Of a DNA stretch of 64,000 nt, positions 1-64,000 are shown piece by piece. The stretch is taken from the NCBI GenBank assembly GCA_022360015.1, contig JAKSDQ010000158.1, forward strand, positions 1 to 64,000. Direction: 5' to 3'. How positions within the stretch are numbered: position 1 is the stretch's first letter; each line of letters opens with the position of its first letter. The notes beneath the pieces were generated by a model. The model ran no database searches. It saw only the letters and a program-made list of their open reading frames with translations, and was not told the DNA's origin. The DNA comes from Cytophagales bacterium. GTDB taxonomy: Bacteria; Bacteroidota; Bacteroidia; Cytophagales; Cyclobacteriaceae. The position numbers were made by a program, and so were the translations under genes.

Positions 1-263
1 CTTCAAAACTAATCCAAAAGCCTCAGCAAGTTTCATAAATGGAAAGCTAGGGTTACAGAAAAATAACCAACGCACATTTGCAAGCCCGAAAGTCTCTAAT
101 TAGATTAAATAAAACTCATAGATTTTTAAGCCTCAGCAAGCACCTGAAAAGCTATTATAAGTAGCAAAGCCAAATCGAATGATCTCTCTTTTACTTTGCG
201 CTCTTCCCAGCAATTCCAATCATCTTTTTAATTTCAGCTAAAAGCAAATCCTGGTCAAAATTT

Positions 264-533
264 TCATTCTTCCTTCATGCTTGCTTCATAATAACTACAT
301 GCTCTGTCTACCAGGTAACCAGGTGTTACATCCAGGGCCTTTGCAACATGAATGATCATCTCCACCTTGGGCACACGCTTTCCAGCGTCATAACGTTGAA
401 AAGTACTCCGATCGAGGTGGTCTGATAATCTCAATAGTTTTTCCTGAGAAAGCCCTCTTTCCAGTCTTAATTCGCGTATTGCTTTACCAAAAGCGCGCTC
501 TAATTTTTCTTTGCTCATCTGATTGTAAATCAA
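264..533 (-). CDS. XRE-family helix-turn-helix transcriptional regulator, 89 aa
   Basis: ORF with HTH_3-like pattern (IRELRLERGLSQEKLLRLSDHLDRSTFQRYDAGKRVPKVEMIIHVAKALDV). Confidence 0.85.
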   Translation of the reverse strand: MIYNQMSKEKLERAFGKAIRELRLERGLSQEKLLRLSDHLDRSTFQRYDAGKRVPKVEMIIHVAKALDVTPGYLVDRACSYYEASMKEE

Positions 534-973
534 AAGTTAGCTGATTTTTAAATTAATTTACAAAAATACATCCAAATAGACGGTTATCATTTGGGTATAG
601 TTCGAAATCTGGTTTAATGCTAGTCTACAAAAGTTTAATTATGAAAATTTCCAAACAAAAAACCGAGTAACTATGAAAGTAAAAACCAACCAAAGCCCGG
701 AAAACACCCACCTCCCTTCAAAGGCCAGGCTCATTTCACTCAAGCGTGATCATTATAAAGTTTAGAGCGTCGGAATATATATATTTCTATTAACAAAAAA
801 TTATTTTTTTGTTAATCATTGAGTATTTTTATATAATTGTAATGATTAAATAACATATAGCTTTGGCATAAAAATAAATCGTGAAATGTTTCCGTATATT
901 TTCCAGGCATAGCCGATGATCAAAAAACAACATTTTATTCAAAATATAAATTCAAACACTAAAACAATTCCCA

Positions 974-1447
974 ATGTACAGTCCTCTGACCATAGCGAAT
1001 TTTTTTATAAAGAAAGGTATTGAATTCAGCGATCCTATATCTCAAACCAAGATTCAAAGACTAGTATATATAGCGCATGGATGGTATTTGGCTTTAACAG
1101 GTGATCCACTTATCAATTCTGTGGTTGAAGCCTGGAGATTCGGGCCAATTATTCCTGAAATTTATGATGCATTCAAAGCCTATGGAAATCTGCCGCTCAA
1201 ACATGTTATAGATAATAAAGAATCAATCAACAAGGAGGTTAAAAAATTACTGGAGGTTGTATGGAATTTATACGGAAGATATTCAACTTTTTTTCTTTCA
1301 AATTTTACTCACCAATCGAATACACCATGGGACATAGTGGCAAAAGAGTATTCATATAACATTCCGGCAAATAAGGATATCGATGATCGTATAATAAGAG
1401 CGTATTTTACTTCCCTGAGTAAGAAAATGAGTATAGCCGGAGTTTGA
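974..1447 (+). CDS. Panacea (DUF4065, SocA/GepA-like) domain protein; PanA-like antitoxin candidate
   Basis: 157-aa ORF with typical Panacea features: SDPISQTKIQRLVYIAHGWYLALTGDPLINSVVEAWRFGPIIPEIYDAF. Confidence 0.85.
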   Translation: MYSPLTIANFFIKKGIEFSDPISQTKIQRLVYIAHGWYLALTGDPLINSVVEAWRFGPIIPEIYDAFKAYGNLPLKHVIDNKESINKEVKKLLEVVWNLYGRYSTFFLSNFTHQSNTPWDIVAKEYSYNIPANKDIDDRIIRAYFTSLSKKMSIAGV

Positions 1448-1830
1448 AAAACTTAAACGAACTTATAGAAAAGTTAGATAAATTGGAGGGTGCTTCCGAA
1501 TTACCGCCACGAGATTTTTCCGATCCTCCAAAAGAACTGCTCAGAGAAGAGTCCAATCGGCATGACATAAACCTGCTCTATTTTCAAAGTTATGAGCAAG
1601 ATATAAAAGAAAGAAATACGCTAGTCGAATATTTACATTAATTACAGGGTGGCTGGCGATAATTCTCTTCATTGTTGTTTTTCAGGGAATACGGAGTTTC
1701 CCATTTACCAATAATCCATTTGTGTTAACAGATACCGTAATGGTCACATTAATCACCACAACTACTGCCAACATTGCGGCTTACTTTTTAGTTGTAACCA
1801 AATACCTATTTCCAAATCATAGAAAGTAAG
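1444..1830 (+). pseudogene. Small single-TM protein, apparently frameshifted; overlaps the Panacea gene by 4 nt (TTGA)
   Basis: ORF 1444-1641 (TTG start) ends ...EQDIKERNTLVEYLH*. One extra A in the AAA at ~1614-1616 restores ...EQDIKERKYASRIFTLITGWLAIILFIVVFQGIRSFPFTNNPFVLTDTVMVTLITTTTANIAAYFLVVTKYLFPNHRK* (stop 1828-1830). Confidence 0.6.
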
Positions 1831-2067
1831 CGTTAGATTTTTAAAATATAGGCATATACTGCTTTTTAAGGTGAGTTTAGTTGATGTTTTGATGGTATCC
1901 TTTTCCTGGTTAAAATCTAACCCTCTAAAAAATAATAGTTTTGACAACGAAGTCATGCTGCCAGACTGAAATTTTCATTCTTTATACTTATCTTAGAAAA
2001 GTCAGAAGTGCTTATAATCAATACATAATAACCTTTAATAATCATTCCAGCGACCCAATCAAGGAAA

Positions 2068-2802
2068 ATGAATATTACCGCCTACATTGTAAACGATACA
2101 AGTAACAGATTACTTACCATAGAGCCCGCCGGGAAAACAAGAAATTGGATGGACGCGTCATCAGGTAAGTATGCTTACAATTGCCTGCCCTTGGTGATAG
2201 CCAATCAGCTTGGCTGGGTAGTTAAGGCCGCGCCTTCGTTTAGTGTAATATGGGATGGAAGGAATGAAAAGGACGCCATCAAATTCCATTTTCATGAACA
2301 GGAACCGGAAATGTCACAATTTGTAGTTTCTCATTTTGGACAGGGAATTATCTCTTTCAGGCTCCCATGGGTATTCCGTACCGATCCCGGCATCGGTTTA
2401 ATTGTCAGAGGTCCCTCTAACCAATGGTTACCCGGAGCCCATGGACTGGACGGGTTTGTGGAGACGTGGGGACTGGAATCCACATTCACTATGAACTGGA
2501 AGATTACCATACCTGACTTTACGGTTCACTTTCCCAGCCATTTTCCCTTTTGCCAAATATTGCCATATGAGATTGCCACCATCAATAACTATGCCTGCTC
2601 AAGAAAGCATATCTCCGAAAACAAAGAACTGGATCTCAAATATTCGAAATGGCTGAGCCGGAGAAAAGAAACACTAAAAAACCTGTTCAGTGGCACTAAA
2701 ACCACCAACTATTACGAAAAGAATTACATCAAGGGCCAGGATGTGGAAGGTGAAAAGGTCGAAGGGCATTTTAAGAAACTCGACCTATCGCAGTTTAAGT
2801 AA
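2068..2802 (+). CDS. DUF6065-like hypothetical protein, 244 aa
   Basis: Long ORF; FRLPWVFRTDPGIGLIVRGPSNQWLPGAHGLDGFVETWGLESTFTMNWKIT resembles DUF6065 proteins. Confidence 0.65.
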   Translation: MNITAYIVNDTSNRLLTIEPAGKTRNWMDASSGKYAYNCLPLVIANQLGWVVKAAPSFSVIWDGRNEKDAIKFHFHEQEPEMSQFVVSHFGQGIISFRLPWVFRTDPGIGLIVRGPSNQWLPGAHGLDGFVETWGLESTFTMNWKITIPDFTVHFPSHFPFCQILPYEIATINNYACSRKHISENKELDLKYSKWLSRRKETLKNLFSGTKTTNYYEKNYIKGQDVEGEKVEGHFKKLDLSQFK

Positions 2803-2838
2803 AACAACTGAACAGAAAAAAGTGCAAAGCATCTAGTT

Positions 2839-3696
2839 TTAAAATTTAAGCGCTGCAGGCAGGTATTTTGAGGCCAATTGCTCGTAGTAGGGTTTCAATT
2901 CCTCCACATTCGGTGGTGTGGGGGATTTGGAATACAGATCATAAGGATTGAATGCCTGAACCCATTTGAACATTTTGTGGTCATAATCGTCCATCAGGTG
3001 GTCGTAGGCATTTTCACGGTGTTGGGCGTAAAAAGAGTGGTACCTGATCATGTAAAGTGCCTGGTCAGGCAAGTAGTCTTTCATGATATGGTACAGGTAC
3101 TCATCGTGTCCCCATGACATATGGACATTCCTCAAACCACAATTCGGTTCATAAACCCCGTATTTTGTATTGTACTTTTCATTGTGATGGTCGGGATTAT
3201 CTTCAAAAAATTCGGGATATACAATTTTGTCAGAAAACCGGCACCCCACCGGGAAGGTATCACCGACCACCGCCCATTGCGGCTCGCCAAACAGGCAAAG
3301 GACTTTGCCCAGATCGTGCAAAAAACCGGTTAACACAAACCAATCGGGATGACCATCGGCCCTGATGGCTTCCGATGTTTGCAAAAGGTGCTGAGTTTGG
3401 TCGAGATCAATATCAGGATCCGAGTCGTCTATCAATGTATTCAGAAATTCTACCGCTTCCCAAAGAGACATGTTCTTTTTTTCAAACGATAAAAACTCCC
3501 GCTCCTTTTCCAGAACAAAATCATAGGTTTGATGCGTATGGTTGAGCCAGTAGAATTCTTTTACGGTGTCCCTGGCAGGGTCATCATAGTTTCTGTATGC
3601 TTCCTGGTTTTTGTGGGAATTTTCGGGATATCTTTTTAAAAGATCTTCTTCCCACAATTCCTCCATTTTATTGAAGTCCGACTTTTCGCTATTCAT
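2839..3696 (-). CDS. Inositol oxygenase (MIOX) family protein
   Basis: MIOX HD-type motifs: [64 protein letters not shown]. Confidence 0.93.
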
Positions 3697-3886
3697 GATA
3701 GTTAAATTTTACAACGGAAATTATCCGATAGAAATCACTGCATATATAGTACTAATATAAGCATTACATGCCATAGATAAAATATCTTTACAACTTCCGG
3801 CGGCTTGGGAGCGTAAGGGATGTATTAAATTTTTGTCTTTTTCTATTTTTTCTTGATATTTTGACAAAAAGAAAGGTACTTCTTAG

Positions 3887-5686
3887 ATGCGAGACAAACT
3901 ATATGGCAATACAATTCTACAACTACTGCTCAGGGCTGTCATTTGTCTGATAGTAGTTGCGGGTATGTTCTGTTGTACCACACCTGAGACGCCATTGAAT
4001 GCCGAAGAACCTGATTCATCGGCGGTGACACGTATAGTGAGGCCGGCTTTCTTATCCGACGATCACACCTGGGCAGACTCCATCTTAAAAACCATGACCT
4101 TGGATGAAAAGATAGGCCAGTTAATTATGGTCCGGGCCTATTCAAACCAGGGCTACCGGCACCGGAAAGACATTGAGAAGCAGATTGAAAAATACGGAGT
4201 GGGTGGCTTGATATTCTTTCAGGGAGGTCCCGGGCGGCAGGCAATATTGACTAACCGGTACCAGTCCATCTCAAAGATCCCGCTTTTTATCGCCATGGAT
4301 GGTGAATGGGGACTGGGCATGCGCCTGGACAGCGTATTGAGTTACCCTTATCAGATGACATTAGGAGCGATACAGGATGATCAACTCATCAAATCCATGG
4401 CGGAAGATATGGGCCAACAGTTCAGGAGACTGGGTGTTCAATGGAATCTGGCACCGGTGGTGGACGTTAACAACAATGCCAACAACCCTGTCATCAATTA
4501 CCGGTCATTTGGTGAGGACAAATACAATGTTGTGCTGAAAAGCCAGCAATACATAGCAGGCCTGGAAAAACAGCGCATCTTAACCGCGTTGAAACACTTT
4601 CCGGGCCATGGTGATACAAGCACTGATTCGCACAAGGCCCTGCCGGTCATTGACCATGAGCTCGGTAGGCTGGAAAACATCGAATTGTTTCCATTTATCC
4701 AGTTAATTCAAAAGGGGGCGCTGGCTGTCATGGTAGGCCATTTAAGCGTACCAGCGCTGGACTCCACGCAAAAATACCCTACTTCCCTTTCAAAAACTGT
4801 CATTAATGAACTATTGAAGAATGAAATGGGATTTGAGGGCTTGGTCATCAGCGATGCCATGGATATGAGGGGACTGACTGACTACGTGGAAAAAGACAGC
4901 GCTGAAGTCCTGGCCCTGCTGGCCGGTAATGATATTATTGAATTAGTAGAAGACGTGGAGTTTGCTGTTCAATCCATTAAAAAGGCGGTATTGACTAACA
5001 AAATCCCTGCATCTGAAATTGACCAAAAATGTAGAAAGGTATTGCTGGCAAAATACTGGACCGGGCTTTTCAAAAAATCACCAGTGGCATTGGAAAACCT
5101 GTATAAGGATTTAAACGACAGCGCATTTGTTACTTTGATATCGGAACTTTATCGCCGGTCAATTACTTTGTTGGAGAACAAAGACAGTGTATTGAACAAT
5201 CTGACTTTGGGTGACCGGTCCGTTGCGGTCATATCCGTTGGCAGCGGCAGGGCTTCGCCGTTTGCAAAAAATGTGGCTGATACACTCCGCACCAGGCCAT
5301 TGGTGTTACCCAGGTATGCCAGTCACAACCATACTATGGAACTGCGAAAGAACATTGAAAAGGCCGACTACGTTTTACTTTCACTGCATCAGATATCCCG
5401 GCAATCTGGAGTCAAACCGGGCTATGGCAAAAATACCAGGGCTGTAATAGAGGAGTTACTGGGCCGACATAACGTGGTACTGGTCAGTTTCAGGAATCCT
5501 TATGTTTTATCTCATATCAAAAATGTGGAAAAGGCCAGGGTGGTGTTACTAACCTACCAGGATAATGAGGTGACACAAAACACAGTTTTGGAGATATTCA
5601 ACGGAAACTGGTGTATTTCAGGAAAATTGCCCGTAACAATTAACGACAACTGGCGTGCAGGGCATGGTATTACCTTAGAAAAATAG
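3887..5686 (+). CDS. Glycoside hydrolase family 3 protein (beta-N-acetylhexosaminidase-like), lipoprotein
   Basis: 599 aa; KHFPGHGDTSTDSHKALP motif and VISDAMDMRGL; N-terminal lipobox-like VAGMFCC. Confidence 0.9.
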   Translation: MRDKLYGNTILQLLLRAVICLIVVAGMFCCTTPETPLNAEEPDSSAVTRIVRPAFLSDDHTWADSILKTMTLDEKIGQLIMVRAYSNQGYRHRKDIEKQIEKYGVGGLIFFQGGPGRQAILTNRYQSISKIPLFIAMDGEWGLGMRLDSVLSYPYQMTLGAIQDDQLIKSMAEDMGQQFRRLGVQWNLAPVVDVNNNANNPVINYRSFGEDKYNVVLKSQQYIAGLEKQRILTALKHFPGHGDTSTDSHKALPVIDHELGRLENIELFPFIQLIQKGALAVMVGHLSVPALDSTQKYPTSLSKTVINELLKNEMGFEGLVISDAMDMRGLTDYVEKDSAEVLALLAGNDIIELVEDVEFAVQSIKKAVLTNKIPASEIDQKCRKVLLAKYWTGLFKKSPVALENLYKDLNDSAFVTLISELYRRSITLLENKDSVLNNLTLGDRSVAVISVGSGRASPFAKNVADTLRTRPLVLPRYASHNHTMELRKNIEKADYVLLSLHQISRQSGVKPGYGKNTRAVIEELLGRHNVVLVSFRNPYVLSHIKNVEKARVVLLTYQDNEVTQNTVLEIFNGNWCISGKLPVTINDNWRAGHGITLEK

Positions 5687-5689
5687 ATC

Positions 5690-6109
5690 ATGAAGGATTT
5701 GTTTAAGCGGCTAAAGTCCTGTAGAAAACAATTAGGGTTTTCCCAGGCCGAAATGGCGCAGAAATCATATTTCGAACAAAAAGATATCAGCCGCTTTGAA
5801 AATGGCAAAGTGAAATTTATCCCTATCCCTTATATTGTTTTTTTGTATCGACAGGGCATTAACCTGAACTGGCTCTACAGTGGCGAAGGCCCGGCTATGA
5901 TTGAAGATCTGGCTATCCCCGACCATCCGAAGGACCCGGAACTTAACCGCCAACCGTCAATTCCCACCGAGATTCAGCACAAAATAGAAGAACAAAAAGA
6001 GCAATTGCTTACCCTGCAGGTAGAAAATAAGCTCCTCAAAAAACAGGTAAAGGAATTGAAGGTTGAGCGTAAGACATTGCTTGAGGCTTTTAAAACAATT
6101 GGGAGGTAA
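5690..6109 (+). CDS. HTH (XRE-like) DNA-binding protein with C-terminal coiled coil
   Basis: LKSCRKQLGFSQAEMAQKSYFEQKDISRFENGK; C-terminal EEQKEQLLTLQVENKLLKKQVKELKVERKTLLEAF; starts 4 nt after the GH3 stop. Confidence 0.75.
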   Translation: MKDLFKRLKSCRKQLGFSQAEMAQKSYFEQKDISRFENGKVKFIPIPYIVFLYRQGINLNWLYSGEGPAMIEDLAIPDHPKDPELNRQPSIPTEIQHKIEEQKEQLLTLQVENKLLKKQVKELKVERKTLLEAFKTIGR

Positions 6110-6230
6110 AATGGAACATCGTAATTTTTTTAGTCAATTTCCGGTGTTTTTCGGGGCATCGGGAGCCTGGTCAGTCAGTACGGATGTCACGGTGGTGATT
6201 TAATTGGGAATTTTGTTTTACAGATAATGA

Positions 6231-6315
6231 TTTTTAAATTATTTCAGCACCAATCCAATCTTAAACCCAATCGTTACACTTTATCTGAAATCCGATTCAG
6301 GATGCAGATCTTCCC
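6231..6315. repeat. 85-bp direct repeat copy 1 (truncated 3' tail of the 8115-8822 gene)
   Basis: 83/85 identical to 8107-8191 by direct reading (2 substitutions). Confidence 0.9.
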
Positions 6316-6571
6316 CTATTTTCCAAATTGCAAAACCCATTTTCAAAAATTATCAGCCTAAATCGTGTATGGGCCGTTCTTTAAATAGGGTGTGGCAAAC
6401 AGAAAAAAGAAGGTAATAATTATTGGACAAACGTATGAGTACAGGCTAATATCGCTACAGGAAGTATTGGTAGCCCCTGTATACCATAAATTCTATGGCC
6501 ATTAAAGCCATCGATATACTTCCCAATAGCATTTCTTGCAGATAGGAAAACATCGCTGCAGCGAAGAAAAT

Positions 6572-6970
6572 TTAGTTTCCGGTTCCATCGGCCGGATGCT
6601 CTGCATCAATTTTAATAAGGGTTCTGATTGTTGATTTACTTGAATATTTAGCGATTTCCCTGGCATCCTTTATGATAGAAAATTTACCCTTCAACATATC
6701 AACTAAATCAAACTTTTTTGAAAAATCATCCATCAAATATTGTTTTCCTTTATAGAGTACTAACGTAGATTGACCCTGTTCCTTGTTGGAATAATAAGCT
6801 TGTAAAGCGTCTTTTTGTTCATCAAAAGTACTATTTGAGAAATCATTTTCATGGGTTATTGCATAATCGTTATTCAAAGATTTTGATCCGCTGCAAGCAG
6901 TTAGTAATAGCACCATCATTAATACTGATAATCTCATCATCTGTTTTAGTTGGTTAATTGTAATATACAA
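6572..6970 (-). CDS. Hypothetical lipoprotein, 132 aa
   Basis: Signal peptide and lipobox LLLTACSGS. Confidence 0.6.
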   Translation of the reverse strand: MYITINQLKQMMRLSVLMMVLLLTACSGSKSLNNDYAITHENDFSNSTFDEQKDALQAYYSNKEQGQSTLVLYKGKQYLMDDFSKKFDLVDMLKGKFSIIKDAREIAKYSSKSTIRTLIKIDAEHPADGTGN

Positions 6971-6975
6971 AATTT

Positions 6976-7492
6976 TCAGCTCAAATTTTTATACCTCTTT
7001 TTATTTATGCTCGCATATTCATCATCACCAGGGGGGCAAATCGGGTCAAGCCCAACACAGTTAATGCCGCAAGGCACGAAGATTGATGCACCTGTGCTAT
7101 CATCAGTGAAAAGGGTTCCATATACCCAACATCCCGACTGCGTGAAAAAATACCCTTTTTCGATTTTATTGGGTTCTACCATTTCTAACAGAAGATTGAT
7201 CAAGCCCCTTTAATTTATAAAAATTAGCCATGTAGTCGGAGTTTTCATCTTCCACGTTTTTTACTTTGATTAAGTCGTCTGAAAATAGCTCACCGGGATT
7301 ATTTGTAGCATAGGTAACTTCAATTTCGATGAAACCATTTTCTGATGCAGAACTTTCAAAAAGCATGGTCAATTCCATAAATTCCGGTCGTTGTAATTCA
7401 CCTTCTGTCGAACAGGCAAAGCTAAAGGTTAAAAAAAGAACGGTTAAAAAAAGACATTGTTTAGACTGACAAAATGGATAGACTTCTTTCAT
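6976..7492 (-). pseudogene. Possible frameshifted lipoprotein gene (ORFs 7166-7492 and 6976-7203)
   Basis: Upstream ORF has a lipoprotein signal (FLTFSFACST) and stops early; the downstream ORF overlaps by 38 nt in another frame and carries GCWVYGTLFTDDSTGASIFVPCG. Confidence 0.4.
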
Positions 7493-8106
7493 AGATCAAT
7501 GTAGTTTAAAGTGAAAACATAATGACTATTTATTCCGATTGGCATAATTACTGGTTGATTAAATAAAATCGTTGTTTAAAAAAAGAAAATTATTGTTAAT
7601 TTCAAATATCTTGAGAAGATATATGAGACTAAGATATTCTTTCCTCACATAGTACTTCATTTAACAATTAATCCGTAACAGCCCGGTAGAAATCTAATTT
7701 AGCAGCAGATTGCTGGAAAAATTAATCCTTAATCACTACAAAACATTTGATAAAATAGTCTATTAGTCGTTGGCACCAGGAATTTCCTGGAATTACTGTT
7801 TAGAAAACAGACCTCCGGATATTGATCTGCTTTTTCTTTTACCTTTACATATTTGCCAAGAACATGACATGTTTGAGAAGAATTTCCATAGGTGCTAATA
7901 TAGATTAGTCCAAAAATAGGTTTGTAGTTTTAATAATAAAACTTTTGTACATAGCCAAAGAAATTCAGCATACGGTGTAATAAACAATCAAACTTTTTTG
8001 AATTTATTTACAGAAATTGAAAAATTGATTGCTGGCAGTCATTTCCGGATAATATCCGCTTGTGCCGAAAGAGATAGCCTGTAATAAAAGTTCTTAGCCT
8101 AGTGTT

Positions 8107-8191
8107 TTTTTAAATTATTTCAGCACCAATCCAATCTTAAATCCAATCGTTACACTATATCTGAAATCCGATTCAGGATGCAGATCTTCCC
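8107..8191. repeat. 85-bp direct repeat copy 2 (3' end of the 8115-8822 CDS)
   Basis: Matches 6231-6315 with 2 substitutions. Confidence 0.9.
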
Positions 8192-8822
8192 TTCTGACAA
8201 CTTCTGATAAATTCAGATCCAAACCCGACACATCAAACCACTTATACTTATAGCCCAGTCCCAAAAAGTAATCCAGGGTGAAGGTTTCACGATAAATACG
8301 CTGATTCCCAATCTTGAAGTGAACAGCAGCTTCCTGCCTGACGGCCTTAAAATCCATCAACCGAAAAAAATCGCAACCTTCATCACAATTTATTCCCAAG
8401 ACCTGCTCTTCATCTCCAAATACATAGCCGTAAAGCAGTTCCGGAGCGAGATAAAAACCCTTCTGGCTTTTTCTTGCAAAATCCAGGTAAAACCTGACCT
8501 CGTTACGAAACTTGAAGCCAACAGGGTTGTTGATAAACTCATCTTCATCGAAATCATAGTCGTTAAATCCCGTAACAATACCTATACCATGCTGGAGATA
8601 CAAAGTCGGTTTTACCCGGTATTCCACATCAATTAATAAATTGGAATAAGTATCAAAAAATGACAGGAGATCTAACTTTAAAATTACTTTGGGTGGAGCT
8701 ACCGGTTCTTTGTAGTAGGTTGTATCACTAAAATATTGGGCGTTGCCCTCGTTGACATACAACAGGCCGGTCACCAGTGTTAAAATGAGCTTAAACCTTA
8801 TCAGGCAGGTGAAGTTTTTCAA
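8115..8822 (-). CDS. Outer-membrane beta-barrel-like hypothetical protein
   Basis: 235 aa; signal peptide; alternating aromatic strands (VEYRVKPTLYLQHGIGIVTGF... YSVTIGFKIGLVLK). Confidence 0.6.
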   Translation of the reverse strand: MKNFTCLIRFKLILTLVTGLLYVNEGNAQYFSDTTYYKEPVAPPKVILKLDLLSFFDTYSNLLIDVEYRVKPTLYLQHGIGIVTGFNDYDFDEDEFINNPVGFKFRNEVRFYLDFARKSQKGFYLAPELLYGYVFGDEEQVLGINCDEGCDFFRLMDFKAVRQEAAVHFKIGNQRIYRETFTLDYFLGLGYKYKWFDVSGLDLNLSEVVRREDLHPESDFRYSVTIGFKIGLVLK

Positions 8823-8823
8823 T

Positions 8824-9582
8824 TTATTGAACGGAAATTTTACTTAAAAAGGTCATGTTGTCGGGGTTGGAATAATCATATTGATAAAGCCCGTCTTTTC
8901 CGATAGCGATTAAATGTCCATTATTAGGGATCACATCGTATCCATGAAAGCTGTTGATTTCAAACCTGAATACCAAATTAAACGGATCACTGGCATCAAT
9001 AATCTTCAACCCCTGCTCTCCTTCTGTGACAAATAGTGACATTCCATCTATCCCGAGGCCATGCGGATTGTACATAAGGTATGTGGAGACTGCCTGCGGT
9101 TCTCTTAAATTGCTGATGTCTACCACATCCAACTGGTTTTCACCAAACCTGCACTCCACACCGTCTCTGATGGTTACATAAGCATAGTTGTCCTGCACCA
9201 CCACCGGATCACAGGCTGTTACATGACGGTAGACCGATAGTTTTACAGGATTCGTGGGTGTAGAAATATCGTATATGTGCATACCGGTTGTCGAACCGAT
9301 AAACAGGTTATTACGATAAGGAAAAATAGTTTCAATACCGAATCCTATATTTACACGCCCTTTGGGTTCGGGGTTTGTGGCATCGGCAATATCAAAAAAC
9401 AGGAGATTCTGATTATCTACGATGTATAAGTTATTTTTACTGATAGCAAACCTCGCCATAGAACCTGCCTGCCCTGCACTATCGAGACGCATGCTGTCAT
9501 TGCTTTCTTCACACCCTGAAAAAGCCAGCAATAATAGTCCAATGGGTATAATGGCAAAAAGTGTTTTATTCATTTTTTTCAT
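8824..9582 (-). CDS. LVIVD-repeat lipoprotein
   Basis: Lipobox LLAFSGCEES; repeated DI(A/S)xxTNPxxxxxxxx units, LKIIDASDPFNLVF. Confidence 0.8.
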   Translation of the reverse strand: MKKMNKTLFAIIPIGLLLLAFSGCEESNDSMRLDSAGQAGSMARFAISKNNLYIVDNQNLLFFDIADATNPEPKGRVNIGFGIETIFPYRNNLFIGSTTGMHIYDISTPTNPVKLSVYRHVTACDPVVVQDNYAYVTIRDGVECRFGENQLDVVDISNLREPQAVSTYLMYNPHGLGIDGMSLFVTEGEQGLKIIDASDPFNLVFRFEINSFHGYDVIPNNGHLIAIGKDGLYQYDYSNPDNMTFLSKISVQ

Positions 9583-9584
9583 GA

Positions 9585-10121
9585 CTATCTATAGCATTTA
9601 GGACTTACCAGTATTGTAGCTTCCCATCCTGTAACCACTCCCTTACGTGCATCTACACACTCGAAATACACATCATTACCAGGTGGAAAATTGTTCCCGG
9701 CAGGCAACACATCCTCAATTCTTTTCAATACTTCCACCTGATTTCCACTAGTAATTCTCACTGCCACCAAATCGTTGTAGTTGTCAAAGTAAAAAACATC
9801 CCCTTTGGCAGCAATATCTACATTGCCAGGGATACTGATAAAGGCAACAGGTTCAGGTGAAGAAGGATCAGTATTGTCAATAATATGGACCCCTTTTGCC
9901 AACTCATTAATATAGAGGAAGCCGCCCTTTCGATAAATCTTACCGGGTCTCTCTAGTTGCCGTGGGGCCTCGATCCGAATGTCTTTCAATTCCGCAAGAT
10001 TACCATAGATGGGTTTAAGCCCCTCCACCTCGCCCTCGGGAAACGCAACAGGTTGGTCTTCATTGATGCAACCTGAAATAACAATTAGAAAGGCTAGTAG
10101 CTGGCAAAAATATATCTTCAT
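9585..10121 (-). CDS. LVIVD-repeat-like lipoprotein
   Basis: Start at internal Met MKIYFCQLLAFLIVISGC; KGVHIIDNTDPSSPEPVAFISIPGNVDIAAKGDVFYFDNYNDLVA; C-terminal SPKCYR. Confidence 0.7.
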   Translation of the reverse strand: MKIYFCQLLAFLIVISGCINEDQPVAFPEGEVEGLKPIYGNLAELKDIRIEAPRQLERPGKIYRKGGFLYINELAKGVHIIDNTDPSSPEPVAFISIPGNVDIAAKGDVFYFDNYNDLVAVRITSGNQVEVLKRIEDVLPAGNNFPPGNDVYFECVDARKGVVTGWEATILVSPKCYR

Positions 10122-10210
10122 GGACAAACAAAGTCTCGCCAATAAGACGCTTAAAAGTTGTATTTAGTTGCCAAAGATTTGGAAAATGGTCATAACTGAC
10201 GGCTATTTAT

Positions 10211-11443
10211 TCACTTTTTTACCCTTTCCAAGAGGATCTTCATTAAAGAGACAGCGGCGGCCTTTCCTCTTTCCCTGATGACCTCCCTGTCTGTGCTGTC
10301 TCCAACCTCATAGGTGACAGCCGCCGCATGCAAATAGTTGTAAAACCAACTTTTGCTGGTGGGGGATAAATAACCTCCCGGCCTATCGTCTGGCTCAAAA
10401 TCAGGTATTTGTAGTGCCATCCCCTCCAATACCTCGGGTATCAAGCCAGGAATATAGGCCAGGGTGTCCTGCTCGTTTAAATAAAACAGGTCTGACCAGG
10501 TAGAATGAAAGTCACCTCCAAAGTATATTTTTGTACCTCTTTTTCTTACAATTCTTGTGATATCCTCAAAAATAGCGCGCACTTCCGGCTGTCTGTAAAA
10601 ATGCCAGTCCCTGTTCAGATCCACCCCTCCGGCATTATGCCTCCAATGGCCCATGTCCACCCCATCCGGATTAACCATGGGATAAACAATCATATCAAAT
10701 CTTCTACGAAATTCCTTTGCCAAATCACTTTGGCCCCATATGGTTTCCACGAAAGACTTCATAGCCATGTAACCGGTAACCTCCGGAGGGTGCTGGCGGC
10801 TTATTACCAGGATTTTGTTTTGGTTGACCGGAGCGTTTTCTTCCAATTTAATAATCGGCCTTCCCAGAGCAGATTGACCCACGATCTTTTTCGTGACATA
10901 GTTGCGGGCGCCTGCCAGCTTATCAGACCAGTCACTGGCATCCTGAAAAGGCAAAATTTCCTGCGCGGCTACCCACAGTGTATCGGCACTTACTTCGATC
11001 TGAAAACTGGTTCCCAGAGCGTCCGAATGATAATCTTCCCGAGGTATCTTACGCCAGTCCGACCCGTTTTCACTGACTTTTGGCCAGTACCGGTGATTAC
11101 CGTGTTCATAAATCAAATTGATCCTGATCATAATATCCTCGCCAGCCCATACCTTAAAAGCGTACCAAGGGCTGTCATTGATGGGACTGTTCTCAGGTCT
11201 TATTAATATCGTAAAAGTTGTCTCGTTATCCTGCGCAATGCCATTTAAACGGGCTGACGGAAAATCGTTGCTAAAGCCGACCCCGTTGGGAAAGGCAAAA
11301 GTTTGCTTCTTCTGGAAAACTACCGGTTTGGTATGGGTATCGACAAAGGCACTGGAATCCAGGGGCAGGTTGAACTGAGCATGGCAATAGAAAGAAAACC
11401 AGGCTAAAAAGCCTATGAAAATGGGGACTGGAGAAAATTTCAT
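10211..11443 (-). CDS. M14-family zinc carboxypeptidase
   Basis: SRQHPPEVTGYMAMKSF, YPMVNPDGVDMGHWRHNAGGVDLNRDW, GGDFHSTW; signal peptide. Confidence 0.9.
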   Translation of the reverse strand: MKFSPVPIFIGFLAWFSFYCHAQFNLPLDSSAFVDTHTKPVVFQKKQTFAFPNGVGFSNDFPSARLNGIAQDNETTFTILIRPENSPINDSPWYAFKVWAGEDIMIRINLIYEHGNHRYWPKVSENGSDWRKIPREDYHSDALGTSFQIEVSADTLWVAAQEILPFQDASDWSDKLAGARNYVTKKIVGQSALGRPIIKLEENAPVNQNKILVISRQHPPEVTGYMAMKSFVETIWGQSDLAKEFRRRFDMIVYPMVNPDGVDMGHWRHNAGGVDLNRDWHFYRQPEVRAIFEDITRIVRKRGTKIYFGGDFHSTWSDLFYLNEQDTLAYIPGLIPEVLEGMALQIPDFEPDDRPGGYLSPTSKSWFYNYLHAAAVTYEVGDSTDREVIRERGKAAAVSLMKILLERVKK

Positions 11444-11570
11444 TGTATTTCAGGCTTTGGTGACTGTTACCTTCAATTTATTTAATTTTTATTTGAATTA
11501 ATAATCTATAACTTTATATCACGTATTTTTTACGGTTATTAATCTGATAGCATACTTAGCATTTTAAGCC

Positions 11571-12452
11571 ATGGCAAAAAAAATCTCCCGTAAAAAAGCC
11601 ATCAGGAATCTTGGTGCAGGGGCAGCATTGCTTACTTTAACGCCCCATGCCTTTGCCAATAGCCTTAAAAACGCTAAACGCCCTAAATCCGACAGTCAAA
11701 TGAATCATTCAGTATGTCAATGGTGTTATAGCAGTATCCCGCTTGAAACCCTATGCGAAGCAGCAAAGGAAATAGGATTAAAGTCAATAGAATTATTAGG
11801 GCCTTCACAATGGCCGGTCATTGAAAAATATGGCCTAACTTGCGCCATGTCAAATGGCAGTTCCCTGGGTATTGAGCGAGGATTCAATGACCCTGACAAT
11901 CATGCCCAATTGAAAAAGGATTATCTTGACCTGATTCCCAAAGCTGCGGATCATGGCCTTGAGAATATTATTTGCTTTTCAGGAAACAAAAACGGTCTGG
12001 ATGATAAAAAGGGAATCGAGTATTGTAGCAAGGGGCTTGAGCCGGTGGTGAAAGAAGCACAAAAATATAAGCTGAACATTGTGATGGAGCTATTGAACAG
12101 CAAGGTAGACCACCCTGATTACCAATGTGATCATACGGAGTGGGGTGTTGCGTTGGTAGATAAACTGGGTGAAGATAATTTTAAACTTTTGTACGACATC
12201 TATCACATGCAAATCATGGAAGGTGACATTATTGCCACCATCAAAAAATACAGCAATTACATCGCCCATTATCATACCGGAGGCGTTCCCGGAAGAAACG
12301 AAATCGATGAAACCCAGGAGCTAAATTATAAAGCCATCATGAAAGCCATACAGGCGACCGGCTTTCAGGGATTTGTGGCACAGGAGTTTATTCCAAAAGG
12401 TAAAGACCCGTTAGCTTCTTTGCAGCAAGGTGTCAGCATCTGTGATGTTTAA
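11571..12452 (+). CDS. Hydroxypyruvate isomerase-like TIM-barrel protein (AP endonuclease 2 fold)
   Basis: KISRKKAIRNLGAGAALLTL leader; VMELLNSKVDHPDYQCDHTEWGVALVDKLGEDNFKLLYDIYHMQIMEGDI. Confidence 0.88.
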   Translation: MAKKISRKKAIRNLGAGAALLTLTPHAFANSLKNAKRPKSDSQMNHSVCQWCYSSIPLETLCEAAKEIGLKSIELLGPSQWPVIEKYGLTCAMSNGSSLGIERGFNDPDNHAQLKKDYLDLIPKAADHGLENIICFSGNKNGLDDKKGIEYCSKGLEPVVKEAQKYKLNIVMELLNSKVDHPDYQCDHTEWGVALVDKLGEDNFKLLYDIYHMQIMEGDIIATIKKYSNYIAHYHTGGVPGRNEIDETQELNYKAIMKAIQATGFQGFVAQEFIPKGKDPLASLQQGVSICDV

Positions 12453-12511
12453 CCGGGTCTGGTAACAACCTGTACCGGCACCGGCCCGACGGTCCATCTT
12501 CTGCTTGAAGG

Positions 12512-13456
12512 CTAGCATTCAATAAGCATGGCACCATAAGAATAGCCCCCACCAAAAACTGTTACGACAATTACATCACCGCTTTTAAACCTGGATTTGT
12601 TTTCATCCATAGCTATTGCTGCGCCAGCGCAGCCTGTATTTCCCAGGTATTGAATATTGGAGAGCGCTTTTTCAGGATCGACATTCAAACTCTCAGCTAC
12701 ATTTTTTGTAATTCTTAAATTGGCCTGATGGGGGATCAGGTAGTCGATATCTTCAATCGTATAATTATTCTCTTCAATGATTCGTTTGGTAACACCGGAC
12801 ATATACTGGCAGGCCTTTATAAATACGTCTCTGCCAAAAGGCATCTCAAAGCCCTCGTAGCCCGGCCTCAGAAAAACACTATCCGATGCCTTTCCAACAT
12901 TTCCAGCACCTCCTGTGATTACCTGCTTGATTGCAAAATCATTTTCCTTGAGCTTTTCCCTGGATATAAAAACTGCCGCAGCACCGTCACCCCAAAGATG
13001 TCCGGCCTTTTGGTCTTCATCTTTACTATACAGTGTATTGTGCTCTGACAAAACCACCAACGCTTTGCTGGCTTTGTTAAGGGCAAAATACCCCTCCACT
13101 ACTTCTACGGCATTAATAAAAGTGGAGCAGGCGGTGGATATTGATAAAACCGGAATATCACTTCTATCCAAAAGCTTTTGAATGGCATGTCCTAGGGTGA
13201 AAATCGTATCATAGGGTGTATAGGTACCTCCTACAATCAGGTCTATTTCCTCAGGTCCATAGGGCAAGTCTTCCAAACCATTTTTAACGGCCTCTATACC
13301 CATAGTCTGGGCATTTTCCGACTTACCGGCCTTGCGCCGTTCCTTTATTCCGGTGCGCTCCAGAATCCATTCATCACTCAGTCCATTCAAATTACCGAAG
13401 TAATCATTGGCAATTCTGTTAGAAGGTATATAGCTGGAAATATGGTTTATATACAT
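12512..13456 (-). CDS. 3-oxoacyl-ACP synthase III (FabH-like)
   Basis: LSISTACSTFINAVEV (Cys), LIPHQANLRI (His), YLGNTGCAGAAIAM (Asn). Confidence 0.9.
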   Translation of the reverse strand: MYINHISSYIPSNRIANDYFGNLNGLSDEWILERTGIKERRKAGKSENAQTMGIEAVKNGLEDLPYGPEEIDLIVGGTYTPYDTIFTLGHAIQKLLDRSDIPVLSISTACSTFINAVEVVEGYFALNKASKALVVLSEHNTLYSKDEDQKAGHLWGDGAAAVFISREKLKENDFAIKQVITGGAGNVGKASDSVFLRPGYEGFEMPFGRDVFIKACQYMSGVTKRIIEENNYTIEDIDYLIPHQANLRITKNVAESLNVDPEKALSNIQYLGNTGCAGAAIAMDENKSRFKSGDVIVVTVFGGGYSYGAMLIEC

Positions 13457-13566
13457 CTTAAATATTTCGAATAAATCAGGCTCAAATATAAAGTACTTGA
13501 TTTAATTTATTCAATTATTTAACACGTATCTATACGGTCGAAATGAAATAATCGGGGAAGTATGTT

Positions 13567-14481
13567 TCAACTGTTTTTGAACAGCGACCGATAGCCTATC
13601 AGACTAACTTCAACCATATATACGCCGAAGGGTAAGGCAGAAATATCCACTTTTCTTTTCAGGTCTGTGATGGATTTTCTGAATCGCATCGATTTGAGCT
13701 CTTTGCCTTTTTCATCCAGGAATTTTACAATCACATCTCCCATGATGTTGTTATTTACGCGGACATCCAGATAGTCTTTGCTTGGATTAGGATACATCCT
13801 TAAAGGCTGATTAACATCTTCCAACACCAGCCCCGTATTTCGCTCTGTCTTCTGGTAGGCGCCATCAAAAAGAGAGCGTCCGTATTCTGAAATCGCCCTT
13901 ATCCGGTAGTAGTAGGTTGAATTCTTTTCTACTGATTTGTCACAATAAATATTTTTATTGGCAGGCACCCTTCCAACCTCCTTGAATCCCCGGTCAGGGT
14001 ATTGAGAACGTTCTACCGAAAAACCCAGCTCGTTGTCGGAGTTGTCTTTCCAGATCAAATCAATCTGCCCCTGGCCTACTACCCTGGCAAATACATGACT
14101 GGGCGCAGATGGGAACTCAGCCTTTTTCACAGACAACACCTGGTTAACAGCGATATGATTCAATATTTGCTCCTCATTTGAAGGCCAGACTATTTTTAAA
14201 ATATCGATCGTTTCATTTCTGCCAAGGTCAAAATCAGCCTCCAACTCAGTCTGATGGTCGTTTGCCGGACACATAATTTTTTTGGTTTGCCAGGTATCTT
14301 TAACTTTTAGAGAAATCGTCATTTGCTTGGATTCAAATCGCTCATCGGTGTTCAATAGCTTCACAGTGAGCCAATTGCCTGACTTTGTTGCAAATGAATC
14401 TTGATATAATCCAACAAAGAGCAAAAATGAAAAAATCAATCTAAGCAGGGGGTGAATGTTTGTTGATACTTTAAGTGGCAT
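13567..14481 (-). CDS. Secreted protein with ASPIC/UnbV-like segment, fibronectin type III domain and T9SS type A sorting domain
   Basis: DILKIVWPSNEEQILNHIAVNQVLSV; FN3-like GQIDLIWKDNSDNELGFSVERS; C-terminal MYPNPSKDYLDVRVN... Confidence 0.75.
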   Translation of the reverse strand: MPLKVSTNIHPLLRLIFSFLLFVGLYQDSFATKSGNWLTVKLLNTDERFESKQMTISLKVKDTWQTKKIMCPANDHQTELEADFDLGRNETIDILKIVWPSNEEQILNHIAVNQVLSVKKAEFPSAPSHVFARVVGQGQIDLIWKDNSDNELGFSVERSQYPDRGFKEVGRVPANKNIYCDKSVEKNSTYYYRIRAISEYGRSLFDGAYQKTERNTGLVLEDVNQPLRMYPNPSKDYLDVRVNNNIMGDVIVKFLDEKGKELKSMRFRKSITDLKRKVDISALPFGVYMVEVSLIGYRSLFKNS

Positions 14482-14860
14482 AAGTGGCTAACAAATTTTG
14501 TGTTTTGGTGTTATTTAAAAAGTACAATTAACAGGCTGTCAATACTAGTACTTTATCTTGGAAAAAAATAATCAAAATTCTTATTTTCTTTCATGAAATT
14601 TATTTTGAATTTTCCTTCATAAGTACTTGAATTACAGAATATTGCAAGTCAGAATAATTTTGAAATTTCTTTGTTTTTTCCGAAAACAATTCAAAGACCT
14701 GACTTTTCTTACATCAGAAAACTCCTAAACTTTAAATTTTTAGAAAATTTGCTTTTGGAAGGTTGTCAGGAAAAACCAAAGGTAAAAATCCCCTGCCAAA
14801 AATTTACGCCCTCCAAATTGATGTTAAAACGTGGTTTCCAGGAAATATTATATTTTTCTT

Positions 14861-14897
14861 TTCCCCAAAGTGTAGAATTTTTCTACACTTTGGGGAA
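14861..14897. repeat. Perfect 17-bp inverted repeat with 3-nt loop
   Basis: TTCCCCAAAGTGTAGAA-TTT-TTCTACACTTTGGGGAA. Confidence 0.95.
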
Positions 14898-15075
14898 GGG
14901 GTGGGTATAGGTTACCGGTTCCGGGTTCAAGGGTATGAGTTCGTTGAGAAAGGAGGGAGTAATGGAACAGGGAGTTGCCGGAGGTGTAAGGATTGGGGGG
15001 TAGAATAGTGGAACGGGGAGTCTGCGGAATTATGGAATTTTTTAAGGGAGTGAAATAGGGAATGATGGGGAGTTT
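14898..15075. repeat. G-rich degenerate intergenic repeat tract
   Basis: Recurring GGxAGTxxTGGAA, GGGGAGT and TAGTGGAA words; similar to 63268-63480. Confidence 0.5.
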
Positions 15076-15173
15076 CTTGCGCATCAGATCGATATAAACT
15101 GATTTAAGATTTTATAGGGGAAGCATGATAAACCCCGCAAGAAATAATATCTTTGGATTTTGTTGGCTAAAAC

Positions 15174-16193
15174 ATGATGAGAAAAAAGAAGTTTGCCATT
15201 ATAGGTTGCGGGCGTATAGCAGGCCGCCATGCCCGACATATTGATAATTTGGGGTCATTGGAAGCTGTATGTGATATTAAAAAAGAACGGGCGGAGGCAT
15301 TGGCCGCAACTTATGGAGCTAATGCTTACTTTGACATCGGGGAGTTGCTAATCAACGAAAAGGAGATCGATGTCATCTCCATTTGTACACCTAACGGCCA
15401 CCATGCCACTCATAGCATTATGGCGCTTCAGGCGGGCTTCAATGTGCTTTGTGAAAAACCTATGGCTCTTAGTGCAAATGACTGCCGGGCGATGATCGAT
15501 GCAGCCGAAAAATTCAATAAGATGTTGTTTGTTGTCAAACAAAACCGATTTAACCCACCCATTGCGGCTGTAAAAACCGCTATCGATGAAAACAAGCTGG
15601 GTAAAATATACAGCGTACAGTTGAACTGTTTCTGGAACAGAAATTTTAACTATTACCGCCAATCAGACTGGAAAGGAAAAAAAGCAATGGATGGAGGAAC
15701 GTTATACACACAGTTTAGCCACTTTATAGATCTACTGTACTGGATGGTGGGAGACATCGCGGAGGTAAATGGGTTGTTAGGCAATTTTGCACATGAAGAT
15801 GTCATTGAGTTTGAGGACAACGGTGTGGTACTGCTCAGGTTTAAAAATGGGGCGATTGGCTCTATCCACTATACTGTGAACAGCTTTAACAAAAATATGG
15901 AAGGTTCAATTACGGTGTTTGGTGAAAAAGGAACAGTAAAAGTGGGAGGGCAGTACCTTAATGAATTGGAGTATCAACAAATCGAAAATTTCGAGATTAA
16001 AAACTTACCTAAAGGCAATCCCCCCAATTATTATGGGGAATATACCGGATCAATGTCAAACCATGACAAAGTTTACGAAAATGTCATCGAGGCTTTAGCC
16101 GGAACAGCCATGATTGCTACCAATGGTTTAGAAGGTTTAAAAACAGTAGAAATTATTGAAAAAATCTACAATCAGGCCAAATTTATTCACTGA
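15174..16193 (+). CDS. Gfo/Idh/MocA family oxidoreductase (sugar-nucleotide dehydrogenase-like)
   Basis: FAIIGCGRIAGRHARHI Rossmann motif; ISICTPNGHHATHSIMALQAGFNVLCEKPMAL; DGGTLYTQFSHFIDLLYWM. Confidence 0.92.
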   Translation: MMRKKKFAIIGCGRIAGRHARHIDNLGSLEAVCDIKKERAEALAATYGANAYFDIGELLINEKEIDVISICTPNGHHATHSIMALQAGFNVLCEKPMALSANDCRAMIDAAEKFNKMLFVVKQNRFNPPIAAVKTAIDENKLGKIYSVQLNCFWNRNFNYYRQSDWKGKKAMDGGTLYTQFSHFIDLLYWMVGDIAEVNGLLGNFAHEDVIEFEDNGVVLLRFKNGAIGSIHYTVNSFNKNMEGSITVFGEKGTVKVGGQYLNELEYQQIENFEIKNLPKGNPPNYYGEYTGSMSNHDKVYENVIEALAGTAMIATNGLEGLKTVEIIEKIYNQAKFIH

Positions 16194-16199
16194 TACAAC

Positions 16200-17387
16200 C
16201 TACGCCAGAGATTGAATGGCTATCCAGGCCATCAAACCGCAGCCGATCTCCAGCGCGTCTTCGTCAATATCAAAAGTAGGGGTATGTACGAAAGAGGTAA
16301 TTCCTTTGGCTTCATTCCGCACACCCAACCTGTAAAAGGAAGCGTCGATTTCGTGTGAATAGAACGCAAAGTCCTCACCAGCCATCCATATATCCAGGTC
16401 CACCACATTGTCAGCCCCTAAATAGCTTACCGCTGCATTTCTGGCCAGATCAGTTAATTCAGGATTGTTTTCCAGGTAAGGATAGCCATTTACTATATTA
16501 AACTCACAACTTCCTCCCATACCCTCAGCAATGCTCTCTGCCATTTTTTTCATCTTCTTTTTGGCTTCGCTCCGCCATACTTCATCCATGGCCCGGAATG
16601 TCCCCTCGATTTTTACCTCATCCGGAATTATATTGGTTGCTCCATCGGCAATTACTTTACCAAAAGACAGTACCGAAGGCGTTTTAGGGCTGGCATTGCG
16701 GCTGACTATTTGCTGCAAGGCGACAATAATGTGCGCCATAATCAGCACCGGATCAATGTTCAGTTCCGGCATGGCACCATGTCCCCCTTTGCCTTTGACA
16801 GTAATATACAATTCATCGGTACTGGCCATATACATCCCCTTCCTGAAGCCTACTTTTCCTACTTCTATCAGGGGCATTACATGCTGGCCAATAATTTTTG
16901 TCGGGGCCGGATTTTCAAGTACACCGTCTTTAATCATCAACGATGCTCCCCCGGGTGCCTTTTCTTCGCCTGGCTGAAAAACTAACTTTACAGTCCCTTC
17001 AAATGCCGGTTTAAGTACTGTTAATATTTTGGCTGCCCCCAACAACGATGTGGTATGAACATCATGACCACAGGCATGCATAACACCATTAACACGAGAC
17101 TTGTAAGGAACTTCGTTGGCTTCCTGAATGGGGAGTGCATCCATATCAGCGCGTAAAGCTATTACTTTGGACGAGGGGTTCTTGCCCTCGATAATTGCAG
17201 TAAGACCCGTACCTGCAACACCCTCTTTGGGTGACAAACCAAAATCCCGGAGCTTACCGGCCACAAACTTTGCCGTATTAAATTCCTGAAAGGATAGCTC
17301 CGGGTTGGCATGCAGATGCCTGCGTATGGCAATCAACTCCTCTTTCACCTCGCCGGCCAGGCGCTGAACTTGTTGCTTTAGTTCCAT
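16200..17387 (-). CDS. M20-family amidohydrolase
   Basis: IRRHLHANPELSFQEFNTAKFV; MHACGHDVHTTSLLGAAKIL; FQPGEEKAPGGA; GEDFAFYS. Confidence 0.95.
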   Translation of the reverse strand: MELKQQVQRLAGEVKEELIAIRRHLHANPELSFQEFNTAKFVAGKLRDFGLSPKEGVAGTGLTAIIEGKNPSSKVIALRADMDALPIQEANEVPYKSRVNGVMHACGHDVHTTSLLGAAKILTVLKPAFEGTVKLVFQPGEEKAPGGASLMIKDGVLENPAPTKIIGQHVMPLIEVGKVGFRKGMYMASTDELYITVKGKGGHGAMPELNIDPVLIMAHIIVALQQIVSRNASPKTPSVLSFGKVIADGATNIIPDEVKIEGTFRAMDEVWRSEAKKKMKKMAESIAEGMGGSCEFNIVNGYPYLENNPELTDLARNAAVSYLGADNVVDLDIWMAGEDFAFYSHEIDASFYRLGVRNEAKGITSFVHTPTFDIDEDALEIGCGLMAWIAIQSLA

Positions 17388-17975
17388 TTAGTATTTGGAA
17401 GGAGGAAAAGTATTGGGGATACGAATGGGTATCAGGATAGCCTGAGGAAAGTGCTGTTTAAGCTCGCTGTAATGTTTTTGGGCTTCTATTTTCTCTATAA
17501 AGTTGCCCACCCTGACTTTGAAGTTAGGGGCTACCCACCCTACCTTAGGTCTGGACGAGGGCATCTGCTTATAGATTTCCGATTTAACCATATCGGCATT
17601 TTCACGGCTTGCCCCCGAATAAACCTGAATGGTATAACCTGAGGCGTAATCTATCTCCTCGTTTTTTTTAATGATCTCATTCAATATTTCGTCCAGCTTT
17701 TCGGTTACATCCTGTTGCGGTTCGCGCTTAACTTGTGGATCAATGCGGTTTTCAAGTGTATCCTCCTTTTGGATATCGCTTAACTTTTCGTCATACCTTG
17801 GCCTGAGGCTGGTGATGTTTTCTGAATAAGCGGAAGAGGTGCTACCGGGTTTACGAAGGCCTGTGCAAGCTGTCAAAGCTACCATCAAAAACAATATTCC
17901 CCCTGATCTTTTCATAAAATCAAATTGGTCATTCATAAAACGTGTAAAACTAGATAAATAAACGCTAATCTTCAA
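17388..17975 (-). CDS. SPOR-like domain lipoprotein
   Basis: Lipobox VALTACTG; C-terminal YTIQVYSGASRENADMVKSEIYKQMPSSRPKVGWVAPNFKVRVGNF. Confidence 0.75.
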   Translation of the reverse strand: MKISVYLSSFTRFMNDQFDFMKRSGGILFLMVALTACTGLRKPGSTSSAYSENITSLRPRYDEKLSDIQKEDTLENRIDPQVKREPQQDVTEKLDEILNEIIKKNEEIDYASGYTIQVYSGASRENADMVKSEIYKQMPSSRPKVGWVAPNFKVRVGNFIEKIEAQKHYSELKQHFPQAILIPIRIPNTFPPSKY

Positions 17976-20900
17976 TCAACACACATTTATTATTTCTAAT
18001 ATCTTCTTCTACAGTCTTAAATTTAACGTTTTTCTTGATGCTTCCATCGGAATACTGAACGGTAACTTTTTCATTCCTGCCGGCAATTTTCTGGGATTTG
18101 GCTGGTGTAACAACCTTTTGTTGCACAGGGGCACGGTGGTTGGTGCTTTCCCCACCACTAAGCAATGATTTCGACTCCTCTTTCGTCTCTCTCAGCCGCT
18201 GCCTGGTCTTTTGCGTATGGGCTTCCCTCACGTCCTGCGATTCCTTGACCGGAATATCGGCTTTCATCAAAAACGATACAGTATCTTCATTCACCCGGGC
18301 AACAAACCGTTTAAAGAGCTCAAAGGACTCAAACTTATAGATCAACAACGGATCTTTTTGTTCGTAGACTGCATTTTGTACCGATTGCTTCAAGTCATCC
18401 ATTTCCCTTAAATGTTCCTTCCATGCCTGATCAATAATCGCCAGTGTGATCATTTTCTCCATGGACCTGATCAATTCCCTGCAGTCGGTGTCCACATTTT
18501 TTTTCAGGTTAGACACTACACCAATTTGCTTTTTGCCATCGGTAAAGGGCACCATAATGTCGTCGACGGTCGCACCCCTGGTCCTATCTAATTCTTTGAT
18601 AATGGGGACGGAACGCTTGATAATTCCTGAATTCTTCTCCTGGTAATATTTTAAGGCTGCGTCATAAAGTTGTTCGGTCAAACCTTCCTGACTTACACTA
18701 TTGAAAGCCTCCAAATCCATAGGAAAATCCAGGCTCAGAATGCCCAGGCAATTTAACTTGAAGCTGTCGTAATCCTCGGAAGCTTTGGCATTTATCACGA
18801 TATCTTCACAGGTATCATACAGCATTGTAAGGATATCCAATTGTAACCGTTCCCCGTAAAGCGCATTTCTTCTCCTTTTATAAATAACTTCTCTTTGGGA
18901 ATTCATGACGTCGTCATATTCCAGCAATCGCTTACGGATGGCAAAGTTGTTTTCTTCCACTTTTTTCTGAGCTCTTTCAATGGATTTGGTTACCATCGAA
19001 TGCTGAATTACTTCCCCTTCCTGCAAACCCAGCCTGTCCATGATCTTGGTGACCCTTTCAGACATAAACATCCTCATTAGATTATCTTCAAGGGAAACAA
19101 AAAACTGCGATGATCCCGGGTCACCCTGGCGACCGGATCTACCCCTCAACTGCCGGTCAACCCTTCTTGACTCATGTCTTTCCGTGCCGATAATGGTGAG
19201 ACCACCAGCCGCCTTTGATTCCGGGGTTAGCTTGATGTCAGTCCCCCTTCCTGCCATGTTGGTGGCAATGGTCACGGTACTTGGCTTACCTGCCTCAGCT
19301 ACAATGTCAGCCTCTTTTTGATGTTGTTTAGCATTTAATGTCTGATGACTAATATTTCTGATTTTAAGCATTCTGCTTACCAGCTCAGAAATTTCCACCG
19401 AAGTGGTTCCTACCAAAACCGGCCTTCCTTCCTTGGTCAGGTCGACAATTTCATCGGCCACTGCGTTAAATTTCTCCCTGACTGTCTTGTAAACCTTATC
19501 TTCCATATCCCCTCTTACGATGGGCCTGTTGGTGGGTATTACCACTACATCCAGCTTATAAATTTCCCAGAACTCACCGGCCTCGGTCTCTGCTGTTCCG
19601 GTCATACCGGCCAGCTTATGATACATTCTAAAGTAGTTTTGTAAGGTGATGGTGGCGTAGGTCTGGGTTGCATCTTCGACTTTTACATTTTCCTTGGCTT
19701 CGATAGCCTGGTGCAGACCATCAGAATACCGGCGCCCATCCATAACACGGCCTGTTTGCTCGTCGACAATTTTCACCTTGTCATCGGCAATGATATATTC
19801 TACATCTTTCTCAAAAAGCGTATAAGCCTTTAAAAGTTGGTTGATGGTATGAATGCGCTCGGCCTTGGAGGCATAGTCTTTAATCAGTTCATCCTTCTTA
19901 TGTAGCTTATCTTCATCGGAAAGCTCACCGTTATTGTCTATTGCCGCCATCTCCATGCCAATGTCCGGAAGGATAAACAGTTTCGGGTCCTCTCCTTCAC
20001 CAGTAATTAAATCCAAGCCTTTTTCCGTAAGGTCAATGGTATTGTTTTTCTCATCGATGGTAAAAAACAAAGGCTCGTCGGCCTCTGGCATCATTTTGGA
20101 GTTATCCTGCAGGTAAAAGTTCTCCGTTTTATTAAGTATTTGCTTTTTCCCGGTTTCGCTGAGGTATTTTATCAAAGGCTTGTATTTCGGAAGGCCTCTG
20201 AAAGCGCGAAACAGGGCCAGGCCACCTTCTTTTTCATCAGCTTCATTGATAAGTTTTTTGGCTTCTATAAGGTATTGGGAAATCAGTTTCTTCTGGGCGT
20301 CGACCAGTTTTGAAATTCTCGGTTTTAATTCATAAAACTCATGCTCATCACCCTTGGGAACAGGTCCCGAGATAATCAGGGGCGTACGTGCCTCATCTAT
20401 AAGGACCGAGTCTACTTCGTCGACCATGGCATAGTGGTGCTTTCTTTGCACCAACTCTTGCGGATCCCTGGCCATATTATCCCTCAAATAATCAAATCCA
20501 AATTCGTTGTTGGTGCCATAGGTAATATCAGATTGGTAGGCCTTTCTTCTTGACTCGGAATTGGGTTCATGTTTGTCTACGCAATCTACCGTGAGACCAT
20601 GAAATTCAAACAACGGTGCCATCCATTCGGAATCCCTTTTAGCCAGATAATCATTAACCGTCACTATGTGTACACCACGCTGAGCCAGGGCATTCAGAAA
20701 TGCCGGTAGGGTGGCGACGAGTGTCTTACCTTCTCCGGTGGCCATTTCTGCAATTTTTCCCTCATGCAATATAATCCCCCCAATTAGCTGGACGTCATAA
20801 TGCAGCATGTCCCACACGATCTCATTTCCCGCAGCGATCCAACGGTTATGCCATATGGCCTTTTCCTCTTTGATCTCCACATTACTTTTATGTGCGGCAA

Positions 20901-21327
20901 TTTGTTTGTCCAGCAATTCGGCTGTTACTTCCAGTTTTCCATTTTCCTTAAATCTGCGGGCGGTTTCCTTGACAACTGCAAATGCGTCAGGGAGCACCTT
21001 AAGCAATACTTTTTCCAGCTCTTTGTTCCTATCCTCCTCCAGTTTGTCAATTTGATCAAAGATTTCCTCCTTCCGGTGTATATCCAGGTCCGGATTATCC
21101 GCTACCTCCTGATGCAACCCGGCAATCCGGTCATCAATTTCCTTCAGATCCTGGGCGATAATGCCCTTGATGGCTACAGTTTTACCCCTCAATTCATCAT
21201 CGCTAATCGCAGACAATGTCTCATAAGCCTCATTCACCTTTTCTACCAAAGGCATTACCTTTTTAATATCTTTCTCCGATTTGTTGCCAAAGATTTTGGT
21301 TATCCCTTTCGTTACAATATCTAACAT
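17965..21327 (-). CDS. secA: Preprotein translocase subunit SecA
   Basis: 1120 aa; MATGEGKTLVATLPAFLNAL, VNDYLAKRDSEWM, NMAGRGTDIKL, RQLRGRSGRQGDPGSSQFFVSLEDNLMRMF. Confidence 0.98.
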   Translation of the reverse strand: MLDIVTKGITKIFGNKSEKDIKKVMPLVEKVNEAYETLSAISDDELRGKTVAIKGIIAQDLKEIDDRIAGLHQEVADNPDLDIHRKEEIFDQIDKLEEDRNKELEKVLLKVLPDAFAVVKETARRFKENGKLEVTAELLDKQIAAHKSNVEIKEEKAIWHNRWIAAGNEIVWDMLHYDVQLIGGIILHEGKIAEMATGEGKTLVATLPAFLNALAQRGVHIVTVNDYLAKRDSEWMAPLFEFHGLTVDCVDKHEPNSESRRKAYQSDITYGTNNEFGFDYLRDNMARDPQELVQRKHHYAMVDEVDSVLIDEARTPLIISGPVPKGDEHEFYELKPRISKLVDAQKKLISQYLIEAKKLINEADEKEGGLALFRAFRGLPKYKPLIKYLSETGKKQILNKTENFYLQDNSKMMPEADEPLFFTIDEKNNTIDLTEKGLDLITGEGEDPKLFILPDIGMEMAAIDNNGELSDEDKLHKKDELIKDYASKAERIHTINQLLKAYTLFEKDVEYIIADDKVKIVDEQTGRVMDGRRYSDGLHQAIEAKENVKVEDATQTYATITLQNYFRMYHKLAGMTGTAETEAGEFWEIYKLDVVVIPTNRPIVRGDMEDKVYKTVREKFNAVADEIVDLTKEGRPVLVGTTSVEISELVSRMLKIRNISHQTLNAKQHQKEADIVAEAGKPSTVTIATNMAGRGTDIKLTPESKAAGGLTIIGTERHESRRVDRQLRGRSGRQGDPGSSQFFVSLEDNLMRMFMSERVTKIMDRLGLQEGEVIQHSMVTKSIERAQKKVEENNFAIRKRLLEYDDVMNSQREVIYKRRRNALYGERLQLDILTMLYDTCEDIVINAKASEDYDSFKLNCLGILSLDFPMDLEAFNSVSQEGLTEQLYDAALKYYQEKNSGIIKRSVPIIKELDRTRGATVDDIMVPFTDGKKQIGVVSNLKKNVDTDCRELIRSMEKMITLAIIDQAWKEHLREMDDLKQSVQNAVYEQKDPLLIYKFESFELFKRFVARVNEDTVSFLMKADIPVKESQDVREAHTQKTRQRLRETKEESKSLLSGGESTNHRAPVQQKVVTPAKSQKIAGRNEKVTVQYSDGSIKKNVKFKTVEEDIRNNKCVLIED

Positions 21328-21381
21328 ATGGTCTGACTTTTCTAGATTGAATACTTAAAGTTAATGGTTAAAAGGGACATT

Positions 21382-22197
21382 TTATAAAATATTTATAACC
21401 CCTTCAAATACCATTCCGGCCGGCCCAATTAAATAAATATCTTCAAAATTTTGTTCATTTACCTTCTTAAATGACACCTGAAGGTCGCCTCCACGGGTTT
21501 TAATCTTGACAGGACTGGCAAAATTTTGGTAGCTTGCTGCCAAACTGACAGCCGTAACGCCAGTGCCACAAGACAAGGTTTCGTCCTCTACCCCCCTTTC
21601 AAATGTTCTGACAAATAATTCATTGCTTCCGCATGTCTCCACAAAATTGACATTGGTTCCTTCCGGGGCAAATTGTTGTTCAGAACGAATCGCCTTACCT
21701 TCCTTATATACGTCAAATTCATCGAGATTACTGATGAATTTAATATAATGTGGCGATCCGGTATCAATGTACCAATGACCATTCATTTTTTTGACCTCGC
21801 TGACATCATGCATTTTAAGATGAATCAGCCCCCCTTCAATAAAGGCCTCATGAGCCCCATCAACCGCCAGAAAACGTGTCGACTTCTCAATGATACCCAG
21901 ATAGTCGGCAAAGTGAACTGCACACCTGCTGCCATTCCCGCACAGGCTTTGGGATCCGTCAGCATTGAAATATATCATTTCGAAGTCATAGTGGTCATGA
22001 TCGCGAATTAGAATCAAGCCGTCTGCCCCTATCCCGAATTTCCTGTCACACAAGTTAGAAACAATCCTGGTATCGAATGTTTCAGCCCTGGCAGCGTCAT
22101 AGGGGAAATGGCGGTCTCGATCGTCAATCATGACAAAGTCATTACCTGTACCCTGATATTTGTAAAACCTTATCGAAGCCATGTTCGGAATAATCAA
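21382..22197 (-). CDS. dapF: Diaminopimelate epimerase
   Basis: YQGTGNDFVMIDD; NADGSQSLCGNGSRCAVHFA; ERGVEDETLSCGTGVTAVSLAA. Confidence 0.96.
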   Translation of the reverse strand: MIIPNMASIRFYKYQGTGNDFVMIDDRDRHFPYDAARAETFDTRIVSNLCDRKFGIGADGLILIRDHDHYDFEMIYFNADGSQSLCGNGSRCAVHFADYLGIIEKSTRFLAVDGAHEAFIEGGLIHLKMHDVSEVKKMNGHWYIDTGSPHYIKFISNLDEFDVYKEGKAIRSEQQFAPEGTNVNFVETCGSNELFVRTFERGVEDETLSCGTGVTAVSLAASYQNFASPVKIKTRGGDLQVSFKKVNEQNFEDIYLIGPAGMVFEGVINIL

Positions 22198-22273
22198 CTA
22201 AATTACAAATTAACCTATATTTACTAAAGTGCAACGGCTAAATTGTTTTTATAGTTATTAAAATATTTGCCCA

Positions 22274-22300
22274 TAAAAAAAGCCAACTTTTCAGTTGGCT
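22274..22300 (-). terminator. Rho-independent terminator downstream of rplS
   Basis: Minus strand AGCCAAC-TGAAAA-GTTGGCT followed by T-run. Confidence 0.8.
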
Positions 22301-22329
22301 CTTCTTTCGATATTTTTGCATGAGTTTGA

Positions 22330-22683
22330 TTATAACTTCTCTTTAATTCTGGCAGCTTTACCATGACGGCCCCTGAGATAAAACAACCTGGCCCTTCTTA
22401 CCTTACCTTTTCTCAGTACTTCTATCTTGTCAATGTTAGGGGACAATACCGGGAAAATTCTTTCCACACCAACGCCGTTGGAGATTTTTCTGACCGTAAA
22501 AGTTTCACCGTTAGTATTGGCATTTCTTCGTTGAATGACGGTTCCCTGAAACTGCTGAATCCTTTCTTTACTACCCTCACGGATTCTTACGTGGACGTTC
22601 ACCGTGTCTCCAGCCTTAAATTCCGGAAGTTCTTTCCTTTTTTCCGCGTATTCCTGTTCTATTAGCTTGATTAGCTCGCTCAT
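22330..22683 (-). CDS. rplS: 50S ribosomal protein L19
   Basis: [78 protein letters not shown]. Confidence 0.98.
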
Positions 22684-22785
22684 GATCTATATAGTGATTT
22701 CTTGTGTCAAAAAAATGGACTGCAAATATAGAAATAATTTTAATAATTATCAGGGAATAGCAGATTATTTTAAATCAACTGTGTT

Positions 22786-23463
22786 TCATTCTCCGATAGC
22801 CCCCGGCCTTCTCTGTTTTGTTCGTTTTACCGCTTGCTCAAACCGCCATGCTTCAATTTTCTTTTCATGGCCCGACAGCAAAACATCCGGTACCTTCATC
22901 CCTCTGAATTCAGCCGGCCGCGTGTAAACGGGTGGGGCTACCAGGCCATCCTGGAAAGAGTCTGTCAGGGCGGAGGTTTCATCGGATAATACCCCCGGGA
23001 TCAATCTTATTACAGCGTCAGACAGCACCGCTGCGGCCAGTTCCCCGCCTGATAAAACATAATCACCTATGCTGATTTCCCTGGTAATGTAATGTTGCCT
23101 GACACGTTCATCCACCCCTTTATAGTGACCGCACAAAATGATTATGTTTTTTCGCAGTGAGAGCTCATTGGCCAAAGACTGGTTGAGTAACTCACCATCC
23201 GGACTCATATAAATGACTTCATCGTAAGTTCTTCCGGACTTCAAATGTTCAATGCAATCCGCAATTGGCTCAATCATCAATACCATACCTGCCCCACCAC
23301 CATACGCATAATCATCCACCTGTTTTTGCCGGTTTTTGGCAAAATCCCTCAAATCGTGCACCTTTATCTCAACAAGCCCTTTGTTTTGTGCCCGCTTTAA
23401 AATCGAGTCTCCAAAAGGGCTTTCTAAAAGCTTTGGCAGGCAAGTTATGATATCAATCCTCAT
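22786..23463 (-). CDS. trmD: tRNA (guanine37-N1)-methyltransferase
   Basis: [55 protein letters not shown]; start chosen at internal Met to limit overlap with rimM. Confidence 0.96.
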
Positions 23464-24001
23464 CATCTGAGTTGAATTCTTCCAGGTAGACCTCCAATAG
23501 CCCTTCGGGAAGTTTAACATGAATTTCGCGCGTCTTCCGGTTCAGATGTTTGATGATTTCGTCTTTTACCGGGATCAACACCTCTTTTTGGTGATAAATC
23601 ACTGCAAGCAGGTCCTGATTGGGAAGGGAATAAACCGTATTCACTGGTCCCAACTTGCCATGTACATCATCAATCACCTCAAAACCTATGATCTCATGGT
23701 AATAAAACTGATTGTCCCCAAGCCGTGGCAGTTGATCCAGAGGCAGATAAAGTAAACATCCTTTAAGCGCTGTAGCGGCTTCAATGTCTTTAACATCCTC
23801 AAATTTTACCACCGCCTTGTCTTTTCTTATGGCAATGGATCTAATAAAAAATGGAACCAGCTTTTGATCTATTTCGATAAAAACCGATTCCAAATGCTTG
23901 TAGTGTTCCGGAAAATCTACGTCTAGTAAAATTCCGACTTCACCCTTAATGCCATGGGCCTTGATTACATGGCCTAGTTGATAACACTGATCAACATCCA
24001 T
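23453..24001 (-). CDS. rimM: Ribosome maturation factor RimM
   Basis: [55 protein letters not shown]; between rpsP and trmD. Confidence 0.95.
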
Positions 24002-24011
24002 GACAACCGGA

Positions 24012-25052
24012 TTATTCCTTGCTTTCCTCTTCTTCTGACTTATCTTCAGGCTTAGTTTCTTCGGCTGCGGCCTCTGCGACCGGTTCCTTGGCCTCTGCCG
24101 TATCTGCAGTAGCTTCCCCAGCGGGTGTTTCCGTTTTGGCCTCAGATGCCGGAGTCACCTCCTCAGCAGATGTTTCTGCAATTACCGGGGCAGCTTCAGC
24201 TTGAGTAACTTCCCCGGAATTAGCCTCTGTCGTTGTGTCTTCTGCTTTGTTTTCAAGTGTTTCTTCAGCTTGAGGTTTTTCGTCAGCATCTACTGCCGGA
24301 GCTTCTGCCTCCACTTGGGCTTCAGTCGCTCCCTCCGGAGTTTCTTCGGCTGCAGTAGCTTCGGGAGTTACTTCTGCCGGCGCTTTGGTATCGGCAGCTT
24401 CTCTGGTTTCCCCCGTTTTTTCTTCTGCTTTGGCCTCAGAAGTTTCGACAGCTTCCGTTCCCGCTCCTGCCTCCGGGGTTGATTCTCCTGTAGCCTCGGC
24501 TGCAGGTGTTTCTTCTGTAGCTGCTTCAGTTTGAGCAATGGATTCTTCTGCCACAGTTTCAACCGCTTCTTCGGTGGCTGCCTCAGGTGCTTCAGCCACT
24601 TGTTTCTTTTTAAGAGCCTCGATCCTCGCCTCCTTCACTTTGGTTTCAGCATCTAACCTTGCCTTGGCATCGGCTTCTTTCTTTTTGGCAAGCTGATCAA
24701 TCTTGGTAGAGATTTTAGCCTCTTTTTCTTTCAACCAATCTGCCAGTTTCGTATCAGCTTCCTCCTGGGTTATGGCTCCCTTATTCACACCTATCTGTAA
24801 ATGCTTCCTCAGCATCACGCCACGATAAGATAGCATAGCCCTCACCGTATCTGTAGGCTGGGCGCCGTCCATGACCCATTTAAATGCCCTCTCTGCATCA
24901 ATATTGACCGACGCAGGGTCTGTGTTAGGATTATAAGTCCCGATTTTTTCAATAAAGCGACCATCCCGTGGTGCTCTGGCATCGGCTACGACCACGTCGT
25001 ACATGGCCAGTTTCTTGCGTCCTCGACGCGCTAATCTGATTTTTACTGCCAT
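24012..25052 (-). CDS. rpsP: 30S ribosomal protein S16 with very long A/E/T-rich C-terminal extension
   Basis: Core [49 protein letters not shown]; 346 aa total; operon context. Confidence 0.95.
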
Positions 25053-25296
25053 TTTTTATTTAACAATTTAGTTAAGCGATGGAACACGTCCACCTAAAAG
25101 GTCTGCAAAGGTAAAACTTTTTTGTAATTTAATTGCCATTAAGGCTAAAATATCTAAGAATATAGACTAAATCATATTTTGATCGTTTTGAACTTGTATA
25201 TATATCCCTAACAGCACCACAATAACTTATATTATAGTATGCCGAATTTTGGGCTTGTGGCTATATTTGTCATGATATCAAGAAACATCTTTTTCA

Positions 25297-26718
25297 ATGA
25301 AACGCTGTTCATACCTGATTATATTTGTATGTTCCTTACCAGCCGTAGCGCAGGAAGGTTACAACATTAGTTTTGAAATCGAAGGACTCAGAGATACCAC
25401 CACTTATCTGGGTTATTATTATGGTGAAGGCACCTATCTCAAAGACACGGCCCTGATTGATCATACAGGAAAGTTTTCTTTTAAGGGAAACAATAAATTG
25501 CCTGCGGGTGTCTATTTTGTTGTGCTCAATAAAACCAGGCTCTTCGATTTCATTGTTAACAAAAATCAAAGGTTTAAAATCACAGCCAGCCAGGAAGACT
25601 ATCTGAAACATCTAAAAAGTATTGACGAAAAGGAAAATGAAGTGTTTTTCAACCATATGAGATTTATGCTGAAGAACAATGAATCGGTGCAACCCTACTT
25701 AAGCATACTAAAAGACAGCACTGCCAGGGATTCGGACAAACGACAAGCTCAGGCCAGCGTAGAGGAAATAGATAATCTGGTCCAAAACCACCAGCATGTA
25801 TTGGTGGAAAGGCATCCTGATTTGCTGGCGGCAAAATATATTATGGCTCAGCGTCCTTTGACAGTTCCCGAGGAAATCCGGCTAGCCACAGACAAAGAAA
25901 AAACCCTGCAGTATTATAAAGATCATTTTTGGGATGGTTTTGACCTGAGCGACGATGCATTTCTACGCTATCCTCAACCGATCTACCGGCAAAAGGTAGA
26001 AGATTACCTCGGAAACTTATTTGTACAACATCCTGACACCTTGCTGGAAGCGATTAATCTGCTCATTTCGGCTGCTAAAGAAAATCCTGAAACCTATAAA
26101 TACCTGGTATGGAATCTGGTATTAAACTATCAACAACCAAAGATAATGGGGCTGGATGCTATTTTTGTTGCGCTCTATGACCAGTTTTTTGCCAATGGTG
26201 AAATGGATTACTGGGCCAATGACCAATTAAAAGAAAACCTTAAAAAGCGGGCGGATCAACTTAGGAGTTCCCTCATTGGCCGGCAGGCCCCTAATCTGAT
26301 TATTCAGGATTTGGATAAAAAACCGAGATCCCTGGAATCTATTGAAAGTAAATACACCGTCATTTATTTTTACGATCCCGACTGTGGTTTTTGCAAGAAA
26401 GAAACACCTAAACTCCGCGATTTTAGTAACAAAACAACCCTGGACGTTAGCATCTACGCAGTCTGCGCAGACTCTTCGCTTGCCAAGATGACTACCTATA
26501 TTGAGGAGATGAAAATTGATCATTGGATTAATGTAAATGGTCCCAGGACTTACACGCAGCATTATAAAAACATTTATGACGCCGATACAACCCCCACGAT
26601 TTATCTGCTCGATGAACGCAAAAAAATAATTGCCAAAAAAATTGCGGCAGGTAAGATCCAGGAATTCCTGAATAACCACGAAAACAATACCGCTTCCAGC
26701 CAGACCAGGACCAGATAA
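25297..26718 (+). CDS. TlpA-type thioredoxin-fold lipid/periplasmic protein (DUF4369/DUF5106-like N-terminus)
   Basis: VIYFYDPDCGFCKKETPKLRDF (CxxC-type), TPTIYLLDERKKIIAKKI; signal peptide. Confidence 0.85.
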   Translation: MKRCSYLIIFVCSLPAVAQEGYNISFEIEGLRDTTTYLGYYYGEGTYLKDTALIDHTGKFSFKGNNKLPAGVYFVVLNKTRLFDFIVNKNQRFKITASQEDYLKHLKSIDEKENEVFFNHMRFMLKNNESVQPYLSILKDSTARDSDKRQAQASVEEIDNLVQNHQHVLVERHPDLLAAKYIMAQRPLTVPEEIRLATDKEKTLQYYKDHFWDGFDLSDDAFLRYPQPIYRQKVEDYLGNLFVQHPDTLLEAINLLISAAKENPETYKYLVWNLVLNYQQPKIMGLDAIFVALYDQFFANGEMDYWANDQLKENLKKRADQLRSSLIGRQAPNLIIQDLDKKPRSLESIESKYTVIYFYDPDCGFCKKETPKLRDFSNKTTLDVSIYAVCADSSLAKMTTYIEEMKIDHWINVNGPRTYTQHYKNIYDADTTPTIYLLDERKKIIAKKIAAGKIQEFLNNHENNTASSQTRTR

Positions 26719-26865
26719 TACGAACGCATTCATTAAGGCGTTAATAAAAGGGATAAAGCTAAGTATTTGATTATATTTGCATATGCGAATTAACAATTTT
26801 TGATAATAATGTGAACTTTGTACCTTTGTCAATAGTTTTAAGCTTACAAAAACTTTCCAGGGAAG

Positions 26866-29583
26866 ATGGATAAATATTCGTACATAGCCAATGCACATGG
26901 ATCTTATATAGATGAGCTTTATAAGTCTTACAAACAAGATCCCGGATCTGTAGATCAAAGCTGGCAAAAATTTTTCGAAGGCTTTGATTTTTCCTTACAA
27001 AAGTATGGAGAAAATGGGGTCGAGGCAGCAGAGATCGATCACAGGGAGACTAACGTCAGGGATCTAATCCATGCGTACCGTTCGCGCGGCCATTTGAAGT
27101 CCGATACCAATCCCGTTAGGCCCAGGAGAAAACACAATGTAAAACTCAACCCGGGCGACTTCGGATTAACCGAGGCCGACCTTGACCATGAATTTGACAT
27201 AGGTGCTAAAATTGGCCTGGGCAAAACCTCTCTGAGAAAAATACTGGAAGCACTGAAAAAAGTATATACAGGTTCTATCGGATTTGAATTTATGCACATC
27301 CGCGATCAGGAGATCCTGGATTGGATGATTGAAAAGTGTGAAAGATCTTACCTTAACTACAACCCCGGTATAGAAGATAAAACGGGTATTCTGACCAAAT
27401 TAAACGAGGCAGTGGTTTTCGAAAACTTTTTGCACACCAAGTTTCTCGGGCAAAAAAGGTTTTCCCTGGAGGGGGGTGAGAATACCATTCCGGCTCTTGA
27501 CAAAATCATCAACAGGGCAGCCCAGATGGATGCAGAGGAGGTGATAATCGGCATGGCACACCGGGGAAGACTGAATGTGCTGGCCAACATCATGGGCAAG
27601 ACTTACGAAGAAATATTCAGCGAATTCGAAGGCAACACTAAACTCGACTTAACCATGGGTGACGGGGATGTGAAGTACCATCTCGGTTACTCCAGTAGAA
27701 TTGATACCGTTGCCAATAAAAAGGTTTATGTAAAACTTGCGCCTAATCCCAGCCATCTGGAGGCAGTAGATCCTATCGTTCTCGGTTATACCAGGGCACA
27801 GATTGATGATGAGTGCGAGGGCAATGTAAAAAAGACCATACCTGTTTTGATTCACGGAGATGCGGCTATCGCAGGGCAGGGGGTTGTATACGAGACTGTA
27901 CAAATGTCAGGACTCCCGGGTTATGATGTGGGTGGCACGATTCATTTTGTAATAAATAACCAGGTGGGTTTCACCACGGATTACGATGATGCCAGGAGCA
28001 GTATTTACTGCACCGATGTGGCAAAAATTGTAGACGCTCCTGTGATACATGTCAATGGTGATGATCCTGAGGCAGTCACATTTGCGGCAAACCTGGGTGT
28101 GGAATACAGGCAAAAATTTGGAAAAGACATATTCATTGACCTGCTATGCTATCGCCGTCACGGCCACAATGAAGGCGATGAACCCAAATTCACCCAACCT
28201 AAACTTTACAACATAATCGCCAAACATCCGAATCCCAGAGAAATTTATGTCAAAAAACTTATAGAAAGGGGGGATGTCGATGCAGAACTGGCCAACAGGA
28301 TGGACAAGGAGTTCAGGGCACAGTTGCAGGACAGACTCAATGAAGTGAAGCAAAACCCATTGCCCTATCAGCCTCAGAAAATAGAAGAAGAATGGCAACA
28401 GCTCAGAAAATCAAAGCCTTCGGATTTTGATGAGCCTTTTAACACTAAAATTAATCAGAAAACTGTCGATATCGTTGCCAAAGCGCTTACTACATTGCCT
28501 GAAGGGTTTAAACCGTTGAAGCAAATTGAGAAGCTGTTCAGGGATCGTAAAACCAATTTCTACGACAAAAAAATGCTGAATTGGGCAGATGGGGAGCTAT
28601 TGGCCTACGGTTCGTTGCTATTGGATAACATCATCGTACGTATGTCCGGACAGGATGTTAAAAGAGGTACCTTTTCGCACCGTCACTCTTATGTGTTCGA
28701 TGCTAACACAAATGAACCATATTGTAACCTGGATCACATCAGTGAAAATCAGGAGAAGCTCCAAATCTATAATTCACTGCTGTCGGAATATGGTGTGCTG
28801 GGCTTTGAATACGGCTACGCAATGGCCACTCCTCATGCGCTTGTCATCTGGGAAGCACAGTTTGGGGATTTCGCTAACGGCGGTCAGGTAATTGTCGACC
28901 AGTTTATCAGCAGTGCTTATACGAAATGGCAACGTATGAATGGACTTGTGCTGCTCCTGCCGCATGGATATGAGGGCCAGGGGCCGGAACACTCCAGTGC
29001 CAGGTTTGAAAGGTATTTGCAAATGGCAGCAGGCTACAACATGTTCATATGCAATATCACCACGCCGGCCAACCTTTTTCATGTGTTAAGAAGGCAACTG
29101 CTGCTACCATTCAGAATGCCATTGATCATAATGTCTCCAAAATCCCTGTTAAGGCACCCCAAAGTGGTCTCCCCGATGAAGGATTTCACCTCAGGAACCT
29201 TCAAAGAAGTAATAGGGGATGATTATGCCATCAAATCCACTGTCAAAAAAGTTATTTTATGCTGTGGCAAAATATATTATGATTTATTGGAAGAACAGCA
29301 AAAATCAAAACGCAAGGATGTGGCGTTGATCAGGATTGAGCAACTGGCCCCTTTCCCTGGTAAAAAAATAATGGCGGAGATTAAAAAATATAAGCAGGCG
29401 AAGGTTATCTGGGTACAGGAAGAACCGGAAAATAAGGGTGCCTGGTCTTATATTTTAAGGGTATTCAGGGAGTTTCCTCTCGATATAATTTCCAGAAGGG
29501 CCGCAGCCTCCCCGGCTACAGGTTATAACAAAGTGCACAAAGATGAGCAAGCTGCCATCATAAAAGCTGCCTTCAAGCTATGA
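26866..29583 (+). CDS. sucA: 2-oxoglutarate dehydrogenase E1 component
   Basis: 905 aa; [65 protein letters not shown]. Confidence 0.97.
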
Positions 29584-29635
29584 TAATTTCTCAAAACATC
29601 ATCCTATTCCACAGACAGTAAACAGATCTAAAAAT

Positions 29636-31219
29636 ATGACTTTAGTAATGAAAGTACCAGCCGTAGGAGAGTCAATCACCGAGGTGACTATTGCCCAATG
29701 GCTGAAAAACGACGGTGATTATGTTGAGATGGACGAAATGATCGCCGAAATTGAAACAGACAAAGCCACCCAGGAGCTACCCGCAGAGGCTGCCGGTATG
29801 CTCAAGATTGTGGCACAGGAAGGAGATACGATTGAAATAGGGGCCACCATATGTGAGATCGATACCGATGCGGTACCCGCTTCACCACAGTCCGGAACAC
29901 AACAGCGCGAGGCTGCCAAACCTCAGGAGTCCTCAGGGGGGAAACCTGTCAAAACCGGGGACATCAAAGAAATGGTGGTACCGGCGGTTGGCGAATCCAT
30001 TACTGAAGTAACCATAGGGAAATGGGTAAAAAGCAATGGAGACTTTGTTGAAATGGATGAAGATATCGCCGAAATCGAATCGGATAAAGCGACTTTCGAC
30101 CTGCCTGCCGAAGCCTCGGGATACCTTCAGATTGTTGCTGAAGAGGGCGCTACACTGGAAATTGGCGAGGCGATATGCAGAATTGAGGTGGCTGAAGGAA
30201 AAGCACCTGCCACAGGAACTGCTCCGGTGGCTGACACAGGTACAACTGCCACCCAAGCCGCGGCTGCCGCCGCACCTACTCAGCCGGCAGAAAATGCCGG
30301 GACATCACCGGCCACTTACGCCACCGGCCATCCTTCTCCCGCGGCAGCAAAAATATTAGCTGAAAAGGGCCTGCAACCCGGTGATGTGAACGGTAGCGGG
30401 GTGGACGGAAGAATCACCAAAGAAGATGCTGAAAAAGCTCAAAAACAACCCACCCCTGTCGCTCAGGATGGGCCGTCTGTCCCGCCAACAGTAGTTACCG
30501 GTACCCTGCCCAACGGTGCGAGGGAGCAAACCAGAAAAAAAATGTCCAGTTTGCGGCGCACCATTGCAAGGAGACTCGTAGCAGTAAAAAACGAGACCGC
30601 TATGCTCACCACATTTAATGAGGTGAACATGAAGCCCATCATGGACTTAAGAAAAAAATACAAAGAGCAATTCAAGGAAAAGCACGGCGTTGGATTAGGA
30701 TTTATGTCATTTTTTACCAAAGCTTGCTGTGCCGCCCTACAGGAGTGGCCCGCTGTCAATGGCATGATCGATGGTGATGAAGTTGTGTATAATGACTTCT
30801 GCGATATCTCTATCGCCGTATCGACCCCCAGAGGACTGGTTGTGCCGGTAATCCGGAATGCGGAGCTGCTCGATTTCAAAGGCATAGAAAGTGAGGTAAT
30901 TCGCCTGGCTATCAAAGCAAGGGACAATAAATTAAGTATAGATGAAATGACCGGCGGTACCTTTACCATCACAAACGGAGGTGTTTTCGGCTCTATGATG
31001 TCCACACCTATCATCAATGCCCCTCAATCAGCCATATTGGGTATGCACAATATTGTTGAAAGGCCGGTAGTGGAAAATGGTGAAATTGTCGTAAGGCCTA
31101 TGATGTATGTGGCCTTGTCTTATGATCACCGGATTATCGATGGAAAGGAATCAGTTAGCTTCCTGGTTCGGGTGAAACAGCTACTGGAAGATCCCATGAG
31201 ACTCATGCTGGGGGTGTAA
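29636..31219 (+). CDS. sucB: Dihydrolipoyllysine succinyltransferase (2-oxo acid dehydrogenase E2) with two lipoyl domains
   Basis: Two [11 protein letters not shown]...DKAT lipoyl domains; E3-binding [33 protein letters not shown]; catalytic [20 protein letters not shown]. Confidence 0.95.
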
Positions 31220-31281
31220 AATAGCTATAGTGTTTTTATATAAAAAAATTAATAAAGAATCATACTTTAAGGAATATAATT

Positions 31282-32682
31282 ATGCAATATGATGTAACCG
31301 TGATCGGTTCGGGGCCAGGAGGTTATGTGTGTGCCATCCGCTGCGCACAACTGGGTTTTAAGACCGCAATCATTGAAAAATACGACACCCTGGGCGGCAC
31401 TTGTCTCAACGTGGGCTGTATTCCATCAAAAGCTTTACTGGACTCTTCAGAGCATTTTCACAATGCAGAACAAACCTTTAAGGAACATGGAATTACCATC
31501 AACCAGCCTAAAGTGAATCTCAAGCAAATGATTCAAAGAAAAAGAGACGTTGTGAAAGTGACCTGCGATGGTGTGGAGTTTTTAATGAAAAAGAACAAAA
31601 TCGACGTTCATCACGGTGTGGGTTCATTTGTGGACAAAAACACTATTAAGATCATAGCGAAGGATGGCAAAGCCACTGAGATAAAAACAGACAAGGTCGT
31701 CATTGCCACCGGCTCCAAACCAGCTAATTTGCCTTTCATTAAACTAGACAAGAAGCGGATTATTACCAGCACCGAGGCTCTTGAGCTAAAGGAAGTACCC
31801 AAACATATGGTTATCATTGGTGGGGGTATAATCGGTATGGAACTTGGATCTGTTTACGCACGTTTGGGTGCCAAAATTACAGTTTTAGAGTTTCTGGACC
31901 GGTTGATTCCGGGTATGGATGGAACCATGAGCAAGGAACTTCAGAGGTCGCTCAAAAAACTTGGCTTCGATATCAAAGTAAATCATAAAGTCACCGCCGT
32001 TTCGGTCAAAGGAAAGGAAGTGATGGTCACAGCAGAGAATAAAAAAGGTGAAAGCATAGAAGTTAAGGGAGATTACTGCCTGGTTTCCATTGGCAGAAGA
32101 CCATATACGGAAGGACTTGGGCTGGAAAATGTAGGCATTACCCCAGACAATGCCGGACGGGTTGAAGTAGATGACCACCTGAGGACCAATGTTGATAACA
32201 TTTATGCCATAGGAGATGTTGTTAAAGGAGCTATGCTCGCCCATAAGGCCGAAGAAGAAGGAATCCTGGTAGCCGAACAGTTGGCCGGACAGAAACCGCA
32301 CATTAATTACAACCTGATACCGGGCGTAGTGTACACATGGCCTGAAGTGGCTGGTGTGGGTTATACTGAGGAGCAATTGAAGGAAAATGGCAAGGCGTAC
32401 AAAACCGGAACCTTTCCCTTCAGGGCATTAGCCAGGGCCAGGGCCAGTATGGATCTGGATGGCATTGTAAAGGTATTGGCAGACAAAGAAACCGATGAGA
32501 TTTTAGGGGTACACATTATCGGTGCCAGGGCCGCTGACATGATCGCTTCCGGTGTAACTGCCATGGAATATCGCGCCTCTGCCGAAGATGTGGCCAGAAT
32601 GTCACATGCTCATCCAACATACATGGAAGGGTTCAAAGAAGCTTGCCTGGCAGCTACTGAAGACCGTCCTATTCACATTTAG
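31282..32682 (+). CDS. lpdA: Dihydrolipoyl dehydrogenase
   Basis: YDVTVIGSGPGGYVCAIRCAQLG; GGTCLNVGCIPSKALL; HAHPTYMEGFKEA. Confidence 0.97.
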   Translation: MQYDVTVIGSGPGGYVCAIRCAQLGFKTAIIEKYDTLGGTCLNVGCIPSKALLDSSEHFHNAEQTFKEHGITINQPKVNLKQMIQRKRDVVKVTCDGVEFLMKKNKIDVHHGVGSFVDKNTIKIIAKDGKATEIKTDKVVIATGSKPANLPFIKLDKKRIITSTEALELKEVPKHMVIIGGGIIGMELGSVYARLGAKITVLEFLDRLIPGMDGTMSKELQRSLKKLGFDIKVNHKVTAVSVKGKEVMVTAENKKGESIEVKGDYCLVSIGRRPYTEGLGLENVGITPDNAGRVEVDDHLRTNVDNIYAIGDVVKGAMLAHKAEEEGILVAEQLAGQKPHINYNLIPGVVYTWPEVAGVGYTEEQLKENGKAYKTGTFPFRALARARASMDLDGIVKVLADKETDEILGVHIIGARAADMIASGVTAMEYRASAEDVARMSHAHPTYMEGFKEACLAATEDRPIHI

Positions 32683-32947
32683 TGTTTTTGTTTTGGGAGG
32701 TTGACTTTTCTGTTCAGCAGGCAACAGTTGTAGAAACATCGGTTTTAGTTTGTTTGCATATCGGCTGTTTGAGGGATTAGCTTAAGATTTTAGAACCAGG
32801 TTCTATTCAATCAGGGCAAGAGGTTTGAAAACTTTCGGTAGTGGCTGGGAACTGAAAGGTAAAATTTCTTTGAAATTTTCCTTCGAGGTGAGTTTCTGAA
32901 AAAAATCAAACAAATCATCAATTGCCCATTGTCAATCGTTAATTAAA

Positions 32948-33724
32948 TCAATCCTCAAAAATAGCAACCACCCTGGCCGGTGCAGCAGAGGCATTTTTTA
33001 ATTTTAACGGAAACACGGCTACTTTAAAACCATTTGGAGGCAGCACCTTTAAATTCGTTAACTGTTCCATATGGAGATATTCTTTTTCCAGACCTACCAA
33101 ATGAGCCTGCCAGAATAATTCAGGATTTTGGGTTTCCCTGGCCCTTTTTGCCTGATATCTCAGTGGCAGATCAAAACCCCACTGATCTATGCCCATTACC
33201 TTTACACCTTTGTCTATGAGCCACTCAGTCGCTTCCTTGCTCATCCCCAACCCTTTATTCACATAGTCTTGCCCCTGCAATTGATCCCGGTCGGTACGGA
33301 TTAACACGATGTTTCCTTCATGTATTTGTGTTCCGGTTTTTTCAAGATCTTCCTCAATATCCGCAACAGTAATTTCTTCAAAGTCATTTTTATGCGACAC
33401 ATTGATGACAACCCCGGGTCCGAAAAGCCATTCAAGTGGTATTTCATCAATGGTTTTGGCCTTTTTTCCAGCTACTACCGGACCGTAATGCCATGGCGCA
33501 TCGATATGTGTGGTGGCGTGTACGCCCATGTTGACAATTTTATCATCAGCCCATCCCTGGAATTTTTTTGGAAACAAAGACTTGGGTAAATTCAGAAAAT
33601 AGCGAATCAAAAACACACTTTTTTTATGGGGGAAATTTTTCAGCTTGATCCTCATAAACCAGGGATCAGCTTTATTAAATTGTACTGTTTTTGACAGGTC
33701 AATTATTTTCATGGGACCATACAA
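32948..33724 (-). CDS. Cyclase family protein (kynurenine formamidase-like)
   Basis: IIDLSKTVQ; MGVHATTHIDAPWHYGP; VMGIDQWGFD. Confidence 0.88.
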   Translation of the reverse strand: MYGPMKIIDLSKTVQFNKADPWFMRIKLKNFPHKKSVFLIRYFLNLPKSLFPKKFQGWADDKIVNMGVHATTHIDAPWHYGPVVAGKKAKTIDEIPLEWLFGPGVVINVSHKNDFEEITVADIEEDLEKTGTQIHEGNIVLIRTDRDQLQGQDYVNKGLGMSKEATEWLIDKGVKVMGIDQWGFDLPLRYQAKRARETQNPELFWQAHLVGLEKEYLHMEQLTNLKVLPPNGFKVAVFPLKLKNASAAPARVVAIFED

Positions 33725-33778
33725 ATTAAAGAAAAGATAAGTATTTCCGACAATCTTCAGCCAAAACCATGGCCAGAA

Positions 33779-35110
33779 TTACTCGATCAAATCAATGCTG
33801 AACAGTCCGATATTCAGTCGATCAAGCACTGCCTTTTTAAATTTTGTATCTATTAAAAAAGAGATATTGTTTTTACTTCCTCCAAAAGAAATCATCCTTA
33901 TGGGCACGCGATCGATAGAGTCAAAAACCTTTCTGACCACACCTCTGTTCTCGGAAACCTTCGCCCCTACTATGCAAATAATAGTTTGATCCCGGTCAAT
34001 TTCCACTTTACCAAAAGCCCGTAACTCCTGGTGGATCTCCTGCAAATTAGTACTATCGTCGATCGTCAGCGATACGGCTACTTCTGAGGTAGTAATCATA
34101 TCGATCGGCGTACGATACTTTTCAAAAACCTCAAACACTTTTCTCAAAAATCCATAAGCCAGCAACATACGGCTCGACTTAATTTTTATGGCCACAATAC
34201 CATCTTTTGCCGCAATGGCCTTGATTTCATCTTCGCTGGTAGACTTGCTGATAAAGGTGCCGGGGGCATCGGGTTGCATCGTATTCAGCAACCGGACCGG
34301 AATATTGTATTTCTGCACCGGCCAAATAGATGCCGGATGCAGTATTTTGGCGCCAAAGTAGCTTAACTCTGCTGCTTCATCAAAAGACAATCTGGATACA
34401 GGAAATGTCTTTTCTACGATTCTGGGGTCGTTGTTGTGCATACCATCTATATCCGTCCATATCTGCACTTCTTCCGCCTTAAGCGCCGCCCCGATTAAAC
34501 TGGCAGTGTAATCACTACCTCCACGCTTCAGGTTATCTATATTTCCCTGATGATTCAAACAAATATAACCCTGGGTTATGAACAAACCACACCCCTTATT
34601 GGCAGATATCAGTGCTTTTAACTTGTGTTCAATCGCCTCAATATCGGGTTCCTGATGGACATCGATTGACATAAAATCCAGGGCAGGCAATAACCGTACA
34701 CTTATACCCTTTTCTTTCAGATAAATAGTAAACAATTGAGTTGAAAGCAACTCTCCCCGGGCCAGTATGTCCTTTTCAAATTGTGGCTGATAGGCCTGAT
34801 CCGGGAAGCTTCTTATCAGATCAAAGTGTTCTTTTATAACCGTATTGGCCTTTTCAAGGGCATCGGTATGCTGATAAAGATTCTGAATGAATCCCTGGTA
34901 ATGTGCGTAAAGGTCATCGATCAACTCCGCGGCCTTTTCTTTTTCACCGGCGCCCAGTGCCTGGTCAATATTAACCAAAGCATTGGTTGTTCCGGCAATC
35001 GCCGAAAGAACCACCAGCTTCGGAACATCATCATTTGTAATCAGGGATGCTACATGATGCATCCTGTCAGGTTTTCCCAGCGAAGTTCCTCCGAATTTTA
35101 AGACTTTCAT
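33779..35110 (-). CDS. lysC: Aspartate kinase
   Basis: MKVLKFGGTSLGKPDRM; LKRGGSDYTASLIGAALKAEEVQIWTDIDGMHNNDPR; ACT-domain C-terminus. Confidence 0.94.
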   Translation of the reverse strand: MKVLKFGGTSLGKPDRMHHVASLITNDDVPKLVVLSAIAGTTNALVNIDQALGAGEKEKAAELIDDLYAHYQGFIQNLYQHTDALEKANTVIKEHFDLIRSFPDQAYQPQFEKDILARGELLSTQLFTIYLKEKGISVRLLPALDFMSIDVHQEPDIEAIEHKLKALISANKGCGLFITQGYICLNHQGNIDNLKRGGSDYTASLIGAALKAEEVQIWTDIDGMHNNDPRIVEKTFPVSRLSFDEAAELSYFGAKILHPASIWPVQKYNIPVRLLNTMQPDAPGTFISKSTSEDEIKAIAAKDGIVAIKIKSSRMLLAYGFLRKVFEVFEKYRTPIDMITTSEVAVSLTIDDSTNLQEIHQELRAFGKVEIDRDQTIICIVGAKVSENRGVVRKVFDSIDRVPIRMISFGGSKNNISFLIDTKFKKAVLDRLNIGLFSIDLIE

Positions 35111-35149
35111 GACTCAGATGATTATAAACAAGTTAAACAGCAAAAACGA

Positions 35150-35635
35150 TTAAAATCCTAGCATCTTAATAGCAGTAATGGCTGCTTCGTCGCCTTTATT
35201 GCCATGTTTTCCGCCGGCTCTGTCCAGGGCTTGTTGTTCATTATCGGGAGTAAGTACTCCAAAGATTACAGGTTTATTAAATTTCAGGCCTACCTCCGTG
35301 ATGCCCAGCGCTACTGTCTGGCAAATAAACTCAAAATGCCTGGTTTCTCCCTGAATCACACAGCCCAAACAAATCACGGCATCAATCTCTTCTCTTTGGG
35401 CCATCCACTGTGCCCCCAGGGTGAGCTCAAAACTGCCAGGTACATTTTTGCGAATAATATTTTCCGCTGTTGCCCCTTCCTTCAGCAGTGTTGATTTAGC
35501 CCCCTCAAATAATGCCTCTGTGACTTTTTCATTCCATTCCGAGACAATAACAGCAAACTTTTTATCACTGATGTTGACAAGATTTTTACCTGTATATTCG
35601 CTTAAATTTTTGTTAGCAGTTGCCATGTATGCCAT
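35150..35635 (-). CDS. ribH: 6,7-dimethyl-8-ribityllumazine synthase
   Basis: VSEWNEKVTEALFEGAKSTL; VPGSFELTLGAQWMA; CLGCVIQGETRHFEFIC; NKGDEAAITAIKML. Confidence 0.96.
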   Translation of the reverse strand: MAYMATANKNLSEYTGKNLVNISDKKFAVIVSEWNEKVTEALFEGAKSTLLKEGATAENIIRKNVPGSFELTLGAQWMAQREEIDAVICLGCVIQGETRHFEFICQTVALGITEVGLKFNKPVIFGVLTPDNEQQALDRAGGKHGNKGDEAAITAIKMLGF

Positions 35636-35646
35636 TAAGTATTAAT

Positions 35647-35680
35647 AAAAAAAGGGATAAAACATCAAAGCTTTATCCCC
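35647..35680 (-). terminator. Rho-independent terminator downstream of the TPR gene
   Basis: Minus strand GGGATAAA...TTTATCCC followed by T-run. Confidence 0.7.
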
Positions 35681-35702
35681 TTCACAGTTCCCTTTTCAGC
35701 GC

Positions 35703-36410
35703 TCACTTCGATGCTTTACCTGCGATCCTGGCCCGCTGTTTTCGGGCGTTTTGAATTTCAGCAGATTTGGAAAATTTGTTAATTATTTCATCGTAAGACG
35801 CCACGGCCCTTTCAAAGTTTTCCAGTCTCTCATAGGCTAATGCCTCTTTCATCAAATATTGCGGTGTGAAGAATTCATTGGGGTGATGGTCCACAGCCCT
35901 GTTATAAAAGGTAACCGCGTTATCAAATTCCCCTTTTTCCATATAAGCATCACCTATTAAAGCATATGCCCTGGCCTGTACCAGCTTGTCGTCAGCATCA
36001 AATTCACTCAGGTATTCAATGGCACTATCAAAATCTCCATTCTTGATGTAACAGACACCGGCGTAAAAGTGGGCAAGGTTGGCCGCTTTGGTGGAGCCGT
36101 AATTATCAATGATTTCAAGAAACCCGTAGTTGTTACCGTCACCATTTAAGGCAAGATTGAGGCTGTCTGCTTCAAACCAGTACTGCGCCTGGAACATTTC
36201 ACTTTGAGCCAGATTATTTTGGTTGGCATTATAATATCTGTAAAACAAAACTCCACCTATAACCAAAACGATAACTGCCAACATGGAAAAAACCGGGTTT
36301 TTATGCTCCTCTATCCACTGCTCGGTGTTTGACAGTTTCTCCGCCAAAACCTCCGGGTTTTCCAGCAATTCCCTTTCCGGTTTCTTTTTTATTTTTTTCT
36401 TTGTCGCCAT
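35703..36410 (-). CDS. Tetratricopeptide-repeat membrane protein
   Basis: One TM segment (VFSMLAVIVLVIGGVLFYRYY), then TPR units (AYALIGDAYMEKGEFDNAVTFYNRAVDHHP). Confidence 0.85.
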   Translation of the reverse strand: MATKKKIKKKPERELLENPEVLAEKLSNTEQWIEEHKNPVFSMLAVIVLVIGGVLFYRYYNANQNNLAQSEMFQAQYWFEADSLNLALNGDGNNYGFLEIIDNYGSTKAANLAHFYAGVCYIKNGDFDSAIEYLSEFDADDKLVQARAYALIGDAYMEKGEFDNAVTFYNRAVDHHPNEFFTPQYLMKEALAYERLENFERAVASYDEIINKFSKSAEIQNARKQRARIAGKASK

Positions 36411-36570
36411 CTTGAAAAATTTAGGTCGCAAAGTTAAAAAAATAAAATCAATAAAACATCTCCATTCAGCGGATTATTACATATCATCCATAGAGCAGAT
36501 TAAGGCAATGTAAAGAATAGCACCGGTGTAATACAACTTACTGGTTTTTTTCAACATTTCCTTGAAGGCA

Positions 36571-37632
36571 TCACTCCTTAATAAACGGATAATCCGGTTG
36601 CTCGTAAACGTCGTGAAAAGCCTCAGAAGGATCAGGGAATTTTGACTCCTCGGCAAATTTTACACAATCGGCTATGATGGCTTTAATTTGCTCGTCAATC
36701 TTTGCCAGTTCCGCTTCCGTAGCTATTTTTTTCTTTAAAATGGTGGATTTTACTTGCTCGATAGGATCTCTTTCCTTGTAGGACTCCACCTCTTCCTTAG
36801 TCCGGTACTTTGCAGGATCTGACATAGAATGGCCTTTGTACCGGTAAGTCCGTAACTCCAGCAGCGAAGGACCTTCGCCACTCCTGGCCCTGTCCGCAGC
36901 TTCGGCTATGGCAAGGTGAACCTCTTCGACAGACATCGCATCTACAGGCTTTGATGGCATATCATATGACTCTCCCAACGTATACAATTCGGTGACATTG
37001 GAAGTTCTTTCTACCGAAGTACCCATGGCATATCCGTTATTTTCTATGACAAATATCACCGGCAGCTTATAGGTCATGGCAAGATTCAAGGCTTCATGAA
37101 AAGCCCCCTGGCGGACAGCTCCATCACCCATGTAAGTGATACAAATATTGTCTGTCTTATTGTATTTTTCCGCAAACGCAATGCCGGCACCAAGTGGTAT
37201 CTGCCCCCCTACAATTCCATGACCACCAAAAAAATGATTTTCCTTATCGAACATATGCATAGAGCCACCTTTTCCCTTTGAAACCCCGGTTTCCCTAGCA
37301 AAAAGCTCCGCCATAACCCGTCTTGGATCGGTGCCTAAGGCGATTGGATTGGCGTGATCGCGGTAGGCAGTGATGTACTTGTCTCCTTTCACCAGCGCTG
37401 AGACCGCACCTGCGGCACAGGCCTCCTGTCCAATATACAAATGGCAAAATCCCTTGATTTTCTGCTGACCATACAACTGCCCCGCCTTCTCCTCAAACTT
37501 CCTCATCAGCAACATGCTTTCATACCATTGCATGTAAGTCTCTTTTGAAAAGTTTCCTTTAGATTTTACATTTGCTTTGGCTTTGCCATTGGGCTTCGTC
37601 TTTGTGGGTGTTTTCGATTTCGCTACCGCCAT
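36571..37632 (-). CDS. pdhA: Pyruvate dehydrogenase E1 component subunit alpha
   Basis: MYESMLLMRKFEEKAGQLYGQQKIKGFCHLYIGQEACAAG; GDGAVRQGAFHEALNLA; RYKGHSMSDPAKYRTKEEV. Confidence 0.96.
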   Translation of the reverse strand: MAVAKSKTPTKTKPNGKAKANVKSKGNFSKETYMQWYESMLLMRKFEEKAGQLYGQQKIKGFCHLYIGQEACAAGAVSALVKGDKYITAYRDHANPIALGTDPRRVMAELFARETGVSKGKGGSMHMFDKENHFFGGHGIVGGQIPLGAGIAFAEKYNKTDNICITYMGDGAVRQGAFHEALNLAMTYKLPVIFVIENNGYAMGTSVERTSNVTELYTLGESYDMPSKPVDAMSVEEVHLAIAEAADRARSGEGPSLLELRTYRYKGHSMSDPAKYRTKEEVESYKERDPIEQVKSTILKKKIATEAELAKIDEQIKAIIADCVKFAEESKFPDPSEAFHDVYEQPDYPFIKE

Positions 37633-37714
37633 GGAATTAATATTTTATATTTTGAAATGGGGGGTGTAATTACTCCCTACTGCAAATTAAACAAAAACAT
37701 TCTAAAAGCTATTA

Positions 37715-38821
37715 ATGCATCTGGAAAATATAAGCTTACAACACTTTAAAAACTACCAGACGCTGGAACTTCAATTCCCCAAGGAAATTAACTGCTTCGT
37801 GGGCGAAAACGGAAGTGGCAAAACCAATCTGCTTGACGCCATCCATTACCTGTCATTAACAAAAAGTGCTTTTAACCCCATAGACAGTCAGAACATACAA
37901 CATGACGAAAACTACTTTGCCATAAGGGGCCGGTTCCAGGTAGACTCCAGGGAATACACTGTCGGGTGCAGCCTGCGGCAAAAACAGAAGAAGGTGGTAA
38001 AACTAAATCAAAAACCCTATGAAAAAATCAGTGAACACATCGGTAAGTTTCCCCTGGTGCTTATCAATCCTCATGATACGGACATGATCAGAGGTGGTAG
38101 TGAGGCAAGAAGAAAGTTCTTTGACAGCGTAATTTCACAGGTAAACCCCACCTATTTAAGCCATTTAATCCAGTATAATCACGGGCTAAAGCAAAGAAAT
38201 GCCTTGTTGAAACAATTTGCAGACGCCGGAAGTACCGATGAAGATTTGCTAACCCCATACAACCAAATCATTTTAGAACTGGGCAAGGAAATACACCGGG
38301 AAAGAAACAGGTTTACCGACACTTTTGTACCGATATTTGACTGGCATTATAAGACGCTTACCGGTGAAAAGGAACGCACTGCCATCATTTATACCTCGGA
38401 TCTCGATCATACGGATTTTGAAACTCGTTTCAAAAATAATTTAAATAAAGACCTGGTCTTAACACGCACCGGGCTGGGCACACATAAAGATGATTATATA
38501 TTTAATATTGAAAATCATCCCCTAAAAAAATTCGGGTCACAAGGGCAGCAAAAATCCTTTGTGATCGCTTTAAAACTGGCACAATACGATATTGTCAGGG
38601 AAATTAAAGGATTTAAGCCTTTGCTGTTGCTGGATGATATTTTTGATAAACTTGATGATCTACGCATCAATAAGCTGATGCTGATGCTTAAAGAAGGTAG
38701 ATTCGGCCAGATTTTCGTGACAGATGCCCGTCCTGAGAGAACAACTGCCATTTTTCAGGATTTGCGGGAAGATATGGACATATTTCTGGTTGAAAAAGGA
38801 ACCGTACGCAAATCAACCTGA
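37715..38821 (+). CDS. recF: DNA replication/repair protein RecF
   Basis: LQHFKNYQTLELQFPKEINCFVGENGSGKTNLLDAIHYLSLTKSAF; GSQGQQKSFVIALKLAQ; LLLLDDIFDKLDDLR. Confidence 0.96.
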   Translation: MHLENISLQHFKNYQTLELQFPKEINCFVGENGSGKTNLLDAIHYLSLTKSAFNPIDSQNIQHDENYFAIRGRFQVDSREYTVGCSLRQKQKKVVKLNQKPYEKISEHIGKFPLVLINPHDTDMIRGGSEARRKFFDSVISQVNPTYLSHLIQYNHGLKQRNALLKQFADAGSTDEDLLTPYNQIILELGKEIHRERNRFTDTFVPIFDWHYKTLTGEKERTAIIYTSDLDHTDFETRFKNNLNKDLVLTRTGLGTHKDDYIFNIENHPLKKFGSQGQQKSFVIALKLAQYDIVREIKGFKPLLLLDDIFDKLDDLRINKLMLMLKEGRFGQIFVTDARPERTTAIFQDLREDMDIFLVEKGTVRKST

Positions 38822-39304
38822 ACCAACAGCCAAGCCTTTTAAGACCTGCATAACACCGAATAATATGACTACTCCCGATACCACAAAACCCGCATTGACA
38901 TTGATTATGTAGTACGACAATAAGGCAATCATTATACCAAATACCATCCAAAGCCCACCAAAAAAAACCTTTTTTTGCCCTTTTTGTATTCTCAGTCTTT
39001 CCTTTTCAGCCTCCAGCCCAGCTACCAGTTCACTGGCATCTTGTGATGAATATCCGGCCTCTACCAAATAATGGATGGTTTTTTCATGATCAATCCGGTT
39101 TTCAATCATACCCATCGCTTCTTGCCTGGCAATGGCTTTTTTTTCCTCTGCCTTGTTTACTTTGTAAACTAATGGTGCCCGGCCTCCGGAATTGGCCGGG
39201 ACATTGATGCCATAAGTGTTTTGCATGACCGTCCGTTTTACTTCTTGGGTTTCCCGTAAGCAGCTTCCACCACAAAGGTGGTAATTTTTTGACTCATTTG
39301 CCAA
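38813..39304 (-). CDS. Hypothetical protein with C-terminal TM helices
   Basis: 163 aa; VFFGGLWMVFGIMIALLSYYIINVNAGFVVSGVVILFGVMQVL; 3' end overlaps recF by 9 nt tail-to-tail. Confidence 0.7.
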   Translation of the reverse strand: MANESKNYHLCGGSCLRETQEVKRTVMQNTYGINVPANSGGRAPLVYKVNKAEEKKAIARQEAMGMIENRIDHEKTIHYLVEAGYSSQDASELVAGLEAEKERLRIQKGQKKVFFGGLWMVFGIMIALLSYYIINVNAGFVVSGVVILFGVMQVLKGLAVGSG

Positions 39305-39412
39305 CAGGATTAATCAGGAATATTACGCATGTATAAACGCAAATAAACCATAACTTTGCTTATATTTAATGAGCAATCACGATTATCAACACCTGAACTT
39401 TTACAACACAGC

Positions 39413-39733
39413 ATGAAATACAGGAGAAATGATCCTATCAATCAAAGAAAATCAAATACCTCCACGGTTGGTGAGGCGATCAGGGATCTATTGAATGTCT
39501 ATCGACTACAACATAAATTTGACGAAGCACGATTGATAGAATCCTGGGATAGATTGATGGGTAAATCTATCGCCTCACGAACCACCAGATTATTTATTAA
39601 AGATAAAAAGCTTTTTATTCAGGTCAGCTCGGCCCCACTAAAAAATGAACTTAGCCTTTCAAAAGCTAAAATCATTGAGATCTTCGACCGGGAAGTAGGC
39701 AAAGATATTATCAGACAGGTTATTTTGTTGTGA
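39413..39733 (+). CDS. DUF721 (DciA-like) protein
   Basis: Start taken at MKYRRNDP; LIESWDRLMGKSIASRTTRLFIKDKKLFIQVSSAPLKNELSLSKAKIIEIFDREVG; adjacent to recF. Confidence 0.85.
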   Translation: MKYRRNDPINQRKSNTSTVGEAIRDLLNVYRLQHKFDEARLIESWDRLMGKSIASRTTRLFIKDKKLFIQVSSAPLKNELSLSKAKIIEIFDREVGKDIIRQVILL

Positions 39734-39803
39734 ATTTACCGGGAGGTAAACTTGGCACTTTCACATAACTGAAGTGCTGTTTTGCTTTGCGGACGGAAGT
39801 AGC

Positions 39804-39915
39804 GCTGTTGCGTAACTCTGTGACTCTTTGTGCCTTGGTGCCTCCGTGGTGAAAAATGGTTAACCACGGAGGCACCAAGGCACAAAGCATTTTGCCGAAA
39901 ACGTTGTGCAACAGC
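39804..39915. repeat. Nested-palindrome element copy A (MITE-like)
   Basis: 25-bp perfect arms 39826-39850/39863-39887 (CTTTGTGCCTTGGTGCCTCCGTGGT), 12-nt loop; outer 13-nt imperfect IR 39804-39816/39903-39915. Confidence 0.9.
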
Positions 39916-40104
39916 CACAGACGCCCGCACGATGTGGTATGAAGTTATTTAAATTTGAGGTTCGATCCCATCAATCGCGGAAACCTATGGTCGAATGTAA
40001 GGCTGTTTTTTTAGGATGTAAACAGAGGGTTTCGGCCGGATTACCGATCAATTTTTTGTAATTTCCGTTATATTCAAATCGAAGTAAACATTAAACTGAA
40101 TCAA

Positions 40105-40812
40105 ATGAAAATAACAGACAGTAGAATCATAATTACCGGTGGAAGTCTGGGAATTGGCAAAGCTACGGCAAAACTTTTGGTGGATAAAGGTGCTAAAGTT
40201 GTGATTACCGGCCGGGATGAAAAAAGGTTAAGGACAGCGGTGAAAGAAACAGGTGCATTTCCGGTAGTCGCTGATGTGAGCAATATGGTTGATATCAAAA
40301 GAACCTACCAGGAGGCCATGGATTATTTAGGAGGGCTGGATTGTCTGATAAACAACGCAGGAATCGGACATTTTCCTCATCTTTCTGATATTACCCTAGA
40401 AGATTTTGAAGAAGTATACCGGGTCAATGTTTTTGGAGCGGCGTTGATGGCCCAGGTGGCTGCCGAGATTTTTAAAAATCAACGTTATGGCAACATCATT
40501 AATATTGGCTCCACCGCAGCAAAAAAAGGATTTGAAAGAGGTACCATCTATGCCTCCTCCAAATTTGCACTGCGAGGCATGACAGAATGCTGGCAGGCTG
40601 AGCTCAGGAAGCATAATGTACGAGTGATGCTCGTTAATCCGAGTGAAGTGACAACAGCTTTTAACAGCGAAGAAAGAATAGAAAGGGGTGAAGAGATAAA
40701 AAAACTAAGAAGCAAGGAAATCGCACATAGCATCGTCAGCACACTTGACATGGATGACAGGGGCTTTACCCCCGAATTGACGGTATGGGCTACTAATCCC
40801 TGGCAAGATTGA
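40105..40812 (+). CDS. Short-chain dehydrogenase/reductase
   Basis: RIIITGGSLGIGKATAKLLVDKGAKVVITGRDEKRL; CLINNAGIGHF; YASSKFALRGM. Confidence 0.95.
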   Translation: MKITDSRIIITGGSLGIGKATAKLLVDKGAKVVITGRDEKRLRTAVKETGAFPVVADVSNMVDIKRTYQEAMDYLGGLDCLINNAGIGHFPHLSDITLEDFEEVYRVNVFGAALMAQVAAEIFKNQRYGNIINIGSTAAKKGFERGTIYASSKFALRGMTECWQAELRKHNVRVMLVNPSEVTTAFNSEERIERGEEIKKLRSKEIAHSIVSTLDMDDRGFTPELTVWATNPWQD

Positions 40813-40848
40813 GCAAAAATATTTACAGGAAAGAAAAAAACCTGATAG

Positions 40849-40968
40849 TCAGGCTTTTTTCTCGTTCCTGTGGTCGATAAATCCCAGAGCGGCCACAAAA
40901 CCTACAATAATGGCAACAATCCATATGAAAGTATTGGCCCCGCTGGCAATGATTGTTTCAGCTAACAT
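40849..40968 (-). CDS. Small single-TM protein, 39 aa (not in ORF track)
   Basis: MLAETIIASGANTFIWIVAIIVGFVAALGFIDHRNEKKA*; clear TM and charged C-terminus. Confidence 0.55.
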   Translation of the reverse strand: MLAETIIASGANTFIWIVAIIVGFVAALGFIDHRNEKKA

Positions 40969-41047
40969 ATTACTTCGTTTTTATTTTGAGGTAAAATTAA
41001 GTATAAAATTATTTAAATTATAAGCTAATTTTGGTTAAAAATTACGA

Positions 41048-41476
41048 ATGGACACACCCCCCGATGCAATAAGGCCAGAGGTGTACCCATGGATGAGAGG
41101 GGTACTGCTACTAGCCGCAATATACAACCTGGCCTGGGGAATATTTATATACAATTTCTCTGATTCTTTTTACCATTGGGTGACCCAAACCAATGATACA
41201 ACTCCGGAAGTGATAGAGTACCAGGGACTTGGCATACTATTGTTTGCCTTACTATATTTCGTAAGCGCACTTTATCCCAAAAAATTTTGGTATTTCATTA
41301 TAATAGGTGTATTATCAAAGATTATTGGCCCGATTTGGTTCTACTTTGATATTATGGATCAACAGGTTACCAAAAGGTTTCTTTTTCATATAATAATGAA
41401 CGATATCGCCTGGGTCATTCCCCTAGCAGTCATTGCTTACAAGGCGTCTCAAATTAAAATGCATGCAAACCAATGA
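41048..41476 (+). CDS. Four-TM hypothetical membrane protein
   Basis: 142 aa hydrophobic ORF overlapping the DinB ORF by ATGA. Confidence 0.75.
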   Translation: MDTPPDAIRPEVYPWMRGVLLLAAIYNLAWGIFIYNFSDSFYHWVTQTNDTTPEVIEYQGLGILLFALLYFVSALYPKKFWYFIIIGVLSKIIGPIWFYFDIMDQQVTKRFLFHIIMNDIAWVIPLAVIAYKASQIKMHANQ

Positions 41477-41934
41477 AAGATCATTTTTTAGGGTTGTTCA
41501 AATACAACGATTGGGCAAATCAAAAACTTTTATTATGCTTACAAAAAAACAAAGTCAATGAAGAACAGATCCTTACCCTATACAACCATCTTATAATTGC
41601 CCAGAATGTTTGGTTGAACAGGATTAATAATATTTCCTCCCGAAATCTGGTTTTATGGGAGACCAAAAAATTGCTGGATCTCATTGAACTGACCCACAAA
41701 AGCTCCGAAGACTGGATAAAATTTCTTCAGGAATATAATCTGACCTCATTTGAAGAGGTTATTGCCTATCAAAACACCAAGGGTCAATCGTATGAAACCG
41801 GCCTGACAGATATTGTAATCCATGTTATCAATCACAGCACACATCACCGGGCTCAGATTGTTCACTTACTTAGATCGCTCGATGTCGAGCCACCCAGGAT
41901 CGATTACATATTTTTCTGCCGGGAAAACGTATGA
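41473..41934 (+). CDS. DinB-family protein
   Basis: FKYNDWANQKLLLCLQ; IIAQNVWLNRI; IVIHVINHSTHHRAQIVHLLRSL. Confidence 0.88.
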   Translation: MKDHFLGLFKYNDWANQKLLLCLQKNKVNEEQILTLYNHLIIAQNVWLNRINNISSRNLVLWETKKLLDLIELTHKSSEDWIKFLQEYNLTSFEEVIAYQNTKGQSYETGLTDIVIHVINHSTHHRAQIVHLLRSLDVEPPRIDYIFFCRENV

Positions 41935-41944
41935 GATAACTCAT

Positions 41945-43183
41945 TTAATCTGCGTTTAGTCTTTTTACCATTTTTTCTATGGTAAGTCCCTGGATTATCA
42001 GGGAGAATAGGACGACTGTATAGGTAATGGCCACAATAAAGTCTTTTTCCATCTCAGCTTGCAGAGACAAAGCCAAAGCAATAGAGATGCCTCCCCGTAA
42101 GCCTCCCCAGGTCATAATCAACAAGGCATTGGGGGCAAATGTTTTTCTGAAATTCAATAAATAAGATGGAAAGGCCAGTGAAAAATATCGAACCATTAAA
42201 ACGATCGCGGTAACAATTAAACCAATGATAACATAACTGATATCAAATGGGATCAGGATCAGCTCCAACCCTATCAAAACGAACAATACCGCATTCAGGA
42301 TCTCATCGATCATTTCCCAGAACTTTTGCACATAATCGCGTGTCAGTTGGGACATCGCCCTTTCAACACCCTGATTACCAATAAACAAACCAGCTACCAC
42401 CATGGCGAGTGGGCCTGAAAAATGCAGGTAAGTAGCCAGGCTGTATCCTCCCATAACAATAGCAAGTGTTATCAAAACCTCGGTCTGGTAATGATCGAGG
42501 GTTTTCATCATTTTGTAGCCTGCATAACCGATCAGGAAGCCCAGGCCGACCCCACCCAAAATCTCAGTAGCCAACAGGTGGGCTACTTCCGAAAAATGTA
42601 TGTTCTCCAGCCCGCTTTTTGCAATTTTAAATACTGTCAGAAAGATCACTACCCCAACACCATCATTAAACAGTGATTCCCCTGTAATCTTAATCTCCAA
42701 AGATTCAGGTGCCTTCGCCTTTTTCAAAATGCCCAGAACTGCAATCGGATCAGTTGGGGAAATTAAAGCGCCAAACAACAGGCAATAAATGTATTGAACC
42801 GGGGTACCTATCAACATCATTAAATAATACAATAAGGTGCCGATCAGAAATGTCGACATTAATACCCCGATGGTGGCAAAGCTCAGAATAGGCCATTTAA
42901 ACGTCTTCAAATGATCAAGATCCGTGTGCATAGCCCCGGCAAACAGCAAAAAGCTGAGCAGGAATTCCAACAGAAATTCGGTAAAATCCAGCCTCGCCAG
43001 CATAAGTGTTACACTTTCCTGAAAGGCGGGTGAAAAAGCACCTAAAGCCTGAACCAAAAATGACAAAAGCAAGCCTGCAATCATCAGGCTAATAGTGGTA
43101 GGCAATTTAAAATAACGCTGGTTCAGATAAGCAAAAATCGCTGATAAAACCAGAATACCACCGAAAATATTGACAATTTCCAT
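41945..43183 (-). CDS. Sodium:proton antiporter (CPA1/NhaP-like)
   Basis: [55 protein letters not shown]. Confidence 0.93.
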
Positions 43184-43229
43184 ATGAAATTTACCGGTCA
43201 GGAGTCATTGATTTTACCTGACTGTTCAA

Positions 43230-43691
43230 TCAGGAAATTGTCGCCTTCACGGCTTCGAAATCGGGTAACTTTGTAGCATCTTCCAATACTTCCGCATATT
43301 TGATCTTTCCCTGCGAGTCAATGACAAAGGCAGATCTTTTGGCTACTCCTTTCATGCCGAGCACAAATTCATCATATTGTGCCCCATAGGCTTTGGATAC
43401 TTCTTTGTTGAAATCAGAGAGCAAGGGAAAATTCAAATTCTGTTCTTCTTTGAATTTACCTAAGGTAAAAGGTGTATCTATAGAAATAGCCACCACTTCG
43501 GCATTTAATGAATTGTAGTCACCGATGTTGTCTCTTATACTGCACAACTCAGTGGTACATACGCTGGTAAAGGCTGCGGGAAAAAATAGAACAACAAGAT
43601 TTTTACCATGATAGTCTTCCAATTTAACCTGGTTTTTATCTGTGTCGAATAGGGTAAATGAGGGGGCTGTATCGCCAATATTTAGTGCCAT
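43230..43691 (-). CDS. Peroxiredoxin (AhpC/TSA family)
   Basis: GDTAPSFTLFDTDKNQVKL; VVLFFPAAFTSVCTTELCSIRD. Confidence 0.95.
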   Translation of the reverse strand: MALNIGDTAPSFTLFDTDKNQVKLEDYHGKNLVVLFFPAAFTSVCTTELCSIRDNIGDYNSLNAEVVAISIDTPFTLGKFKEEQNLNFPLLSDFNKEVSKAYGAQYDEFVLGMKGVAKRSAFVIDSQGKIKYAEVLEDATKLPDFEAVKATIS

Positions 43692-43857
43692 ATCAATGAT
43701 TTTAATTAAGAGTAAACAGTTAAAATTAAGTGCCTAAAATTAGGAAATAACTTCATGAAATTATAAAAAATGCAAGTTCTTTACAGCCAATTATTTTTCT
43801 TGTTGCGATAGATGCAACTTTTTTCAAAAAACGGCATCATTGAGATAAAAACTAACA

Positions 43858-44547
43858 ATGATTACCATGAAAAAACTTCCATTTAGCTTAATAATTTGCC
43901 TTATTACCGTGGTATCCTGGGCCCAGAGCAAAGAAACCAGAGAGTTGTCGCCTTTCAGCAAAATCAGTGTAGGACAGGCGATCAAGGTACATGTTGAAAA
44001 GGGGGCCAAAGAAAGTTGTGTCATTGAGACAGAGGGAATCGATACCAGGGATGTTTTAACCGAAGTTGGCGGCAGAACGTTGAAAATCAGGCTTGACCGG
44101 AACAGGAGGAAGAACATCAATGTAGTAGTCCATCTGACTTACAAGGATATTAATGGCATTTCAATTAGTTCCGCAGCCCAGGTTTACTCAAAAGGCCCGA
44201 TTCAAAGTGATGAACTGGAAATCGATGTGAGCAGTGCAGGCAATGGAGAGTTGGACATTGAAGTTGATGAACTGGAAATCGAAGTATCCAGTTCAGGAAA
44301 ACTTACCATCGTTGGTACCGCCCGTTATCAGGATGTCGATATATCTAGTGCAGGCCACCTTGATGCCTATGACCTTAAATGCGAGGAGGTTTCGGTCTCG
44401 GTGAGCAGCGCAGGCAAGGCCAAAGTACAGGCCAGCAAGCGAATTGATGCCAGGGCCAACAGTGCCGGATCGATCAGGTATAAGGGTAATCCCGATAAGA
44501 CTTATGCCCGTGCCAACAGTGGTGGCGCAATCAAAAGAGTAAATTAA
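43858..44547 (+). CDS. GIN-domain (DUF2807) putative auto-transporter adhesin-head protein
   Basis: ELSPFSKISVGQAIKVHVEKG; ISISSAAQVYSKGPIQSDELEIDVSSAGNGELDIE. Confidence 0.9.
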   Translation: MITMKKLPFSLIICLITVVSWAQSKETRELSPFSKISVGQAIKVHVEKGAKESCVIETEGIDTRDVLTEVGGRTLKIRLDRNRRKNINVVVHLTYKDINGISISSAAQVYSKGPIQSDELEIDVSSAGNGELDIEVDELEIEVSSSGKLTIVGTARYQDVDISSAGHLDAYDLKCEEVSVSVSSAGKAKVQASKRIDARANSAGSIRYKGNPDKTYARANSGGAIKRVN

Positions 44548-44566
44548 AAACTAATTATATTAGTAT

Positions 44567-44601
44567 TTCCATACTTACTAATTAATTTAGTAAGTATGGA
44601 A
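44567..44601. promoter_or_regulatory. Perfect 15-bp dyad overlapping the start codon of the radical SAM gene
   Basis: TTCCATACTTACTAA-TTAAT-TTAGTAAGTATGGAA; the ATG at 44596-44598 lies in the right arm. Confidence 0.75.
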
Positions 44602-45648
44602 GGCGATTATATAAAAGGCCGGGGTGCGCAATTCAATGCCAGAAATAAATTTTTGATCCATGAATATGTTCATGAGCACCCGGAAGGCATCGATGAGATA
44701 GATACACTGAACAAGTCAACCAAAATTTACTACGAGTACCCCAAAAAAATAATCAACAAGGTTGATAGCCCTGATTTATACTTTGGTTTTTCTATGAATC
44801 CATATCAGGGATGCGAGCATGGGTGCATATATTGTTATGCCAGAAATTCGCATGAATACTGGGGATTCAGCGCGGGAATGGATTTTGAAAGTAAAATCAT
44901 CGTCAAACCCGAAGCGCCCAGGCTATTGGAAAAGGAGTTTTTGAAGAAATCATGGAAACCCGCACCCATTATGTTATCGGGCAACACGGATTGTTACCAG
45001 CCCATTGAAAGAAAACTGAAAATAACCCGGCAACTGCTTAAGGTTTTGATAAAATACCAAAATCCCGTTGGTATGATCACCAAAAACAGTCTGATATTAA
45101 GGGATTTAGATTTTCTAAAGGCATTGAGCGAAAGCAATCTGGTGAAGGTCAGTGTTTCCATTACTACCCTGAACGAAAAGTTACGGCTAAAACTGGAGCC
45201 CCGTACCGCCAATATATATAAAAGGCTTAAGATCATAGAAAAGCTATCCGCAGCAAAAATACCGGTGGGTGTAATGGTAGCACCAATTATTCCGGGTCTA
45301 AACAATCATGAAATACCACATATCATGAAAAAAGCGGCTGAAGCAGGTGCCTTTGATGCCGGTATGACGATTGTGAGGCTCAATGGATCCATTCAATACC
45401 TGTTTAAGGATTGGCTTGAAAAGAATTTTCCGGATCGGTTTAACAAAGTATGGAACCAAATTGCGGAAGTTCATGGTGGGCAGGTAAATGACAGTCGATG
45501 GGGAAGGAGAATGACTGGCAGTGGGCCTATGGCCGAGTCCATTTGGAAATTGTTTAGAAGCTGCCACAAAAAACATTACCACAATAAGGGGATGCCTCCA
45601 TTTGATTTAACCAGATTCAGAAAATCCGGAATTATGAATTTATTTTAA
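44596..45648 (+). CDS. PA0069-family (SPL-like) radical SAM protein
   Basis: GFSMNPYQGCEHGCIYCYARNSHEYWGFSAGMDFESKIIVKPEAP. Confidence 0.93.
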   Translation: MEGDYIKGRGAQFNARNKFLIHEYVHEHPEGIDEIDTLNKSTKIYYEYPKKIINKVDSPDLYFGFSMNPYQGCEHGCIYCYARNSHEYWGFSAGMDFESKIIVKPEAPRLLEKEFLKKSWKPAPIMLSGNTDCYQPIERKLKITRQLLKVLIKYQNPVGMITKNSLILRDLDFLKALSESNLVKVSVSITTLNEKLRLKLEPRTANIYKRLKIIEKLSAAKIPVGVMVAPIIPGLNNHEIPHIMKKAAEAGAFDAGMTIVRLNGSIQYLFKDWLEKNFPDRFNKVWNQIAEVHGGQVNDSRWGRRMTGSGPMAESIWKLFRSCHKKHYHNKGMPPFDLTRFRKSGIMNLF

Positions 45649-45688
45649 ACCTCAAAAGAGATTATCAAAGCAATAGGATAATAATGCA

Positions 45689-45844
45689 TTATTTTTTCTT
45701 GAAACTTCTGCCGGTTTCTTCTTTTACAAAGATCTCAAAATTCTTTAATGCAAGATCAAATTTATTAATGTAAGATCCGTCAAACGTATTGATCTCCCCT
45801 TTCCTATATTTTTTAGCTGCTTTTTTATTTAATATATTGATCAT
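45689..45844 (-). CDS. Small basic hypothetical protein, 51 aa (not in ORF track)
   Basis: MINILNKKAAKKYRKGEINTFDGSYINKFDLALKNFEIFVKEETGRSFKKK*. Confidence 0.45.
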   Translation of the reverse strand: MINILNKKAAKKYRKGEINTFDGSYINKFDLALKNFEIFVKEETGRSFKKK

Positions 45845-46020
45845 GACCTATTTATTTACAATCACGCAAAAATATGATTTTTGGTATTTATTACCGTAGT
45901 TATTATTAAATTGTTATGGAAATGTAATTTTTTTTATAAAAATCTCTCAATCAATTCAGTGTAAAGACCCTCTCGACCCTTAAAAGGTTTCCATTGCCTT
46001 AAAAGTTTTTTTGTTTAAAC

Positions 46021-46045
46021 AAAAAAAGGAGAGCGTTTGCTCTCC
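46021..46045 (-). terminator. Rho-independent terminator
   Basis: Minus strand GGAGAGC-AAAC-GCTCTCC followed by TTTTTTT. Confidence 0.85.
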
Positions 46046-46330
46046 GGGCCGGATACCTTTCGCTCTTTTTTAGTTTTATCCAAACCGCCAAAGTAGCTTT
46101 TGGTAAATCTATGATTTATCCGGAAGTTTTATTCCGAGACGCTTTACAACCTCGGACTTCCTTCTTTAGTTTTAATCTATCCCGGGAGCTCTTTACAATT
46201 ACTACAATCACCTTTTCACTCTCCCTACCTGTCTGGCATTCCCGGTGTTTTAGTTTCTGCAAATTAAGATGACAATATGCGTGCCAACTTTTCATAAAAG
46301 CTTGGTCAATCCGTTTTCGGCTCAATAGGA
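46021..46330 (-). ncRNA. Candidate structured noncoding RNA (unnamed); 5' boundary uncertain
   Basis: Successive hairpins 46122-46161 and 46102-46121, then a terminator; only a dubious Lys/Arg-rich ORF (46116-46325) in the region. Confidence 0.35.
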
Positions 46331-46487
46331 ATCATTTTAGCGAGTCGAAAACAGTTCCGGCCATTAGTGTATTTTTTTAGGCACTTTTGTTGTATAAATA
46401 TGAACACATAATGCCTCAAAAACGGACAAAAAACCACTAAACCGGGCAATTCTGCCAACAGGGCCGATCATCTTTACACAAAAAAAA

Positions 46488-47228
46488 TCACAGTAAAAAT
46501 TCGGCTACCACAGCTATCGAAGCACCCAGCATGCTGATGATTAGCTTTTGTGCACTTAGCTTATGTTCGGGACTGGTTTCAAAAAAGATGGTTGTGGAAA
46601 TGTGTAGAAAATTTCCACTGACCAGGGCAAATAATATCAAAAACAGGTCATTCGACAACACATCCACTGCGATCAAATAATCACTTAACAACAGGCCAAT
46701 AGGAGAAGCTATCGCAAAAACAGTAATATAGAAAACTATTTTTCCACGGCTTTCGATCACAGGCATCAATACTGAACACAAAGCAATGGCAGCCGGAATT
46801 TTATGTAAAACGATCCCTATCAGCAGGGCCTTGGCATTATGTTCATGATCCATAATAGTAGGATGTACCAGCAAAGTTCCCTCCAAAAAAGCGTGGATAG
46901 AAAGGGAAACCAGTAAAATCACCGGCCTTGACAAAAGGTGCGAAGATTCATGATGGACATGGACATGCCCATGTTCAATACCCCTGGAAAAGTGCTCGAG
47001 GGCAACCTGAATAAAAAAACCGATCAACACAAAGTAACCAGGAGGAACCCCGTCACCATGCTGATGAAAAACTTCCGGGAGAAGATGAATTATTGTGAGA
47101 GAAAAAAGATAGGAGCCCCCAAAAATCAAGAATAGCCTTAAGTTAACGAGTTTCTTTAAAGGTTTTGAAAGGAAAATCATCCCGGTCAGGAACACTGAAA
47201 AAAATAAGACTATAATATCGATCAACAT
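46488..47228 (-). CDS. ZIP-family metal transporter
   Basis: SIHAFLEGTLLV; ALLIGIVLHKIPAAIALCSVLMP; His-rich loop GIEHGHVHVHHESSH. Confidence 0.9.
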   Translation of the reverse strand: MLIDIIVLFFSVFLTGMIFLSKPLKKLVNLRLFLIFGGSYLFSLTIIHLLPEVFHQHGDGVPPGYFVLIGFFIQVALEHFSRGIEHGHVHVHHESSHLLSRPVILLVSLSIHAFLEGTLLVHPTIMDHEHNAKALLIGIVLHKIPAAIALCSVLMPVIESRGKIVFYITVFAIASPIGLLLSDYLIAVDVLSNDLFLILFALVSGNFLHISTTIFFETSPEHKLSAQKLIISMLGASIAVVAEFLL

Positions 47229-47234
47229 ATTACT

Positions 47235-47972
47235 TTATTTTTCAACGATGAATATCATCCGGTCAGACATTTCCTTTTCATAGGAATCTAAATCGTAACT
47301 TCCGAATAATTGTTTGCAGGAGAGTCCGGCCTGTTCGAAAAACTCCAGAAATTCTATCCGCCTTATGGCCTTCACTTTTTCCTGATAGTGATAAAGTTGT
47401 CCCTGATGTTCGAAACTGATTTTTTTGATGATGTACCCATTATTGCTGATTTCTTTCGTAATGTTAAACAGAATACCATCGACTTCCTTTACCTCTGCCG
47501 GCACCAGATTGTTTACTACTTTGTATGTATTCAGAAAATCTACAATTAGTTTCCCACCTGTTTTAAGGGCTTTTGCGGCCGCCGCAATCGCTGACTTGTG
47601 TTCATCTGTCGAGTCAAAATACCCAAAACTGGTAAACATATTGAGGACGTAGTCAAATTGGTCGTAGGCAAATACTTCCCGCATATCGTGGATGTAAAAG
47701 CCCAGCTTCGAATTACTAAACTGGCTTGCGTATTTGATATTCTCAGCAGATAAATCTATCCCTGTAACGTCAAAGCCCTTGTGATTCAGATAGATAGCAT
47801 GCCTGCCCTTACCACAAGCAAGATCTAAAATTTTGTCTTGTGGTGAAAAACCAAGATAAATACAAAGATTGTCGATAAATGTGTGTGCTTCTGTATTGTC
47901 TCTGTTTTTATAAAGAATATGGTAATAGGGAGAGTCAAACCACTCTCCAAACCATTCCTTTTTTTTACTCAT
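47235..47972 (-). CDS. Class I SAM-dependent methyltransferase
   Basis: KILDLACGKGRHAIYLNHKGFDVTGIDLSAENI; start at MSKKKEWFGEWFDS. Confidence 0.92.
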   Translation of the reverse strand: MSKKKEWFGEWFDSPYYHILYKNRDNTEAHTFIDNLCIYLGFSPQDKILDLACGKGRHAIYLNHKGFDVTGIDLSAENIKYASQFSNSKLGFYIHDMREVFAYDQFDYVLNMFTSFGYFDSTDEHKSAIAAAAKALKTGGKLIVDFLNTYKVVNNLVPAEVKEVDGILFNITKEISNNGYIIKKISFEHQGQLYHYQEKVKAIRRIEFLEFFEQAGLSCKQLFGSYDLDSYEKEMSDRMIFIVEK

Positions 47973-48074
47973 ATGACGGATTATTTCTTTCTGCAATATT
48001 GCTGCAAATAAAAGCATGAATTGATAATTTAAAAACAATGTGTTTAAAAATATCGGTGCGTGAAAAACTTGAGA

Positions 48075-49109
48075 TCATCTCAATATCTCAGCCTTCAAAT
48101 TATCGGACATGTATGTTTTTAGCTGGCCCTGTGGGTCGCTAAAGATAAGAAAAGCCTCCAGTCCTGCCATTTTTTCTACTATTTCAACAGATTTTTCAAG
48201 TCCCAACACCATAAAAGCAGTGGCATAGGCATCCGCTTCGATACATTTATCTGCAAAAACCGATGCGCTTAACAAAGAATGCACCACCGGATAGCCGGTG
48301 TAAGGACTTATTGTATGGCTAATTTTTTTCCCATCCAGCACATAAAAATTCCTGTAATTTCCCGAAGTAGCCACCGCCTTGTTATTTATTGAAAAAGCAG
48401 TAAAAAGCGCCCTGTTTTCCACTGACTTTGTAGGATCTTCCACGCCCACACTCCATGGCTTGCCTTCTGCAGTGTTTGTTCCTTTGGCCGCCACTTCACC
48501 CCCGATTTCAACAAAAATGTTATCTATTTCCCTGGTATCGAGAAAGTCAAGGACGAGGTCTACCGCATAACCTTTGGCGATGGCGCTAAAATCCAGCTTT
48601 ACACCTTCTTTCAATTTACAAATCGCTACGCTGTCAAAGAATATGTGATCAAAGCCCACCAACCTTTTTAGCTCGTCAATGGTACTGGAATCAGGTCTTT
48701 CAATTTTGTCAGGACCAAAACCCCAGGCATTTACCAAGGGCATTACGGTAGGATCAAATGCCCCCGCAGTGACTTCATAAATTTTTTTACTTTCATGAAG
48801 CACCGGTAAAAAAAACCTGCTTTCATATTTTAGTAAAGTGGTATTATTGAATTTTGAGATTTCCGAATCAGGAATGTATGTAGATAAGGATTGATTGAAA
48901 GCGATTAATAGTGAGTCAATCTCCTTTTTGTAATTACGCCCGTTTTTTTTATCAATGTATTTAACATGATAGACGATGTTTCCCATGGTAGTTCCTGTGA
49001 TATGAAAATTTGCAGGCAGGTGGCCCTTTTTACGGTATTGCCACACTATTAGCAATAGAAGGACTACCAGCAAAGGAAAAAGTCGTTTTATATTAAAAAC
49101 ATTTTTCAT
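48075..49109 (-). CDS. apbE: FAD:protein FMN transferase
   Basis: TGTTMGNIVYHVKY; GAFDPTVMPLVNAWGFGP; LDFSAIAKGYAVDLVLDFL; KKISHTISPYTGYPV. Confidence 0.95.
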   Translation of the reverse strand: MKNVFNIKRLFPLLVVLLLLIVWQYRKKGHLPANFHITGTTMGNIVYHVKYIDKKNGRNYKKEIDSLLIAFNQSLSTYIPDSEISKFNNTTLLKYESRFFLPVLHESKKIYEVTAGAFDPTVMPLVNAWGFGPDKIERPDSSTIDELKRLVGFDHIFFDSVAICKLKEGVKLDFSAIAKGYAVDLVLDFLDTREIDNIFVEIGGEVAAKGTNTAEGKPWSVGVEDPTKSVENRALFTAFSINNKAVATSGNYRNFYVLDGKKISHTISPYTGYPVVHSLLSASVFADKCIEADAYATAFMVLGLEKSVEIVEKMAGLEAFLIFSDPQGQLKTYMSDNLKAEILR

Positions 49110-49221
49110 GTCAAGCTAATTTATAGCAATTTAAGGCTTATTTATGAAATTATATGGCATATAACTAAATTAGTGGAAAGTGTGGTTAATACCGTGAGGA
49201 TGGCCATCAGATATACAGCAT

Positions 49222-50250
49222 ATGCGAGAAGATTATCTAAGCGGAGATAGCAGTCAAATGACCCAGGCTGACAAGGAAATAGAAAGGGCGTTACGCCCTT
49301 TGAATTTTGGGGATTTTACCGGTCAGCAAAAAGTAGTGGAAAACATTAAAGTTTTTGTCCAGGCCGCAAAACAAAGGCGTGAGGCACTTGATCACGTGTT
49401 GTTACACGGGCCTCCCGGACTGGGTAAGACAACCTTGTCGTATATCATTGCCAATGAGTTACGCACCCATATAAAAATCTCTTCGGGCCCTATTCTGGAT
49501 AAGCCCAGTGATCTTGCCGGGTTACTTACCAACCTGGAAAGCCATGACGTACTATTCATCGATGAAATTCACCGGCTTAATCCCATCGTTGAGGAGTACC
49601 TTTACTCGGCCATGGAAGACTACAAAATCGATATCATGCTGGATACAGGGCCCAATGCAAGATCGGTGCAAATTACCCTCAATCCATTTACTCTGATCGG
49701 GGCCACCACCAGAGCAGGGCTACTCACTTCCCCCCTGAGGGCAAGGTTTGGTATTAACGCCAGGCTGGAGTATTACAACGCCGAAATTCTTTCCGGAATT
49801 GTCGATCGGTCCTCACAAATATTAAACACACCGATAGAGAAAGATGCTGCCTATGAAATAGCGAGACGAAGCCGCGGAACACCAAGAATTGCCAATAATT
49901 TACTGCGACGAACCAGGGACTTCGCCCAGGTTAAAGGCGACGGTACCATCACAAAAAGTATTGCAGAACTCGCGTTGAAGGCCCTCGATGTGGATCAGCA
50001 TGGACTTGACGATATGGATAACAGAATTCTATCCACCATTATTGACAAATTCAAAGGGGGACCGGTCGGATTGGGTACAATCGCCACCGCCTGCGGGGAA
50101 GAAGCAGAAACCATAGAAGAGGTTTACGAACCTTTCCTGATCCAGGAAGGGTATATAAAACGTACTTCCAGGGGAAGAGAAGCTACAGCACTGGCCTACC
50201 AGCATCTTAACAAAGTTCCTCCAAGCGCTACACCAAGCCTGTTTGATTAA
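49222..50250 (+). CDS. ruvB: Holliday junction DNA helicase RuvB
   Basis: [71 protein letters not shown]. Confidence 0.98.
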
Positions 50251-50485
50251 GATTTTATGCACCTTTCAGGAAGCCACTAGTGTGTCCTATATGGAAAGAT
50301 CTGGGAATATTACTATTTTTCCTTTTCTTTCTCCCATCAAAAATCAATAAAAACAATACATGGCTAAGAAGGACTATTATCCTTCAGGTTACCAAGCATT
50401 GAATATTTGTATATAGTAGTGATTTTAAATTTTGATCGATTTATGTTGTTGCTATAAGCATAGGCATCCCAAGTTTTGGTTAAGG

Positions 50486-52600
50486 ATGAAAAAAATTGTT
50501 TACATTTTATTGTTGTTGGCTTTTACACCTGATATTCAGGCTCAGGAAACCAATATAGATCAATTACAACAGGATTTGCATCTGGCTACAAATGATACAA
50601 TGCGGTTACAGGTACTGTTGAAATGCATTGATTATTATTACAGAAATAATCCTGATACCGCCCTGGCCATTGGGTACCGATCAGAAAAAATTGCCCTAAG
50701 ACTACAGAATGAGGTATCCCTGGCCCACGCTGAAAGGGAGATAGCAAGACTGTTGGTACGGAGGGCAGACTACCGTCAGGCGCTAGCTTATATAACCAGG
50801 GCCCTGGCAAGGGAGAAAAACCTGGGCAATAAAATAAACATTTCCAAAGCGCATAATATCATCGGCGTCCTTTACTATGAGCAAAGTAATTTTGTGAATG
50901 CGCTAAAACACTACCTCGAGTCATTAAAAATATACGAAGAATTAGAAAATAAAGATGGTATAGCATCTATATACAATAATCTGGGGCTGTTGTACAAAGA
51001 AAAAGGTGAAACTGACAGGGCCCTGGAATATTATAAAAAGTCACTTGAAATAAACAAATTGCTAAATGACAGCATTGGCCTCGCTTATGGCTACAATAAC
51101 CTGGGTGTTGTTTACCGGAGAAAAGGCAATTATAAAGCTTCTCTTGAATATTTTAATAAATCTCTGCATATAAAGGAAGCGTTGGGAAATAAAGAAGGGA
51201 TGATTTCAAGCCTGCTAAATATTGGCATCACTTACAACAAACAGGGGCATTTTGAAGAAGCCAAAAAAGTAGCATTTAGAGGTCTTCAATTAACACAGGA
51301 ATTAAATAGTGTTGCCAGAGAAGCCAGTACGTACAGCATATTGGCCGAAACCTATCTGAAAATGGGTAATCCGCCTACGAGTATCGTCTATGCTAAAAAT
51401 GCCTATGACATTGCCAAGGAAATTGGTAAAATTGACATCGTACAGGAAACCACAGAAATAAGCTACAAGGCTTACAAACAAATGCGAAATCACGAAAAAG
51501 CCCTTCAATTTTTTGAAATTTCCCAACACCTGAAAGATAGTTTAACGCAGGTTCAAAAAAACGCCGATCTCAAAAACCTCAGAGAGAATTACGAGATCGA
51601 GAAACAACAAATGCAAATTGAATCACTGAACAAAGATCGTATCATCCAGGAAGAACAAATTCAGAGACAATCGATGCAGCAGAATGTATTGGTCGTGGTT
51701 TTGACCTTTCTGGCTATCATTGTTTCTATTTTGTATAAAAACAATCGCCGTAAACAAAAGATTAACAACCTGTTAACCCAGAAGCATAAAGAAATTGAAT
51801 TGAAAAACACCGAATTGGCAAGATTAAATCAGGAGATTGTCAATCAAAATCAATCCATTAGTATTCAGAAAAACAACCTGGAAGAGTTAAATCACATCAA
51901 AAACAACTTGTTTACGATTGTATCACATGATTTCCGCAGTCCACTAAAATCAATTCAAGGCTTTCTGCATCTACTTAGCCTAGGTGCATTAACCCGGGAG
52001 GAGATGAAAAAGCTGGTAGAAGATCTTACTATAAAAGTGGACATGACCACAGATTTTCTTGAAAACCTGTTGACCTGGGCCAGGAATCAAATGTACAAGA
52101 TTGAAAGTAAGCCTCAGCCCGTGAATCTGAAAAAAATCGCTGATGATAACGTAGCACTGTTAAAGCCGGTTGCGGAGAAAAAGGATGTGAAACTTATTGT
52201 AGAAATATATGATAATTTTGAAGCTTTTGCAGATGCCAACATGATCAACCTGGTCATCAGGAACCTGGTTGTTAATGCCATCAAGTTTACTTCAGAAGGT
52301 GACGAGATCAGACTTACCGCCCACCGGGAAGGGGCGAAAGGTGTTTTCTCTGTGCATGACAACGGCATAGGCATCGATGAAAGGATATTATCGAAGCTAT
52401 TCGAACTGGAGACCTACTCCACCACCGGCACTGCCAATGAAAAGGGTACCGGGCTGGGATTAGTACTTTGCAAGGACTTTGTAGAAAAAAATCACGGCTC
52501 GATCTGGGCTACCAGCGAAGTAGGTGTGGGAAGTGTCTTCAGCTTTAGTCTTCCTCTCACGCCTGCCAGCCACGAGGTGCATGAGCAGGTTATTTCCTGA
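50486..52600 (+). CDS. TPR-containing sensor histidine kinase
   Basis: TPR arrays; one TM; HisKA IVSHDFRSPLKSIQGFL; HATPase DNGIGIDERILSKLF, GTGLGLVLCKDFVEKNHGSIW. Confidence 0.93.
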   Translation: MKKIVYILLLLAFTPDIQAQETNIDQLQQDLHLATNDTMRLQVLLKCIDYYYRNNPDTALAIGYRSEKIALRLQNEVSLAHAEREIARLLVRRADYRQALAYITRALAREKNLGNKINISKAHNIIGVLYYEQSNFVNALKHYLESLKIYEELENKDGIASIYNNLGLLYKEKGETDRALEYYKKSLEINKLLNDSIGLAYGYNNLGVVYRRKGNYKASLEYFNKSLHIKEALGNKEGMISSLLNIGITYNKQGHFEEAKKVAFRGLQLTQELNSVAREASTYSILAETYLKMGNPPTSIVYAKNAYDIAKEIGKIDIVQETTEISYKAYKQMRNHEKALQFFEISQHLKDSLTQVQKNADLKNLRENYEIEKQQMQIESLNKDRIIQEEQIQRQSMQQNVLVVVLTFLAIIVSILYKNNRRKQKINNLLTQKHKEIELKNTELARLNQEIVNQNQSISIQKNNLEELNHIKNNLFTIVSHDFRSPLKSIQGFLHLLSLGALTREEMKKLVEDLTIKVDMTTDFLENLLTWARNQMYKIESKPQPVNLKKIADDNVALLKPVAEKKDVKLIVEIYDNFEAFADANMINLVIRNLVVNAIKFTSEGDEIRLTAHREGAKGVFSVHDNGIGIDERILSKLFELETYSTTGTANEKGTGLGLVLCKDFVEKNHGSIWATSEVGVGSVFSFSLPLTPASHEVHEQVIS

Positions 52601-52745
52601 AAACCTAAGATAAACTGCCACAAAAAAAGGATCAATGAGCGGATCCCTCCATATGATCTCTTTAAGTTGATAATAATCAATAATTTATATGTTTAAACCC
52701 GGCGTAAGCTTTGGCATGGCGCAGGTCTCACCCAACCCCAAGGCA

Positions 52746-52932
52746 CAAGCGTATCGTGGGTGTTGCACAACGTTTTATACAAAATTCTTGGTGTCTCTTT
52801 GTGTCTTGGTGCCTCCGTGGTTAACCATTTTTCACCACGGAGGCACCAAGACACAAAGAGGCACAGAGGTTTTTGCCTTTAAATAAAAATGCAGGCTTAT
52901 TCTTAAGTTGTGCAACACCCACGATACGCTTG
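52746..52932. repeat. Nested-palindrome element copy B (MITE-like) with perfect 26-bp terminal inverted repeats
   Basis: Outer arms 52746-52771/52907-52932 (CAAGCGTATCGTGGGTGTTGCACAAC); inner 27-bp arms 52795-52821/52834-52860. Confidence 0.95.
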
Positions 52933-53006
52933 CGTTAGTTGTTGTTTTTCCTGCGGAAGCGGTTATTTGAAAACATCATAGAGCAATGATATCGCCAAAG
53001 CAACTG

Positions 53007-55727
53007 CTAGAAACGTACGCCAAGGGTAGAATTCCAGGTTGTACCAAATCCATAAAATCCCCTGTTCTCATTAAACCGGCCTTCTCCGGTGATATTAGAG
53101 TCCAGCTCAGCGATATACTCTTCGTCCAAAACATTGTTAATATTTAAACCCCAGGTGAAATCCAACTTACCGACCCGGAAATCATAATAAATACCGGCAT
53201 CCACCAGATTGTAAGAAGGAAGTTTCACAGCCTGATTGCCAGGCGTCAGGAAAAGGTCATCATTGGCCACATCATATTCCGCATAGAGGTCATCTGCGAA
53301 ATACCAGCTTCCATACAACCTCAAATCTTTTAATAGTTCATAAGTTACACCGATTCTGGCAGTGGTTTGGGCCGCATCTCCGACTTTTACACCGTCCAGA
53401 AAGTAAGTGAAATTTCCCTGATTAACTTGGTTATCATCGAATATGCTGGTATTTATATTACCTCCGTAGGTCCAATCCCCTATAGAAAACATGCCATCGA
53501 TTGTAAGGTTACTTATCGGTCTGAAAGTCATGTCTACTTCTATTCCAGTGTGAATCTGGTCAATACCTGCCAGATTCGCTGTTCCTTCGACACCATTGAC
53601 ATCAACTGACCTATTTAAAAAACGGTTGGTCCATGATGTTCTATATAAATTCAGATTGGCGCTGAATATGCTGGACCGGTAGCCATAGCCTAGTTCAGCT
53701 CCAAATACCCTTTCATTTTCGACATCCGGATTTACAGTATTTAAAAAGTTAATAAATACATTGTCAAAAATAGGTTGTCTGCTGTAAAAACCTACATTGG
53801 CAAAAACATTATGGCGTTCATTAATGTTATAATTAGCACCCCCCTTTACATTGCCACCCAGGAAATTTTCGAAATCCGTTTCCTGTTTAGGATCTCCGTC
53901 TGCTTCGGTGTCATCCCCATCCAGGTAATTGAAGTAGTCGATCCTTTTGAATCCCTGATTGGAAAGTGACGTCGATACAAAGGCTGAAAGGGGTCCTTGC
54001 GTATATTCTAATTGCCCGAATAACCCCAGCCATTGCACAATGCCATCGTTATTATAGTTTATCGGGGCATCATTTCTCAGATTGGCAATAGCGCTTGACT
54101 CCCTTTCCCCGGTTACAAACCGTCCGGCAAGATTAATATTATCATCGGTAAAAAAAGCATCTGCACCCAGCAGGTTATCTATTCTTTGGTAATGAATACC
54201 CCTGTAATGCCGGGCATCTATTCCGGCAATCAGCGTGAATCGATCGCTCAGCTCATGGGTCAGGTTGGACAGTACGCCTACCCAGTTGTGCGAGTTGATA
54301 GAGGCCCTTCTTACTAACCCTTCATTGCTTGTATTCACAAACTTATCAGCAAAAAAGCCCTCACTATTATCTAAATCAGGATTTAGCGCTCCCCAGGTCA
54401 CTTTAGGATCCCCGAAATCAGGCACGTCTTCGCCCATGTTCCACCGTCTGATATCTTCAAATCTTACCTGTCCGTTCTCATCCCTAAAAACCTCATCCGT
54501 GTCAAATCTACTGTTCAGCCTACCTCTCGGACCTGTTCCACCACCTCTGCCAAAGGATATGTATGCCGTAGTAGCTAATTCCGTTCTATCTGAAATAGTC
54601 CAGTAATGATTAAAGAATATTTTGGGTTTATGATAAAAGTTTCTTCTCCAGTTAAATACCTCTCCATCCAATTCTCCCCACAGGTGATTATATTTTAATC
54701 CTCTTTCCTGGAAGGTCTCCAAAGTAACCTCATCAAATCTGCCTATCCTTCTCTGATTGTGCCACTGTGGCGCTCCAATCGCAGTAAAATGAAGTGAATG
54801 CTTTTCATTAAATACTTTGGCTATAGAGGCAAAATAAGAATATGCCCTGAACTGTGTACCATCAATGTATCCATCTCCCCTTGTATGAGTACCTTGCAGG
54901 CTTATTGCCCAACCGTTCTCGGTCAAACCGGTAGAGGTGGAAAATGAAAATTTGTGGTAGCCATCATTTCCAATTGAATAACCCAATCTGTTTCCTCTTT
55001 TCATTTCAGCGGCATTGGTAATAATGTTAATGGTACCACCCACAGAATTAATAGCCAGTTTAGAAGCACTCAGCCCCCTTTGCACCTGAATATTGCTGGT
55101 TACATCACTTAAACCAGCCCAGTTTGACCAGAAAACCCAACCGTTTTCCATATCATTGACTGGCACCCCATTGATTAATACGGCGGTATTTCTTTGATCG
55201 AATCCGCGCACATTGATCCGGGAATCGCCAAATCCTCCACCTTGCTTGGTAACATAAATGGAAGGTGTGGATCTTAAAATCTCAGGAAATTCCTGGTTAC
55301 CGATCTTAGCTTCGATCTCAGAACCTTTGATGGTAGAAACTGCTACGGGTGTTTTCCTGTCTATAGCCACAGAGGCAATTATTTCTACCTCCTTCAGCCC
55401 TACGGCACTGGCCCCAAGGGCGACAGTGCCCACATCAATCGTTTGTCCGTCGATTACCTTAACAAACAATTCCTGATTTTCATATCCTACATAGGAAATT
55501 ACTACTACCTGATCTCCGGCTGCCAATCCGGATAAAGTAAAACTACCGTTGATGTCAGTTGTAGCGCCTTTTGTTGTGCCCTTAAGCACTACCGTAGCCC
55601 CAATTAATGCCTCTTGATTTTCGGCATCCAGAACAGTTCCGGTGACTGTCCCCTGCGCATATACTACCTCACTTCCCAATAAAAGCAGCAGCATACCCAT
55701 TGAAAAAAATAGTAGACTTTTTTTCAT
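53007..55727 (-). CDS. TonB-dependent receptor with carboxypeptidase-regulatory-like N-terminal domain
   Basis: GTVTGTVLDAENQEALIGATVVLKGTTKGATTDINGSFTLSGL; plug domain EILRSTPSIYVTKQGGGFGDSRINVRGFDQRNTAVLINGVPVND; beta-barrel C-terminus. Confidence 0.95.
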   Translation of the reverse strand: MKKSLLFFSMGMLLLLLGSEVVYAQGTVTGTVLDAENQEALIGATVVLKGTTKGATTDINGSFTLSGLAAGDQVVVISYVGYENQELFVKVIDGQTIDVGTVALGASAVGLKEVEIIASVAIDRKTPVAVSTIKGSEIEAKIGNQEFPEILRSTPSIYVTKQGGGFGDSRINVRGFDQRNTAVLINGVPVNDMENGWVFWSNWAGLSDVTSNIQVQRGLSASKLAINSVGGTINIITNAAEMKRGNRLGYSIGNDGYHKFSFSTSTGLTENGWAISLQGTHTRGDGYIDGTQFRAYSYFASIAKVFNEKHSLHFTAIGAPQWHNQRRIGRFDEVTLETFQERGLKYNHLWGELDGEVFNWRRNFYHKPKIFFNHYWTISDRTELATTAYISFGRGGGTGPRGRLNSRFDTDEVFRDENGQVRFEDIRRWNMGEDVPDFGDPKVTWGALNPDLDNSEGFFADKFVNTSNEGLVRRASINSHNWVGVLSNLTHELSDRFTLIAGIDARHYRGIHYQRIDNLLGADAFFTDDNINLAGRFVTGERESSAIANLRNDAPINYNNDGIVQWLGLFGQLEYTQGPLSAFVSTSLSNQGFKRIDYFNYLDGDDTEADGDPKQETDFENFLGGNVKGGANYNINERHNVFANVGFYSRQPIFDNVFINFLNTVNPDVENERVFGAELGYGYRSSIFSANLNLYRTSWTNRFLNRSVDVNGVEGTANLAGIDQIHTGIEVDMTFRPISNLTIDGMFSIGDWTYGGNINTSIFDDNQVNQGNFTYFLDGVKVGDAAQTTARIGVTYELLKDLRLYGSWYFADDLYAEYDVANDDLFLTPGNQAVKLPSYNLVDAGIYYDFRVGKLDFTWGLNINNVLDEEYIAELDSNITGEGRFNENRGFYGFGTTWNSTLGVRF

Positions 55728-56195
55728 GTGTCAAATGATTTAGTTGATTTTAAGTTTAGTAAGTGATAATTCCAGGTTTACTTCATTGCGAAATTAGAAA
55801 CCTGGATTTAATTCGCGCGGTTTCTTAAATTATCTTATTGTTAAATTAACAGCGCGTTTCTTTCTATCACGTTTTTTTCGTGAATTGTTGGCAAGCAAAC
55901 CAGCGCTTTCAATTTATATATCATTCAATTGCGCTTTGCAGCCCATACTCCATCTGTTTCATAGGGGACGAATCTACCGAGTGTTCAAAGTGAATAATTT
56001 AAAATCATTCCTTCATGATTTGTTTCAATATCACCATTTCCTGTCAATTTACCAATGGTATTAGCCCGATACAATTAAGCAAATTTTACGCAAACAGAAA
56101 TATCCGTTTTGTATCTAAAATCAGGCTTTCCTCCTGTTCTGCACAAAAAAAATCATAAAATAGTAGTATTTTTATCAACAAAAAAGCAACCACTT

Positions 56196-58760
56196 ATGAT
56201 TAAACATTTAACCTTTAGCTTATTAATCACTTTCTGTTTGTTAAGCAATGCACAATCGCAAGTAGACCTCTCTTACTATTTATCTTCCAATACCAGCTAC
56301 GATCAATCCATCCCTACTCCACGGCAAGTATTAGGCTACGAGGTAGGTGAATGGCATGTCAACCATGATCAACTGTTCAGGTACATGGAGATAATAGCGG
56401 GAGTATCTGACCGGGTAAGCCTTGAAATTTATGCCAGAACTTACGAAAACAGGCCTTTGATGTTACTTACCATCACGGCTCCCGAAAACCATGCCGATAT
56501 CGAATCTATCAGGCAACAGCATGTTGGCCTGTCAGATCCGTCATCGCAAAATAACCCCAATATTGCCGACATGCCTGTTGTAGTATGGCTTGGTTACAGT
56601 GTTCATGGCAATGAGTCGAGCGGCACTAATTCTTCATTACTGACCGTATATCACCTGGCTGCAGCTACAGGTCCTGACATCGAATCGATGCTTAAAAACA
56701 CCATTATTCTTGTGGACCCCATGATAAACCCTGATGGTAATATGCGATTCTCGTCATGGGTGAACAGTCGTAAAAGTAAAAACGTCATTGCCGACCCTAA
56801 CAATCATGAACAAAACGAACCCTGGCCAAGGGGGAGGACGAATCACTACTGGTTTGATCTGAACCGTGACTGGATATTGTTGCAACACCCGGAAACAAGG
56901 GGGAGAATTGAGCAATTTCACCGGTGGAAGCCAAATATTCTAACCGATCACCATGAAATGGGCACCAATGCCACCTTTTTTTTTCAGCCAGGCGTCCCTT
57001 CCCGCAATCATCCTTTAACGCCTCAAAATACCTTTAAACTGACTAATCAAATTGCCGGATATCATGAAAAGGGCCTGGATAAGATTGGTTCGCTTTACTA
57101 TGCAAAAGAAGGCTTTGATGACTTTTATTATGGAAAGGGTTCAACTTATCCGGATATCAACGGAGGTGTAGGCATTTTGTTTGAACAGGCAAGCTCCAGG
57201 GGGCATGCACAAGAAAGTGTCAATGGAACCTTGAAATTCCCGTTTACCATCAGAAATCAATTCACCGCTACCCTTTCCACATTGGAAGCTTCACAGCAAC
57301 TTCGTAAAGAGCTGCTGACCCACCAATCAGAATTCTTCAATAATGCCAAGTCACAAGCAGCCAAAAATGCGGTAAAGGGGATTGTGTTCGGCGCGGTGCC
57401 TGATCGCTCAAGGTTAAACGCCATGGCAGAAATCCTGCAAAGGCACCAGATTCGAGTGCACAAATTAGGTCAACCTGTTGATTTCGAAGGTGAAACTTTT
57501 GAGCCGGACAATAGCTACATTGTACCGCTTAATCAACAGCAATACCTGCTCATAAAAGCATTGTTCGAAACAAGAACTTCTTTCCGGGACAGCCTTTTTT
57601 ACGATGTTTCTGCCTGGACGCTGCCAATGGCATTTAACATTCCCTATGCGGAATTAACCGCCAGGACATTCGATAATAATTCGGTAGCTGAGGAAGTGCA
57701 GGACTTTTCTTTAACAACTACAAAATTTCCCGCCGATAAGCCCACTTATGCCTATGGCCTTAACTGGAACGAATACTTTGCCCCTCGAGTGCTTTTTAAA
57801 TTGTTAAAAGCCGGAATCAGGGCCAAGGTGGTTACAGAGCCATTTACGCACGTTAACGGCAAAGCATATAATTATGGTACTATTATCATTCCATTACATA
57901 ACCAACCATTATCACCTGCTCAAATCCATAGAATCATGGATGAAATCAAGGCAAAGGGTGGAGTGGAAGAGATATTTCATTTTAATTCAGGGGCATCCGT
58001 CAACGGCAATTACCTGGGCAGTAATAAGATGAAAAATGTGGTGCAACCGAAACTTGCTTTGATCGTTGGCGAAGGAATAGCGGGTTACGATGCCGGGGAG
58101 GTATGGCACCTGCTCGATGAACGATTTGATATGGAACTAAGTCTGCTGCCAATACACAAGGTGGCCGACACCAGACTCGAACGTTATAATACCATAGTTC
58201 TTGTCGAAGGAAATTATGCAGGACTCGGTTCAAGAGCACGTGATAAAATCAGGCGTTGGGCCCAAAACGGAGGAAACATTATCGCTATGCGAAATGCCAG
58301 TAAATGGCTATCGGAACAGGGGCTAACCAAAGTAAAATTTAAAACAAGCAAAAAAACCGATACGCTTCGTCAAAGAGCCTATGTCGACCTGCCACGGTAC
58401 AAAGGCGCCCAGGTAATCGGAGGGGCAATATTCGCCACCCGGTTGGACCTGACCCATCCCCTGGCATATGGCTATAACCGGGAGATTATGCCGGTATTTA
58501 AAAAAGGGACCTTGTTCATGGAAAGAGAAAAAAACCCCTATGTCAATCCAGTGATGTTTACGCAAAACCCATTGTTAAGCGGATATATCTCAAATGAAAA
58601 TCTGGCGAAACTAAAAAATACCGCAGCAGTAAACATCAGCGCTTTCGGAAAAGGCAAAATTATTTCTTTCACCGACAACCTTAACTTCAGGGCATATTGG
58701 TATGGTACCAATAAAATGTTTCTGAATGCCCTGTTTTTTGGGGATATCATTGATTTATAA
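56196..58760 (+). CDS. M14-family zinc carboxypeptidase, large secreted form
   Basis: YSVHGNESSGTNSSLLTVYHLAA; DPMINPDGNMRFSSWVN; HYWFDLNRDWILLQHPETRGRIE; signal peptide at MIKHLTFSLLITFCLLSNAQS. Confidence 0.92.
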   Translation: MIKHLTFSLLITFCLLSNAQSQVDLSYYLSSNTSYDQSIPTPRQVLGYEVGEWHVNHDQLFRYMEIIAGVSDRVSLEIYARTYENRPLMLLTITAPENHADIESIRQQHVGLSDPSSQNNPNIADMPVVVWLGYSVHGNESSGTNSSLLTVYHLAAATGPDIESMLKNTIILVDPMINPDGNMRFSSWVNSRKSKNVIADPNNHEQNEPWPRGRTNHYWFDLNRDWILLQHPETRGRIEQFHRWKPNILTDHHEMGTNATFFFQPGVPSRNHPLTPQNTFKLTNQIAGYHEKGLDKIGSLYYAKEGFDDFYYGKGSTYPDINGGVGILFEQASSRGHAQESVNGTLKFPFTIRNQFTATLSTLEASQQLRKELLTHQSEFFNNAKSQAAKNAVKGIVFGAVPDRSRLNAMAEILQRHQIRVHKLGQPVDFEGETFEPDNSYIVPLNQQQYLLIKALFETRTSFRDSLFYDVSAWTLPMAFNIPYAELTARTFDNNSVAEEVQDFSLTTTKFPADKPTYAYGLNWNEYFAPRVLFKLLKAGIRAKVVTEPFTHVNGKAYNYGTIIIPLHNQPLSPAQIHRIMDEIKAKGGVEEIFHFNSGASVNGNYLGSNKMKNVVQPKLALIVGEGIAGYDAGEVWHLLDERFDMELSLLPIHKVADTRLERYNTIVLVEGNYAGLGSRARDKIRRWAQNGGNIIAMRNASKWLSEQGLTKVKFKTSKKTDTLRQRAYVDLPRYKGAQVIGGAIFATRLDLTHPLAYGYNREIMPVFKKGTLFMEREKNPYVNPVMFTQNPLLSGYISNENLAKLKNTAAVNISAFGKGKIISFTDNLNFRAYWYGTNKMFLNALFFGDIIDL

Positions 58761-58836
58761 ATACTTGAATAGCAGAAGTTCTCAAACTATTTATTACTTT
58801 CTGAGGTTTGAGCAACTGCTTAATCCGGATACTACT

Positions 58837-58870
58837 AAAAAAAGGAAGGCCGCCATGCGACCTTCCCTTT
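58837..58870 (-). terminator. Rho-independent terminator downstream of secDF
   Basis: Minus strand GGAAGGTCGCATGGCGGCCTTCC followed by T-run. Confidence 0.7.
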
Positions 58871-58891
58871 TAGTTTCATTTTAACCAGGAG

Positions 58892-61800
58892 TTAGACCTT
58901 TTGTTTTACTGGTTCTGCTTTTTGCTTGACCGGTTCTTTTTCCTTGGCCAATAATTTTTTCGTCAAATCAATTACTACAGGAGTAGCTACAAAGATTGAT
59001 GAATAGGTACCCACAAGAATACCTACCAACAAGGCAAATGAAAAACCTTTCAATACTGCTCCACCAAACAGGAACAATACCAAAACCACAAACAAAGTGG
59101 TTGCCGAAGTTATTAAGGTTCTGCTAATGGTGTTATTTATGGATAAGTTAAATGTTTTTTCCAGATTGGCAGTCCCCCTTAAACCGAGGGTTTCTCTGAT
59201 ACGGTCAAAGACAACCACCGTGTCATTGATCGAATAACCGATAATGGTCAGCATCGCTGCAATAAACACCTGATCAACCTCATAGGTGATACCCAGCACT
59301 CTGGCAATGGAAAAGGCAGAAATAACTATCAGTGTATCATGAAACAGTGCTACGATAGCGCCCAAGCCAAATTGCCATTTTCTAAACCTGATAAGAATAT
59401 AAAGAAATATTACAATCAGGGAAAAGAATATCGCCTGTTGAGAAGAGGATTTAATGTCATCCGCGATGGTGGCGCCCACTTTTTCAGAGCTCAGAATGGT
59501 AAAATGTGTCTCATCCACCTTAGAATCATCTGCAATAAATTGCTGGCCACTGAATTCTTCCAAACCTTTGATCAATGCAGCTCTTACTTTATTGTCAGCA
59601 TCGGTGGCTTCATCATCGACCAGGTAACTGGTCGTAATTTTCAGCTTGTTGCTGGCTCCGAAAGTTTTTACTTCGGTACCAGTATTTTCAAAATCATCCT
59701 GCAGGGCGGTTTCAACCTCTGAAGTCACCTGAGGCTGGGCAAAGCTTACTACATAGGAACGACCTCCCTTGAAGTCTACCCCCAGGTTTAACCCACCTTT
59801 TATAAGTAAAGCCGTAATCCCTATAAGAATAATCGATACCGAAGCAAAATATGCTTTTTTCCTTTTGCTCAAAAACTCCCAGTTGACATTTGAAAGTAGT
59901 CCTTTGGAAAAAGGGGTAGCAAAGGATATTTTACTTTGATCACCTTTTCCGGATAGCCAGATCATAATCAGCCTGGTCACAAATACTGCGGTAAAGAAGG
60001 AACAGAAAATACCGATGATAAGTGTTACCGCAAATCCTTTTACCGGTCCTTCTCCAATCAGGGCCAGAATGACAGCGGTTAACAAAGTTGTAAAGTTAGC
60101 ATCAAAAATAGACCAAAAAGCTTTCTGGTAACCATTGCTAATGGCTTTTAACAAGGTAACCCCATTTCTTAGCTCTTCCCTGATACGTTCGAAAATCAGT
60201 ACGTTAGCGTCAATAGACATACCGATGGTCAGCACAATACCGGCAATGCCGGGTAAGGTAAGGGCCGTTTTGAACTGAGCCAGAATACCGAAAATAAAGA
60301 ATATATTAAATGCCAGTGCCGAATTGGCCACTAAACCACCTTTGGCATAGTAGAAAATCATAAACAATACCACGATTCCCAGACCTACAATAATCGAGGT
60401 GATACCCTGCGCGATGGATTCCTGTCCCAAAGTCGGGCCAATGATGGCTTCCGAAACGATTCTTGTCGGAGCAGGTAATTTTCCGGCTTTCAATAAATTA
60501 GCCATATCGATTGTTTCATCAATGGTAAAATTACCTGAGATCACTGATTGACCATTGGGTATTTCCGAAGATACATTGGGCGCGGAAATAACCTTGTTAT
60601 CCAATACGATGGCAATTCTTCGATTGATATTAGCAGCCGTCAATCTTCGCCACCTCTTTGCCCCGCTTGCATTCATTACCATATGAACCGCCGGCCTGTT
60701 CACTTCATCCCTGCCCTGATAGGCATTGGTAATTACCTCACCGGTCAAAGGGGCCTTTCCTCCCCGCCCAACTCGCAGCGCATGTAATTCCAACAAATCC
60801 GAGACTGTGCCATCATCAGGGCGGGTATCGGGTTTAACCTGCCATTTGAATACTACGCTGGGAGGAAACAAGGATTTTACATCCTCCCTGTTAAAAATCC
60901 GGTTTAACCTGGCCGTGTCTCTTAAATTGCTGAATAAATAAGCTTGGCCTTCCTTATCAAACTGAATGCTTAACAATTCCTGCAATGGCGAAACCTGCTG
61001 GTTAGCCAATGAATCCAATGCGGAAGAGGTAGTATCAGAACCTTCCAACTGATCTGCAAGACTTTCTTCCTCCACCTGTGTAGTATCCTTTGCAGTACTG
61101 TCATCAGGCAGCAAAGAACTAAGAGCATCGTCGGTAGAAGCTGCTTCCTGATCATCGGTCAATGGCAAAGTGTCGGATTTGGCTAGTTTTTCATCCAGCA
61201 ACAATTCACTGATCGCATTAATAGAGGCGGCGTATTCCTGAAAATCAGCTACCTCCCAAAATTCCAGCTTGGCTACCCCCTGCAATAATTTCCTGACCCT
61301 GTCCACATCTTCCACACCCGGTAGCTCTATTTGAATTCTATTGGTACCCTGAATTCTCTGGATATTCGGTTGTGAGGTGCCAAACTGGTCAACCCTTGTC
61401 CGTAATATGTTAAATGACCGGTCGATGGCTCCATCGATTTCCTCCCTGATCAATTCCAGGACATCGCTTACAGACGACTGCAGGCTGATCCGGTCCCGGT
61501 TGGCAGAATTGGAAAAAATCTCTACCAGCCTCTGGTCCTGACCACCCAGGTCGGAATAAGCCTGATAAAACAAATCAGAGAAGGCAGCCTGGCTGTTACG
61601 CTGCAATTTCTTTGCCTCTTCCAAAGCCTGCAGAAAAGTTTGATCTTTGGTATTTCCGGCCAGGCTTTTAATAATTTCATCGGGAGTCACCTCAAGTGTG
61701 ACATGCATTCCTCCCTGCAAATCAAGTCCCAGGGCCAACTCATTTTTCTTTACATCCTCATAGGTATATTCAATGCCAAAAAGGTTATAGACCGGCTCGT

Positions 61801-61978
61801 GCCATATGGAATCCAGGTATTGCCTTTTCTTATTGAAATCCAGTACTCCGCTTTGATCTGTAGCATACGCGATAGCATCATTCTGCACACCGTTGGCTTT
61901 GAAGGTAAACGACAGATAGTACAAACACAACAATGTGACCAGTACTGTCAGGATAATCACTGCGCCTTTGTTTTGCAT
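58892..61978 (-). CDS. secDF: Protein translocase subunit SecDF fusion
   Basis: LGLDLQGGMHVTLEV; FERIREELRNG; second half LGVDFKGGRSYVVSF; IGYSINDTVVVFDRIRETL. Confidence 0.97.
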   Translation of the reverse strand: MQNKGAVIILTVLVTLLCLYYLSFTFKANGVQNDAIAYATDQSGVLDFNKKRQYLDSIWHEPVYNLFGIEYTYEDVKKNELALGLDLQGGMHVTLEVTPDEIIKSLAGNTKDQTFLQALEEAKKLQRNSQAAFSDLFYQAYSDLGGQDQRLVEIFSNSANRDRISLQSSVSDVLELIREEIDGAIDRSFNILRTRVDQFGTSQPNIQRIQGTNRIQIELPGVEDVDRVRKLLQGVAKLEFWEVADFQEYAASINAISELLLDEKLAKSDTLPLTDDQEAASTDDALSSLLPDDSTAKDTTQVEEESLADQLEGSDTTSSALDSLANQQVSPLQELLSIQFDKEGQAYLFSNLRDTARLNRIFNREDVKSLFPPSVVFKWQVKPDTRPDDGTVSDLLELHALRVGRGGKAPLTGEVITNAYQGRDEVNRPAVHMVMNASGAKRWRRLTAANINRRIAIVLDNKVISAPNVSSEIPNGQSVISGNFTIDETIDMANLLKAGKLPAPTRIVSEAIIGPTLGQESIAQGITSIIVGLGIVVLFMIFYYAKGGLVANSALAFNIFFIFGILAQFKTALTLPGIAGIVLTIGMSIDANVLIFERIREELRNGVTLLKAISNGYQKAFWSIFDANFTTLLTAVILALIGEGPVKGFAVTLIIGIFCSFFTAVFVTRLIMIWLSGKGDQSKISFATPFSKGLLSNVNWEFLSKRKKAYFASVSIILIGITALLIKGGLNLGVDFKGGRSYVVSFAQPQVTSEVETALQDDFENTGTEVKTFGASNKLKITTSYLVDDEATDADNKVRAALIKGLEEFSGQQFIADDSKVDETHFTILSSEKVGATIADDIKSSSQQAIFFSLIVIFLYILIRFRKWQFGLGAIVALFHDTLIVISAFSIARVLGITYEVDQVFIAAMLTIIGYSINDTVVVFDRIRETLGLRGTANLEKTFNLSINNTISRTLITSATTLFVVLVLFLFGGAVLKGFSFALLVGILVGTYSSIFVATPVVIDLTKKLLAKEKEPVKQKAEPVKQKV

Positions 61979-62080
61979 TTTATTAAAGTTTATGGTTTAT
62001 AGCTTAATTAATTTTTGGGAATGAAAACTGTCAGTTTTGTCAGATAAAACTGCACTTTTCGGTATTAAGAGGAAGTCCGG

Positions 62081-62467
62081 CTACGGAGCATTGGGGCTTA
62101 TGATAAACCTGAAGAGGGTATTAAAATATTCTGAATTGTCAACAGGTTCATCAAAATCCCTGAAATGAATAATTTCACTTACCTGTGTTAATTCCTGAAT
62201 CAGATAGGACTCAAAATGAAGGTCTATATGGATAAAGTTGATAATCGCCTGGAAGGTTACCATGGCTATTTCCGCCGAGGTATTATCCTGCTTACCTGAA
62301 TCATCATTGGTCACTTCCATCCGGTTGACTTGCTCCGCTCCAACCATATAGGTGGAAACTGCACCCATAAAGGTGGCGAGCGTAAGCACCAGCACCGTTA
62401 AACGTGACAAAACCGATTTGTTTATCCAGTATTTCATTTTGTAGCCTGTAAAGCTAGGCATATTCAA
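62081..62467 (-). CDS. Hypothetical membrane-anchored protein, 128 aa
   Basis: N-terminal hydrophobic segment VLSRLTVLVLTLATFMGAVSTYMVG; convincing ORF without clear family. Confidence 0.55.
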   Translation of the reverse strand: MNMPSFTGYKMKYWINKSVLSRLTVLVLTLATFMGAVSTYMVGAEQVNRMEVTNDDSGKQDNTSAEIAMVTFQAIINFIHIDLHFESYLIQELTQVSEIIHFRDFDEPVDNSEYFNTLFRFIISPNAP

Positions 62468-62626
62468 TTAAAATTCAATGCTTTAATTGACGAAATCTGC
62501 TGGTCAGGCAAAGGAAAATAACATTGGAAATGTTTTTGGCATGAATCATTTTTATTTTGCAACCTAAGTTCTGTATGACAGTTAAAATAAGCGTACCAAA
62601 TTATTGTCTTATCATCTGTTTTTATT

Positions 62627-63277
62627 ATGCAAATTGTTTCATTAAATACCGGTCAGATCAGGGAAATAAATCAAAATGGTAAAATCATTACCACAGCGAT
62701 TTACAAAACGCCGGTCGACCGATCCCTGGAAGTCCATAGCCTGGGTATTGAAGGCGATCAACAGGCAGATTTACGCGTTCATGGAGGTGTGGATAAGGCG
62801 GTGTATGCTTATCCCGCAGAACATTATGATTACTGGCAAAAATTGCTGAACAGCAACGAATTGCCCTACGGTATGTTCGGAGAAAATATTACCACCTCCG
62901 GCTATCCGGAGGATCAGGTTTATTTTGGTGACGTGTTCCAAGCCGGCACAGCCGAATTGCAGGTTACCAGGCCGCGTCAGCCTTGTTCAAAGTTAAATTT
63001 AAAATTCAATGATAATCGAATGGCCAAAAAATTTCTGGCCAGTGGTAGAAGTGGTTTTTACTTTCGTGTATTGAAACCTGGCAGGATAAAAGCAGGGGAT
63101 CCGTTTATCAGAGTTGCCACATCTCCGGATAGATTCTCTATTCATGAGTTTAATGTGGTTTATAGTAAGGAAAAAAATAATATAGGTTTGTTGAAGAAGG
63201 TTGTAAAGGTAAAGGATGTTCCTTTGAAGTACAGGGAGCAGTTTAGGGAGCATCTTAATGGTTTATTGGAGGTTTAG
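62627..63277 (+). CDS. MOSC-domain protein (YiiM-like)
   Basis: LGIEGDQQADLRVHGGVDKAVYAYPAEHYDYW; YGMFGENITTSGYPEDQVYFGDVFQAG; VTRPRQPCSKL. Confidence 0.93.
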   Translation: MQIVSLNTGQIREINQNGKIITTAIYKTPVDRSLEVHSLGIEGDQQADLRVHGGVDKAVYAYPAEHYDYWQKLLNSNELPYGMFGENITTSGYPEDQVYFGDVFQAGTAELQVTRPRQPCSKLNLKFNDNRMAKKFLASGRSGFYFRVLKPGRIKAGDPFIRVATSPDRFSIHEFNVVYSKEKNNIGLLKKVVKVKDVPLKYREQFREHLNGLLEV

Positions 63278-63480
63278 GTAGTGGGGTAGAGGGCGGATGG
63301 AATGATGAGGTAGTGGAATAATAGATTGAGGTAGTGGAGTAATAGATTGTTAGGGTGGTGGAATAATGGATTGGTGGGAAAGTGGAATAGTGGGATTTTG
63401 GGGTAGTGGGAAGTTAGAATTTCGGGATAGTGGGGCATGGTCGAGGGGAGGTGTGCAGGATATTGGATTGAGCAGGTGTT
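63268..63480. repeat. G-rich degenerate intergenic repeat tract
   Basis: Recurrent GGTAGTGGAATAATAGATT, GGTGGTGGAATAATGGATT and AGTGGAATAGTGGGA words. Confidence 0.65.
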
Positions 63481-63581
63481 AAGTTTTTGTTAACTTTCAT
63501 AGAATTGGGTTTTTCGGCCTATTCAACTGGATAAAAAATGATTATTTTCGGGCTTTAAGTTTTCAAAAGCACATGCGGTAA

Positions 63582-64000
63582 ATGAAATTCAAAAAAGAGA
63601 AAATCCATTCTCTTATTGACGCCATAGAGGTCATAATACGGCGGTTAAAGCAGGCTGAAAATGACCAGACACATTTGTTGGAAGAAATACACCCTAATGC
63701 ACGATTAAGTGCGATGAATCTTATTCATTATCGTAATCTCAGGGAATATGATATCCGTGATGTGCAGAAAAAGCTCGGCAACATGGGGCTTTCGCGACTG
63801 GCCAAAGCAGAGTCGCATATTATGGCCAGTTTGATATCGCTGGAACAGATCCTCCGAAAAATGTGTGAAGAACCGGTTGACGAAAATTCAAAACCACCGT
63901 TTTCTATTAAAAAAGGACAAAAGATACTGGCCGCAAATACTAAATCATTGTTTGGCTACCGTTCAAAAAACAGGCGCGTTAGAATAATGGTAACGCAACC
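63582..64000 (+). CDS. Pyruvate kinase-like protein, N-terminal part, truncated by window end
   Basis: MKFKKEKIHSLIDAIEVIIRRLKQ...HPNARLSAMNLIHYRNLREYDIRDVQKKLGNMGLSRLAKAESHIMASLISLEQIL resembles the N-terminal extension of long pyruvate-kinase-family proteins. Confidence 0.6.
   Translation, partial: MKFKKEKIHSLIDAIEVIIRRLKQAENDQTHLLEEIHPNARLSAMNLIHYRNLREYDIRDVQKKLGNMGLSRLAKAESHIMASLISLEQILRKMCEEPVDENSKPPFSIKKGQKILAANTKSLFGYRSKNRRVRIMVTQ

What the first reader, a model, noticed from the sequence alone, without database searches (positions are those of the whole stretch)
52746..52932. Nested-palindrome element, copy B: hairpin inside perfect 26-bp terminal inverted repeats
Outer arms CAAGCGTATCGTGGGTGTTGCACAAC...GTTGTGCAACACCCACGATACGCTTG are perfect over 26 bp and enclose a perfect 27-bp hairpin with 12-nt loop. 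A 187-bp noncoding unit with TIRs plus an internal palindrome, related to copy A in inverted orientation 13 kb away, looks like a nonautonomous mobile element. Conserved arms with divergent spacers suggest selection or recent gene conversion on the palindromic parts.
Basis: seen in the sequence. Interest (0 to 1): 0.65.

Follow-up and report, generated by a model that had tools for sequence, protein, structure and literature searches.

The report
Nested-palindrome repeat family, over 100 copies
The stretch is one well-preserved copy of an old, non-coding hopping element (a hairpin inside matching ends) that is scattered more than a hundred times through this bacterium's genome, and its inner hairpin belongs to a sequence class found in many unrelated bacteria and some archaea.

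Summary
Copy B is a full-length member (about 193 bp, 52742-52934) of a dispersed family. The outer-arm motif occurs 87 times in this genome, 0 times in its only held congener and once in 245 other genomes of the family. Sixty-six copies score at least 100 bits. Forty-one near-full-length copies share one consensus with ends RGCGCAAGCGTC..GACGCTTGYGC. Mean pairwise identity is 78%, so the amplification is old. Copies A and B lie in a region collinear with the congener, which has no copy there: dispersal, not inversion.

A non-autonomous, MITE-like element is the best reading, but two MITE features fail or stay open. No target-site duplication is detectable, and no autonomous partner or Y1 transposase was found.

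New: the interior is exchangeable (a second core occurs between the same ends). The main core, built of NRAGRCAC octamers, is a free-standing hairpin class seen across many bacterial phyla and in Methanothrix. Here it sits inside a lineage-specific element.

The parts
52742..52934 (+). Copy B: whole family unit (full-length member)
   Evidence: family HMM match, 207 bits, E 5.6e-63; 100% with own query, 40 scored homologous places in the genome
52746..52771 (+). left outer arm (TIR), perfect over 26 bp; family consensus ATRGCGCAAGCGTC(C)CGTGGSTGTTGCACAAC
   Evidence: terminal base frequencies over 31 full copies
52907..52932 (-). right outer arm (TIR), perfect complement of the left arm
52772..52794 (+). 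left spacer (GTTTTNGACAAAATTC... type), conserved in the family (0.905 consensus frequency)
52795..52860 (.). core hairpin: 27-bp perfect stem (52795-52821 / 52834-52860), 12-nt loop; arms made of NRAGRCAC octamers; imperfect extension to 52780-52875
   Evidence: cross-phylum class
52861..52906 (+). right spacer (TTTTCGCCTGTAAAATAAAAATACAGGCACATTCTTAAG type)
39816..39930 (-). Copy A: internally deleted copy (left arm + core; right spacer missing, degenerate right arm CTGTTGCGTAAC just outside)
   Evidence: family HMM 116 bits; sequence
50432..52600 (+). upstream neighbour of B: TPR-containing histidine kinase; B lies 142 bp past its stop
   Evidence: Pfam HATPase_c 4e-25, HisKA 1.9e-7
53007..55727 (-). 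downstream neighbour of B: TonB-dependent receptor, convergent with the kinase gene, so B lies between two gene 3' ends
   Evidence: Pfam Plug 5.6e-15, TonB_dep_Rec 1e-13

Best explanation
Copy B is a full-length member of a lineage-specific, non-autonomous, TIR-bounded repeat family of about 195 bp (MITE-like). Shown: more than 100 dispersed copies and fragments share the same roughly 30-bp ends, the same asymmetric spacers and the same inner hairpin, and conservation stops sharply at the ends. The same ends also enclose a second, unrelated interior palindrome. The copies are old, and many are truncated or internally deleted. Inferred: the family spread when an enzyme acting in trans recognised the about 30-bp ends, the interior being passenger DNA that happens to be palindromic. 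That enzyme is now absent, or too different to be recognised here. The core hairpin is a member of a much wider free-standing hairpin class that became incorporated between these ends and was amplified with them. Today the copies are probably mostly inert, tolerated 3' of genes, and possibly transcribed as stable RNA hairpins (inferred from position only).
For: Copy number: GTTGTGCAACA 102 against 4 for the reversed control; core arm 179 matches at <=3 mismatches against 0; outer arm 87 against 0; 66 copies of >=100 bits and 100 copies or fragments in the loci fetched. Sharp shared ends ATRGCGCAAGCG..CGCTTGYGCYAT at 31 loci. Common asymmetric consensus. Second interior between the same ends (L039, L044, L100, L105, L106). 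Congener has 0 copies and none at the two syntenic sites. Old: mean pairwise identity 0.776, best pair 0.892. Context: 26 co-directional, 24 convergent, 6 divergent sites; median 62 bp to gene 3' ends against 158 bp to 5' ends.
Against: No target-site duplication of 2-9 bp stands out over shuffled pairings. No autonomous element: the only inward-facing pair of perfect ends 2.3 kb apart (C255) encloses ordinary genes and is two separate small copies. No Y1 transposase in the genome. No base-precise empty site: intergenic DNA is not alignable with the congener (73% identity in genes). The assembly is a draft of 340 contigs, so a high-copy autonomous element could be collapsed or missing.
Confidence: 0.62

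Rival explanations
1. REP/TIRtron-like element: the palindromic ends are processed as single strands by a HUH (Y1) transposase of the RAYT/TIRYT kind, which has since been lost from this genome.
For: No TSD, as expected for single-strand HUH transposition; preference for gene 3' sides as in REPs (PMC3733652); long partly self-complementary TIR families tied to Y1 enzymes are described (PMC3733652), and a Bacteroidetes subclass has atypical flanking structures with copies elsewhere in the genome (PMC6006769). The congener carries 7 Y1_Tnp genes.
Against: Y1_Tnp is absent from the genome with the most copies and also from another core-bearing one-contig genome, G276. Presence differs only moderately (32 of 34 core-positive against 26 of 36 core-negative genomes). 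None of 20 Y1_Tnp loci has an octamer hairpin within about 1.5 kb, and the congener Y1 locus examined (L327) has no such ends.
Confidence: 0.2
2. Selected RNA or DNA element: the nested hairpin is kept for function (transcript 3' end, mRNA stabiliser, protein-binding site), and mobility is historical or irrelevant.
For: Position near gene 3' ends, very stable fold, core stem 96.8% paired with some two-sided changes.
Against: Two-sided changes only slightly exceed shuffles (7 against 3.7; 16 of 500 shuffles as high); within-copy arm matching barely exceeds between-copy matching; many copies lack an arm or the core; spacers as conserved as outer arms; no Rfam family in the window.
Confidence: 0.1
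3. Palindromes arising and growing in place by replication template switching, with similarity between copies due to ectopic gene conversion, without a transposase.
For: Loop in both orientations relative to the outer arms (46 forward, 14 reverse); octamer-sized length changes in the arms; frequent deletion derivatives.
Against: Common asymmetric spacers and one shared boundary at many unrelated loci require dispersal of a unit. Template switching probably explains later changes within copies, not their spread.
Confidence: 0.08

Closest known systems
Bacterial MITEs, e.g. the IS982-derived MITE of Cardinium (Bacteroidota; PMC9769881)
   Same: short, non-coding, TIR-bounded, dispersed, lineage-specific
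   Different: here no parental IS and no TSD were found; interior is a palindrome and exists in two unrelated types; copies are old
RAYT-associated REP/BIME repeats (GTAG and CGTC superfamilies; PMC3733652)
   Same: high-copy intergenic palindromes, preference for convergent and co-directional sites near gene 3' ends
   Different: unit is about 195 bp rather than 20-40 bp; no GTAG or CGTC tag enrichment around the core hairpin class; no Y1 transposase in the genome
TIRtrons / TIRYT-associated TIR families (PMC3733652; subclass 2.1 in PMC6006769)
   Same: long, partly self-complementary TIRs that occur as repeat families
   Different: no Y1 gene between or near these ends in this genome
Nested palindromic repeats of Volvox carteri organelles (PMC2670323)
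   Same: palindromes inserted within palindromes making larger composite repeats in intergenic DNA
   Different: organelle repeats of about 50 nt with unrelated sequence; here a bacterial chromosome and a TIR-bounded unit

Membership tests
MITE (IS-derived) | short non-coding unit bounded by TIRs | tested here: met
   about 195 bp, TIR about 30 bp
MITE (IS-derived) | many dispersed copies with shared ends in unrelated flanks | tested here: met
MITE (IS-derived) | target-site duplication | tested here: not met
   no excess of exact duplications of 2-9 bp at any boundary offset over 31 full copies; a 2-bp AT target cannot be told from the TIR
MITE (IS-derived) | autonomous IS with the same ends | tested here: inconclusive
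   none found by end-pair search; draft assembly of 340 contigs
REP/BIME (RAYT-mobilised) | RAYT (Y1_Tnp) gene in the genome | tested here: not met
   PF01797: 0 matches in own genome, controls ring
REP/BIME (RAYT-mobilised) | 20-40 bp hairpin with a GTAG or CGTC tag | tested here: not met
   unit about 195 bp; tags not enriched beside the core hairpin class
TIRtron / TIRYT family | TIRs flanking a Y1 transposase gene | tested here: not met
   no Y1_Tnp in own genome; congener Y1 locus L327 lacks these ends
structured RNA family | match to an Rfam family or clear covariation | tested here: not met
   0 Rfam matches in window; weak covariation
ERIC/IRU, Correia, RUP and similar named MITE-like repeats | sequence identity to the named consensus | not tested
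   no reference consensus set on hand; listed from general knowledge only

The most novel reading that the evidence does not exclude
The core is a member of a single, so far unnamed class of self-spreading hairpins, with arms of tandem NRAGRCAC octamers, present from Bacteroidota through Cyanobacteria and Planctomycetota to methanogenic archaea. It spreads without a resident Y1 transposase and repeatedly ends up inside other TIR elements, which then carry it along.
Probability: 0.25. Interest if true: 0.7.

Novelty: new variant of a known kind. Interest (0 to 1): 0.42.

Why it matters
The unit itself is another MITE-like repeat family. Two points lift it above routine. The interior between the same ends is exchangeable and layered: core inside TIR element, which in some copies lies inside further palindromic repeats. 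And the core hairpin recurs as a free-standing repeat in distant phyla and in archaea, for which no description was found in the papers searched. If one mechanism spreads that hairpin everywhere, it is a widespread mobile palindrome class without a known enzyme, and this genome (over 100 copies, congener with none) is a good place to test it.

Tried and rejected
Inversion of 39.8-52.9 kb between A and B: rejected, collinear with the congener. Precise empty site in the congener: not obtainable, intergenic DNA unalignable. Autonomous element at C255:26121-28404: rejected, ordinary genes between two separate small copies. Small repeat-like contig C278: a normal gene. Empty sites inside another repeat (flanks of L088/L105): all copies of that outer repeat that could be judged were occupied. 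Core-less copies as ancestral empty sites: mostly deletion derivatives with differing breakpoints; two (L034, L049) could be either. Nesting of the octamer hairpin inside outer inverted repeats as a general rule: rejected; only 6 of 73 loci of other organisms score above what 99% of control positions reach, and most of those are a second octamer hairpin. Possible intragenic insertion in L031: judged by eye, the element lies upstream of the likely protein start. Outer-arm motif in viral contigs: 68 exact 16-mer hits, about what chance would give by my estimate. Outer-arm motif in other species' genomes: 0.

Full report
OBSERVATION. The sequence is as described. The outer arms 52746-52771 and 52907-52932 are perfect over 26 bp. 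The inner stem 52795-52821 / 52834-52860 is perfect over 27 bp with a 12-nt loop. The fold is far beyond shuffles (z -15.9). Copy A is inverted relative to B, but the family model shows A to be an internally deleted copy on the minus strand, 39816-39930.

FAMILY. A search of the window's own genome (7.3 Mb, 340 contigs) with B found many homologous places. The exact outer-arm 11-mer GTTGTGCAACA occurs 102 times against 4 for its reversed control. A 24-base outer-arm pattern occurs 87 times against 0. The core arm occurs 179 times at <=3 mismatches against 0. An HMM from 18 copies finds 100 distinct copies or fragments in the loci fetched, 66 of them above 100 bits. Forty-one near-complete copies align along their whole length. 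The consensus is RGCGCAAGCGTCCCGTGGSTGTTGCACAAC-GTTTTCGACAAAATTC-core-GAGGTTTTCGCCTGTAAAATAAAAATACAGGCACATTCTTAA-GTTGTGCAACASCCACGGGACGCTTGYGC. The spacers make the unit asymmetric, so orientation can be told. Conservation stops at the ends, with AT on both sides as the last preferred bases.

AGE AND SPREAD. Mean pairwise identity is 0.776 and the best pair 0.892, so no recent burst is visible. The only other held genome of the genus has no copy. The region 38-57.5 kb is collinear with it at about 73% identity, with no copy at either syntenic site and no inversion. Among 245 further genomes of the family the outer-arm pattern occurs once, at the three-mismatch limit, as often as the control. 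No exact outer-arm match was found in the species-wide contig collection (the own genome may be left out there).

ARMS VERSUS SPACERS. Across 41 copies the spacers are about as conserved as the outer arms; only the core arms are somewhat higher. Arms are not clearly more alike within a copy than between copies, and two-sided compensatory changes exceed shuffles only weakly. This gives little support for selection on pairing or for gene conversion. The loop occurs in both orientations relative to the outer arms (46 forward, 14 reverse), and arm lengths change by octamer units. Both are signs of rearrangement within the palindrome.

MOBILITY TESTS. Dispersal of a defined unit is clear. The mechanism is not: no TSD of 2-9 bp is detectable, no Y1_Tnp gene exists in the genome (controls ring), and the one candidate autonomous arrangement is not one. 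Y1_Tnp is found in 32 of 34 core-bearing and 26 of 36 core-free genomes of the phylum, but 20 Y1_Tnp loci show no octamer hairpin nearby, so a RAYT origin is neither shown nor excluded.

INTERIORS AND LAYERS. The same ends enclose a second, unrelated interior palindrome in L039, L044, L100, L105 and L106. Some copies lie inside a larger palindromic repeat with arms CCCCTCGAGGGCATAGCCGTCAG, and some of those near further ends of the type GGGGCTGTCCAATAAG. Twenty-five of 30 loci fetched for an exact core arm have an outer-arm motif within 160 bp, against 3.8% of background windows; a few cores stand alone (L132, L133, L159).

THE CORE CLASS. The arms are tandem octamers NRAGRCAC. The arm pattern occurs in 35 of 396 genomes of the phylum, with no control match in any listed genome. 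There it usually stands alone. In another genus of this family it lies inside unrelated ends GAGGCTGTCTCATAA. Searches of paper full text for six octamer strings found nothing; text search for sequence is a weak test.

CONTEXT. Copies lie between co-directional (26), convergent (24) and rarely divergent (6) genes, nearer to 3' ends (median 62 bp) than to 5' ends (158 bp) (genes here are ORFs of at least 100 aa), as reported for REPs (PMC3733652). B lies between a histidine kinase gene and a convergent TonB-dependent receptor gene.

VERDICT. A real, old, lineage-specific, MITE-like family. Strict membership as a MITE is not claimed, because the TSD test failed and no partner was found. It works like a non-autonomous transposon; the enzyme is unknown. 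The most interesting part is the widespread core hairpin.

Noticed in passing
L217-L296; pattern scan over named genomes: A hairpin class with arms of NRAGRCAC octamers occurs in many bacterial phyla and in Methanothrix; no description found in the papers searched.
   Followed up: partly
L039, L044, L100, L105, L106: Same outer ends as copy B but a different interior palindrome (AACGCGTGCCCTCTCAGCGATGAGCACGCGTT type): a second core between the same ends.
   Followed up: partly
L088, L105, L125, L196, L199: A larger palindromic repeat (arms CCCCTCGAGGGCATAGCCGTCAG) enclosing the element; some copies lie next to ends GGGGCTGTCCAATAAG, similar to GAGGCTGTCTCATAA ends in another genus.
   Followed up: partly
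L065, L070, L072 (genome G043): In another genus of the family the octamer hairpin sits inside unrelated inverted repeats GAGGCTGTCTCATAA..TTATGAGACAGCCTC.
   Followed up: partly
G235:C1:1061888-1063890 (L061, L069, L071 and others): Octamer hairpins in a tandem array with a spacing of about 108 bp or multiples of it.
   Followed up: no
L008:1754-1793, L025:1402-1439, L047:1341-1387, L051:1434-1472: Another short palindromic repeat, AGTCATACTATGACT / AGTCATAGTATGACT, recurs in this genome near these elements.
   Followed up: no
L047, L054, L089, L133, L205, L211:2688-2850: A further AT-rich palindromic repeat (TTCTGCGGATGGGAGCAACGCTGTTGGGAAACTACTATATAAC..) is found inserted in core arms and beside outer arms: nesting in both directions.
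   Followed up: no
G000 versus G001: The congener carries 7 Y1_Tnp genes and no element copies; this genome has none of the former and over 100 of the latter.
   Followed up: partly
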